Origin: Lepidurus packardi
Taxonomy: Eukaryota; Arthropoda; Branchiopoda; Notostraca; Triopsidae
DNA: 64,000 bases
Assembly: GCA_023053545.1 (NCBI GenBank)
Contig: JAKZAN010000005.1
Coordinates: 2,232,001 to 2,296,000 of the forward strand
Direction of reading: 5' to 3'
Part shown: piece by piece, positions 1 to 64,000 of the stretch
Layout of the letters: each line of letters begins with the position of its first letter
Position numbering within the stretch: the first letter of the stretch is position 1
Notes under the pieces: generated by a model
The model's database searches: none
The model's input: the letters and a program-made list of their open reading frames with translations, nothing else
Told to the model about the DNA's origin: nothing
Position numbers and translations under genes: made by a program

Positions 1-454
1 CAGCTGGGGGGCTATCGTTTTCGTGGACTCGTCTTGTGAGTGAACGAATTTTGTCTGCAAAATCACGAACTGGCTGTTTTGCTTCTTGATTGCAATTCTG
101 GAGTTTGACTATAGCTTGTGATTCGTGGTGACTGTCACCGTAGCGTTCGGAGAGAGCTGTTTTGAATTCTGTGTAAGTTGTTGGGCGGGGAGAAATAGTG
201 TTGTAATAGGCACCGGCGCCTCCTTTTAATTTAATTACGGCTACTTTGAGTAGGTGTGGTTCGGACCATCCTATTGTACTACCAATGCGTTCTAAATCTT
301 GGAAAAATCGTCTTACTGATGCATCGTCGGATTCTCCTGTAAAATCAGGGATCGTGTGCATCATCGTAGAGTTAAGTAATGGAGATAGGATTTCATTTAG
401 CTGTTCTGGGGTTATTGATAAGGGAACTGTGGACGTTGATCCTACAGCGGTCAT
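1..454 (-). CDS. Gag-like protein of an LTR retrotransposon, N-terminal part
   Basis: On the minus strand an ATG at 454 opens a frame with no stop to the left edge of the window (about 151 codons, incomplete). The product has the look of a Gag capsid region of Ty3/Gypsy-type elements. There is a short variable N-terminus, then a segment containing PDFTGE and FFQDLERIG, then KVAVIKLKGGA, and then a stretch of the YTEFKTALSERYG type that resembles the retrotransposon gag family. The frame sits just downstream of a primer-binding-site motif (553-570) and a candidate LTR (572-1213), the order expected for the 5' end of an LTR element. Protease and polymerase would lie outside the window, so whether the element is intact is unknown. 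The family assignment is by pattern only. Confidence 0.7.
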   Translation of the reverse strand, partial: MTAVGSTSTVPLSITPEQLNEILSPLLNSTMMHTIPDFTGESDDASVRRFFQDLERIGSTIGWSEPHLLKVAVIKLKGGAGAYYNTISPRPTTYTEFKTALSERYGDSHHESQAIVKLQNCNQEAKQPVRDFADKIRSLTRRVHENDSPPA

Positions 455-552
455 TTTTAATTTGTATGGTTGTACTTACGATTCGTGGAGTTTCGGGGTA
501 TTGATACGGGTAGGCGTGGAAGCTTGTTTTCGGGTTCGGAGGACGTGGGGTC

Positions 553-570
553 GAAGAAACGCTGCCACCA
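553..570 (-). other. Candidate primer-binding site of the LTR element
   Basis: Read on the minus strand, TGGTGGCAGCGTTTC starts one base after the CA that would end the LTR. LTR elements place a tRNA-complementary site beginning with TGG directly after the 5' LTR, and TGGTGGCAGC-type sites are common in animal Gypsy elements. I did not identify the tRNA. Confidence 0.5.
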
Positions 571-571
571 G

Positions 572-1213
572 TGTGATAGTCAGTTTTATTCAGTGTATTC
601 ACCCTAACTATCAGCGGGGTCGGTACAGGTTTAGAGAGGAGGGACAGGGGAGGGGTCGGGTCGATACTGGCTTCGGGCTAGGGCTTCGCTGGCTTCGGGT
701 GGGTTCGGTCTCGATAGACGGTGATGTCGGCTGAGGACTGCTGGGGGATTGCTCGGCGGCTGGGTATCTGCGGTACGGAGCAGGGAGCGTAAACTGGCAA
801 CAGCGGGTGAACTGGTCTTACGGGGACTGAGACGGAGGGCGAACTGGTTTTACGGGGACTGCTGGGGGGGGGGGGGGGGGGGGGGGATTGCTCGGCGGAC
901 GGGTATCCTTGGCAAGGAACCGTCCGCCGAGCAAGGAACACGGTGGTGAACTGGTGTTACGGGGACTGAGACGAGGGGTGAACTGTCTTCTGTTGTCGTC
1001 TGGTGGGTCCGTATTTATAGGCCAGTTGGACATCGTTATCGGGGTGCGCTTCTGTTGTTTCTACCTTCCGCCCCCTCCCTTGGGTTGGTATCGCTGTTTT
1101 GCTTCTTCTTGGGTCGTTGGACTTCGGAACTTAAGATTACCTTTGGACTGCGTATAGACATTCACGAGGGTTCTGGCCTCGGCACGAGAGATGTCTTTAC
1201 GTTGTCCTTTACA
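572..1213 (-). mobile_element. Candidate 5' LTR (about 640 bp)
   Basis: On the minus strand the segment begins TGTAAAGGACAACG (at 1213) and ends ATCACA (at 572), giving the TG...CA ends usual for LTRs. An AATAAA polyadenylation motif (minus strand, about 583-588) lies just inside the end next to the primer-binding site. The inner part is GC-rich and carries short imperfect repeats and a 23-base G tract (864-886). The outer boundary is a guess: the partner LTR and the target-site duplication are not in the window, so only the inner end is well supported. Confidence 0.45.
736..1000. repeat. Imperfect internal repeats and 23-G tract inside the LTR
   Basis: A unit around AACTGGTCTTACGGGGACTG occurs three times (about 806-829, 842-862 and 948-968). 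GGGGATTGCTCGGCGG followed by a GGGTATC motif occurs twice (about 744 and 882). The G run at 864-886 interrupts the second pair. This is a slippage-prone region of an LTR U3-like segment. Confidence 0.7.
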
Positions 1214-1539
1214 TTTATGGTCAACAGTGTTTATCGTATTTTCAGTGTTAATCTCTTAACTCTGCATAGTATATTGTTATCGAGCTTTAAATCCATACCA
1301 CCACTAATTCCACTCCTTACAAATTGCAATTTTTTTAATTTTAGGCCGAATATTCTAATACATTTTCGAGATTAAAAAAAAATTTCAAGGCATAATCCTA
1401 CTTTTTGGTGTATGAAGTTTGTATTAACATTTTGATTCGCAAATTTTGATAATTTTAAATAACCCGTATACTAGTAGAAATACATCACGTAAAAATGCTG
1501 AACCTTGTCTCATACGCAGATACAATTTGATCTTCGTTA
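1214..1539. other. AT-rich spacer
   Basis: Between the candidate LTR and the end of the SMSr gene. It is A/T-rich with no convincing reading frame, and probably contains the 3' untranslated region of the minus-strand SMSr gene. Confidence 0.5.
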
Positions 1540-3147
1540 CTAGTTGCATTTCTTCCGTTTACTTTCTTTCTTCACTTGTTCTTTCTTATGACTTTTTTCC
1601 AACTTGCTAAAATGACTGCCCACATAGTTTATGACATATATCACTTTACTCCATGTGATGGGCCACTCAAATTCGTTTGGAATAATGCCTTCAACCCGCG
1701 ATTCGAAGAAACTGAAAAGCGGGAACCAAACTTTCGTACGGCGACTATCTCGCTGCATAAGCGTCCGATTATTGGCTAAAGTGTGGTAGTACAGGAACAG
1801 ACGTGACGTAATGTAAAAAGCAACGAAAACATCTATGGAATAGTGTTCATGTGCGGCCAAAATGAAAAAGATACCAAACATATTTAATAACCACGTCAGC
1901 GTATGCAGGAAATAAATACGTCGAGAAGTGTCTACATAAGAACCACTATTATAACTTTGAACGCTTTTTTTTGCTACTATATTACTTACACTCTGTAATG
2001 AAAAAATTGAGCATGGTCAATACCACAGTATGTCCGCTAAACATATAATCTCCGCATGTCCGTACTCCAACAACGGACATACCAAAACCACTCCATATCA
2101 AGTACGCTTGTCTCAGTCTGGCCCAAACGTTACCATAAGGCTTAAAAATAAATTTAAAAAAAAGTAAAAATCGATTGAAGATTTCAAAATTATACTAATC
2201 TTACCCTTGGGGAGCATTCCAAATGCGATCCTGGTACAGACAATGACGTAATTAGCATAGTAATGCACCTTATTAGAAATACCGAGCCCGAGAGAGCGAA
2301 AAACCGTCTCATCAATATGAATCTACGAAACAAATTCAAAATTACTATTTCAAATTAAAATTGCTCAGAGTTAAGTGCCCTTTTACTACCTGTGCTTGTG
2401 GAAGACTAGAACAGCTCCCCACAGAAGCATGAGAACACAACCTGTTAACTCGCACATATCGAAAGCCCAGGGAATTAGAGGGACGTTGTCCAAAAAGATA
2501 TCAGGCAGTGGAGGATACTTTTTCATGTCAGGCACGCGATCATGGACAACGACCATGGTAACGGAAGTGATCAAAGTCACAGCTATAAAATAGGCAATGC
2601 TGAGAAGCGTTTTCCATATTTCCGGTTCTAAGGGAAGAGCGGGATCACTTGGAATCCCTTGAATGAATGTGGATTCGTTGCCCAGTATATCTGATATGTT
2701 GGAATCCAACGAGGATGTTCGTACAAGATTTTGACACTTGGTAGCTCCTTTTAATGGAATGTCTCTTCTGGACAAATGGCCATTATGGTTCGTCTTTGGT
2801 GTGCAACTATCCGTCGAAGAGCGTAGCAGTACGTCATAATTTGCACTGTTGTAAACCTTGATTTGCAGCTTCTTTATAGCCAAAACAATTTGTTTGACAT
2901 CGCCTACAACCTTTTGGGTAAAAAAAATACGTGAATTATCCCGTTGAACTGTATACTATTTTGTGATAGGTAAACATACTATTATTCCCATATATTTAAA
3001 TAGTTCTTTTTCGGTCAAAGATATCAGTGCGGGACCATTTATTTTGTGTGTGCTAAACAAGCCTCTATATTCTCCGCAGCCAATACTCTGCAGCCAGTCT
3101 CGTACATCTTCAACGCTCCAGTTTTCCACGGACTTAGTTGGGTTCAT
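1540..3147 (-). CDS. SAMD8: Sphingomyelin synthase-related protein (SMSr, SAMD8 type)
   Basis: Five coding exons join in phase: 2980-3147, 2390-2910, 2205-2322, 1990-2140 and 1540-1931, giving 449 residues. Residues 1-70 form a SAM domain ([11 protein letters not shown], then [13 protein letters not shown]). A linker follows, then about six membrane segments. The lipid phosphatase/phosphotransferase core is present: [18 protein letters not shown], the D3 motif [10 protein letters not shown] and the D4 motif [12 protein letters not shown]. These supply the His-His-Asp residues known in the sphingomyelin synthase family. Known SMSr proteins sit in the ER and make ceramide phosphoethanolamine while releasing diacylglycerol. 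A SAM domain plus this core is diagnostic of SMSr rather than SMS1/2 subtypes lacking SAM. The ATG directly follows an acceptor (exon begins GT-ATG), so a 5' non-coding exon lies upstream. The C-terminus is Lys-rich. Confidence 0.93.
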
Positions 3148-5119
3148 ACCTAAATGGAAACAAGATAGCACGATTAGATATTCTGAGAAATTATTATTAG
3201 TTACTTTAGAAATCAATAAGATCTAAAATCAATTAAACTAACTCGATTAGTATACTGGCCAATTTCAAATCCTACTAAAATCACTACACAAGTTTCCATG
3301 GAATGCCACATTAATAAATTAATCATTACACAACGAAACACCCTTGTAAATTTGCACAACAACGGGAAACACGCACGCTCCCATCACTGTTTGCTCAAGG
3401 CAGCATGGGTCAGGAAAACACGCAATACTTGCACTACAGCAACGCCATCTAGAAGAAAGATTTGGCATATTTCCCGGGAAGATTCAATGTTCAGACTTCA
3501 CCTCGACATAGTTATATTTCCAATACAAGTTCCAACTGAGACACGATAAAGGATTGCCACCAAGCAGCAAATGACTAGCCATGCAAAGAAAACAAAATGA
3601 AGAAACAGGAAAAGGTGGGGCGCGGTAAGGACAAAGTCAACAAGAAGACTATTTCCTTTTTCCCCTCCTAAGGACAAGAGGACAGGCAGGAATAGCTGGT
3701 TCTTTTTCTCCTTTACAAAAAAAAGCGTTCCAATTTCTGATAACACACCCTCCAGAACTGTATAAAAGCTTAACCTATCTGAAAGGAGCAATTGTTTCGG
3801 ATGCTTTTTTCTTTTTTTAGTTATTTAACAGAGAGCGAGGAGTGCTCGTGTTTTTTGTTCTGTTCAGTTACAAAATCCTGTTAAACTGACTTCAAGGTTA
3901 GGATTATCACAAAGAAATAGACTGTTCTGCAATGTACGGGAACCAAACCCCCCAAGTCACTGGAAAAGCGAAATTTGACCGCGACCTATTAATTCTAACG
4001 AGTAATGTTTGCAAGCCTCTTGTTTGCCTTACACCTACTGAGCTCAGCAAGTGCTATATTCGCCATATTAATGGCCAGATTTCTTATTTACTCGGTTTGT
4101 GTAAAAGTGTGAGTTGTAACTTGCCTTTAGCGAAAAGGGCTAAGGTTGTAAGTCTTTTTCTTTGGGTTTAAAAAAAAATACAATAAGAAAAACGCAAAAA
4201 TTCAGAATCAGCTTCCAACAAACCACTGTCTGTTTTCCTTTCTCCCCCAAAGTAGAACTTGCCTTCTCACATGCACTCGATTCAAGAAAAAATAGTCTAG
4301 TCTTGAACACCATTCATTCGCCGAACTAGTGTCACCGGCACCTTCTTTGGCTTCCAGTTTTACTAGTCCCAAGACCTTCTCAAAAGAAAATCGGGCACTA
4401 AATTTCAATTGCACATTGAACACAAAGACTGAGTTTTGCGGGATAGGATTGATGCAAATATTCTAAATTGGAATTGAACCTGCAGCGCGAAAGAAATAAC
4501 TAACTTCAGTACAAAAAGAAGGAAATCAAATAAGGGCAGCAAAAAATGTGGGCGATCGTAAGTATTTTCCCCAAGTCTTTGGCATGATAAGCGACGACTT
4601 CGATGGCCCTAGCCCTTTCGTCTTCGCTACTATTTCGTTCTCGCTTGCTCGGGCATCTCAATGCATTCCTGCAAATATTGGTTGCAGTCAATATAAAAGG
4701 ATACGAGTCGAAATCCACAGGCTTCAAACCTATCGCATCATCACTTGTTTAAAAAAAGCAAAAGTTGTGCGCAACGACAAAGAAATGGGCGTGGCGGCCT
4801 TTAAACATCTTTCTCCCACCTGTTGTTACACCTTTTCTCCTATATCTAAAATTTCTCTTCCCCCAATGTCTTGTGCTATCCCACCTATCTAACAGAAAGA
4901 AAAACAATTCCTCCCTCCTCAAGAAATAAATCACCGTGGAGAATACTGACCTCAACTAAGCAAGATCACCCTTTCCTAATGCTGCTTCCCTTTTTTCGCT
5001 CTTTTAGAGTTCAACTTGACGTCTGACTTGACGGTAGTTCTTCAAAACCCTTTAGATTAGTTGCTAAAAACACCAGAAATCTCGCTCGTCTCCAATCCTT
5101 CCCCATGTGACTTGGTCTT
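3148..5119. other. Intergenic region between SMSr and PKC
   Basis: No exon-like segment with family similarity was found on either strand. It should hold the SMSr promoter and 5' untranslated exon (upstream is to the right for a minus-strand gene) and, next to 5120, the 3' untranslated region of the PKC gene. Several short open frames (for example 3932-4171) look random. Confidence 0.5.
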
Positions 5120-8549
<3,430 letters not shown>

Positions 8550-9046
8550 TTGATGAAGGCCAGGTTGCTCAAGCAACAAACAGTGCCTCCACGGCGACTA
8601 CCAGGATAAATTTTAACACGCCAATGCAGCGTTAACCGATTACACGATTAACATAGTCAAATCAAGGATATAAACGTAGAAATCAATACTTTCCTCTTGA
8701 TTTCCTCGGCCCTGATCTGACTGACAGGACGGCGGCCATTTACTGACGGGAAAAAATTAAGGCGTTGCCAATAGATTCAAAATAAGGTCTTAAGTTTTTC
8801 GCGACAATTAATGCATTATTCTGAATAGAAAAGCTGATTTATAATATTTATAAAACATTCTCTTATTTTTGAAAAGCCTAGTTATAAAAATGACGCGTAT
8901 TTTACTTTGCCACAGTGGTTACCGGTACCAACGCCGCATGGCAATGATTCGGTCTTGGTTCACAATTTGCCTATAATCCAGGAAAAATCTACTATAAGTT
9001 GGTGGAAAAATTAGACTTTGTCGGTTATTGGAACACATTTTGCACA
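8550..9046. promoter_or_regulatory. Divergent promoter region of PKC and mL37
   Basis: The 497 bp between two head-to-head start codons must hold the 5' ends of both genes, or at least their nearest exons. A stretch at 8716-8810 is almost unchanged in the second copy (14843-14935). It contains GGCGGCCATTTACTG, whose reverse strand AAATGGCCGCC resembles a YY1/Pho site, an element frequent at promoters of mitochondrial ribosomal protein genes. The part next to PKC (8561-8690) has no counterpart in copy B, where about 585 bp of different sequence is found. No TATA box is obvious. Confidence 0.5.
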
Positions 9047-11412
9047 ATGAGATTGGGAGTAACTTTACGCAGGCAGCACATTGATCGCTGGTTTAAAGTC
9101 AAATGGGAAGTGGATTCTAATAAAAAGGTGATGAATACCGGTGCCAAGGCAGCTTTGCAAACCAAAGGAGTTATCGTTGCAGATCCACAAGAAATACTGG
9201 ATGTTGAATACAGAGAAAAATTCAAGTACTCTAAGAATTTATTGTATATGAATGTATTAATTATTTTTGCGTCTTATAGGGTACATACGATCCCTGACGG
9301 AGGATTTGATGCAGAAGTCATTCCCCAAATCCCCCCTAGGGACAGAACACATCCCAACTGGCACGATAGGATTTGCTACTCATATACAAATCAAACTAAT
9401 CTTCTGGGAAGATTGGAACAAGCTCAAACTCTTACCCATAGTCTTGTTTTTAAAAACCAGCTACCGCTAAGCGATGTAGATTGCGGAGATCTCGCCTTCG
9501 AGCACAACTTGGCCAAAGAGTATATTGAATTAACCTTTTTTTATTGTACAAAGAGAAAAAAAATTTTTTTACGTTTTTTAGGGCAGTGTTATATTCGAAC
9601 TTATTGGATGCCCATCAAGAAGTCTTACCGAAACGCAAAGATCCCAACAGACTCTTCTGGAACTACGCAAGGGATTATGGAATCCCCAAATCTCGTGCCA
9701 AGTATAACACTTTAAAAACTCGTTGTCTAAGTAATTGCCATCTCTTTTCATAAACAGTCACAACTTGATCCACCAGCTACTGGAAATTTGTGACAAAACA
9801 TTCACCTTCTCAAAACGGCAACCACTTACGCGCCACGTGTTCCCGAGAATAGGTGTCAATGCCAGTTTAAACCATGGTGGGGATTTACTGCAATTTTCAG
9901 TAGAAGCATCGTATCTTCTTACGTCTGAGAAACCGCTCCAACCTATTGCCAATGAGGAACAAGTGTCCAGCTCAGTTCAACAAAACCTCCCAAGCATATA
10001 TCCATTGAAACATACAGTCGCTCTTAAACAAGAAAACATTTACGAGCTTCAAGATTCACTGCGTGCGTTACTTTTGCACCCAGAAAATTGTTTAAATTAA
10101 TTTTTTGTTTTACTTCTTATAGCTTTTGGAGATTCGGAGCGCCACCCTTTCGTCCATACGGCTTTCTTTTTTCAGGAAAAAATTGGCGATGTAGTCATGG
10201 AAGAAGGTGAAGCAGAAGCTCAAGCCTTAACACAATCCTTTGCAGTATGCTTGGCTCAAGCTAGGAAACTTTACGGCGTAAGTTCCTATTATTTAGCTCA
10301 TGAACAGGTTTCTTTCTTACCCTGGTTTGTAAAAATCTAACGACATATTACCTGTTCGTCTTTTTTGTGGAAGGATAAGATTCAACTTAAAGCGTTAACC
10401 CAACATCGACACTTCAAAATGCTTATCCCTCGTCTTTCCTTGTAAGATGTCATAATGTGCACACCGCTAGACCATCTAATATTCACTAATAATGATCATC
10501 TAATATTCTAATATTAATATTTTATAAATCCTTTTATTTGAGTAAAGAAGGATATGAAATAAAGTTCGTCATTTAGCGCTTCTTCTGTAGAAGCGGTTCA
10601 GGAAGTTATTTCTTGGTGAAACAAAACTTCCGGGACACAGAAATTAGGGCAAAGAATAACTCACACTAAGTTGACATATCACTTTGGGAGATGGAACCGT
10701 TCTTTATATTTCTTTATTCTGAAAAGTTCTTTCACAACACTTTTTTCCTTAACCGGCTCAGTATTTTTTATTTTTTTTATTTTTGGAGGGAGCACACAGA
10801 GAGATATTTTTCGTTTGCTTTTGGTCGTTTGAGCTATTTCCTTCGCTCTTCTCTCCCAAACTCCCTCCACCCCTTGCTCCTAAAGTCGTTCTGGATACAA
10901 ATGTCAAGACCAAGCGACCCCTTTCACCCTGCGACTAATTTTTTTTAAAGACATACTCGGCAATGCTATTTTTCACGCATCCAAGTGCCCGTCTCTTAGC
11001 CGGGCTATTGACCTGTAATTTAAAAGCTACTTGTCTCGACCAGGAATTGCAAGAAAAAAGGATGCATGTGGAAGTGTCTTTCAGTCAAGGACGAAAGACA
11101 ATTTAAAGACGACTGGACAGTTTAATGGGCTTAAAATGTTTTGTTTTTATCTAGGATGTGGAGCGTTTGCCAAGTCCGCTGACCCTCAACTGCGTTCATA
11201 CGGACGGGAAGAGTTACTTGTTTGGCACTTTCCAACTCAATAACATAAAGCCAGATGCAAAGGACAAGAATGCGCCGAAAAATCTCTTTTGGGTGCAGGA
11301 TGCCGTTCCGTTGTTCGATGTTTGCGAATTTCAAGGGGGAAGACCAGTATTGGAGGGTTATAATCCTGTTGTTTTCAAGCAATTGTTAAATATGTATGCC
11401 AGTGGCCTGTGA
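9047..11412 (+). CDS. mRpL37: Mitochondrial large-subunit ribosomal protein mL37, complete
   Basis: Six exons join in phase: 9047-9225, 9280-9519, 9582-9701, 9758-10062, 10123-10277 and 11155-11412, giving 418 residues (human mL37 has 423). The N-terminus MRLGVTLRRQHIDRWFKVKW is basic and amphipathic, as expected of a mitochondrial targeting signal. Family landmarks follow: PLQPIANEEQV, a YPLKHTVAL segment, ALTQSFAVCLAQARKLYG, and a C-terminal domain with TDGKSYLFGTFQLNN, NLFWVQD and a FKQLLNMYASGL end. The protein is a structural part of the mitoribosome. A frame open from 8999 begins with TTG, not ATG, so the ATG at 9047 is preferred. It shares a promoter region with the PKC gene on the other strand. 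Confidence 0.92.
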
Positions 11413-11944
11413 AAGTAAAGAAGAAAATAAAACTTGAGACTATTGAAATAGAAGTCGGGCGATATCTGAATTGCGAAGGTCGTTATTTTTCCGTAGGCCC
11501 TGCTTGCAGGATAAATGCTTTGAGAGGAATTTTACACGGCTTTCATCTTTGCAATTTACCCTTGCGAATGCTTATTTATTCCTGTTATATTCCTACTATA
11601 TTAACCCTAAAAGACGAATGTAGGACATTAACAGTAATTTGCGGCTTCCTGGTTTCTGTTTCTATTTGTTCTAATATTCACTTTTCTTACTACTTTCACT
11701 ATCATTAGCATTATCGTATCTTTGATGAATTATACTACTTTTACTGCTATTTTGCGTTATTATTACTGTTATCGTCAGGAATTCTATACTTATTACTATT
11801 ATTATAAGTTGCGTTCCTATAGAGACGTTGTGAACAAAAGAAGTTGACTCATTTGGTTTTCTAGGCGCCGAAGTTGACACGGGTCTATGGAGACCATCTA
11901 TTATTATGACTCCACTTACCAAAGCCAAATGCCAAGAATGCAAT
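11413..11944. other. mL37 3' flank and remnant of a membrane-protein exon
   Basis: The first AATAAA (11426-11431) lies 14 bases after the mL37 stop and is a plausible polyadenylation signal; it is kept in copy B at 17445-17450. At 11917-11944 the minus strand shows a splice donor and the last roughly 26 bases of the exon that is whole at 17836-18160 (encoding ...AFGFG). Homology with copy B stops at CAATT, inside that exon, so copy A carries only a stub of the membrane-protein gene. Confidence 0.7.
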
Positions 11945-12649
11945 TAAAAAAATGGGTTTTGATGAAGTCCACTTTCCGAAGAGTTTTCTTTCGTCTACCC
12001 ATACTCCATCAAAAGTGGTGTCAAAAGAAGCCAAAAGATGCTTTCTGATAGCTGAGCAGAAGCTATGACGCAGAATTATATTTCTTCGACAGTTGTAACT
12101 CCGGACAAAGAAATAGGACTGTAGGACAGTTTTGAAGGATTTTTTCGACTCGATTTATATACCCGGATATTTTATTCTGTTATTTAGGGAAAGAGGAACA
12201 TAATAGCCAAGGTTTCGAAAGCAATCGCCTGTGTAATTACGACCCGCGTGCTACAAAGTGCAATGTAAGGATCATAAAACGAATCCAGTTCAATCAGCAA
12301 GAGAGGTTTCGAATTAGGGAAATGAAAGTTTGTACATATGCTGAATCAAATTCCTATTTCCAAACCCCAGGTGGGACGAACATTATTTTTATTTTGACTT
12401 TTCCATGGGTACCTAGATATTTCCAAAACAAAATTCTTTATGACTCCCCATTTCTAAAAGCGTTTTCTTTTTTTTATTCTTTTTTCTTAAGGGGGCATGC
12501 TATATGTTGTAAAAGTGTAAAAGGATATCAAAATGCTTCATAAAAGGCTAAAAAATTCAGTTCCCTTTTGATTATTGTCAATTGTAAGGCTCGTATGCAG
12601 CACCAGCAAACGCTTCCATAGAAGGCGACTAAGACTAAGTAGAGTATAT
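11945..12649. repeat. Diverged repeat filling the duplication junction (copy 1)
   Basis: This stretch lies exactly between the end of copy A and the start of copy B. It aligns by eye along its length with 23018-23950 in intron 1 of the first KChIP gene. Shared landmarks are CAGCAAGAGAGGTT followed by ATTAGGGAAATGAAAG (about 12297-12326 versus 23438-23469), GAAGTCC/GACGTCC-ACTTTCC near the start, and CAGCAAACGCTTCC near the end. Identity is clearly lower than between the two large copies. It lacks about 200 bp present in the other copy. No protein family was recognised in it. Confidence 0.8.
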
Positions 12650-12677
12650 AGTTTTTGAATTGAAATGTCCATAGTAT

Positions 12678-14328
12678 TCAAATCTCCGCCATTTGTGTGG
12701 TGTTAATTCTACAATTGTTGGCAACATTCTTCTGGCAGCGTTTATGCACATTGAGATTACAAACTGCAAAAAATAAAAAAAAAAATTTATACTTGTTTTT
12801 AAAATAGAAAGTTACAGTGATGTACCTCCGCAATGTAGCCCTTGCTTGGTAAGCCCATAGAGTAGTGAACCACAATGGCCACAAAACGTACACCACTTAT
12901 AATTATGGACCGACAAACGGTGAGGAATATTGACGCTAAAACTCTGCCCGATCGCTTCTTGCGAAGTAACGTCTTCAATACCAGGACATCTCGTAACCAC
13001 AGAATCATGGCAGCGCTTATGAACGACGCAGGCGCACACTAATAAAAATGAGATTTTAAAAGAATAACAATTAAAGTATTAGGTAGTTGACTCTTCTTCC
13101 TTTTTTACCTTGACATTGGTAACCCTGTTTGCCAAGTCCCCAGATGAATTCCCTGCAATGGGAGCAAAAGGTTGGCTGCCTTAAAAAGGTTGCCATAAAC
13201 TCGTGACCATTGACTTGATGCACTCGATGCTGCATTGCCCCACGACGCCGATTTATCCCAGCACTTTCTTTGATCTCGCGCGGTTTGTCCGTGGCCTCGG
13301 AACATGCTTCTGTAATACAAAATGTCCAAGAATGTTTCAAACTTAACGAATCCTCGTTTCTGCTGCAAAACGTGTGGCCACTAACATGAATAAACCGAAA
13401 CCGTCACTTTTAATTTAGCGAGAAGGCAACATCTTTGCGCTTTTTCCCTAAGAAGAAACTTATTTCTAATCTGTGTAACAGTATAACAACGCCCACAGTT
13501 TGAATGCCGAAAGGTCAATCCAAGACTTCCGGTTCACTTAATTTCCGGCTAAAACACATGTCGTGTAAACGAAATAGAAACCGTGAATAAGACATTCTTA
13601 TAATGTATATTCCTAGTTACTTTTTCTATTTTCTTTTTTGGGCGGCAATTAAAGCGGTTTATAGCGTGCCCTTGTCATATTTATTTCTTGCAATTAAGCC
13701 AGGAAACCAAACCACGGATGTGGTTCGGGGCAACAGAGAAAGCAGCAAAAACTTACCTTGAGGAGCCCATTCTAAGTCAATGATAACGTGTATCTTTCCC
13801 TGAGGTTCCAAGTCCACCTATTACAAACAGTAAATTATGACTGCCTAAGCTTTTTCTCCTAAAAATACTACTCAAAAGAGGAAGGATAGGGCTTACCCAA
13901 ATATCTGAAAGCTTCTTGCTCATCAATTCCTCGAACGGAATGCTGCACTTGGCAACACAATCGTCAGGTGGAATAGCAGCATCGTGAAACACGGTCAATC
14001 CCAGCAGAGAAACATTATGGGCTTCATAAACGAAGTTCTCATCCCATGACGGATCAAAGGTCTTCTGTTTGGTACTGGTTCTATGAACGTGGACTTCATC
14101 CACATCTACGAAAACACAGGGATCGATGGGTTGCTCCACTAATTTTTCAGCTAAGCCTACATTATGTCTGCGTTGAATATCTGTAGGCTTGAGGTCGACA
14201 GCCTCGCAAATTTTCAACTTCAAAATGCCACTGAACATATTGCGCACTTTAGTTCGGTATCTGCCCAAGTTCGGATGAAGTTCGGACTTGAGTAGACATC
14301 GACCTTGGGACGCGAGAGGGCTGCTCAT
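12678..14328 (-). CDS. Truncated PKC copy: regulatory half only
   Basis: Five exons match PKC exons 1-5 with the same lengths and usable splice sites: 13897-14238 (342), 13757-13817 (61), 13109-13309 (201), 12826-13038 (213) and a last one ending about 12763. The frame stays open through C2, C1A and C1B, and all zinc-ligand Cys/His residues remain. It ends at a TGA (12678) produced by a one-base deletion just past C1B, about 29 bp from the duplication break, so there is no kinase domain. From the ATG at 14238 the product would be about 301 residues; an in-frame ATG at 14328 adds 30 residues absent from copy A. The pseudosubstrate is altered ([12 protein letters not shown]), and about ten C2 residues differ, including Y to C and F to C. 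It may be an unexpressed relic or a diacylglycerol-binding decoy; the sequence does not decide. Confidence 0.7.
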
Positions 14329-15165
14329 GTTCGATGCTGCGAAGTAGGAGTTTTTATATATTTTACGCTATGCATATTGTAGAGGCGTAGTCTTTTCCAA
14401 AAGAAGGGTGTAGCTTTGTGTGTTATATGACGTTATCTGCTTGCTATTACGATCCGTTGGAGTCGCTGTTGGTTTTGTTCCCTTCCTTATTGGTATTGTT
14501 TTGTTATTTTTTAGTGAATACGTGAATAAGAATATAAACAAGTAGCATCTCCTGTTCGAAGAAAAGGTTGACTAAACTTAGGTTATTTAGACGCAGAATG
14601 TACATTACTTTTGTTTTCATAACAATCGAAGGATAGCGCTAAAGTAGTTCAACTAAAGAGACAATACTTAACGAAACTTCTCTAGAAACCAATTTTCGTA
14701 ATTTACGGAATTTTCCTCATTCAACAGCTAGCAATCTTCGTACTAACAGTTTAACTTGTCGATAATCTATCTTACTATCTATACTAATCTATCTATCTGT
14801 CGATAATCTACGTACAAACCGGTACTTTCCTCTTGATTTCTCGGGCCTGATGTGACTGACAGGACGGCGGCCATTTACTGACGGGAAAAAATTAAGGCGT
14901 TGCCAATAGATTCAAAATAAGGCCTTAAGTTTTTTACGCCAATTGATGCGTTATTCTATATAGAAAAGTTGATTTATAAAATTTAGAAAGCATTCGCTGA
15001 CTTCAGGTAAGCCTAGTTTAAAAATTAAGCGAATTTTATTTAGCTACGGTGGGTACCGGCAGCAACGCCGCGCGATAATGCATTTTTCCTATAATCCAGG
15101 AAATACCTACGATTAGTTTGTGGGAGAAATTAGGCTTTGACGGTTATTGGAACACGTTTTTACAC
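14329..15165. other. Divergent promoter region of copy B, with unique segment
   Basis: From 14239 to about 14822 the sequence has no match in copy A (which has only about 130 bp there). From 14823 the copies align again, including the conserved block with GGCGGCCATTTACTG (14863-14885). The unique part has short CTATCTATCTGTCGATAATC-like repeats near 14756-14812. It either is ancestral promoter lost from copy A or was inserted in copy B. Confidence 0.6.
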
Positions 15166-17430
15166 ATGACACTGGGATTAATTTTACGTTGGCAGCACAT
15201 GATCGCTAGTTTAAAGTCGAATGGGAAATGGATTCAAATAAAAAGGTGATGAACACCGGTGCCAATGCAGCTTTGCAGACCAAGGGAGTTATCGTTGCAG
15301 ATCCACAAGAAATACTGGATGCTGATTACAGAAAAAATTCAAGTACTCACGGATTTTATTGTGTATGAATATATTTACTCTTTTTATATCTTATAGATTC
15401 CATATGATCCCTGATGGATGATTTGGTGCAGATGTCATTCCCCAAATCCCCCTAGGGATAGAACGCATCAAAGCTGGCAACAAAGGATCTGCTACTCATA
15501 CTATATATATGGGTAGATTGGAACAAATGTTATGGGTAGATTGGAACAAGCTCAAACTCTTACCCATAGTCTTATTTCCAAAAACCAGCTACCGCTAAAG
15601 CGATACAGATTGCTTAGATCTCATCTTTGAACACAACTTGGGCAAAGAGTATATTGAATTAACCTTTTTTTATTTTGCAAACACGACGTGAAGCAAATTT
15701 TCTTGACGTTTTTAGGCAGTATTATATTCGAACTTCTTAGATGCCCATCAAGATGTCTTACAGAAACGTAAAGATCCCAACAGACTATTCTGGAACTTCG
15801 TTAGGGATTATGGCATCCCCAAATCTCGTGCCAAGGGTAACACATAAACGACTCGTTGTCTAAGTACTTATCATCCCTTTTCATATAAACAGTCATAACT
15901 TGATCCACCAGTTACTAGAAATTGGTGACAAAACGGCACCACTTACGCTCCACGTGATCCCGAGAATAGGTGTCAATGCGAGTTTAAACCAAGTTTGCTG
16001 CAGTTTTCAGTAGAAGCATTGTATCTTCTTATGTCTAAGAAACCGGTCCAACCTATTGCCAATGAGGAACAAGTGTCCAACTCAGTTCAACGAAACCTCA
16101 AAAGCGTATATCCGTTGAAACATACAGTCGCTCTTAACCAAGAAAACAATTACGAACTTCAAGGTTCACTGCGTAAGTTAATTTTGCACCCAAAAAATTG
16201 TTTAAATTAATTTTTTGTTTTACTTCTTATAGCTTTTGGAGATTCGGAGCGCCACCCTTTCGTCCATACGGCTTTCTTTTTTCAGGAAAAAATTGGCGAT
16301 ACAGTCATGGAAGAAGCTCAAGCCTTAACACAATCCTTTCCAGTATGCTTGGCTCAAGCTAAGAAACTTTACGGCGTAAGTTCCTATTATTTAGCTTATA
16401 AACAGTTTTCTTTCTTACTCTGCTTTGTAAAGCGTTAACCCCAAATCGACACTTAAAAGTGCTTATCCCTTGTAAGATGTCATAATGTACACACCGCTAG
16501 ACCATCTAATATTCCCCTTTATTTGAGTAAAGAAGGATAGAAAATAAAGTTCGTCGTTTAGCGCTTTTTCTGTAGAAGCGGTTCAGGAAGTTATTTCTTG
16601 GTGAAACAAAACTTCCGGGGCTCAGAAATTAGGGCAAAGAATAACTCGCACTAAGTTGACATATCACTTTGGGAGATGAAACTCTGCGTTGAGATGTTTT
16701 TCTTACCGCAAAGCTTCCGTTCTTTATATTTCTTTATTCGGAACAGTTCTTTCACAACACTTTTTTCCTTAACTAGCTCAGTATTTTTTATTTTATTTTT
16801 ATTTTTGGAGGAACCACACAGAGAGGGATTTTTTCGTTTGCTTTTGGTCGTTTTGAGCTATTTCCTTCGCTCTCTTCTCCCAAACTCCCTCCACCCCTTG
16901 CTCCTAAAGTCGTTCTGGATACAAATATCAAGACCAAGCGACCCCTTTCCCCTGAGACTTTTTTTTTCACACTACATACTCGGCAATGCTATTTTTCACG
17001 CATCCAAGTGCCCGTCTGTTAGCCAGGCTATTGATCTGTAATTTAAAAGCTACTTGTCTCGACCAGGAATTGCAAGAAAAAATTATGCATGTGGTCTTTC
17101 AGTCAAGGAAGAAAGACAATTTAAAGACGACTGGACAGTTTAATGGGCTTAAAATGTTTTGTTTTCATCTAGGATGTGGAGCGTTTGCCAAGTCCGCTGA
17201 CCCTCAACTGCGTTCACACGGATGGGAAGAGTTACTTGTTTGGCACTTTCCAACTCAATAACATAAAGCCAGATGCAAAGGACAAGAATGCGCCGGAAAA
17301 TCTCTTTTGGGTGCAGGATGCCGTTCCGTTGTTTGATGTTTGCGAATTTCAAGGAGGAAGACCAGTATTGGAAGGTTATAATCCAGTTGTTTTCAAGCAA
17401 TTGTTAAATATGTATGCCAGTGGCCTGTGA
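15166..17430 (+). pseudogene. mL37 copy B, broken in its 5' half
   Basis: All six exons of mL37 can be aligned. Lesions: a one-base deletion near 15200 shifts the frame and leads to a TGA at about 15247; there is an in-frame TGA at 15419-15421; an inserted repeat of GGGTAGATTGGAACAA lies near 15509-15550; and a deletion near 15990 brings a TAG into frame at about 16010. The last two exons are open. The final exon (17173-17430) differs from copy A at only about eight positions, one of which changes a residue (K to E). The AATAAA after the stop is kept. A full mitoribosomal protein cannot be made from this copy. Confidence 0.9.
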
Positions 17431-17835
17431 AAGTAAAGAAGAAAAATAAAACTTGAGACTATTGAAATAGAAGTCGGGCGATATCTGAATTGCAAAGGTC
17501 GTTATTTTTCTGTAGTCCCAGCTTGCAGATAAAAGTCTTCGAGAGGAATTATACATCGTATTGAGCTTTTCGCGTTTCATCTTTGCGATTTACCATGGAA
17601 ATATTATTCATTCCTATTACATTCATACTATTAACTCTAAAGAGAACGCGGGTTTTTATAACTGTTGTTAGCTTCCTGATTTCTACTTGTTCCATATTAT
17701 TTTCTACTTGTTCAATAACCTTCAAAGATGATTCATTTGGTTTTCTAGGCGCCAAAGTTGACACGGGCCAATGCATGTGACAGTGTAGCTGAGTGTCGTC
17801 TGGTAGAGACCATCTATTATTATGACTCCACTTAC

Positions 17836-18160
17836 CAAAGCCAAACGCCAAGAAGGCAATTTGGCAGACAACTGGCAGACCTGAGAATACAAACAACACT
17901 GACTCGTAATTAGGTGAGTAGAGATGACGAAGTTCTCGCAACTTTTGGACTAAGGGATACGTGCTAAGTAAAAAGGGCAGGACAAAAACGCTGAAGTCGG
18001 TCTGTCTTAATTTAAGCTTGTCACCCAACACAAAAACAGTGTAACCATTTCGCATAAGTAATGAAAAGGTATGGCAGCCGTTCACGCCCAAGAAAAAGTC
18101 CATTTGCACGACGTCTTTCAAACAATACCAACATAGTACAGTATATCCATCAACTGGCAC
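17836..18160 (-). CDS. Exon of an unidentified multi-pass membrane protein (partial)
   Basis: An open minus-strand frame ends at a good splice donor (GGTAAGTGGAG on the minus strand). It encodes two hydrophobic stretches, about FSVFVLPFLLSTYPLV and VLFVFSGLPVVCQIAFLAFG, joined by a basic loop (KLRELRHLYS). A short final exon may follow near 17750 after an acceptor GCGCCTAG, ending soon after. The upstream exons were not found with certainty; a hydrophobic frame at 19480-19683 on the same strand could be one. I do not recognise the family. The break of the large duplication falls in this exon: copy A keeps only its last bases at 11919-11944. Confidence 0.5.
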
Positions 18161-21100
18161 GACTGGCTTTGCTTGACCTAACTGTGTTCTTTATGTATTA
18201 TGGAAATGTTCAAAGGACGGTACAGGAATCATTAAATATGTAGTTAACATCCCCGGAACGTCTTTGCATTTTGCCGTAAGCTCATAGTTATTTTGACACA
18301 CGATCATTTGCGTTGCCGTAAACTCATGTACTGTACCTCTGACTATGCGAAAAACAATTTCGGAAATATTCAAGACTAAAATCGCGTTTGGGCTTCAAAC
18401 CTATACGTGTTATAGGTAATAAAACAAAGGTAATTCCGTCAAGGGTTACGTTTAGCTGGGATATCCTTTGACCAATCAGTCGATGGGTATTCTTAACGGG
18501 TAATAGCTACACGGGTACTTGACAAAGGCGCTCAATCGTTGTCGAAATCCTCCAAAAAAGAAAAGAAAGAAAAGCAGCGCTGGCGGAAGAAAGTAACAGT
18601 TTGTGGATTATGTACACAGAGCAACAATGTGGGTCTCTCCATTTTTCTTGCTGACAGAGACGAATCGTACCGGCAGAACTGACGACTAGCCAAAGCTAGA
18701 TCTTTATTGAACGACGACCTTCCCAATCTTACGTCCTTTTCCCGAACTGCCTGTTCACCTACAACGGAGAACCAAAAGGTCCAAATCTGCTCATCAAAGT
18801 AGTTTTAGGACAGGACAGCGGGTTAGGTTCGTTTGGGGTAAAGAGCAGAAACCACGTCAAGATGGACATGAAAATGGTCCTTTTCTTACCTCCTTTTATG
18901 TTTTTTTCCGCTGAATTCCTAATACTTTCGGGTCCTCTTCTCCCAGCTTACGGAGTTAGTCGATTCTTTAGCTTTAGGAGGTTTTTATTGGAGATCTTGT
19001 TTGAATGTTTGGGGGTATATGCCTGGTAAAAGGAGAGAATGACTCTTATGGCGCCTTGGCTGTCGTGCCTTATCACGAAAATTGTGGTCCCTTTCATAGG
19101 TAAGTTAAAAAAAAAAGTAACACAAGCCTTTGTTCGGTCTTGTCTTCCTTCTTTTAACCCAATAGCACCATATTGGACGCTTTCCTTGCAGACGCTTATC
19201 TAACTTTACCGAAATCTATCGGAAGTCACGAAACCGTGAAAAGTTAATAAGGAATTCTTAAAAGAAGAAAATACTCCAGCTTTGACGACGAGGTACCGAG
19301 CTAGCTTGGTTACCGACTTAGTTACTGATGTGCTGTTCAATCCCCACTTTAAAGTTAACTGGAACAAGTTTGACTGCGTTATCGAAAACTCAAGTTGGGG
19401 TATGTCTGTATTATGTCATATTTATCAAAGATGCCATTTTAGAAACATGCCAGATGTTTTATGCTAAAGTATGTTCAGCTTAAAATAGCGAAAGTTTTTT
19501 GTTTAAAATAAGTAGATTACACCGAGCTAAACAAGGAGTATATTCTGTTTCCCAGGCCTTCAGCCATACGGCAGCAAGCCCTATAGACACGCCAAACATG
19601 CTCAGCAACATGAAAGCTATTTCCAAAATACTTTCACTAATGATCCAATCATCTGAGTCATTCAAAAAGATGCCTTGCTTCATTAGCGGTTCACCTTTTT
19701 TTTAATATTTGTTCCTAATTGTCTTTTAGAACAAAAAGACAAGGGAAAAGGTTTCGGATTATGTAACAGGAAGAAACGGCCAGTGTTACAAAAGCTGGAC
19801 GCGTTGGCACAGAATCCTTACAACTCGTTCAGCGGTAACGAAAGGAGCAAATGCACACAGAGAACCACATGCGAGTTGCTATGGATTTGAGTCGACGTCG
19901 TGTGGAGGGGCGTCGGGGTCCGGGTACACCGTTAAGTACGTCGACGTCGACGTTCCAAATTCAGAGTCGACAAGCTCAGTCTCAGTGCAAGTTGATCCTT
20001 TCTGTCGTGTTGACCTACTGAGACGGTGACAAGTTTACGTGACCTAACACGACCTTTTTTCTTACATTCGTTAGAAAGCCTTGAACGAATCGGACCGGAT
20101 TGCTTGGAGAAAATTGTACGTTTGACCGTTTTTATAGTTGTAAGGGGGGAAAGTGCAATTAACATGCAACAGGTTGAATGTCACATTAGAACCTTATTGT
20201 GGGAGCAATCCCCTAAAAATCGTACGCTACAATCGCTGGGTTTCTTTTCATAGACTGCTAAGCTTTTGCAGTGTGAAACCCCTATACAATTGAAGGTGAC
20301 AGCTGGCACGGCTACGTATTTGTGAAGGTTGGCAAGGGGCGTGTTAATGATACCAAATCGAGGGTAAACAGGAACATTGAGACTTGCCAAGCTTCGTAAG
20401 ATTGAGCACAGAGGGGTCGACGGAGATGAGATTGAAGTCTTGAACGCGCCACGCAACCAAAGTAACGCTGACCTTTTCGCCTGTTTTCGATGATTACATA
20501 TATATGTATATCACTATCTTGTTTCCACTCCTTATTACTTCATTCGCACGCTTCCCGCGTTCACTCTTCTCCTTCCCCTTCGGCTTATACGGACTAGGAT
20601 ACATTTGCCGATTGGGTTATCGCGCCCCAACTCCGTTTTCCGCGAAAGGACTAAGCCAATATGTACTCTCCTATACACTATTAGGCTTTGTTTCACTGCT
20701 ATCGTCCCTCCACATCACGCCCTATCAAAGCCCCAAAGCACTAAAAATGGGCAAAAAAACAACCTTCCAACGCTGGGATAATTTTCACATACGTTCTACC
20801 CTCTACACCGAAGCCGAGCTTAGTTCTCTCGCTCCATGGAGATCCAAGCACACAAAAACAGAAAAGAGAAAGAAGCTTAATTAAGTGATTACAGATAAGC
20901 GTATTTACTCCGTTGGGTGTGGTTAGTGGCTCATTCGTCCTCCCTTAAATATGAACATTATATATCACAAAAGTAGAAGCCTTTATCTCTTTGACCTATT
21001 GTGATGGCCATGGAAATAGGGCGGAACCCCCTTTTGCTAATAGATGGCAGTGGCAAACACATAAGATACAAACACACCAGTGACATAAAGCACGAAGACA

Positions 21101-22558
21101 TGAATGAAACTAAAAGGGCATTTTAACACGCTTTGTATAGCTTGGTGAAGAAAATTAGGAACGGAGAAGACACAAGGTTTGGTGCTCCACCTGTTAAGCG
21201 TTTTGATAACACTAAATGAGGGAGTCAGGATATCGAGAAGGACATCTTTTTTTTCTTTTTCCTTCTGCGTCGGATGTTTTAAGGTCACAAGTCACCATGA
21301 ATGACAGCTTCGGTAAGTTAATGAACTCCCCCCTAACTTTCTTTAGTCCTACACTGGTACGCCTCTTTTTGCCACAGTTTTGGGGCTCCAAGGAAAAGAA
21401 ACATTACGACTTTTCCGACAACTAGCCTATTATCCAAGCTTTGATAAATTTGCTGTCGCTGACCGGCAGCCAAGACTCGTAAATTTATTGATTATTTTGC
21501 CCTCTATATCTCCCCCATTTATAAACAGACATGGGGGTTACAACAATAGTCTTCTCCAATAAATGGACACACACACACATACATTTAACGAATTGCAACA
21601 GGCGCGCGCCATATACCATCTCCCACTGAGCTCGTAATAAATCTTCCGGCTACAAGGCCGGGGAGGAAATACCACAGGAATGAAAATAAAGGAATAACAA
21701 AGTAAAAAGCAAAAAATAAAAAAAATAAACTCGATCGACCGTAACTCATTAAGTTGTTTTACCCTGTTCTTGACCTTTGGACTAGCGGTAATCTCACGAA
21801 CCAATAAATTCTTCTACACCTTTTTGTTGGTATTGGGAGATCTGGGACCAACCAAGTACCCTAATAGATCTGTCCATTTTTGTTTTCTTGCGAGGCTGAA
21901 CTTATAGCTAATTCCCTGAAGAGGAATCTATAAAGACAGCGATCTATGATACCGTTTATAATACACGAAAGAAATCTGTTCGTGTCGTCTTGTTCAGTTA
22001 AGGGTATGAAGCATGTAATCCCACCAGCCAACATCCCCTTATATGGATTTTACTAATATATGTTTTTTTATCTTACTTGAATTAATTTCAGACAGACAGT
22101 AAAAAGAACTTTGAATTATCTCCCGAAGAACCAGAGCGTTTCGTCGACTTCTTTTCAGACATAACTGTTTGTAAATATATAAAAAAAAAAAAAAAGAAAA
22201 AAAAATACCCGAGTGCGTTCAAACATAAAATTGTGTGAGTTCGTCCTTGGTCTTTTCAATTTCCTAGAGAAAATCTCATTAAAAGCGAAAAGCTTTGCGG
22301 GGCAAGGAAGAGGAGAGAGAAGAAACGGTTGAGTCAACTTGACTTCAACTTGAACTTATATGACTTTTGTCGTGCCTTTATATTTTTGGGCCAACCCAAA
22401 CAAACTGTGACGCTGGACTCTTGCTCGCGGCCCATTTGCTACAACAAAAGAAAACACAACACTATATCTTAGGGATTTCTCCACCGAATAGAACCAGCAG
22501 TGGCAGCTCTACGGAAAAGCAATTGACAAGTTATTGCAAGGGAAACTTCTCGCTCAAG
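18161..22558. other. Region with weak coding hints, otherwise intergenic
   Basis: No recognised gene. Noted: a minus-strand frame 19480-19683 with one clear membrane helix (ILEIAFMLLSMFGVSIGLAA); a plus-strand pair of segments, 19048-19099 and from about 19274, that could splice in phase (start MAPWLSCLITKIVVPFI) but match no family I know; and a 126-codon ATG frame at 20504-20884, hydrophobic then basic, unknown. The part before 22559 should contain the first KChIP gene's promoter and 5' untranslated region. Confidence 0.4.
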
Positions 22559-25500
22559 ATGAACGACGGAGGAGATTCCGACAGCCAAACATACTACGAT
22601 TACATCGAATTCGATGAAACGACGGATTCACTAAACGGTGCGTTCCTGGGGACGGGTACTTCAGCTTCCTTAGGCTTACGATGCTCCAGTTTGGCGTCCT
22701 CGCAAGGGAGTCCGAGTTTAAGCGGTGTTGCGTCATCCATCAGCGGAGTTGCGGCAATCCTTCGCGGAATACCAGGCGGCGGAGGAGCAGGAGGAATGGG
22801 CTCAGGTCATGGAAGTAGTCATCACCACTCGCGGAAGCGATCTTCGGTAACGGCGAGCAGCGGGGGTGCAGGAGCACGATACCTTTACGGCGGAGTTCGA
22901 CATTTCTTACGACGAGCCTTAAAAGAAGTGCAGTTTTCCGGTATGTTCCTTTGTTTTTTTTGGCTGTATTTCCTAAAACTTAACTGGATTGGATATGCTT
23001 ATGTGCTTTGATGCATCCCAATGGTTTTTGATGACGTCCAGTTTCCAAAGATTTCCCCCCCGTTTTCCTTTACTCCGTCAAAAAATGGTCATAAAACAGG
23101 CCTACAGCTGCTTTTTTTATAGCGGAGCAGAAGCTACGACGCAGTGTTATATCCTTTCATTGTATAAATGCGAACGCACGGTCTGTCATCCGATGTTCCG
23201 CGAGATCGAGGAATTATTTGGTCTGGTCTTGACAGTTGTAACCCCGGCAAAAGAGATAGGATTGTGGGGCAGTTTTGAACGAGTTTTTCGACTGGATTTA
23301 TGTGCTCCGAATATTTTATTTTAATATTTAGGGGAAGAGGAACCGAACAGCCCAGGTTTCTGAAGCAATTGCTTGTGTTTTACTACCCGCGTGATACCAC
23401 ATGCAATGTCAGGGTCGTAAAATGAATGCAGTTCTATCAGCAAGAGAGGTTCCGTATTAGGGAAATGAAAGGTTCGTGCACGCGCTGAATCAAATTCCAA
23501 TTTGCATCTCCCAGGTGAGACGAAAATTGGATTTATTGTGACTTTCCATGGGTACCCTAGATATTTCCAAACAAAGTAATATATGATTCCTCATTGCTAA
23601 AGCGTTTATTCTTTTTTATTTTATTAAGGGGGTTGGCTTTGAATAAGTGACTTAAGGACAGACATGCTATAGGGAAGACATACACAAAAGTCCTCAAGGA
23701 AGAGGTTCCTGGACATTCTATGGAAATCTGGGTGATTGTAGTGCATTCACTGTGCAGTACAGTATATCCAAACATGCTCCAAGTCCAAAAAAGGCCGGTA
23801 TAATCGGATTTGAATTCTAAAACGTGTAACGGAACATCAAAACACTTCATACTAGGCTAAGAAATTGGAAGTTCCATTTTGATTACCGTCAACGGTATCG
23901 CACGTACGCAGCAGCAAACGCTTCCGTGAAAGGCGATTAAGATGTATATAAAAGCTGAAAAGAACTGGAAAAGCTTCAACGTTTTAGAATACGAGAGAAA
24001 AGAAAAAATTGTTTGGGTCCGTAATTGAAGCACATTTCTCACACAAAAAAAAAGTTCCCGGTACCTTTTTGTATCCCCCAGCAAGCTGGTAATGCCCGAT
24101 TCTTATCAATAGCAAGCACGATTGTTAAGCTTTTGAGAACTACTGTAGAACTAGTGCATAAAACACCAGTAACAGGCACACACCCCGGTCTTCTACCCAG
24201 GTAAAGAAAAGAAGGACAAAAAGTGAACTGTTTTATAAGGTAATTTTCTCAAGTTTTAAGCGCTACGAACGTGCTTTCTGAAATGAGAGCGTCAAACATC
24301 AGAGCGACAGACAGAAATGAAAACTTCCTGGGTACGTGCAGCCATTTCTAGGCAAACTGGGCCAATTTTTACTGACTCGGAGAAGAGACGAGAAAGAGAG
24401 AGAGAGAGAGGAAGACGACAGCAGTGACGGTTCGAACGCAACTTTGTAATAAGGAAGCGATTCCCCGGCTAGAAGATCAAAGGCTTCAGTATTTCCACGA
24501 GGTAGGAGATATATATACTGAAAAAACGAAAAAAAAATGGTAGGAAAAATAAGACAAAAACTTTGAAATGTAGGACTGGCCTAATTTTTCCATTTCCTCG
24601 AGTTTCAATATGTTTTATATGAGCTAGAAATAGCCCTATGTTTGGCTTTTCCATACGAGTTTCCTGTTAAAACTTCTTCCGTATAAATTTCACGACTCAG
24701 GAGGGTTGGTAATTCTCCCAAACGTTTATGTTCCCTAGGAATTGGCTTAAAGATGTATAAATTCCAAATTTAACAGTCTTAACGGTTAAATTGAATCTCA
24801 ATTACTCATCTAGGAAGTCATACATTGGATGAAGCTGCTGCCAATGCACCTACTACGCGGCCTTCCAATTTGGAATCCTTGTGCGAAGCCACTCAATTGA
24901 GTAAAAAAGACGTCAAGTACTTCTACCGAGCGTTTAAGCAGGTACCGGCAACGAACTTGGGCACGGCGTCATCTATCCTGCACCTGATCCGGGAAGTGGG
25001 CGCTGTAGTATTTGAGCTCAACAAGTTTCGGCATGTCACCGAGGAACTTGCACTAATGCAGCTGCTTGATTGCAAAGCCAGTCTTTTTCCATACATCGAA
25101 TACTGACTTTGAGAGGCGTCACTTTGAGGACCGTCAGGCGCAGGATTGACTCGTTGACTTGCCGCGACCGGTTAATTAGCCTACACATGCTTTGACAGGG
25201 AGTTGGAAACTCTCCTTGAAGTCTGGGTCTAAACTACACGTAATTTTCCTTTATTTTCTCCCTTTCCTTTCCACAATAGGAATGCCCAAACGGAATGGCA
25301 AGCCGTGAAAACTTTCGGGAAGTCTTAACCAAGTTTTTTCCACAAGGAGGTACTTTAACCTCTTCAGCCCAGTCCATAACCTGAGTGGTAGCCCCCCCTC
25401 TTCCCTCAAAAATAAATTAATAATAATACCTAAATAATGCCATGCTTTCTGGTTTGGGTTTTTCAGAAGGTTCCCAGTATGCATCCTACATTTTTAATGC

Positions 25501-26291
25501 CTTTGATCCGCACAGAAAGGGATTTGTCACCTTTGAAGTATACTCAACAGAATCAACAAAACAACAAGATGTTCTAAACCCTTCCTTTAATTTACAAAAA
25601 AACAAACACAGGGTTTTGTGACAGCCTTATCACTACTTTCACGTGGGTCACCAGCAGACCGATTACGTTGGGCATTCGCAGTTTACGACGTGGATGGCGA
25701 CGGTGCCATCAGTCGCAAAGAATTACGTGACGTTATCGTCGCTGTCCACCGACTGGCGGGTTACAAGCTAACCCACGCGAGTCCCAGCAATACCTCCGGA
25801 ACCACCACCAGCACTACAGCGCCTATCCAAGCTAGCGGTCCAGAGCTGCAGCTGCAGGGTAGTTCGAGTCTGGACCCGCTGGCTACTCCAAGAAACACCA
25901 ACAATGAAAACGGGGGCCACCAACAACCCAGTCACACTATACCAAGTCATAGCCGAACCGAAGAAGCCATTGAAAGACACGTGGATACCATGTTCAAAGT
26001 GAAGTGAACTAATGCTAATTGAATCAGACAAAAAAATCAGTCACTTTTTTTGACAACCTTTTCTTCTTTTCCTAGAAATTGGATTTGAACCAAGACGGCT
26101 TGATTACCGTGGAAGTCTTCCTCCAAGCTTGCCTGCAAGTAATTACTATTTTTTTTACAATTCTTTTCGCAAAAATATGAAATCCACTTCTTTATTGTTT
26201 TCTCTATTGCCTTTGTGTTTTCTTCCGTCTGGAAATATAGGATACCACTGTCATCGAATCACTCAACCAACTGGATTTACTGACAGAGTAA
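22559..26291 (+). CDS. KChIP-like calcium sensor, paralogue 1
   Basis: Seven exons join in phase: 22559-22940, 24814-24941, 25280-25349, 25467-25537, 25612-25998, 26076-26138 and 26241-26291, giving 383 residues. The N-terminal 127 residues are Gly/Ser/His-rich and end in a basic stretch (RHFLRRALKEVQF). The recoverin/KChIP core follows: SKKDVKYFYRAFKQ, ECPNG, FFPQG, SQYASYIFNAFD, then EF3 DVDGDGAISRKE (canonical) and EF4 DLNQDGLITVEV. EF4 has Val where the twelfth-position Glu belongs, so calcium binding there is doubtful. A linker of about 65 Ser/Thr/Pro-rich residues between EF3 and EF4 replaces the short one of vertebrate KChIPs. KChIPs bind the N-terminus of Kv4 potassium channels; that partner is inferred. 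The ATG at 22559 is the first in frame. Intron phases equal those of the paralogue at 32530. Confidence 0.88.
23018..23950. repeat. Diverged repeat in KChIP-1 intron 1 (copy 2)
   Basis: Counterpart of 11945-12649 (see that entry). It lies wholly inside intron 1 of the first KChIP gene. It is longer than the junction copy by about 200 bp, mainly around 23640-23810. No terminal inverted repeat or target duplication was found at its edges. An open frame at 22989-23324 overlaps it but matches no known family. Confidence 0.75.
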
Positions 26292-28593
26292 CTACAAGGT
26301 ACTGCTAATCCTTCTACTACAAGGCTTAGTGGCGTAAACATGATATAGCTTACAAGCAAGCTTACCAGCTTAGTACTGTATCAATACGACAAGGCTGCCT
26401 AATTAAGATAACCCCAGTTGCGATCCACCTAATTTCCCCAAAGAAAATCGCGCAATGGGAACTTTTACTGTTGCAACCTATACACTGTAGAAGGGATGCT
26501 GTATTTTTATTCCAATTTTCCTTCCAATGAAAAGAGACATCGATCCAGCTTGATTAATAAGCTCTTCCTTTTTACATTTTCTCTCTCTCCCTCTCTACAT
26601 ACCTTCCATGCTGTCTGGAAAAGGCCAAAGTATATTTTTCACCATAATGAGCCAAATGAACAGAGAAGTTTTTGAATTTCCAAGAGGGTATTCAGACATG
26701 CTCCAGAATTCATACGTATAACCCCCTCTTCTTCGGGTACGAAAGGCTTGAGAAAAGTGGGACTGTTATTACCATGCCAAGCATCCAAAAACAGCCCGTA
26801 AAAACCTGACCGGGTCTTCAGCACGGGGTAATAACTAAGCACGGGGGAATAAGAAATAAAAAAAATATTAATTAAAGAAGACGCGACGTGAGAAAACGTG
26901 CTTCGTCAAGTGTTTCGGGCGCCTTTTCCCGGAAATGCTGCTTCAAGAGATTTGGCCGTCACTAGTGTCTGACGCCATGGTGTCCAGATTGTCAGTACAT
27001 GTACATGCAGTACAGCAGACAGTGGAGTGCGTGGACTATATTAGTGAACCCTGCGATGCTATGTATTCTGTTGTAACGTGCGACGATACATATCGACGCG
27101 GCTGACAATCATGCTACCTAAACTACCGTCAAGGCAGACGTTAATGATCTTTCATTGCCATTGTTTTTTAAAAAAAGAACCTAAAAGTAAAAAAGAAAAA
27201 GAAGGATCGCTCAACCTTCTAATATGGAAGCAGCGGCAACCTCCGCTATGATTAAGAAATAGCGTGACTGCGTCTTTTATGCTGCGTAAAAATCGCATTA
27301 CTTTGCCGAGCGGGAGGACCAATGCGTACTTGGTGCCATGACCGATGATTATCCTACAACATCGCTAAACACGAACGATGTGTATGTGTGCTTGCGTAGA
27401 CGACAGACAAAAGACCATAGAGCGTGGATGAGAAAAGCAGAATCACGAAAGCGAGAAAACCATAACTAGATTGTCTGCACTTCCCTTGCGCAATTCCGCC
27501 TACTCCATTATACACGTGTCCTGGTTTATGTAAAAAAGTGCTGGCGAAAATCCAAAGAAGAATTGCTCTATTTTGTGCTCCAGTGCTCACTGTTATTAAA
27601 GTAGGGTCAGCTAAAGAAAAGAAAAAATTCTACATATATATATACATATAAACATATACGTAAATAATGGGTCTATAACCTTGTACGGAAATGCAGCTAT
27701 TGTATAAAAGCTTTGTATAAAGCTGTTCAATAGCGCTTCGCGAAGAAAAACGCTCTACCCCAGACAAATATTTTCGTTGCGCCTCATTTAGGAAGCAGGC
27801 TGTTAGCAAATTTTCGCGTTGGCAAGCACAAAGGTTAACGAGCCGAAAATAATCATTCTCGATAAGCCCATTCAACCTGACTCGACTGCAGACAGTGTAC
27901 ATAATTATTCTACTGCAGGCTGCTGCCCCAAAAAGGGAAAGGAAAAGGCCCCCAAAAGCTGTTATACGGTCTCACTTGAAGACCTCCAATTTCCACACAA
28001 GTCCTATTTTTCAGCGACTTTCTGCGAGCAAACAGTTCCCAATTTATTTCTTCTTCACAGAAGCTTAAAGCCCCAAGGCCGATCAATCAAAAGCTATTAT
28101 CGGTAAGAGAACAAGAGACAAGGCTTATAACTTCCGCCCTCGAAAGGTGTTAAAAAAACAGCTTCAGAAGTTGCGAAAGTACGTAATTTGGCATTCAAAT
28201 GAGTAATTCCACGAGAGGATAAAAAGGAATGGAGCCCTAATTTCCAAAATTCCTCGTACCAACTCTGTGGCCTACAGGGCCGGGTCTGCTAAGATTTATT
28301 TCTGCACAGACTCATAAAGCTCTTTTTCTGCGTTCCCTAAGGCGCCTTGAACTAACCTAAAGTACTAATAGCATTCCGACTAAAAACTTTTGATGCAAGA
28401 TGATGCGAATCCTTCTTTATCTCTTTCCTAGCAAGACCAATTAAGCCACGCAAAAGAGAAGAACAAATTATAAGCGAAAGCGGGAAGCGTGTCCATAATC
28501 TTTTAAGGGAAGAATAGATTTTCGAGTCTAAAAAGTTTCTGCTTATTGGTTAAGCACCAACGAGATTAGAGAGTGCTTAAGCCGTATTAAAAA

Positions 28594-28736
28594 ATACGAC
28601 ACAAGGACTCCGGACCCTGACAGAAGGACGCCAAACCTAACCTTGTGAAGAGACTTTTAAACTTGAAATTCTATTAGTCGTTTAAAAGACTATGGACTTG
28701 GCGTCCTTCTGTCGGGGCCCGGCGTCCTTATGTCGG
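28594..28736. repeat. Long inverted repeat with nested palindrome (foldback structure)
   Basis: The left arm 28594-28634 (core TGACAGAAGGACGCCAA) is the reverse complement, with a few mismatches, of the right arm 28695-28736 (core TTGGCGTCCTTCTGTCGG). Inside, GAGACTTTTAAAC (about 28646) faces GTTTAAAAGACT (about 28679), so the loop can pair again. The right arm is itself made of repeats of a roughly 20-bp unit GGCGTCCTTcTGTCGGG, with a third decayed unit at about 28742-28762. It could be a small foldback element or a transcribed hairpin. Confidence 0.75.
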
Positions 28737-31702
28737 GTACACGGATTCCTTTTGTCGAGTCGTCTTTGCTTCGCGTTCCCGCGAAAGCGAACCCCCGAAT
28801 AGTACACTGATCCAAAAACATTCTATGATATTTATTTAAAAAAAAAAAAAAATACACTAGGAGGAGGTTTGCCAATCCATGAGAGCAGAGCCAGTATCTC
28901 GGGAAGGCTCACTTACTTATTTTCGAACTCCACTATTCATTTTGGCAAATAAGCAAATGCTTTGTAAAAAAAAAAAAAAAAGAAAACCGAGTATACTGCC
29001 AAAAGCTATTACGTGTCTGAATGACTAAATTCATCCATTCGATTCGAAATCTTTATTTCATCTCTCATCTAAAAGCAAAGAGACAAGGTAGAATTTCAAG
29101 TAATTTCAATGATTGAATCTTGTCAGCACTTTACGACTTTCTGAACCAAAACTATCCTATTACTATTCCACGTAGGAATAGTAAGAGAATACTTTTTTCG
29201 AAGAGGAAGGAGTAATTCCTGTCATATTTACCAAGTCCAGGCACGTACAGTACGTCTGGGGTTTCTTGGCGTGCCGAAAAAAAGTAACATGGTTTTACTT
29301 TCTTGCGAACAAAAGAGTTATAGTACCAAGACGGCGTTAAGACAGACGGATGCTTTTATTGTCGCTCGTCAAGCTCAAGTCCAGGTGACCATGGGTTTTC
29401 CAACAGCGAGATCGATATTGCCATGCCATGGGTGTGTAAAGTTCTTGTTGGCAGGACGATCTGAAGTGCTAAACGGGCTCAGAAACATTATATAGTACTT
29501 TAACTATAACCATAAAGAAAAAAACCTGCCCCTCGCTAAACACAGTTTGGTCTTCCGCCGTTTGTTGGCATTGCAGTAGAAATGTCTCCCGTCATAACTT
29601 CCGAACCAGATGCGTTCAGCTTGCACTCCGCAAGCAAAAAGTTACAACACTAGAATCGTTGCAACTTGAGTGGGGCAACTCAAAGTGGTTGCCAAACCAA
29701 TACACCTCATGCTAACAAAACGTAGTACAATTCCTCCGTTTTCCGGGTATTTCAGGTCTGGTACTGACATGATTTCTCAACCCTTTCAAGTCCTTTCAAA
29801 AACTCAATTTGTCAATCATAGATATATTCCCCGAAGTTTCTCTCTCTCTCTGTCTGTCTCTATCTGCCTCTCTTGCTTCGATATGGAGTGGGACAACTTT
29901 GCAACAAGCCTACAAAATAAAAGTTAAAAAAAAAAAAAAAAGACTTTTCAGGGGCTCACTCATCCTCAAGGGTTCCATAAATCCGTCGTATTTTCCCCGC
30001 TGAATTGCAAGTAAGGCTGGTCTCGAACAATGTGTGAGGCATGCATAGAATGCAAATCTCGGAATCCATTTTTATCGGTCTTGTTTGGTTCTTTTTGGAC
30101 TAAAAGTCCTTGCGAAATCTTGTTTTGAAGCGCAGAGACCGGAGCACAGGAACTATAGCACCTGAGAATCTGATCCGAAAAAATAAAATAAAAATAAACT
30201 TTTATCCCAAGGAAGAAAAAGGAAATCGGAAAGTTTTGATGCTTGGAGAAGAGAAACATGCCAAGACTAAGGGTTGCCAAGCTACACCAGAGTTACGAAA
30301 ACGTCACGTGGTATATAGGAAAGCGGTCCTTCAATCTCATTTCTGCTCTAAAAGCTGATGAAGGATTCATGGGAAAAGTAAATCAGGTTTTGTCTGCAAC
30401 TTCCAAACAAGAGTCCAGGGAGTCAAGACATAAGCTCTTTTTTTTTTCTTTTTTTTTTTTGCTCCTTCAGTACTGTCGACACAATAACCAATTGGCTTTT
30501 TCCCTGACACAGACGAGTACACATGACAGCTATGGGATAATGACGTACGGTACATCGACTTTCTGACGACAGCAAATTAAGACCACAAACATGGAAGTTC
30601 AACTCAAGTCAGTCTCGTTATGCGCAAGATCCTGGCTTGTCAACGAAAGTAGGGCTTTTCAGATCATCAAAGGCACTTTTTCTTCTCCCCTACTAAAAAA
30701 GACCAGGAAATTGGTTGCCCTATACTCTTGTATCAGTCAGCGACGGAGCTTTTCCACGTGCGCTGCGCAGATCTCCCTAAATACTGTTTGAAAACTGGTT
30801 TATATTACTGTTTTTCCGTTTGGGATCCAAACGTGGCTCCATTAATGAGGCACAGTATAGCACGGTATTTATCTAACACTAAAGGGTATATACTTACGTC
30901 ATTAACGAAGCATTACTAAGAGGAGAGAGATGAGAGGAAAAGAGGAGCCATTCTGCCACTGTAAAGAAACGGCTCCTAATTCTACCATAGTTTTATTGGC
31001 ATAAAATCGGCAAATTACGGACTCTTGTTCCTCTTCATGCCAATACAAAATTTTGTTATGCCATAAAGGAACTGCAATATTCTCCAAGATTCTGCAATGT
31101 TATAAACTCCACAAATTTCTGTAGTAAACTGCCTCCAAACTCTACCAAACTCTATCAACATTCCTATGTTGTAATACTTAGCTTTACTAGAAAGGTTTAG
31201 TAGGAAAAAAGTTGAGCTTACTGGCATAGTGGCACAACGGGGAGTTTACCACAGTATTTCATTGCAAAATAGAAAGGATTTTTATTGTTACTATTTTGGC
31301 AGCGAAGGGTGGCCTTCACGTGCAACGAAATTTCTCTGAATCGTTCTGTGCATTCTGTGCACAAACAGAGGAAGCAAGAAATTATATACAAGAATGACGT
31401 CAAATAACTGCTCTGACGACGCCGGCGTCATTCGCGTCCTAGGAACTCATACTCCGAGGCTTGCTCAGGGCTTCACAAGTCCTCAGCTCTCCAGTGTACA
31501 TCAGTAGCGAAGACTGGGCGACACGTTGGGTTGCCCAGGATTTTTTCTTTCTTCCAATTCATACTCCGTGATCATTCTGGAAAAAAAGCCTCCGTCGCAG
31601 TAATACAATTAACGTGACAGCGTCTTATCAACTCACACCATGGCGTAGTTTTTGCAAGGTAGGGTTTTCGATTTCTGCAACTACATCCAATTCCAGATAT
31701 AT

Positions 31703-31727
31703 CTGCGTGTACGTCATGTACACGCAG
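31703..31727. repeat. Perfect 10-bp-arm palindrome containing a TACGTCA core
   Basis: CTGCGTGTAC, a five-base loop GTCAT, then GTACACGCAG. The centre reads TACGTCATG, which resembles a CRE/ATF half-site. It lies about 800 bp upstream of the first coding exon of the second KChIP gene. Confidence 0.6.
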
Positions 31728-32529
31728 GCTTCTTTGGATTTATGTATGTACACCCAACCAAACCGTTTCTATTAGACTTCTGATTTGTTCTTTCGCTTTT
31801 TCCTTTGGAACAAGGATCAAAGAAGACGGAATCGGAATCTTCACCCCAAATCGTGCACGACCAATTTTGCTATGCATAACTTGAATTTTTTTCTCTCACA
31901 GATTAGAGCAAAATAAAAAAAGAAGGTTAAAAACGAGAGAAACGAAATGTTTGCCGCAAAAACGTTCCAGAGCTTTGCAAATTTAGAATTTTTAGAAAAA
32001 AAAAGAAAACGCAAGAGACGGGTTGGAAAGTAGAACCTCGTGTTTGTCTGCCGGTTTAATCTGAAAGGCAGTAAACATTCTTCGTGACAAACAGTATGGG
32101 TGGTCTTGGAAAATTCGCAGTGCAAAAAAACACCACACAAGACACCATAAAGAATCTTGGCGTACATCTTTTTTAAACACGCGTGACAATTGTTACGCTT
32201 TAAGTGGCGTTTTATATTTCTATTCCATTTTTTTCCTTTCTATCTTTGGGGGAGTTGAAGCGCTTCGCATATCATAACGTGAAAATTTTGAACTATTCTA
32301 ACGACCCCAGGCTTAGAATACAGTCATTTGTCATTCTTGTAAGTACTAATGAATGCTAAACCAAAACTTTCGCGTCTCATTTTCAGGAATTAGGCGTGTC
32401 CGGGATTCCTCGAAAGATTGACAACTGCTGCAGAGAGTCTAGAGCGTTCTGAAGCGGAAAAGCTAGCCCATCTTTCTGTTGATTGGTGTCGAGACATTGT
32501 TGGTGTATATTAAGGCTCGGGGAGTCTGA

Positions 32530-35500
32530 ATGGTGAACGTGAGGAAAGAAATGGCTAAATACTTGCGCCGGAGTTTTCGCCGGAAGAAAGAAGTGCGTTT
32601 CCTAGGTAAGTGTTTGACATTTTTCTCGGTTTTATTACTTGGGTCCTTTTTTTTTCAACACCACCTTGTTAAAGTCAAATGTTACCTTTTTGTTCATGAC
32701 ATGAATCAGCAGTACAGTGTTTGCGAAACGAGGTGGGGTTTCAGGACCCATCACAACAGCAAATTTACATTGTATCTGCTCCGACAAGTAAAAAGTCACT
32801 AAGCTCATACTGACGCCCGCTGCGCGCAAGTATTACAACTTTGGTTCCCGAAAGTGCCACTTCCGGTGAGGATGTGTTTTTTTTTCATGGTTAGGTTTAA
32901 TAACTTTTAGAGTCCTCCCCCCCCCCCCCCCCCCCCCCCCCCCCCATAGTAACGAGGGGAAGCTCAGCCACCTCATAAGATTAAAAAAGGGGCAAGATAG
33001 TAAAAATAAAGAAAAAAAGACGGGTGGTATGGTCTTTACATAGCTTGGAAACGTTTCCAAAGTTCCGTTCTGCAGCAATATATAAACTTGGGGCTCGTTT
33101 TTGGTGCATTTGGCTTGGCATTTTATGAGCACCTCTGAAAATCCGCCCGTCTCTTCGCTTTACAAACAAGACTCGTTTACCCGAAGGCTCCTTTTCATCC
33201 CTACCCCAAGAAAAGGATGTTGTCTGCATTGCTGCAGCAATCCTGCGGATTCCGAAAGGCATATAGGAGATGATCTTCAAGGCAATTCCGCTACAAACGA
33301 TGATGTTCACGAATTAAACTGAACTCTAGTTTCTCTGGAAGAACGAACGAGTATACAGTTCTCTTGGCCTCCTGGCGGGCAGTTTGGGGCCGTCCAGGAT
33401 GTAGCAGAACAACTGTAGCTCTTAAAGGGGCAATAGCCACCAAAATCAAGTTTTGATTCCGGCACGTAAAAAGTCTAGACTGTACTTACAGTCTAAACTT
33501 TTCAATGCATTTTCTGCATTTTCATTTCACGTTTTTTCAGAAAAGTCGTTCCCGAGTTATTGAAGTGCATATTTTTGGCACTGTCCCGCCACAAGAGCCG
33601 TCACGTAGACAAATGGACAAAAGGTGTGGCTATAGCGCTCTGTCAAGCCTTGTGACACTGGTTTTGGTGCTGATCTTGTCAGAAATGGCGAATAATGAGC
33701 CAAATAAGAGTGGAAAGAGATGTGGAGGTTTCTATTGTGCTGTTTTTTTGGGGTGTAAGAACAGTTCTGAGTATAGTGCGTGGAAGATTGCTTCCTTTCC
33801 CAAAGAGAAAGGAGTCAGCAGTGGGTCTCACAGGTAAGAAGGACTCGGGGTAGATTTCGTGGATGCCAAATGGATGAATATGGATGTATGTGATGACCAC
33901 TTCACTGCCGATCAATTTGACGACAGTGTAGATCGGCAATTGGCCATGGGACTTGGATCCAAACAGTAAGGCAAACAATTAATGCCTATACAATTATCGT
34001 CCCTCTAATGCAACAAGAATGAGGGTAAGTAATAGTACGTGAGTTGAGGTTAATCAAATTAATTTTAAGCTAAAGGTGGTTGAAAACCTCTGATAGAACG
34101 TATACCGTAAAGCGTAAATATTGTATATTACCACCAATGTTTTTTCTGCGGCTGAAACAGGGTAGGGCTGAACTCCTTCATTATTTGGCACAGGAATGGC
34201 CACATAGTAATCTAATTCCGTGACTTCATCCTATGATATGTGGCTCACGTAAAACACTCGGTATCATTCCAATTATCTACCATTTCTAACGGTTGTTTTC
34301 GCCTCACTTCCAAAGCGTTGAACACACGGAAACAGTGCCTCTGGTGACAAACGTCCGTACCTGTTAACGACACGCAGCCTCGTGATCCCGCCGCGCACAG
34401 TTCCAATTTAAATTTTTTTGATCTTGTTATTTTAATAATGTAATTAATATTTTGCACAAAAAGGACTGCATAATAGAATCGGAGACCATATTTCTTACTT
34501 TATTAAGACCAAGTTGTATTTTGGTGGCTATTACCCTTAACGAGCAACAACGCTGTCTTAAGTTAAGAAATAAAGCGAAAGAGCTAGTTTCTAGTTATGT
34601 TTCCATCTATGAAGCACGAAGCAGAAATTAAGTCATTAATCAAACAAATATTAAAAAATAGGAGTCAGGTGGCTTTCTGAAGTCACAGACGTTTCACTAT
34701 CCATCAGTATTCAATCCCAAGAATTCCGTTCAATTTGTTAAGCATGGATATGATAAAAAAAAATAACCATGGTAACAAGTGTCGTAAGCCACGCCCTATC
34801 CTACTACATTATGTACTCTGACGTGATAATCGAAAGTGTGCCCGCCAGAACTCGAGAGACTCTCTTAAATAAAATACGAAATAAAAAGAAATGGCTTTGT
34901 TCAAAGTTAAGCAATCTCAACAATCAGAAGTCATTAGAAGCTTAACACGCGATTTTTTGCTGGACAAATCTACATTTGACCATGAGAATCGCGCTTTTAC
35001 CAGTCAACTATTTAGGGAACAGTTGGGCCAATTGCTGCAACAACACCTTAATCATGGAAAGCAAACTCACGCTGTATCTTCATTTCGCCCCAAAAAAGCC
35101 TGCGGTGCTTCCAAAAACATCACGTGGTGCTGACTGTTTTTCTTGGCAAGAGCCGCGCTTAGGCTCGAAGTGAGCAGTTAATATTTCCACAACATACAGA
35201 TAACGTTCCATTCCCCAACAATTAGACCTTAGCTAGCTAAGGAGGGAAAAAAAGAAAACAAAGAAAAAACGAATCCTTGTGCCCCGTAGGTAAAAACAGA
35301 AATACGATTTTCCCAGCTCTCCTTTCTCCAGTTTCATCACGCGTATAGAAAAATAGCAACAAGAAAAACAAAAGGAAAAAGACTCCAAAGAAAATGTCTT
35401 CTTTTCTTGTGGCAATCATTTTGAAATACAATGGAGGAAGCCCCTTCCTCATTCGAATGCGACCATTGAACGTGGTCGGTTGTCGGTCGTCTGTCCTCTT

Positions 35501-38500
35501 GTATCTCTTGTAAGATTCTTACCTCTCTCTATCTCGCTCTCTCATCGGAGTATGTTTCTTTAAGAGATACCTTGTGTTTATCTCAAGGCACCGTAACTTA
35601 AGAGATACAATTTGGGAGAAACTGGACATAGGAATAACACCCCGGTGTGGCACTGCACACACACACGTCTTTTTGTCCGGAAGTTGGGTATAGCCGGAGT
35701 GCGGACGCAAGTCTATCTCAGCCGTTATTTACAGCCCAATTCGTTTTCGGATAGCAAATAAAGAAGAAATAGGAGTAGGAGAATAAAAAAACAATATGTT
35801 CTCCAAACCTCTCTTTTATTCAAAGCAAATAAGGTGCAAAGTAAAAATACTTCACGTGATATTGGAATTTTCTCTTGGCAACTAACCAAGCAAAGGAATT
35901 TGGTTAACCAAATTTTTCTGCGCTTCAATATGACATGCGAGTTTGGGGAAAAAGCTTTTTGGAACTGCGACATGGCATCGCTCTGCTTGGTAAACCCCGT
36001 TTCCAACAAGCCACTACGGATCAAGGGTTTCAGCCGTGGCAGGTTTGGTAAACTTGACAAGCAATCGATAGCGTAAATTTCCTGTAGCGCTCGCATAGAT
36101 AAACGCCAAGCAATTCTAAGCCAAGGGAGAAACTCCTCGTGCCGATGGTTCAGCGTATTTCGTTCCTTGCTTGCTGCATGGAAGATCATACACATCAACT
36201 GTCAGCTCCATAGGACACTCTTCCCGTTCCTGACGCCGTTTTGTTTGTAGTTAATAGAGTGCTTAGGACGGAATTTTGCCCATCAAAATATATGTATGTA
36301 TACATTGGTCCATACATTTGACGACACTCATGCTGTTCAACGAAGCCATGAGTTGTGGCTTTGACTCTCCTGAGTTGTCACGTGTCGTCGTTTTCGAGAT
36401 CTCGATCATTTTAGGTCACATCGAAATGGCTTCCCCAAACTACAAACGATGGTGTATCATATCTTAGGGTTCTATTATATAACATGAAAACCCTAAAGGG
36501 TAAATATATAGTGCGAATTTCTGACAGAAAGGAAAATGAGAATTCACCAAGGAAATCTTTGTCGTGCGTATATGCAGTTTGATTCACATTGCTTTTTAAA
36601 ATAACTGCGAATGCATCTACGTCATTTTCTTTCTTCATTACTTGGCTATCGTGTGCTATCGTATGCAAACGATCCCGTAATCTAGATTCGTTAGTCGCTT
36701 AGCTACAAATGAGATACCATACGCTCTTCTTCACAACGTAATATTATCAAATGGAAGATAATTTGAAAGGCAGAGGCTAGCTGGAGTTATATTTCAGAAG
36801 GGAAAAACCTATTCCTATCAAATTTCGCCTTCACTGTCAATAAAATAAAATAGCTCTATTTTTTTAAACTAAATAGCAGCGAAGACATAACAAAGTTAAG
36901 ATATTAAAAAGTGCCCAACAAAATTAATAAGAGAATGTAACTAAAAGCGAAGCAACCTATTACCGAACTTTCAAGTAATAATTTAAAAAATAAATTTAAG
37001 AAATAATTATGTCGACAATGATTAAGAATCGAAGTGACTAGAAAGTGAACTGCGATTAATTGCGAACTACGAATGAAAACTAAGTTGACAAGCAAATTTC
37101 TGCGATTCTTAGAATTTCTCAGAATCAATTTATTTGAAAGAAATAAAATTGCCATATTTTTATTGCCTTAAAATGTAAGTTTTGTTAAAGTTAAAAAATT
37201 CAGAAAAACATACAAACACATTGAGATTATGCATCCCATCCACACGGCACGAATACTGCAAATAAGTATCCGCTGGGAACAGACTGACAGGAAAAAGTAG
37301 ACGGAAGGCTTTTTCAGACTAAAAGCCTACGACTCTACAACAGTGTGAAAACATCAAGGCATATCAGCAGGGCGGAGGCTTTTACCCCCAATACCCTAGA
37401 CAAAAAGGAATGGCATCGCTTATGATTCCCTCAGAGTGGTGTACTACATTGCTTTCACGCGCGTACGTAAGTGAAAGAGGATCGAAAAGGAAATTTTTTT
37501 GTTACACGGGTAAGAGGGGTATAGGTTCGGAATAAGGCGCTATTCTCATGAGATTACTATGCGGGATCGTCTGAAGCTTTCTCTCTCCTCCTCCCTCTAC
37601 AACTCCCCGGCACTCGCAAGTCTCAGATCTCGGGGCCTTTGCGGATGCTGTCTCTATGGTAGCAGCATTCAATCAATAGGTGAAACCCACGCGGGGCGTA
37701 TATAGCACGAAAAAAAGTGGATCGTGTGCGAGAGAGAAATGCTGCCGGAACTGTCCACTGAAGTAGTAATATCCCCAATACAGCAAGGCAACGTTCTCCA
37801 ACCAAAGGGAGTTGGTTGGCAAGTTATGTTTTTTCGTTTTTTCTGAGCAAAAACAGCAAAACAGAAAACAAAAACCACCCCTCCCATCGGCCCCTACCAA
37901 AGATTTCCTTTACGACCTAGAGGCGTGAAGAGTTACCGACAATGAAGACTATAAATATCAAGCGGATTTCTCCAGGGAATAACACAAGCGCCCAAGTTTT
38001 ACACTAATGAAGGTTCTCCCATATCCACACACACAGATTACTCGGCGTCTTTTAAAGTGCGCTTCCTAGCTTCGTGGTTTCGCTGCTTCGCTCTAACCCC
38101 TACAATCCTCCCTGTATTTCTTTACTAGCGCTCCATGAACAAATGAAAAAAGAAGAGACAGAAAGGGAGAAAAACAGACCACCTGTGGTTCCATCTGATA
38201 TCTAGCACATCTTCGCATTCCTGCTTCCTATGGACATTCTGTTGATAACCAATGTGTTGAGAGGCTTGATGTGACTGAGTTAAAAAGAGATGAAGGGATT
38301 TTCCCTAAGAACAGCATGCTTGTAGCTCAATGGCTCATTTCTGCAGCGCGAAAGCCCAAAAATTTACAATGCGGGGGCCAATCTTTTCTATAACAGAAGA
38401 AGGAACGGAATAACACGAAATGGTGGTAAAAAAAAGAAAGAAAAATAAAGTTAGTTGGAGCTTGATTGATCCGAAGTTTCCACACATCACAAAACTTGTG

Positions 38501-41500
38501 CAATACGTAGCGGACAGTGCATGTACTACACTGCGCAATGGGCGCTCGGGGATTTTTCTTTGTACAGATCAAGGGGAAGTATAGCAATACGTCTTACTCA
38601 TGTTTTAGCTATCGACGTGTTTCTCTACTGATCCTAATCTCTATGAATCCTTCTAGAAAGCTTTTCTTTCTCCAACACAATATGGGCAATTACCTTATAA
38701 AACGTTTGGTGCGTTTCGCAACTATACTTTCAAATATTTTGTATATAGGTTTAATGTAGTTTACTGTTACTCTTTATTGTTTACGCTAGTATCCTGTGGT
38801 TATGTTCATCCATGCTTCGATGCATATAGCGATTTTGTATCTCTTTGCAAGCTTTGCAACTTAATAAGTTGCTTAATTAACTTAACACATAATCCTCACC
38901 TAAGCCTAGATCCCATTGTGAACCTAATCGAAGCTTAACCTATCCTAAGCCTAACCTAGATCCACCCTACTTAGTAAGCCCTGCTACTTACTACACGAAA
39001 CCTTAACTACAATATTTGTATTCTATGATGGTGGCTTATCTCATGAATAACTTGTTTCATATGCTGCAAATTGCGAAGACAACTAAAATATGAGGATTTC
39101 GTTTGCAAATCCTACCATTTTTACTTTCGGTAAGAAAAAGCTGGAGCCAGTATAGTATAGGTAAAAGACGATCACAGTTGAGGAATGGATGCGAATTACG
39201 GGCTGGCAAAACCAGCAAAACCAGCTGTCACCGGCAAAAGTAACCAAACTAGTGTTGCACGTTTCTGTATAGGAGAACACCAAAAAGATATATATGATAG
39301 ATAGAAAAAGATAGGTATGATAAGTTCTGGAATATCTACATATTTTCTGCATAGCTTTGGTGCATGCACTAAAACAAGAAAAGAAAAGTACCCACGGGAG
39401 AGATGATATATACTGTTTTCACATGTATCTTGTTCATTGTTGTCGGAAGTTGAGCACAAACAAGTTTCTGATGCTACTTAGTTGGCATACTATTGTTCTA
39501 CAAACCTCCAAAACGCAAGGTTGAAGAAACACAGGCACAAATGTTTTCTTACATGAGGTACAACAAAAATCCCCAAAACAACGACAAGAAATAAGGCGAT
39601 TCAGTAGCAGAAGCCAGCCATAAAAAAGAAATACCTCATTAAGCTCAGAATAATAAAGTTGTCTTTTTTTCACTTGGAAGTTGTGCTAAAAGAAGGGAAT
39701 TCCATGGAAATACCCACATTAAGATGTTCTAATTTACATATGCCTCTCCAAGGACCAAACTTTGTGAAGAATCCTTTCTCTTCTATAAACCCTACTATTG
39801 TCTTAATTTTCTTTTATTCTTTTACAGAAAACGAAACCGAGGATTTGGTGGAAGTCCCTGTAGTTCGTTACCGGCCTGATGGATTGGATGCGCTGTGCCG
39901 CAGCACGAAATTCGCACGCAAAGAGTTGCAATTGATGTACCGAAGTTTTAAACAGGTGAGTAAAGTTCTAAAGCACATAAATTACTGCCTGAAAGTGTTC
40001 AAGGGTCTCAAATTATTCACATCCAAGTTGCTGTAGAAAGCATAAAAAGAAAAGAGCTTGTCAGAAAAGATCGCAACTCTTTTTAGGTGATTTAAGAGTT
40101 TTCCTATTGCTCGCACGTAACGGAGGTCATGCAAAGAAAGTAAAGGGAACTTTGCGGACCTTTTTTTATTGATTGGAAGAGGGGATTGGGTTTCTTTGCA
40201 AGTGCATGGATTGTGGCAAAGTCTGATCAATGATGACAAAACGATGGTTCCCTCTCTTTTCTCTGTGTTGACATTCGGGCGATACATTACACCCCAAGTA
40301 CTAAGGAGAATGCACGCAAAGGTCGCAAAAACGTCAAAAATCAAATAAAAAAATAATAGCTGTGTCGCCTTTTGCTTCCAAGTTTTGACAAACGATCTGC
40401 CAACACTTGCTTTGAAGACGATCGAGCTAACCTCTCCCTGGGGGCCTTATAAATTATACAAAACTTGTCCATTGTGAAGGTGGCTGGTTGGTGGATCTTG
40501 GTGGTCCTAACTTTTACTCGTCCGTCTCATCCTTTGCTTTAGAAATGCTGACAAAAGATCTACTTTGCATACTCACATGTCCAATATAACGTCAGCTCGT
40601 AAGAGTTAATGTATCCGGTACTTCTAACCAGTGTTGCTATGAGTTGGCAAAAATGCGCCTATAACATTTTACTCTTCTTTCTGCTTCTACAGTCATGCAT
40701 TCTTTGGAGTAGCCTATTGCTTCCGTATAGCTTAGCTTTACGGGAAAAGGAGTACAAAATGCAAAACGTTAGACACTATCTTACTGTATTTTCTAAGGAA
40801 AGTTCACGTATTTGGAATACGTAATTATAAAGTTATCTTTACATATAATGTGCAGAAGCCCTGCGCGTTTATTTATACACCCACCCACGGAGAGCACAGC
40901 GCACCACCTTGCGGTAGCGTGGGTGTAACAAGCTAAGCTAATACGGGATCCTTAAAAATCGCAGTGCTTTTTCCCCAAGTTCATGGTGGCCTGCTTTAGC
41001 TTTCCATTTCAATTTACTGCAGCCTGTGCTGAACTTTCTGTCATTATAAATCTCCCTGTGTAATCCCGACGCCTTTTAGCCCTGCAGGGGTCTTACATCT
41101 TGATTCAATGTTAATACAAAGAGCGGACACGGGGTATACTGTACACTGTATAAACGTTGGTTTCAACTTCAACAGTCACTCTGAAACAAAGCAGAAGCCA
41201 AAAAAGCCCCACAAAAAAGTTTTGACGCCAGTTCTGGGTTCATCAAGTCTTGATTAAAAGCTACCACCAGCAAGGAATGTAAGCTAAGCTAGGGCTCTTT
41301 ACACTCTATGCCTTTGCCGATAGCTCAAGCAGTCGTTGGTTTCGTCGTCAACAAGAGCAAAAATAAAAAATGGTCCCATCAGGCGCAAACTAAGTTACCC
41401 GAGCGGATGACACAATACCCCAGCAAGTAAAAGCCAAACGAGGCTATGACCATCAGCAATAGGACGCACGCAATAGGACTTCCGTCGAGCCAAAGCCAAC

Positions 41501-44500
41501 TTGGTCTTATTTCCCGAATGAAATCAAGAAAAAGGAAGGAGCCCCCTCGATTCCTAGTTTATATATAATACTATATGGTCTTTGGACTGGCTCTGACAGC
41601 GATTCTATCAGCCTCTTGTGTCGTTATATAGCTGCACGAGTATCGAGTGTCAGTATCCATTAATGGTTTTATTTCGTCTCTCTTCATCAAATTCTCATGT
41701 TCAACAGACTTCTTTTGCTTGGCTCTCTTTTCTTTTTGATATTCTATCTCATCCAAATTCACTGAGTAACATAACACAATAAAAGTAAATATATATACAG
41801 AAAATAATCAATATATAGAAAGCTGTAAATTCATTGCATCGGATACCGTAAACTTTCAAGCAAAAATCCTTCTCTCCCTGTCATTATGTAGCTCTAAGAA
41901 GGTTTAAGCTATATTAACCTTTGCTGCTATATTAACTTTGCTGCTATGATAACCTTGAAATGGCAGTGAAATAACGTTAGGAGACAATCTAAGTAAAAAT
42001 AAAACTTCAAAAACATTTGTAGCGTTAGCCAGTTTTATTCGTAATGCTTCGACTTGGAAAATACTTTAACTTACAATAAGAAATTAATTTAATTGACACA
42101 GAAACATTCAACATTTAAGGCTCCCGTATACCGTAGTTAATGGACGGGAAAGTGCCACAGATGGCACTGATGTTTGTTACTGTTTTGCGAAAGCCTTGCG
42201 TAAGAAAGTAAGAAAAGAAATTGATAGCGAATTGTCGGCAAAGTTTTAAACATGTGACGACCAAAGGACACATTTTTTGGTAACATATTTCTCATAGTTG
42301 CACACTTCATTTGCATATTGCTAATTTGTTATTATTTGGAAAAAAAAGTGTGCATTGGTTGTGCACAACCTGCTAGCAAGCTCAAGATTACTGTCAAAGA
42401 TTTTTTTCATGAAATAGACTGGTTTTCTCAGAAAGTTGTTCCGAAATTCCCACGTTAACCGCCTATACCGAGCTAAGGTATACGGGAGCCTTAATTGTAG
42501 AATTACGACGAATTTTTGGTATTGTATAGACACGGAGACACAAAAAAACAGCAATTAAAATGATCACCCTCGGGTGGGATGCGAGGTACCCTAGCTAAGA
42601 CATGTTTCACTGAATAACGGTGTGTAGCTAATTTAAGCTAAGGAAGTGAATAATTGCACCACAGCTGTCCTTCAGCGACGTGCTCTTTGGCTGGCAAGAG
42701 GTATCCCTTTCAATGCAGGATTGCAAAAACTTTTCGCTGAAATTAAAGAGCGTGCATTCCTGGAGCGATCTAGAAGGAGGCATTTATGATCACGACTTTC
42801 TCGATGAATTTTGTCTTTTTATTCTTTTTCTCCACGTAAATAGCGTGACTCTTTCGTAAATCGAAAGCCAAGTTTCTAGAAATCCTGAAGGCGAAATCCC
42901 GAAACTTGGACTCGCAAACTCCTACCCCAAAGTCCATGCTAAAGCAAAAGATGACGGGAATGAAGAATATGGGGGAAGGGTGGCACTGCAGCAATCAATA
43001 TTCGTGATCAGGTTGGGCGAAATGAGAAGTCTGGCTCCTCTAATCCAAATTCAGATTCAAACCACCACCAAGCCAGGGCTACAAAACCCCAACTCTCATG
43101 ACGGAGTTGTGCTGCAATCCATGGGTTCTATTTCATAGAGATAAAAAGCTCCCGATGGTGTGCAGCAATATAACGTCTTTGAGTCAGTGGTTACCCAAGT
43201 CATGGCTCATGGCAGAAAGCAATTACCTCTCCTCGCCAGAATAGGACGAGAGAATTAGGAAGTTGGTGAGCTTCAACATTCCTAAAGAATAAAAAGCATT
43301 GTACTATAAATCTTTTTCTCTTTAAAGCTCTTCGTACTTTGCAATATAAGGAACGTGTTACTAATTTAAATAGCTTTGACAGCTTTACATAATAGTAATT
43401 TAATAACTTCAACTAATTTGGGTGATTTACTAACTTTAAATAATTGTATTTATTTTTTTACTTTGGATAGGAATGTCCTAATGGGTTGGTCAACGAAGCC
43501 ACGTTTAAGCGCATCTACTCGCAATTCTTCCCTCAAGGAGGTAAGACAAGGACAACATTCTCGACCTGTTAAATTTGCACAATTTTTAAAATGTCACAAG
43601 TGTATAGTTGCCTAAATAGTCGTGCGTTTGAGATAAAAGATCCAAGTATCATTCAAACGTACAAGCTTAAGAAAAACAAACTCTGGCGGCAGATAAAGCA
43701 AACGAAAATCCTGAATAAAACCAGTTCACAACAAAAGAGTTGCGCGGATTCTTTAATTGGATCTTAACAGATCTGCATCCATTCATACCCTGCAAGATAA
43801 TAAGCTAGAGTGGCCGACCGTTATATGAAGGACTCTTTTTCCTGCATTAAAGCATTCTAATAGCCTTACTGAAAGATATCTTATAGACTCAACCATAAAT
43901 TGGCTTGCTTACAATTCAGAATCAAACTTTCTTTTTTATTTACTATAAGGGCCCATAAAAAGAAAAAGGTATCGCAATAATCAACAGAAATAACTAAAAC
44001 ATTAGCTTTAATCAAAAGATGAGCATGAAGGCATGTTTGTGGTTCTTGCGTCAGCCAAATCTTCCATAGGGCGGCTAGATTTGAAAAATCCATCGACAAC
44101 CATATAGTATAGCCAAATTCGTTGGAGCAATAGTACAGAATAACTTTTTAGGGTATTCTGCTCTTTTATGAATGATAATTTCCCATGTTTTCTGCGTTTT
44201 GGGTACAATAAAACACTTCAGAAAACCCCCATATAAAACACGACTCGTGGCACCCACCTGCCACCTGGTGACGTCACGCGTTTGGGCTGGCTAAACTGGA
44301 CGGACTTTGGAAAATCACAAGAAGTTTTCCCAACTGGAAAATTCTGATGATTGTTCTTACAAGAAATAACAAACAATAATTATAGTATTATTAGTAGATT
44401 TTTAACATATACTCGTTTTTTTCTCTTGGTTCTGTTGACAGATGTTTCCCAATACGCACATTACGTGTTCAATGCCTTCGATGTTCGACACACTGGTGTC

Positions 44501-47201
44501 ATCAGCTTCGAGGTAAGAAAAAAACTTTTTTTCGCTCGATGTTTCCGAGTGTTTCCGACGACTGTCAGTGGTCTTTTCCGAAAACTTGCTACACAAAGGG
44601 CACAGAAAATAAGGCTTTTAAAGAGTGGAGCTGTTAAGAAGATTGTGGTGCTGTTACCCACGTTCTTCTTGATCTGATCGATCAGGAGCTTGAAAAGCAT
44701 TTTCCTTAGGAAGCTTTGGCTTGATTCACTTTCATTTCTTCTTTTCGGACTTGAGAAGTTTGGCTCCACAGTTTAGACTTCACAATAGCTCAGAACTACA
44801 AGAATATAAGCTACTTGCTTCTTTTCCAAGACCATGGTCTTCCAAATTGGATAGCTGCAAAGAGGGCATTCTATGTTTGGATTTTCATTTTTTTTTTTTT
44901 TTTGTCCACCTGAGAATCCGCTCAAGTATTCACTGGCCGCAGAAATTCGACAAGCGAGCGCGACGGAGCAACACAACGCACAAAAATCGAAACAATCTGT
45001 CACGAACCAGGGTAGACTTACAAAAGATTCCCTAGAACAGTTTTCGGAGACCTCTTGTGCTCTTTTGTCTACCAGTCTTTTTCTCGGGATCGTAAGGACC
45101 TAAATTGGGTCAGAAATAAAGTTAACTTGAAACTTTGTATAACTCGCGCAACAGCGTCCAGCGCACAACCAATTTAACTGAGTTGAAATACTAAAAAAAA
45201 GGTTAACATTGTAAGAAAAAGGCCTTGTCAAGCTCGCACTTGGCACTTGATCAAAGGCATTCAGTCTGAAATTGTCCTTTTGGGGCCACGTTAACCATTG
45301 TTGCGGAGTTCACTGACCACCAGTGGCCACCACAATTCTCGTGTAAAAAATTAACGCCTTTCAAAGCGAAATGGAATAGGAACCAAGGAAAGAAAAAACG
45401 GGAAAGCCGAATGGAAGTTTTTCTTCCGCCTTGAAACGTCCTGAAAGAGGCGAACAAGTCTTTGACGGGGACCATGGGTAAGTAAAGCGGAAGGAAATTG
45501 GTTTCCAATAATAGTCAGCGCTGTAAAAGCTGCTTAACAAACGATCTAAGGGACTCTAAAGGGGTCTCGAGGCGGTACCAGCAAACAAACACCGCCCAAA
45601 GTGCACTACTAGCCTTAGCTTTTGGTTACTCTAGTAGTACCCTACTGTATGTACATCACTGATGAGTACGCTAAAAGTTTATGTAGCTCCCACTTCAGGA
45701 CCCTAATCGAGATAATTCGACTCACTGAGCCGGTTCCGCAAGTACTTTACTGTATAACTATGCCGTCCTAGAAGTAAAAGCTAACGACGTTTTTCAAAAG
45801 GCTCAGATGAGAATTCGTAAAGCTACTTCGCCTTGCCTTACCCGACTAGCATAATTACGCAATAATGAATAAACTCAAATAATGTTCCTCCTGAACGGGA
45901 CGGATAGCGATACTCCAGGTCTGTACTTTTAGTCTTACCCCAATGTCATAATGACGTAATAATGAATAAACCTAAGGAATGATGCCCCTGAACGGGACCG
46001 TTTGGCGGTACTTCGAGTCTGTATTTTTAGTCTTACTAACGTTGGGGTTCTTCCTTGTGCGGGATAGTTAGGTAGTGAAGAGGGCTCTTTACGGTAGACG
46101 AGTAGATAACGACAAGGGTAAATGTGAGTATGAGCGATGAGGTCTAAAACGGATTACTAATTTGGGGGAAATAGCTCCAACTAGGTTCAATGAAAGGCTC
46201 ATTCTCCTTTGTTTCCTTTTTTATTTTATTTTTTTTTACTTTTTCAGGAGTTTGTTATGTGTCTATCCGTCTTGTCACGAGGATCTGCTTGTGACAAGTT
46301 ACGCTGGGCCTTTAATTTGTACGACTTGGACGGAGATGGAGTCATTAGCCGTCAAGAATTGCGGGAAGTAGTCGGAGCTGTGCATAGATTAATGGGTGCT
46401 CCACCTAAATTAGCGCATGGTACTTCGTCAGCAGCAAACCTCACAGACCTGTCTTCTCCAAGCACCAGTGCTTCAGCTGCAGCAGCAGGAACGTCGACTG
46501 CTCCCTACATGACGGAAGATATGGTCACTGATCGGCACGCGGACAAGATTTTCCAGGTCAGTTTCTCTCTTAATGCTTTGCTGTCTCAACACTCCTCCCA
46601 CTATATTACTGCGCTCCTTTTTGGTATTTCTATTTTCTCACGCTCAGAAATTGGACCTCAACAAAGACGGCCTAATCACTATGGACGAGTTTTTGGAGAC
46701 TTGCTTACACGTGAGTCGGTTTTTCATACAAAATACTTCTTCGTGTTTATTTTTATTAACTTGGTAGTACAGTACCTTCTACACCAAGAAAACATTAAGA
46801 TTACACTATAACACAACCATATCAGTAAAGAATTTGAGAGGGATTTTTGAATTTGTAAAACATGAAAAATAAGAATGTTAACTTTATTGTTCTTCTTCTT
46901 ATGGTAATTTGTAACTTTTTAAATATTACAAACGAAATACTGCCCATAGTGTTATGATTAATAATTTTTAATTAGTACGAGCACATTTACCATAAACTCA
47001 TTCTGATCAACGCATAGACAGGAAGCAATTGTTTTCTTTTCTTTCATATTTTTTTCTTTTCTTTTAAAGAAAAGAAAAAAATTATAATGACTGATTTCGA
47101 ATAATAATTTAGAAAGATAAAAATGAATTAATTAATATTTCTTCTGTTTATAGGACGACGTTATTGCCAAAACGATGGTGTCTTTGGATTTAATTTCTTG
47201 A
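32530..47201 (+). CDS. KChIP-like calcium sensor, paralogue 2
   Basis: Seven exons: 32530-32605, 39828-39955, 43471-43540, 44442-44512, 46248-46556, 46648-46710 and 47154-47201, giving 254 residues. Exons 2-7 are certain: [50 protein letters not shown], then EF2 [14 protein letters not shown]3 [12 protein letters not shown] and EF4 [12 protein letters not shown], the last two canonical. Exon 1 ([20 protein letters not shown]) is inferred. It ends in phase 1 with a GTAAGT donor, joins in frame, and resembles the basic end of exon 1 in paralogue 1; it leaves a 7.2-kb first intron. The EF3-EF4 linker is again long (about 50 residues, Ser/Ala/Thr-rich). The role is probably as a Kv4 channel subunit, known for the family and not shown here. 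Confidence 0.87.
32917..32945. repeat. 29-base C tract
   Basis: Uninterrupted C run about 310 bp after the first exon of the second KChIP gene. Shorter counterparts in the window are G(23) at 864-886, G(16) at 56355-56370 and C(11) near 52919-52929. Length is likely to vary between individuals and assemblies. Confidence 0.95.
33426..34536. mobile_element. DNA transposon remnant with TTAA target site and THAP domain
   Basis: Left end AGGGGCAATAGCCACCAAAA, right end (reverse strand) GGGTAATAGCCACCAAAATA: near-matching terminal inverted repeats of about 24 bp. Both ends are flanked by TTAA (33422-33425 and 34537-34540). Just inside the left end is a 16-bp-arm palindrome (33469-33502). A plus-strand THAP-domain frame lies inside. 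TTAA duplications are known for piggyBac and Kolobok elements, and THAP domains for Kolobok and P-type transposases, so Kolobok-like is the best guess. At 1.1 kb it is internally deleted. Confidence 0.65.
33685..33969 (+). pseudogene. Broken THAP-domain coding segment
   Basis: From an ATG at 33685 the frame encodes a start rich in Cys ([12 protein letters not shown]), [19 protein letters not shown], then a TAA at 33835-33837. In the same frame it continues with [20 protein letters not shown] and a stop at 33967. The order C..C, SFP, W, VC..HF is the C2CH layout of THAP zinc fingers. The spacing between SFP and DFV fits if the TAA is a point lesion. One extra residue between the first Cys pair and loss of the usual central Trp suggest decay. 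It lies inside the TTAA-flanked element. Confidence 0.6.
38896..38965. repeat. Degenerate CCTAA-rich tract
   Basis: Contains CCTAAGCCTA, AACCTAATC and TTAACCTATCCTAAGCCTAA, i.e. scattered units of CCTAA, the arthropod telomere repeat. Units are not in strict tandem, so a telomeric origin is only suggestive. Confidence 0.4.
42115..42494. mobile_element. MITE with TTAA target-site duplication
   Basis: TTAA (42115-42118), then GGCTCCCGTATACC; at the other end GGTATACGGGAGCC (42477-42490), then TTAA (42491-42494). The 14-bp terminal inverted repeats are perfect, and weaker inverted similarity continues inward (GTTAATGGACGGGAA against GGTTAACGTGGGAA in the reverse complement). The 372-bp body is AT-rich and non-coding. 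TTAA plus short inverted repeats places it with piggyBac or Kolobok-type non-autonomous elements. It lies in intron 2 of the second KChIP gene. Confidence 0.85.
45850..46036. repeat. Two-copy tandem repeat of about 95 bp
   Basis: Unit 1 at about 45850-45940 and unit 2 at about 45947-46036 share GTAATAATGAATAAAC/GCAATAATGAATAAAC, CTGAACGGGAC and TCTGTATTTTTAGTCTTAC/TCTGTACTTTTAGTCTTAC. It lies in intron 4 of the second KChIP gene, and no function is visible. Confidence 0.8.
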
Positions 47202-48324
47202 GTCTGGCCATTTGCTTCATTCAAACTCGGGAGTAATTTTCTAATTTTATACATAACGGTTTGTTTGGGCTCAAAAAGCAGAGCAGGGTGGCCATCAAAA
47301 GAAAAAAAAAATTGGCCTGCCCTTCATAAGTATTAACCTGTTTAGGGGTAAATCAATGGTTTTTCGTGTGAGCCATATCATATAAAATATATATATATAA
47401 AAGCAGCAACAAGCCTGCCTTGCATATATAATCACAGAGGATGCTTTTGATGTTGCCAACGACTTCCTTATAACCGTCCTCCACTCCAACTCCTCACGCC
47501 ATTGGTTTCCTGTGACTTGTTTGGCCTTCTATTAACAGCTACGACTCTAGTCAGTTTACACAAAGAGCCAAACTTGAAACATGGTGGTGGTTGTCAAAAT
47601 ACTTGACTTTGTTCGAGACCTGTTTTGCTATATTGGGGTTGAGGAATAAAAGACATTCACTTACTACGACCAAGAGAGAAGAGGACCATCAATTAAACCT
47701 TTGTTTATTTTACAATGAACTTCACAGGATCCAATACAGAATGCAAAATATTTCAGTTTATATCTTTATTTGACTTGTTTTTGGCTGGGATGTACACGGT
47801 ACATACTACTACTGGAATGTACACGTACTACTGGAAGTAATTGTATATCACCAAGTCAAAGCGTAGCTGGGTTTGAAGGAAATCAAAAAACTCGTCACGA
47901 CAACGAACGGTGGTACGGTCTCTATGGTAACAGAATTTTTCGGGATTTTTCCTCTGCTGAGAGACATCTACCGGGAACATGCGAGGATACGGTTACTCTT
48001 TTAAGTTTGGGATGAAGAAATTGCCCGATTAGGGAGGATTGCATTAACGAACTGTATATTCCACAAGAACAATAAATGCACCATATTGAATTTCTTTAAA
48101 GTCTTAATATTTGGCACTCCATGTGGCACCACGTCCGGAGATAAATAATTTCGCTTTTTTCTTTTTATCATTATACAAATATTCAAACATTCGACATGTG
48201 AAAAGTTGTAAAATAACTCAGTCGAACATTAGATTCAAAATAACCCACGATGGGACTAGAATTAGCTAACTAACATTTGTAACTAAAAAATAAAAGTATC
48301 AAATGGAATGGCAGGAACATTGGT

Positions 48325-51300
48325 TCACACGAAAAATTCAAACTTACTTGCCAGCTGGTATTCGATTTCCGCGTTATTATACATTTCAATGTTCTAAAAG
48401 ATGTATAAGTATGGTTAGTTTAAACGCTAACCAATATATCCCTTAATAGTAAAAAAAAAAAAATACCAGTTGAATATCCTTAGAAAGGTCTTCGAGTTGC
48501 TTCTCATGGGCCTTCTGCAGCTTTTCCTTCTCCTTAGCTTGTCGCATCGCAGTCGTTTTGCGTTCTTCAATAAATTTTTTGGTGTTATTTTGATTCTTTT
48601 CCCTCAGCCGTCGTTCTTTCTCGGCCTTGTTTCGCAAAGTCTTGTCGTTCGTCACTTCTTTCGCGGTTTCGACAGCCACACGAGCTTGCTTAGCTTTCAA
48701 CTCCTTGTTTTCCCTGTAAGAATCAGTCCACGATGCGCAATGATCTTAAAATTGGCAGGAAAGTCAGACTTATTACCTTTCATTCTTAACGTCGAGTTGC
48801 TTCAATTGATTGGCTTGGGCAGCCACCATTAGTGTTTTGAGAATGTCTTGCTGAGCCTCCAGCTGTTCTTTCAACAATTGCCACTCTTCTCGCAAATGAC
48901 GACCAACCAATTCGGACCATTCCTGTGTCTGCTCTGCCACCACAGTTTTTACAGCTGCATCATTGACGAGTTCTTCCTTCCTGGAAACGAGATTGGAACA
49001 TAAGTTTGCGGAGTGGAAAGGAAAAAAGGGTACTCTGGAGTATAGAGCGGCCAATAAATAGATAATAGCGGAAGCTATGGTATACTCACTTCTTTCCTTT
49101 AATTAACCGCTCAATAGTAGCCAACTGGGACTTTTGCACTGCCAGTTTCTCTTTCTGCTGACGTTTGCGCATCACATCCATATCTTTCTGGTGCTTCTTG
49201 GTCGCTTTGCCGAATCCCTTATCACCACGCAAGGTCTCCAACGTGACAGGTTCAAATTTAAGCTCCTCTACATTATTTAGTTTAAAAGCTTTCGATCGGA
49301 ATCCAGAAAATGCGTACCTCGTTTTTCTTCATCCCCAGTTGAACCCTTGGTTCGTCCTCCCCCTGCCTTGGAAGCATCAGATTCTTCAATTCCAATCTGT
49401 TTCATCTGCTCGTTCCTCTTCTCCTGCATATTCATGAAAGCGCGAGGATCCGACAGTGCATCCATCAAACCTTATAAATCCCAATAAATTATTGAACCAC
49501 ACACGTCTCTTGTCTGCTGGAGATTTTCTTTCTTTGGTCTATACCTCCTAAACCATCGGGGACATAAATCTTGAGTTCAATGTTGCAGAAGAGCATAGGT
49601 AAGCTCATTGGGAAGTTGGCTTCCGTCCTTAAGGAAATATGGCGATAACCAGCTTGCAAACCGTCTAATGGTAGGATTCGCTGCCCTAGCAACTTTCCGT
49701 TTTCGTCGTAAACGCCAAACCGTAGCACTGCCAAATCCGGTAATACGACCTAATTTACGGCACCATATAACTCCCGCAATTTAGCCAACAGACGTAGGAG
49801 ATAAAAAGAAAATGTATATACATGTATACCTTGCGGAAAAGAAAAGGCTCTTCATTATACACAGGATTCAAGCCGTTTGCCGCTACTAGACGAGTGCGGA
49901 ATTCTTTACGAATGGTGTCCGTGGGTAGGCCGTACATATCAACTTCGACGTAGGTTCCTACCTTCTTATCAGACAAAAACTGCCCAGCAATCACCTGCAT
50001 AAAAGTTTCTTTTATTTAAAAGTAACGCAAAGTCGGAATACAAATGTCCGTCTCAATAATATAATAACTTAAAAAATAGGTTGATTTATTACTGTTTACC
50101 TGTACGGTGCACTGCGCAGCAATAACTCCATCTACGGGCGATTCTGCGAAAGGATCGAAACTCCGATCCGGTCGCCGCATGAAGTCTGGTTTCAACAAAT
50201 ACCCGCAATTGCCATTGTACTCGAACTTGCCTTGGTTCAACTGGAAGGGCAAATCAGGCGTTTGGAAGTTCAAGGATACCATCTGACAACCAGCATTCCA
50301 AAACACCTACGGACATTACGAAACGTATTACGAAAACCATCCCAACAAAAGAAAAAAAAAGTAAGGAGTATCATCTTGCTTGAGGCATGTAATTTGACGA
50401 ATCAGCTCGAGTTCCTTTGGGGTAGATACGGCTCATTTGGCGTTTGTTGTAGTTTACGAATTCGACCGACGAGGTTTTGAGGTAATTTAAGCCCGTGGTT
50501 TCCGCAAAGGAAGACATGTTGTGATGGATGTTTTTCTCTACCCCAAACCCAACATATAAAACAATTAGCTAGGTTGAAGAGAAAGCAAACGGTGAAGGTC
50601 TAAAAGCCAATTCTGTGCGCAAACCAAAACGAAAAATAAAATAAAAATAACAACTTCAGGCAACATGCCACAGAACTCACTTTCAGCCTGTTCAAAGCTC
50701 TGGAACTTGATGGGTTGGGCATAATTAATCATGGAAGAAAGCCAAGGATGCACACTAGTAGTTGACCCAGTATATTGAATCGGGGGTGCCTCCCCATCTG
50801 CGTTCGCAGCAGAACCGGCCGCAGCAACAGCGGCTGCAGCAGCTGCTTCTTCTTCCGCCTAGGACACGTGTTGCCAGCCAGCAATCAAGAACACATGCAT
50901 CATAAGAAAAACAGAACAAAAAGGGAAGGACAGAAGTATGAAAATTCATTATTATGCGTGTTAAAAAGGTCATGCTCATGCCGGGGAGGTGAAACATTTA
51001 GCACAAAAGAAATCATTCTAACAGCAATATCCGTGCTTAGAGTATTGACGTTGATGTATTACCCCCGGCCGCTTCAAAGCCCTGGAATTTGACGGGTTCT
51101 GCATAGTTGACGAGACTAGATAACCAAGGGTGAACTTGATTGGTTCCACCTTTATATTCGTACAACTGAAACACTTTCTCGTCAAAGCTCAAGGAGCGCG
51201 GCTCAAGAGTAACCGAATCTAGTTCCTACAAGTAAGAACAAGTATACTCCATCAAACAGTTTGCTCTCGCCCACAACTTTCGTGTTCAATGGTCCTTGAC

Positions 51301-54300
51301 ATGATAGGACAAAGGAGCATATGGTAATACCAAGAACAAAAAATTAAAGGGAAATGGTGATTCGAAGAAAAGTAACCTTAAGCTTGCCTTTTTCTCTTCG
51401 GGAATCGTTGCTGCTGGTGCTGACGCGTCTTCCTTCTCCTCGTCGTCTGTAATAACAAACTGGCCTTGACGGAATAACTCCAATTCCTGTTTTTCCACAT
51501 CGGGTTTCAGACGCTTATTCTTAATCAGAATCTTTCGTTTTAATGAACTGGGAGCTGGCAAACACACACCCGGATCCAACTGCAAGACCAAGAAGAACAG
51601 AGTACTCAACCTCAGGTTAATCCCCAAGGGAAGTAAAGGGGTTGAAAGGTTCTTACCGGAGAATCAGGCAACGGCTCTTTCAAGAGCAAATCTCCGAAAA
51701 TTTCGTCGCAGTACTTGGCCAACTTGTATTGCTGCGCTTTGCAGCAATGGTTTTCAAAAGATAGAATTATTGGATAGTCTGACGTCACGAAGGCGCAATC
51801 CCGAATGGCGTATATAACATCCTAGAAATGTTTAAGTCAATTACACGGTACTTTAATGTGATGCATCCTTACTTTGAATAAAATTTCTGTACACATAGCT
51901 TTACCATGGGTAATGATCGGTTCCTCATCGCTGCCTTTTCCGTCCCAACAATCCAGCTCAACGCATCTAAAAAGGGAACGAAACGTTATCCAGAAAAAGA
52001 ATTCCAAGGAAAACGAGAAAGGAATAATCCCTTGGTTACATGTTACCTGCAGCCCGCCAGCAGCGTTTGCCGGTACATTTCCACGGAAGATTTTCCACCA
52101 AACTGTCTCCCGCTAAGATACGTGTTGTGAGATGAGTTAATGTAGTAATGCGATAACGGTTGGTCCATATCCATGTAAGTATCCAAGTTTTCCAACCAAA
52201 CGGGCGCGTTGTCGTCGGACATCAAATAACGAATAAACCCGTCTTTGCTTAGACGACCTAAGAAGAAAAAAAAGTCCATAACAAGGGTTACGCCCCTCCA
52301 ACAAAGCAACTTACGATGGACTTTGTTTTCTTTGTCTTGTTCGTAGGTTTCTATGATTTCCGTAGCGCGCTTTTCGTTATATAACGGGTACAGAATCTCG
52401 TTGAGCCTCGGGTCACGCTGCTTGTCGTTTAGGAAATCAATAAAGGCGTACAAGTTTATCATATCCGACTTTCCTTTCGTGCTAAAAAGAAAAGAAAAAA
52501 TACGCAACATAAAAAGAAGCCACGTAAACACCTCGGAATGGCGCTTTCGTACGCTTACATTGACTGGAAAAGCTCTTCGATATCATTCCGGGGGCAAATT
52601 TTATGGTACAGTGTATAAAACTTGTCGTACGTAAATGCCTCTTTTTCTATGGCATCGCCCTAAAATTTGGACACACATCTATAGCTCGTCAGAAGTTTCG
52701 ATAGTAAAAGTATAAAAAAATTTAGAATTAGAAAGACAAACCTTGCCACTTGGTAATTCCAAATCAGCCAAACACTGGTAAACTAGTTTTTCGGTTTTGC
52801 CGGATGCGAAGGTACGGGCGATGACTTTGACAGGAACTTTGCCACTTACGTCTACTTGAAAGCATAATCTCATCCAACTGGAAGAATTACACAGCGTTAG
52901 TAAAGTTCCGGAATACTGCCCCCCCCCCTGTTTGCTCGGGAAGTTTAAGCAGAGGGCTAAAACAAGACAACGCAACACTGGCATGCATTAGATATGGGAT
53001 AGTAGCAAAGGCAAACAATTAGCTAGCGTTTGAGATGAACGAGAAATGTTAATTGAAACAACTGACATCAGCTCGTTCCCCAAATCATTGAAAATTAAAC
53101 TAAACTTTCAGCTAAAACTAGAAAGCTGGGAAAGAGTGGTGTGTTTCTAAACTTACTCCGAAACTTTCCGACAAATGATAATCATTAATTGAACATACAA
53201 AGGTTAACAGAAATTCCCAAGTGGTAAAAAAAACTACTAAACAAGCTAAGAGTTAACCCTTTGGGAGGAGTATTATACTTTCTGGGGGAAATCATTACAC
53301 GTACTGTTTCATGAGAATAGTGGAAGCACAGACATTGTTAATCTTGTTGTTGTTTGTAATAGCTCGCATGCCTTTTTGCCAGGTCTGAAAGGAAAAAAGC
53401 CACAAATCACCTCGTGTGAGTCTTTAGCATGCACTTCTCACTCATAAGACACTCAACCCGGATTGCCTTCGAAATAAAACTCCACCAATCACACAAGAGT
53501 GTCCATTGATCCCCAGAGTGTTGTTGCAAACACACACAACGGACAAAAAAAGAAAGGCTGATGATTCAAGACAGCGCAAAAGGTACAGTAAAGTGTAGTT
53601 CTTTTGGAACTGACAAGCGAAAACTTACTGTTTTAGCAAACAAGTATTGGGACATATGTTATTGGCTTTGATATTATGCGTAGTGGTTCGCAAGCCTTCC
53701 AGCCAAGCCTAGAAAAATCCCATCCCGTGAGATAAAACGTCGCTTCCATTAAAAAGAAAACCGAAAATGAAATCCCGCTAAGCTTTTGCTCCACATCAGA
53801 ATTTGGTGCACGTAAAAAAAGAAAATTAGCCGGTCAAAGAAAACACAAGAAAAAGAAAGAGTTGTAAACAACGTACTTTGGCATCTTCAGCAGTGGTACA
53901 TATGACGTGGAGATAATTAATGTTGACCATATCTAAGCCACTACAGATGGTGAGCGACTTTTCCTCCAAATCTTGTCCATGTTTGGCTACTAATTGGTTG
54001 AGTAAACGTGTATCCTACAGATAAGCAAGAAAAAAAGGAAAAAAGGAAGGACTTTAACAAGATCAACAGGGAGTAATTGCAGCTGGAGGCAATGAAAAAG
54101 AGCAAATCCGGTTCATACCTTAGGTAGACCTCCAGCTCGAATATCGCTGACTTGACTGAGTTCCAAGACATCTCCATCCTTAAAACAATAAGAAAAATTC
54201 CCGGTTATTAGGGTCATTAACACAATTACGGAAAGTAAGAGTTAGAAAATTGTTGTTTGTTACCCGAGCTTCGCTTTTCCAGTGGATGAAAAATCCGTAT

Positions 54301-54942
54301 TCGTCTACTTGGAAGAAACAGGACGGCTCCTGATCAAACGTGTCTTTCTCCTATGAACAAAAATAGCATTCCACATGAGTGGGGAAACTTTGCAACCACA
54401 CAGGCCAAAAACTATCCCAAGACAACAACACTTCTTATGTATTGTTGACATTTCCGGGAAACGGACCAAATAAAAAGCTCCCGACTACAGATTTACGAGA
54501 ATCGCATTCCAGGGATGTTTAGAGCAATTATCACAAGCAAACAGCGAAATGCAGGCTAGGAATAGCAAATTTTTATTTTTAATGGGCGCTCTAGGTATGG
54601 GAGAAAAGGTTCCTGGAGAAGCTAAAGCAAACTCCAGGAACATATACCGTGTCCTAATCAATACGCCATGCTTCTATAAAAGCTTTTCTGTCTCGGGGTC
54701 CTCTCGCGGAAGTCATATAGCACGCATACAGTGTCTGTCTCTAGGTAGATGGTAACTTATGCTAAAACAGTGCCAAGTTTATAGAAATTTGATTTGCCCA
54801 CCTACAAGACTAAGTAAAGCAACCTGTATTTGGCCCCAAGTGTCAATGTTCCACTTACTTCAGTCCACTTATCAAAGCTGCATCCTTGCAGCAAAGGTTC
54901 CGGTACCGGAATTCGCCAGTTAAAGTCGAATTTTTTGGTCAT
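48325..54942 (-). CDS. norpA: norpA-type phospholipase C beta (PLC beta 4 class)
   Basis: Twenty-two coding positions join in phase from the ATG at 54942 to a stop at 48325, giving 1092 residues (1087 with the other exon 13), against 1095 for fly norpA. Order: PH region starting [20 protein letters not shown] hands; X domain with [11 protein letters not shown] and [11 protein letters not shown] (catalytic His residues); X-Y linker; Y domain with [20 protein letters not shown] and [16 protein letters not shown]2 with [19 protein letters not shown]; then a long charged coiled coil and a C-terminal EFFV. The enzyme cleaves PIP2 to IP3 and diacylglycerol downstream of Gq and is the phototransduction PLC in flies. 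Exon position 5 has two alternatives, as does position 13. Two introns use GC donors. A strong GTAAGT inside the last exon is ignored because the read-through C-terminus matches the family. Confidence 0.95.
50681..50858 (-). other. norpA exon 13, variant D (Ala-rich, norpA-like)
   Basis: 178 bp, phase 0 to phase 1. It encodes an acidic/Ala-rich start ([15 protein letters not shown]) and [19 protein letters not shown], closely like the fly norpA linker. The exon begins after CCTAG and ends at GAAA-GTGAGT. It alternates with 51063-51225. Confidence 0.8.
51063..51225 (-). other. norpA exon 13, variant C
   Basis: 163 bp, phase 0 to phase 1. It encodes a different start ([19 protein letters not shown]) and the equivalent core [20 protein letters not shown]. 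It is usable only in place of variant D: both end in phase 1 and duplicate the same start of the Y domain. The upstream exon (51388-51579) must use the GC donor to reach either one in frame. Confidence 0.75.
53305..53384 (-). other. norpA exon 5, variant A
   Basis: 80 bp, phase 0 to phase 2, donor GTACGTG, acceptor TTTCAG. It encodes [20 protein letters not shown] followed by a short end that joins HWMRL of the next exon. It is equivalent in position to the alternative exon 4 of fly norpA. It alternates with 53629-53708. Confidence 0.85.
53629..53708 (-). other. norpA exon 5, variant B
   Basis: 80 bp, same phases as variant A, donor GTAAGTTTT, acceptor ending CCTAG. It encodes [20 protein letters not shown] and a short end. 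It shares about half its residues with variant A. Using both would shift the frame (160 bp), so they must be mutually exclusive. Confidence 0.85.
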
Positions 54943-57317
54943 GTTTCCAACCTAATCATAAAAATGTGGGAAACCACAAAAAAAACATGTCGCACTAAAA
55001 AGTATAATGGTAACTATAGCGAATACATTTGCAAGTTCTACAGTACAACGGACAACGAACTTGCAATGTCTTGTTTGATTTTTTTGTCTATAGCATGTCT
55101 AAGGCCCCGGAGCCTTAATTAAAGAAAAATAAATAACATTCTGGGCAGCGCCGACGTGAAGTTCTAAGAACAGCCTGTTTGATTACGTTAACATAATTTA
55201 TTTTCGTTTTGAAAACACCTCGCGTTTCCATAGATCCCTACAACAATTTTTCTACATTTATTTTTTAAATGAGATATACTTGTCATGGAATTCGGCGAGG
55301 CCCACCAACTCAGGATCAAACTCCAAACTTTGCTTAAAATAGGACGATGGAAGAAGGCAGTTTAGTTTCACGGTTACCTTAAGACGTCTCTCTATAGTCA
55401 AGTTTCATAGACGCAAATCACGGAACTCATGTACGCTAGCTGGTATCAATGCGGTAAATTATTAATTTCTAGACTAAACGAGCTCCAATCGGTATTGCTG
55501 TGAACAATACTAGAATTTGGGCACGCCAACGGGGACTCGCGCGACGATCCCGAAGTGCACTGCCTTGTCCGCTCAAGCTTTTCACTCTTCGATCGTGACT
55601 GGAAGCCCACGAAACTTGCGCACAAGCTCTTCCACATGCAACGGGAAGAGACAAACCACGTCACTGTTAAAAAGGGTACCAAAAACAGGTATATTATAGC
55701 ATGCTAAAATGAAATAACTTTCTCCCACTCAACAACGGGGAACTAGCACTCAAAACAGGTAGCTATAGTCCAAAGTTAGTGGGCTATATGAGTAACGCAT
55801 ACCTAATAAGTGTAACCTGTCCCGAAAATGACTAGCCTGTTTCCGGAAATCGATATTTTCCAAACTCCCAAAAATCGTTATTTTAATTGAATGCTCTTAG
55901 CATGCATGATTTTCAAGAAAAAAAATCCCAGTACACAGTTACACTATTGTGTTATAATTTCAAGTAAATAAAGAAGCGCAGTATAAGAGCGCAAATGCTT
56001 TATTTTCTCCTGTTGCTTTTTCCGAATTTCTTACAGTTTTCTTCAACCAAGTTATCCGAGAAGAAATACTCGATTGAATTCCGTTTCCCATTCCTAAGAG
56101 GTCAAGGGGACGAAATGTTTATAACAATCAAAAATTCAATAAGTAAAATATAAGGCTTTAAAATTAATGCCAATAGTAGGTACAGTTTTGATGTTAATAG
56201 GAGGTCTAGATTTTAAAAATAGTAAGATTAAATACCTAACTACGGTATTAAAATATTCATACATTTAACATTTTAGTCGCCAAAAAGGAGAGAATATAAA
56301 TGCTGATTTATGGCGCTAATATACCCATTTTTGGGAGTTGGAAAATACGGATTTGGGGGGGGGGGGGGGGTTATATACACCTTTCTTAGGATTAAACCCC
56401 CATTCAAATTTTCAAGGTTTTAAAAAAACCCTACCTGATGCCCCCGCTTTTCCTGGATTTTTCCCTCCTATACAGGGCGCGGGAACTTTTAACTCCTCGA
56501 AAAACAGCCATTCGGGATAATTAGCTTTGACAACAGCGTAATATATCGTCTTGGATTTAGCCTATGTTGTGCGAAGGTGGGTAGTTGGGCTTGGCTCGGT
56601 TTATGCCGTAAGTGCTGTAGAATTTTGGGGTGGGCTCGGTGGGTGTGAGATAAGGAAACGTAGCTAGCGGCAAGAGTAGCACGCTTTTCGTGATAGTTTG
56701 TCCTAGAATACAACGTTGGTCCCTATTTTCTACCGAGGTGCTAAGGTCTTCTTGGCGTGCTACTGTCCCAAGAATACCAACAATCCAACCTTCCGTTGGC
56801 ACAGCTTATTCGACAATTTACCTTGTTGTCATGTCTCGCACAGCGATAGTTCCTACCTTTCCTAAGAGCGCAAGTTTTTTTTCTTAAATAAACGTTTGTT
56901 AGATTTTAGCCTCCGTATATGCTAAAATCAACAGAGGCGCTCGGACGGAAGCAAGGGAACCTTCGAGAGGAATTTACCTTGGTTTTCAGCTTAACAGGAT
57001 TTGCTGTACGCGTGACACCCAAGCGCAGTTCAAAGGCTACATGTGGGGCTCGAAAATTAAATTAAGCAATTCCTTGTAGCAGGAGCTAGGACTTTATTGG
57101 ATCGGAAAATGCACTCGTGAAAAAGTTCGAGTCAAGGCTCATTTGTTTTGCTTACAGGCATAGATTTGTCGGCTTCGAAGCTTCGGTACAAAATAAGAAA
57201 AATAAAACGCGGCGACGTTTGTCACGTATGAGTTGATTTCAGTGAATGTTACGACTACATAGAAGGGTCTGGAAGAAAGTGGAATTGCTGTGAATGGATT
57301 CACACCTGGATTCACAA
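54943..57317. other. Region upstream of norpA
   Basis: The acceptor just before the norpA ATG implies a 5' non-coding exon in this interval. A 16-G tract lies at 56355-56370. A minus-strand frame ending near 55263 (with SLEFDPELVGLAEFHDKYIS) and one at 56557-56802 look coding-like but match no family I can name. The right end should contain the 3' untranslated region of the gene ending at 57318. Confidence 0.4.
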
Positions 57318-59191
57318 CTAATGACGTTGCTGAGAAAGGGACACTTTGAGAGTCGAATAGGACAACACGTGTTGGCCAATCGTAGGCGAATCTCCATGAA
57401 ATGCTTCAGCTGCTCTGCGATCCATTTCCAAGACAAGTCTAGGATTACTTTCCCAGGTTAGAGAGGTCATCCGCGTTCCAAACCTGTAACGCACAGGACC
57501 ATTAAGGTTTTACCAAATTAGATCGCTATCGTTCATGAATATAGTAAAAGTTGATGAAGCAGTACCAAGATCCCCCGAAAAGATAGAAAGCTTTACTTGG
57601 AATTGAGCAGCCTGGAAGCCACATGCTTAAACTCGCCTACTTTGCGTTGTGGATTGGAAGCCGAAGCAAAGATATCATCTGTGCTACGAGCTTCCATGTG
57701 CCACTCCTGTCCTGCAATTTCCACCTTCCAAGGAGCAGGCATAACTTCCCCTAATCCAACAATACAGGTAGAAAATTTGCTCTAGAATGTCGCAACTTAG
57801 GGAGGCGACCTGTTTGCAGCAAAGCTTTATCCTCTTCAGTCAAATACGTCATATTGACGCCTGTAATGTCTAAATATGGCTGTGCTTGGAAAGCTGCGTC
57901 ACGAACATCCACTAAAGTCACTCCTCCATGTTGACCCAACACCTTTTTGTAAAGAAAAAGTCAGTATACAATCCAGTAATCTAACCTGGAAAATGGAGCC
58001 ACCCAAAAGCTCCTTTGTTCTAAGGGTTTATACCTCGGCGAACTCATTTTCGTGCCCCACACGGTAAATGCCTAATCCGATGTGCTTGTCCAAGCCAATA
58101 CCACGGCCACTGTTCGTTTCTTTCGTATCCAGCAACAAGCGAATCATCCTATACACGCAGTCCAACTTTAGTCAGTAAAACATTTCATTTTCGTGGCAAT
58201 AATTGTTTCTTTTTTTACTTTCGAATACCTGCCATGATTGCCGTTTTCATTGAAAAGGGACTCCACTGTCCAACTTTTAAGTAAACCCAAGCCGTGGGGT
58301 ACATATTGCACTCCATGAAATTTGCGCATTCCTCGACGACCGGCTTGTACCACTCGAGAACCATGTCTTTGTTCATAGATACATTGCTAATCAATACGAG
58401 GAAGCTAATAAATATGACTTGCAATCCATTACATTAGAGCATCGTAACTGTTGGCCGTTAACGCAACAGGGCCACCGCTAAGAACCATTGCTCCAGCGCC
58501 ATTTCCGCCAACCATGCCACCATGATTGAACATTGCTCGAACCGCCGCCCATACCAACGTATCTAGAAAGGAAAAAGCCCACAGCAAATAAGAAAATGAC
58601 CACAGCAAAGCATTGTGCTCAATGATGGAAAAGGTCACACGTTACCAGAGCCATCAGCATTGCGTAGTAATCGTAAAAGCTTGGCAGGATCTCCATCTTC
58701 AATATAAATAGCGTATTGCTGTCCTAACAAATCCGCTGTATCAGGATCATTAGCACTGTCTTCCCGAGCATCCGTAACCGGGATCCATGTTGCTTCAGCA
58801 GCATAGATCTCCTTCAGCCATTCCTGTTTAGAAGAGAAGCGCAAACCTCTAAATAAGCCAGCACCAATTAACCTTCACGAAGAAAAGCCGCGTTACTTTC
58901 AAAGAAGACGCCACCACTTTAGGATGCTCCGAACCCGCTGTAATAATACCTATCTTGCACCGATTACGCCCGCCCTTTTTGAAGAAACCCACAAAGAGAG
59001 AGTATACAAGTTTACCACTAACTTTTAGATAGATTTGTAATGAAACGCAGCCTCATACTTACGCAAAGTTGAACAAATCGTCTCCAGTAAGCTTCGGAGG
59101 TTTTATCCACACCACCTCCAGCTAAAAGCAAATGCTGAGCCAAGCTGGAGCTAATGAAGACGAACAACAGCGCACATTTCAATTGGCGCAT
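57318..59191 (-). CDS. Secreted cyanophycinase-like protein (peptidase S51 fold)
   Basis: Nine exons join in phase (59063-59191, 58873-58974, 58646-58823, 58433-58562, 58219-58386, 58034-58148, 57810-57942, 57597-57750, 57318-57483) to give 424 residues. The N-terminus is a signal peptide (MRQLKCALLFVFISSSLAQ). The layout follows bacterial cyanophycinase: HLLLAGGG, RCKIGIITAGS, a YAIYIEDGDPAKLLRLLR segment where the family has a GGDQ-type motif, GGMVGGNGAGAMVLSGGP at the nucleophile elbow, and GRGIGLDKHIGLGIYRVG. The family nucleophile motif G-[TN]-S-A-G-A reads GNGAGA here, so the catalytic Ser appears replaced by Gly. Cyanophycinases cleave cyanophycin to Asp-Arg dipeptides; this protein probably does not hydrolyse by that mechanism. 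Its role is unknown. Confidence 0.8.
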
Positions 59192-59493
59192 TGTCGTATT
59201 TGCTTCCTGCCTGGTTTCTAAACACAAACGACTTCAGTACTTGAAACTTGGGTTGAACACCGTCTGCTCTGCTCGAAAATCTAGTTTACTTCAAGCATTA
59301 GCTTGGCCACTTTATCTGTAGAGGTACCAAAGTTTATCTCTATTTAGATTGATAAGAAGGCAGTAAGACACGTTAGACTTCTTTTGAGGCAACAAAACCG
59401 CGCTTATTATTAACTGCTTTTCGGAGAATCGTCACGTAAACAAACAGAAAATTTCTTACAAAAACAGGACCTATTTACTTTTTTAGAAAGGGT

Positions 59494-61477
59494 CTATTTA
59501 AAGTCTTGTAATTTCGGAATTTCTGCCAAGCCCTCGCTAATTTCGCCTTCGCTGATGACGGAGTAGTTGGCTAAATCAAAATAGATTGCATTACTATATA
59601 TGTAAATTATGACGCAATTTAACACTAGTTTATAGTTTTTTATAGATTTTATAGATTTGCAAGGTTTTTTACCTTTAGCAGCAAAACATCCTGGGAGGAA
59701 AATTTCGCCTTCGCTTAAGGAATACGAACGATTTGGAGAAAGCTCGCCTGGACTCAGGACCCTTTTAACTTCTCCTTCGCTATATCCCTGTTGAATCAAC
59801 TCTTTAATAAACCTCACATGGAATACTGCATACAAATGGAAGGAATATTAAATTACCATATCTCGCTCCGACACGGATGGAATGTCACTGGCTGATGCGG
59901 AGCTGATTAAGGTAGCGTCTTCACAGGCTTCATTTGGCAGTTCAATACCAATTTGGACTGAGCGGTCTGCGAAGCTGACACAAATTGGAGGTGATGCCGA
60001 CAAGGGCGAGGGTAGATCATGAAAATTGCATGAAGGCATAGACGGATATAAAGATGGCAAAGGTAAGCCTTGGCGAGGCGAACCGAGTCCATCTTCTTTG
60101 TCCTCGTCCAGGACGTGTCCCGCTTGCGGATAAATGGCTGCACTTGAATCGTTATTACCCGCTGGCGAATACTGGCAACTCCTCTCTTGCACATCGATCC
60201 AAGTCTCGGTGTGGCGGTTTTCAACTTGAGGTGAAGCAGGACTTGTGCCATGATCACGCTAAAAACATCCAGAAAATAAAATTAAATGTTGAAAAACAAG
60301 ATTGTTAGCTCCGCAAAGTACACAGCCCCATTTTTTTTTACTTTTTTTTATATTAAAAAGAAAGTTTCAATTATCACCTGGTTCGACAATTCAGTCTGAG
60401 TGCTTGTGCTCGCTTGCAAACGTTGCATGAGCGACAAGAAATCAATACCAGCATCCTCTTCCACTTGGGCATCTTCCACGTCTGCCTTTTCCTTAGTTTC
60501 TGTCTCTATTGCTTGCCTTTCATAACGGTGGATCATGTCGTCGGTCTCCCGGAGTGATGGAGAAACTTGCAAGACCTTCTTCATTTCTTCTTGCAGGACT
60601 TCCGCTATAACTTCCAGCAAATCTTCAGGTTGAGCGATCGTGAAAGACGGAGGCAAGTTAGCTTGCACTTGGGCATGACTCACGACGTTTTTCGCAGGCG
60701 AGGGAATGCCAAACACCGTTTCTGATTCGTGGATATCAATAGAAGGCAAATGCTGGAACGTAAGGTTGAGAGGCTTTTTTGGCGGAGAGTTGAGCTGCTC
60801 AATACTGGCGTCGCTGTCTTGGTGTACGTGATGACACACCGTTATTGATTGACGAGGTGTTCCAACTGACGCTTTGATGGGGAAGGGGGGGCAGTCTTGC
60901 CCGATCAATGAAGGGTTCAGTGAACAGCTTCGTTGGCTTAAGGAATGCAAGAGCCGGTTTAATTGCAGTCGTTCAGAAACCAATTTCAGCAGTTGGTTTC
61001 TGGTCAATTCATCGCTCGGCAAGATTGACGACAACGACAGCGCCGATACAGCACTCACTGGCATAGACATTTCCGGTACTTGAGGTTGCCTTCCATTGTG
61101 CTTTACATTGCTCGTTCCTGACGGACCCACAGGACTAGCAACGACCTGTTCTTGGCGTTGCATCTAAAATCACATCCTTTCTTAACTATTTTGAATAGGC
61201 GTCAAAGGAAGTCTACCTGAACTTTTCGGTGCAGTAGATCAATTCGACCCTTAATTAACTGCCTGATACGGACCAGGTCTGGATCCCTGTAATTTGAAGT
61301 AATGCGTATACAAGTTAAGCTTTCCACGAACATCAAACGGTTAAACAGAAAAGCTTACTTAATTGTTTCCTTCAAATTTGTATTTGACATTGTTTCGTCC
61401 TCTTTAGGCAGTTGCAGCTCCGGTCTCAATTCCCATCGCTTGGACTGGAACCCGAATACAGAATTGGAGTTCGCCAT
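59494..61477 (-). CDS. Ser/Glu-rich protein with SEGE motifs, unidentified
   Basis: Exons 61359-61477, 61217-61286, 60378-61163 and 59857-60258 join in phase, and 59673-59825 and 59494-59570 follow, for about 530 residues. The boundary between the exon ending at 59857 and the next is not settled, because the best acceptor (59825) gives the wrong phase. Features: a short N-terminal basic helix (IRQLIKGRIDLLHRKVQ), long disordered Ser/Pro/Gln stretches, a coiled-coil-like part (DLLEVIAEVLQEEMKKVLQ), and a C-terminus with SEGEVKRVLSPGELS, SLSEGEI and ISEGEISEGL. The SEGE repeats recall the C-terminus of TALPID3 (KIAA0586), a centriolar protein, but this is a weak link. Confidence 0.65.
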
Positions 61478-64000
61478 TTAAAACCTACAAACAGAACAAC
61501 ATACCGAACGTTTAAACTAATGACATTCATAACAAACAATAACAAAAAGGAACATCTTTGGCAGGATGTTTACATGTCCAAGGAAAGTGCAAAGTTATAG
61601 TTGGAAACGTTGGTCGCAGCAGTTCTGCGCAATGCTACGGTAAACCAAAATCCGGTCCGGTGCTATGGCGAAAACTACATATATGGGAGCTTATTTCATT
61701 CCCAACAGGTCTTTTTTTTGTTTTGTTAGAATCATAACATAAAACGTGCGGAGGTTTCTCCAACGAGCCCACTAACATGCTAACGTGCATCTATTCAGTT
61801 ATATTCATTATTTGTAAGATGAAAGAGTTTTCGTCACTCTACTCCAGTCCACACATGGTTTGGCAATCATTCGTATCTTTCCAAAGGGAATGGGAAGGAG
61901 AAAGTGACGCTGACGCAAAGGCCAGGATAGTCTAGGCCAATGGGTCCGCCGCTACTTGACCAAATTGGCCCTATGCCAGATTCACTTTAACGCTGAATAA
62001 CGTGATGGGACAATGTTTAGAAAAAAAGACCACATGTCACATGACTTTCTTACCCATACTTTGCTTACAGTCCAAACTTGGGGAGCAACAAGAGCCAAAA
62101 GGCGTCGCTCTTTTTTACTGATAAAAGGATGTTGGTTACGCAAAGATACCATTCTGTTTTTAAAACTTGGACTGATAAGCACGAATCTGGCCTTAAGCAC
62201 CGAAATATTGAAGATACACGGAAAACCAAAAGAAAAATATGAAGGCACGCAATAAGTCATATCTGTTTGAGATCGCTATCTACTTGGACCCGTTCACACA
62301 CTCGGACGTCAGTCAACAAAGTTCAAAATCGAAACCCCAAATTCTTATTATCAGAAACCAATACACTGCATTACGTTCTTTGCTGTAATTATCTAATTAT
62401 CAATATAGCTCCAAGCTCTAAAAACAAAAGGAATAAGAAACAAAGGGCTATCGTGAACAGTAAGAGGAGTGTTTGCTTAGCACGGTAGAGTTAGCGAACT
62501 TTTAGCACACAAGCGCCATACTAGAGCTGCGACCAAAGTACAGAGTGATAAGGTTTCTCGACCAGTGATAAAGTCCAGTCAACAATCGTGGGGCTAAAAA
62601 CTGGTTGCACAAGCCCGATATATGAGAGGGTTTGCATCTGGGACTTTTTCTTAATAAAAAACGAATTTTATAAAAAAAAGATCTTCACTACGTCGCAGCT
62701 GACTTCGCTTTTTCCTTTGTTTAAACTATAACTGCCACACTAGAAGAGGTCAGTGAATTTTTAAATTTTGGCGCTTTTCCAGCTCTTATATCCTTATTCT
62801 TTCTAACCTTCTAAAACCACATTCTTTCACGTTCTCGACGTATAAAAACCACCACAGCTTTGGGATCCTGTCTTGGAAAAGGAACGTAACGTAAAATAGT
62901 AAGCGTTAGTATACAATAACAAAAGAAAGCACGTTTTTCCAAACCCCAAAAAGGAGTGCAGTAATATCCCTTTCTGAGCCCAGTATCAACTCCCTCTTGC
63001 GAGAGAGTTCTGCATATGGCTTTATAGAGGTTCATTTACAGTACAAAGCGTATACATCACAGATATACCCAAAAGATGTGCCATTTATCAAAGTCTTAAC
63101 ACTATCAGCATTGTTACATAAATACGTTATCAGTTAGATCCAATGCCAACGATTCAGGGTTGCGAGTTCGGAAGCTCCCAAGTTACGATCTCCTTTAAGT
63201 ATAAAGCTTGATGGTGAAACATGCAAGTTTCTATAGTAGATATGCTCTTTCAAATTTTAAGACTTGGGACTTTGTACCTTGCAATGTACTACAGCATAGC
63301 AGGCCCCTTGACCTTATCTTGTTGTGCCCATAATACGTGATTAACAAGGAGCGATAATATAGTCGAATTTCCCAACTCTATGCATCAAGTGCAGAACAAC
63401 CGAATGCGAGGCTTTTGTACTCCAAGCCTAAGGCAAGGAAATTCCTAGAAAAAAAAAGCTCGGCAAATCGTATTTACGATTACTTATAGAAAGAGAAGGG
63501 GGGGATACGTGGTCGTTTTTAAAACATTATTACATACTCACACGTGAATGGGAATATAAAAGGGTTTCGGGAGCTTGCAACCATTACGTGCTCCTAAAAC
63601 ATGTCTAGCATAATCCGTATTCCTAATAACTCTTTCACACTATGTAGAACGGAAGCCAAACAAAACAGTACATTGGAATCTATACAGTATAGGTGTGAAA
63701 GTGGCAACAAAAACATCACTTCGACTTCTAAACAAGAAAGACAAAACAAGGGTACCAATATGCAGTAATTATATCAATACTCCATATGACAATCTGAAAT
63801 GCATGGACTAGTATGAACACTCCCTAGATATACGCGACAAGAGCAGCCCTTAAGCCTCAGGTAGTTTAGCCTAATATAATTGCTGCCGAACAAGCCAGCT
63901 CATTCTGTTTTTGGAGAAGCTTTTATCGAAATTACAGTAGTAGAATCCCAACCCCCAACCTACATATTCTAAGGCCTGGTCTAAGTGTTCCGCGACACCA
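61478..64000. other. Intergenic right end
   Basis: No gene recognised on either strand. The short frames present (for example 62013-62255 and 62811-63035) lack family similarity or splice context. The left end should hold the promoter of the minus-strand gene starting at 61477. Confidence 0.5.

Follow-up and report, generated by a model that had tools for sequence, protein, structure and literature searches.

Two tandem exons predicted to be mutually exclusive in the X-Y linker of a Lepidurus packardi PLC-beta gene

The enzyme norpA acts in signalling and is familiar from the vision of flies, and a PLC-beta gene of Lepidurus packardi, which we provisionally take to be of the norpA type after the label given by the first-pass annotation, contains two neighboring exons, 13C and 13D, that lead into the same catalytic domain. 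Its genome yields 266 candidates for the cuticle domain PF00379, of which 150 were scored as matches, in keeping with an arthropod. Are they alternative versions of one stretch of the protein, used one at a time, and what would their exchange do to the enzyme? The window analyzed here is a stretch of 64,000 nucleotides; all coordinates are positions within it, and the exon cluster lies on the minus strand.

The gene and its paired exons

The modelled protein exhibits the domain order of PLC-beta, from PH through EF-hands, X and Y to C2, with Pfam matches to PH_14 (residues 13-140), the PLCB1-4-like EF-hand (147-217), EF-hand_like (212-301), X (315-464), Y (540-654) and C2 (677-769). Further 3' exons are recognized by eye outside the model at approximately 48.35-48.98 kb. 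Charged 3' exons, which may belong to a long C-terminal coiled region, are seen by eye and are partly modelled; Pfam gave no C-terminal family match. Exclusive partners were sought, in the manner of WebScipio, in the introns on both sides of each of the 21 modelled exons (for exon 1 only downstream, for exon 19 only upstream). Partners were found only for 5A/5B and 13C/13D, and none appeared in 20 first-order Markov resamplings per exon. The features concerned are as follows.

49090..54942, minus strand: modelled part of the PLC-beta gene, exons 1 to 19 (gene model and Pfam)
53629..53708, minus strand: exon 5A, 80 bp, of the other exclusive pair, at the end of the PH domain (scan and gene model)
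53305..53384, minus strand: exon 5B, 80 bp, of the other exclusive pair, at the end of the PH domain (scan and gene model)
51388..51579, minus strand: exon 12, shared upstream exon, 64 aa, on the linker side of the X domain, ending ...EEKK, open in phase 0-0
51226..51387, minus strand: intron 12-C, 162 nt, GC-AG
51063..51225, minus strand: exon 13C, 163 bp, phase 0 to 1, 54 complete codons, donor GGG/gtaata
50859..51062, minus strand: intron C-D, 204 nt
50681..50858, minus strand: exon 13D, 178 bp, phase 0 to 1, 59 complete codons, donor AAA/gtgagt
50538..50680, minus strand: intron D-14, 143 nt
50380..50537, minus strand: exon 14, shared downstream exon in the Y domain, starting in phase 1, GC donor CAA/gcaaga

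Exon 5B lies within the 751 nt from exon 5A to exon 6, which are not a single intron.

Exons C and D lie in tandem and are flanked by the same two exons, 12 and 14. The positions and lengths originally assigned to them hold. Each exon has an open frame between an AG acceptor and a GT donor and encodes VHPWLSS with NYA.P.KF after it. The entry phase is 0 and the exit phase 1 in both, as had been claimed, provided that exon 12 uses a GC donor, which is then common to the two. They share one frame and differ by 5 aa in length, within the 20 aa allowed for an exclusive pair, and their global scores in the scan are 0.335 and 0.321 of self, above the threshold of 0.15. Length, phases, splice sites, homology and tandem order are common to 13C/13D and the exclusive exons of WebScipio as an excerpt of PMC3228551 defines them; that definition differs from the present case in that here homology is confined to the 3' 31 residues, the 5' halves of C and D being unlike. 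According to the same excerpt, such features are shared on the fly X chromosome by 90 of 16180 non-exclusive exons, in six of 1705 genes (PMC3228551). This anatomy, together with the divergence of the two exons, gives good support to a mutually exclusive pair in the X-Y linker.

The exchanged segment and the putative active-site plug

In their 3' halves C and D have 20 of 31 amino acids in common (BLASTP E 1.8e-16 in a two-sequence comparison), and 62 of 93 nucleotides are identical over the same alignable stretch. The first-pass annotation regarded the linker sequence upstream of VHPWLSS as unrelated; this is true of the 5' halves but not of the whole linker up to the motif, because the alignable part begins 8 residues before it. 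The description of C as acidic and hydrophobic is half right. Before VHPWLSS, C is more hydrophobic and aromatic than D (ILVMFWY at 10 of 30 positions in C and three of 35 in D), but it is not more acidic by net charge, which is -3 in C (six acidic and three basic residues) and -5 in D (five acidic and no basic residues).

The autoinhibitory role ascribed to the X-Y linker in PLC-beta is documented for human PLC-beta3, where, in the excerpted text of PMC10691244, a segment of the linker plugs the active site. One short plug there restrains activity and its removal raises basal activity hundreds-fold: deletion of T575-V584 increases basal Vmax about 700-fold, and Gq then stimulates about two-fold instead of about 20-fold (PMC10691244). 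The C/D exchange occupies the same protein location. The 3' part of exon 13 can be aligned to the beginning of the Y domain of PLC-beta3, and ungapped extension of the alignments places the C/D segment before the Y domain opposite T575-V584, a positional mapping in which the residues are not conserved and the two proteins are not alike. By position, C and D appear to span the counterpart of the active-site plug of the human enzyme. They agree at three of 10 plug-equivalent positions and at 17 of 23 positions just downstream, from VHPWLSS on. The swap had been expected to change the linker; it would indeed replace the last part of the linker, and with it the plug-equivalent segment and, by the Pfam boundaries, the first 20 residues of the Y domain.

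Since the exchange appears to cover the plug stretch, the C and D forms would be expected to differ in how tightly the plug sits at rest and how easily Gq releases it. We put forward this difference in plugging tentatively, as quite possible. If it is true, splicing can tune the catalytic brake with the catalytic residues and the G-protein site untouched, and the natural alternative plugs in one gene make a ready-made experiment on plug sequence versus resting noise and Gq gain.

It is somewhat unlikely that the pair is truly exclusive and yet its two plugs work alike, the choice being neutral or acting through abundance or through partners that bind the Ala-rich or aromatic linker stretch. 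Such an explanation overlaps the preferred one, accepting the pair and denying the plug effect. X-Y linkers vary freely between PLCs, the agreement from VHPWLSS on is high, and the Pfam Y-domain fits are alike (143.7 bits for C-14-15 versus 144.0 bits for 12-D-14-15), all of which suits plugs of equal effect; the low agreement at the plug-equivalent positions does not, and the fact that both copies persist at a high synonymous divergence suggests distinct roles. Returning to plugs that differ, we consider unlikely in its entirety a scheme in which splicing picks between two active-site plugs of a phototransduction-type PLC to give a 'leaky, fast' or a 'tight, quiet' enzyme, the PH-domain pair would bring the forms to four, matched to cell types or light regimes, and the common GC donor would be the control point.

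Constraint on exon C

Exon C might be a duplicate of D that is dead or cryptic and never enters a functional mRNA. Its donor is the weakest of the 21 by the gene's own matrix, and 54 codons would remain open by chance with a probability of about 0.06 at intron composition, so the openness of C alone is weak evidence. However, the comparison of C with D gives a dN of 0.31 and a dS of 1.43, and thus a dN/dS of about 0.22, over 31 codons, of which 10 are identical, 10 differ synonymously and 11 non-synonymously; the nucleotide differences at codon positions 1, 2 and 3 number 11, 6 and 14. Pairs were also simulated at the observed nucleotide identity, with four settings and 2000 runs each for an unconstrained C. 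The combination of 20 identical residues and no stop in C was reached in none of the 2000 runs in any of the four settings; with stops ignored, one run in 2000 reached 20 identities in two of the four settings. Under mild constraint (omega 0.5 for C, 0.1 for D) 2.3% of runs did so, rising to 10% with omega 0.2 for both exons and to 46% with omega 0.1 for both. The simulations argue against C as an unconstrained relic, and its fit to the Pfam Y domain is as good as that of D. This evidence of constraint covers the alignable 3' part of the two exons. We regard a dead C as improbable.

A second PLC-beta-like gene is located at C1:11130736 (locus L003, 3225 bases). Its linker exon is single, matching only itself within that locus (E up to 10), and exons C and D each match it once; by eye, the intron after this exon lies at the corresponding place and phase. 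A search for relatives of C gave 10 pattern stretches in viral contigs and 111 in genome contigs, none of them confirmed, in collections that are viral and prokaryotic and so uninformative on arthropods.

Splice sites and reading frame

The donor of exon 12 is GC (AAG/GCAAGC, exon end 51388), the only in-phase choice found, whereas a GT donor of this exon (AAG/GTTACT) breaks the frame with either C or D and results in stops. The upstream donor common to C and D must be that of a GC-AG intron, a point new to this analysis. When C and D are included jointly, a stop arises at codon 153 from the start of exon 12, inside D; when they are skipped jointly, at codon 81. All combinations of 5A/5B with 13C/13D are open to exon 19, and the four isoforms proposed earlier are frame-compatible.

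We give a probability of about 0.7 to the reading that 13C and 13D are an old, frame-enforced pair, predicted to be used exclusively. Long ago, one exon of a norpA-type PLC-beta gene would have been duplicated in tandem to give the two, which would be used one at a time. Exclusivity would be enforced at least by the reading frame, inclusion of both or of neither leading to a premature stop and presumably to decay of the message. Candidate points at which the choice could be controlled are the common GC donor and the donor of C, which is weak. The two acceptor tracts resemble each other and are unremarkable, with pyrimidine fractions of 0.59 for C and 0.55 for D.

The stop inside D would also suit a regulatory 'poison' exon, whose inclusion along with D would put the message out of frame and reduce its level, but C alone joins exon 14 in frame, and such an exon would not need constraint at the protein level; we judge this very improbable. 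An assembly error that set an allele or a misplaced copy in tandem, as C or as D, has a negligible probability and no point in its favor that we found: the nucleotide identity is far below that of alleles, the 5' halves are unlike, a 1801-base stretch matches only itself in the assembly, and the protein of exon C matches only itself and D there (E up to 1).

Several other mechanisms of exclusion were considered. Steric exclusion of C and D is unlikely because the 204 nt between them are about four times as long as the shortest introns that this gene uses, which measure 50, 51 and 57 nt. No U12-type signals, as U12/U2 incompatibility would involve, occur in the three introns of the cluster. As for competing RNA structures, the best duplexes among these introns are no stronger than those of resampled introns (z of -0.15, 0.48 and 0.68, with 93, 141 and 154 of 200 resamplings as strong), in a crude test that compares whole introns and that short docking sites could escape without relatives for comparison.

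Drosophila norpA reportedly has an alternative exon pair, 4 and 4A, giving subtypes I and II (Kim et al. 1995, J Biol Chem 270:14376), which is said to lie elsewhere in the protein and not in the catalytic linker. The fly pair and the predicted exclusive pair 13C/13D belong to the same kind of gene but to different sites, and 5A/5B is the likely counterpart of 4/4A. The fly genome encodes two norpA isoforms, as an excerpt of PMC3772025 has it. In the part of PMC12195575 available, variants of PLC beta1 and beta2 differ at the C terminus, and those of PLC beta4 involve an internal segment and exons whose place is not stated there, a linker variant being possible among them. We recognized no described exclusive exon pair at the X-Y linker of PLC-beta in the open-access literature surveyed.

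A GC-AG intron at a cluster of alternative exons has a likeness in let-2 of Caenorhabditis elegans, whose exons 9 and 10 are mutually exclusive. The weak GC donor of its intron 10 is required for developmental alternative splicing (Farrer 2002, as reported in an excerpt of PMC7242645). The GC donor of the 13C/13D cluster differs in place from that of intron 10, being on the shared upstream exon, before C.

Anatomy of the exon pair in the X-Y linker

The translation of the norpA-type gene has the domain order of PLC-beta, and Pfam places PH_14 at residues 13-140, EF-hands at 147-217 and 212-301, PI-PLC-X at 315-464, PI-PLC-Y at 540-654 and C2 at 677-769 of the predicted protein. The gene and the two exons under study are as follows.

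54942 to 49090, minus strand: PLC-beta gene, exons 1 to 19 modelled
51225-51063, minus strand: exon 13C (C)
50858-50681, minus strand: exon 13D (D)

C and D are each open and bounded by AG and GT and, as the first-pass annotation had proposed, run from phase 0 to phase 1. Exon lengths place the end of exon 12 at residue 505, so that 13C supplies the 34 residues before the Pfam Y domain and the first 20 residues of the domain itself. Over 31 aligned residues C and D are identical at 20, and 5' of this stretch they are dissimilar. Before the VHPWLSS motif D is Ala-rich, and large hydrophobic or aromatic residues number 10 of 30 in C versus 3 of 35 in D. The linker part of C had been characterized as acidic and hydrophobic; the second term holds, but the first does not distinguish C, because the same region has a net charge of -3 in C (6 acidic, 3 basic) and -5 in D (5 acidic, 0 basic).

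Constraint on C and the chance of a spurious partner

C and D are a real, old exon pair. The 31 aligned codons comprise 10 identical ones, 10 with a synonymous change and 11 with a change of residue, which gives dN of 0.31 and dS of 1.43 (Nei-Gojobori). When C was left unconstrained in simulations at matched nucleotide identity, a mean of 12 to 14 residues remained identical; with four settings tried, none of the 2000 runs per setting gave 20 identities together with a stop-free C, and disregarding stops 1 of 2000 reached 20 identities in two of the four. A simpler null gave 0 of 5000. With omega at 0.1 for D, 20 identities were reached in 2.3% of runs when omega for C was 0.5 and in 10% when it was 0.3; with equal values for both exons the figures were 10% (0.2) and 46% (0.1). 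Given the shortness of the stretch, the choice of D as ancestor and the simple mutation model, these simulations oppose zero constraint on C, not weak constraint.

The Pfam Y domain fits the two exons similarly, with 143.7 bits for C-14-15 and 144.0 bits for 12-D-14-15 (139.8 for the whole C isoform). Against the best PLC-beta3 chains the C form reaches 209.4 and the D form 209.5. Of the other chains, PLC-beta2 2fju_B favours C (205.2 versus 201.4), and 3qr0_A, an invertebrate PLC-beta, favours D (203.1 versus 197.2).

Fly norpA already has one exclusive exon pair, of which exons 5A and 5B of the present gene (80 bp each; window 53305-53708, minus strand, at the end of the PH domain) are presumably the counterpart; their synonymous divergence is too high to estimate. 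The introns on either side of the 21 modelled exons were scanned with criteria adapted from PMC3228551: a partner had to lie within 20 aa in length, keep the phase, be free of stops and score at least 15% of self. Only 5A/5B and 13C/13D were returned, and first-order Markov resamplings of the introns, 20 per modelled exon, yielded no candidate partner. On the fly X chromosome, according to PMC3228551, 90 of 16180 non-exclusive exons, in 6 of 1705 genes, have these features.

Exclusive exons are a known phenomenon, and the C/D pair is a new instance at this site. We recognized no exclusive pair at this PLC site in the open-access literature searched, including the available portions of PMC12195575, PMC10296670, PMC6156539, PMC3433705, PMC7345481 and PMC3772025; public automated annotation may list both exons. 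PLC-beta4 variants involving an internal segment and exons are described without positions in the available portion of PMC12195575, and one of them may be a linker variant.

Probable exclusive use and splice donors

Use of C and D is very probably exclusive. Counted from the start of exon 12, inclusion of both leads to a stop at codon 153, within D, and skipping of both to a stop at codon 81, so that only C alone or D alone, of the four choices, yields a full protein. Such frame incompatibility occurs in 20 of 28 orthologous genes with validated pairs among human exclusive exons, as given in PMC5740500. Exclusivity enforced by distance is unlikely, because 204 nt separate C from D and the gene has introns of 50, 51 and 57 nt. 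Neither U12 signals nor unusual pairing between introns was found in the three introns of the cluster.

The first-pass annotation is silent on the donor of exon 12. Exon 12 can be joined in frame to C or D only through the donor AAG/GCAAGC, that is, with a GC-AG intron; a nearby GT donor (AAG/GTTACT) is ruled out, as it leads to stops with C as with D. Two of the 21 modelled donors are of the GC type.

51385-51390, minus strand: GC donor of exon 12, AAG/GCAAGC, feeding the exclusive pair
50377-50382, minus strand: GC donor of exon 14, CAA/gcaaga, one exon past the pair

By a rough matrix based on 18 or 19 GT donors, all from this gene, and with the first two intron bases omitted, the exon 12 donor is the best of the 21 (7.41) and that of C the worst (-1.60). 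GC-AG introns have been described as having weaker donors and as associated with more alternative splicing, let-2 being an example (PMC7242645).

The putative plug-equivalent segment and other loci

In human PLC-beta3, the segment T575-V584 before the Y domain (the plug) autoinhibits by sitting in the active site. According to PMC10691244, its deletion raises basal Vmax about 700-fold and deletion of the entire linker about 2300-fold, and Gq stimulation drops from about 20-fold to no more than about two-fold. The phmmer match to PLC-beta3 chain 8uqn_B (1234 residues) begins at 588 for the C form and 585 for the D form, and the ten-residue equivalents of T575-V584 in C and D were assigned by ungapped extension, that is, by position only. 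C and D agree at 3 of these 10 positions versus 17 of 23 from VHPWLSS onward. By this positional mapping, the most divergent part of the pair, the Ala-rich or aromatic stretch aside, would correspond to the place where the brake of a relative touches the active site. A regulatory consequence of the exchange is plausible, and the site is of clear mechanistic interest.

The other PLC-beta gene looked at (L003) has a single exon at this place, followed by an intron of corresponding position and phase, as judged by eye; of these two PLC-beta genes, one thus shows the duplication. Beyond these two genes, parts of four other Y-domain matches were included in the comparison. The 1801-base stretch around the pair has itself as its sole match in the assembly. 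Two PLC Y-domain matches lie on small contigs (L009 2903-3052, C135; L010 6768-6917, C76); both carry a stop in the frame that matched, and the break in the profile match falls at roughly the position where the norpA-type gene has its own. Over 50 columns they are 40% and 36% identical, respectively, to exon 14.

Elsewhere in the window, at about 7100-11400 and 12700-17430, nearly alike open frames are repeated at a spacing of about 5.7-6.1 kb (by eye, among the ORFs listed). On the minus strand these are PKC-like pieces that include C1- and C2-like stretches, and the plus strand has others; the arrangement suggests a tandem duplication; among the same ORFs, a kinase-like frame lies beside the first copy only.
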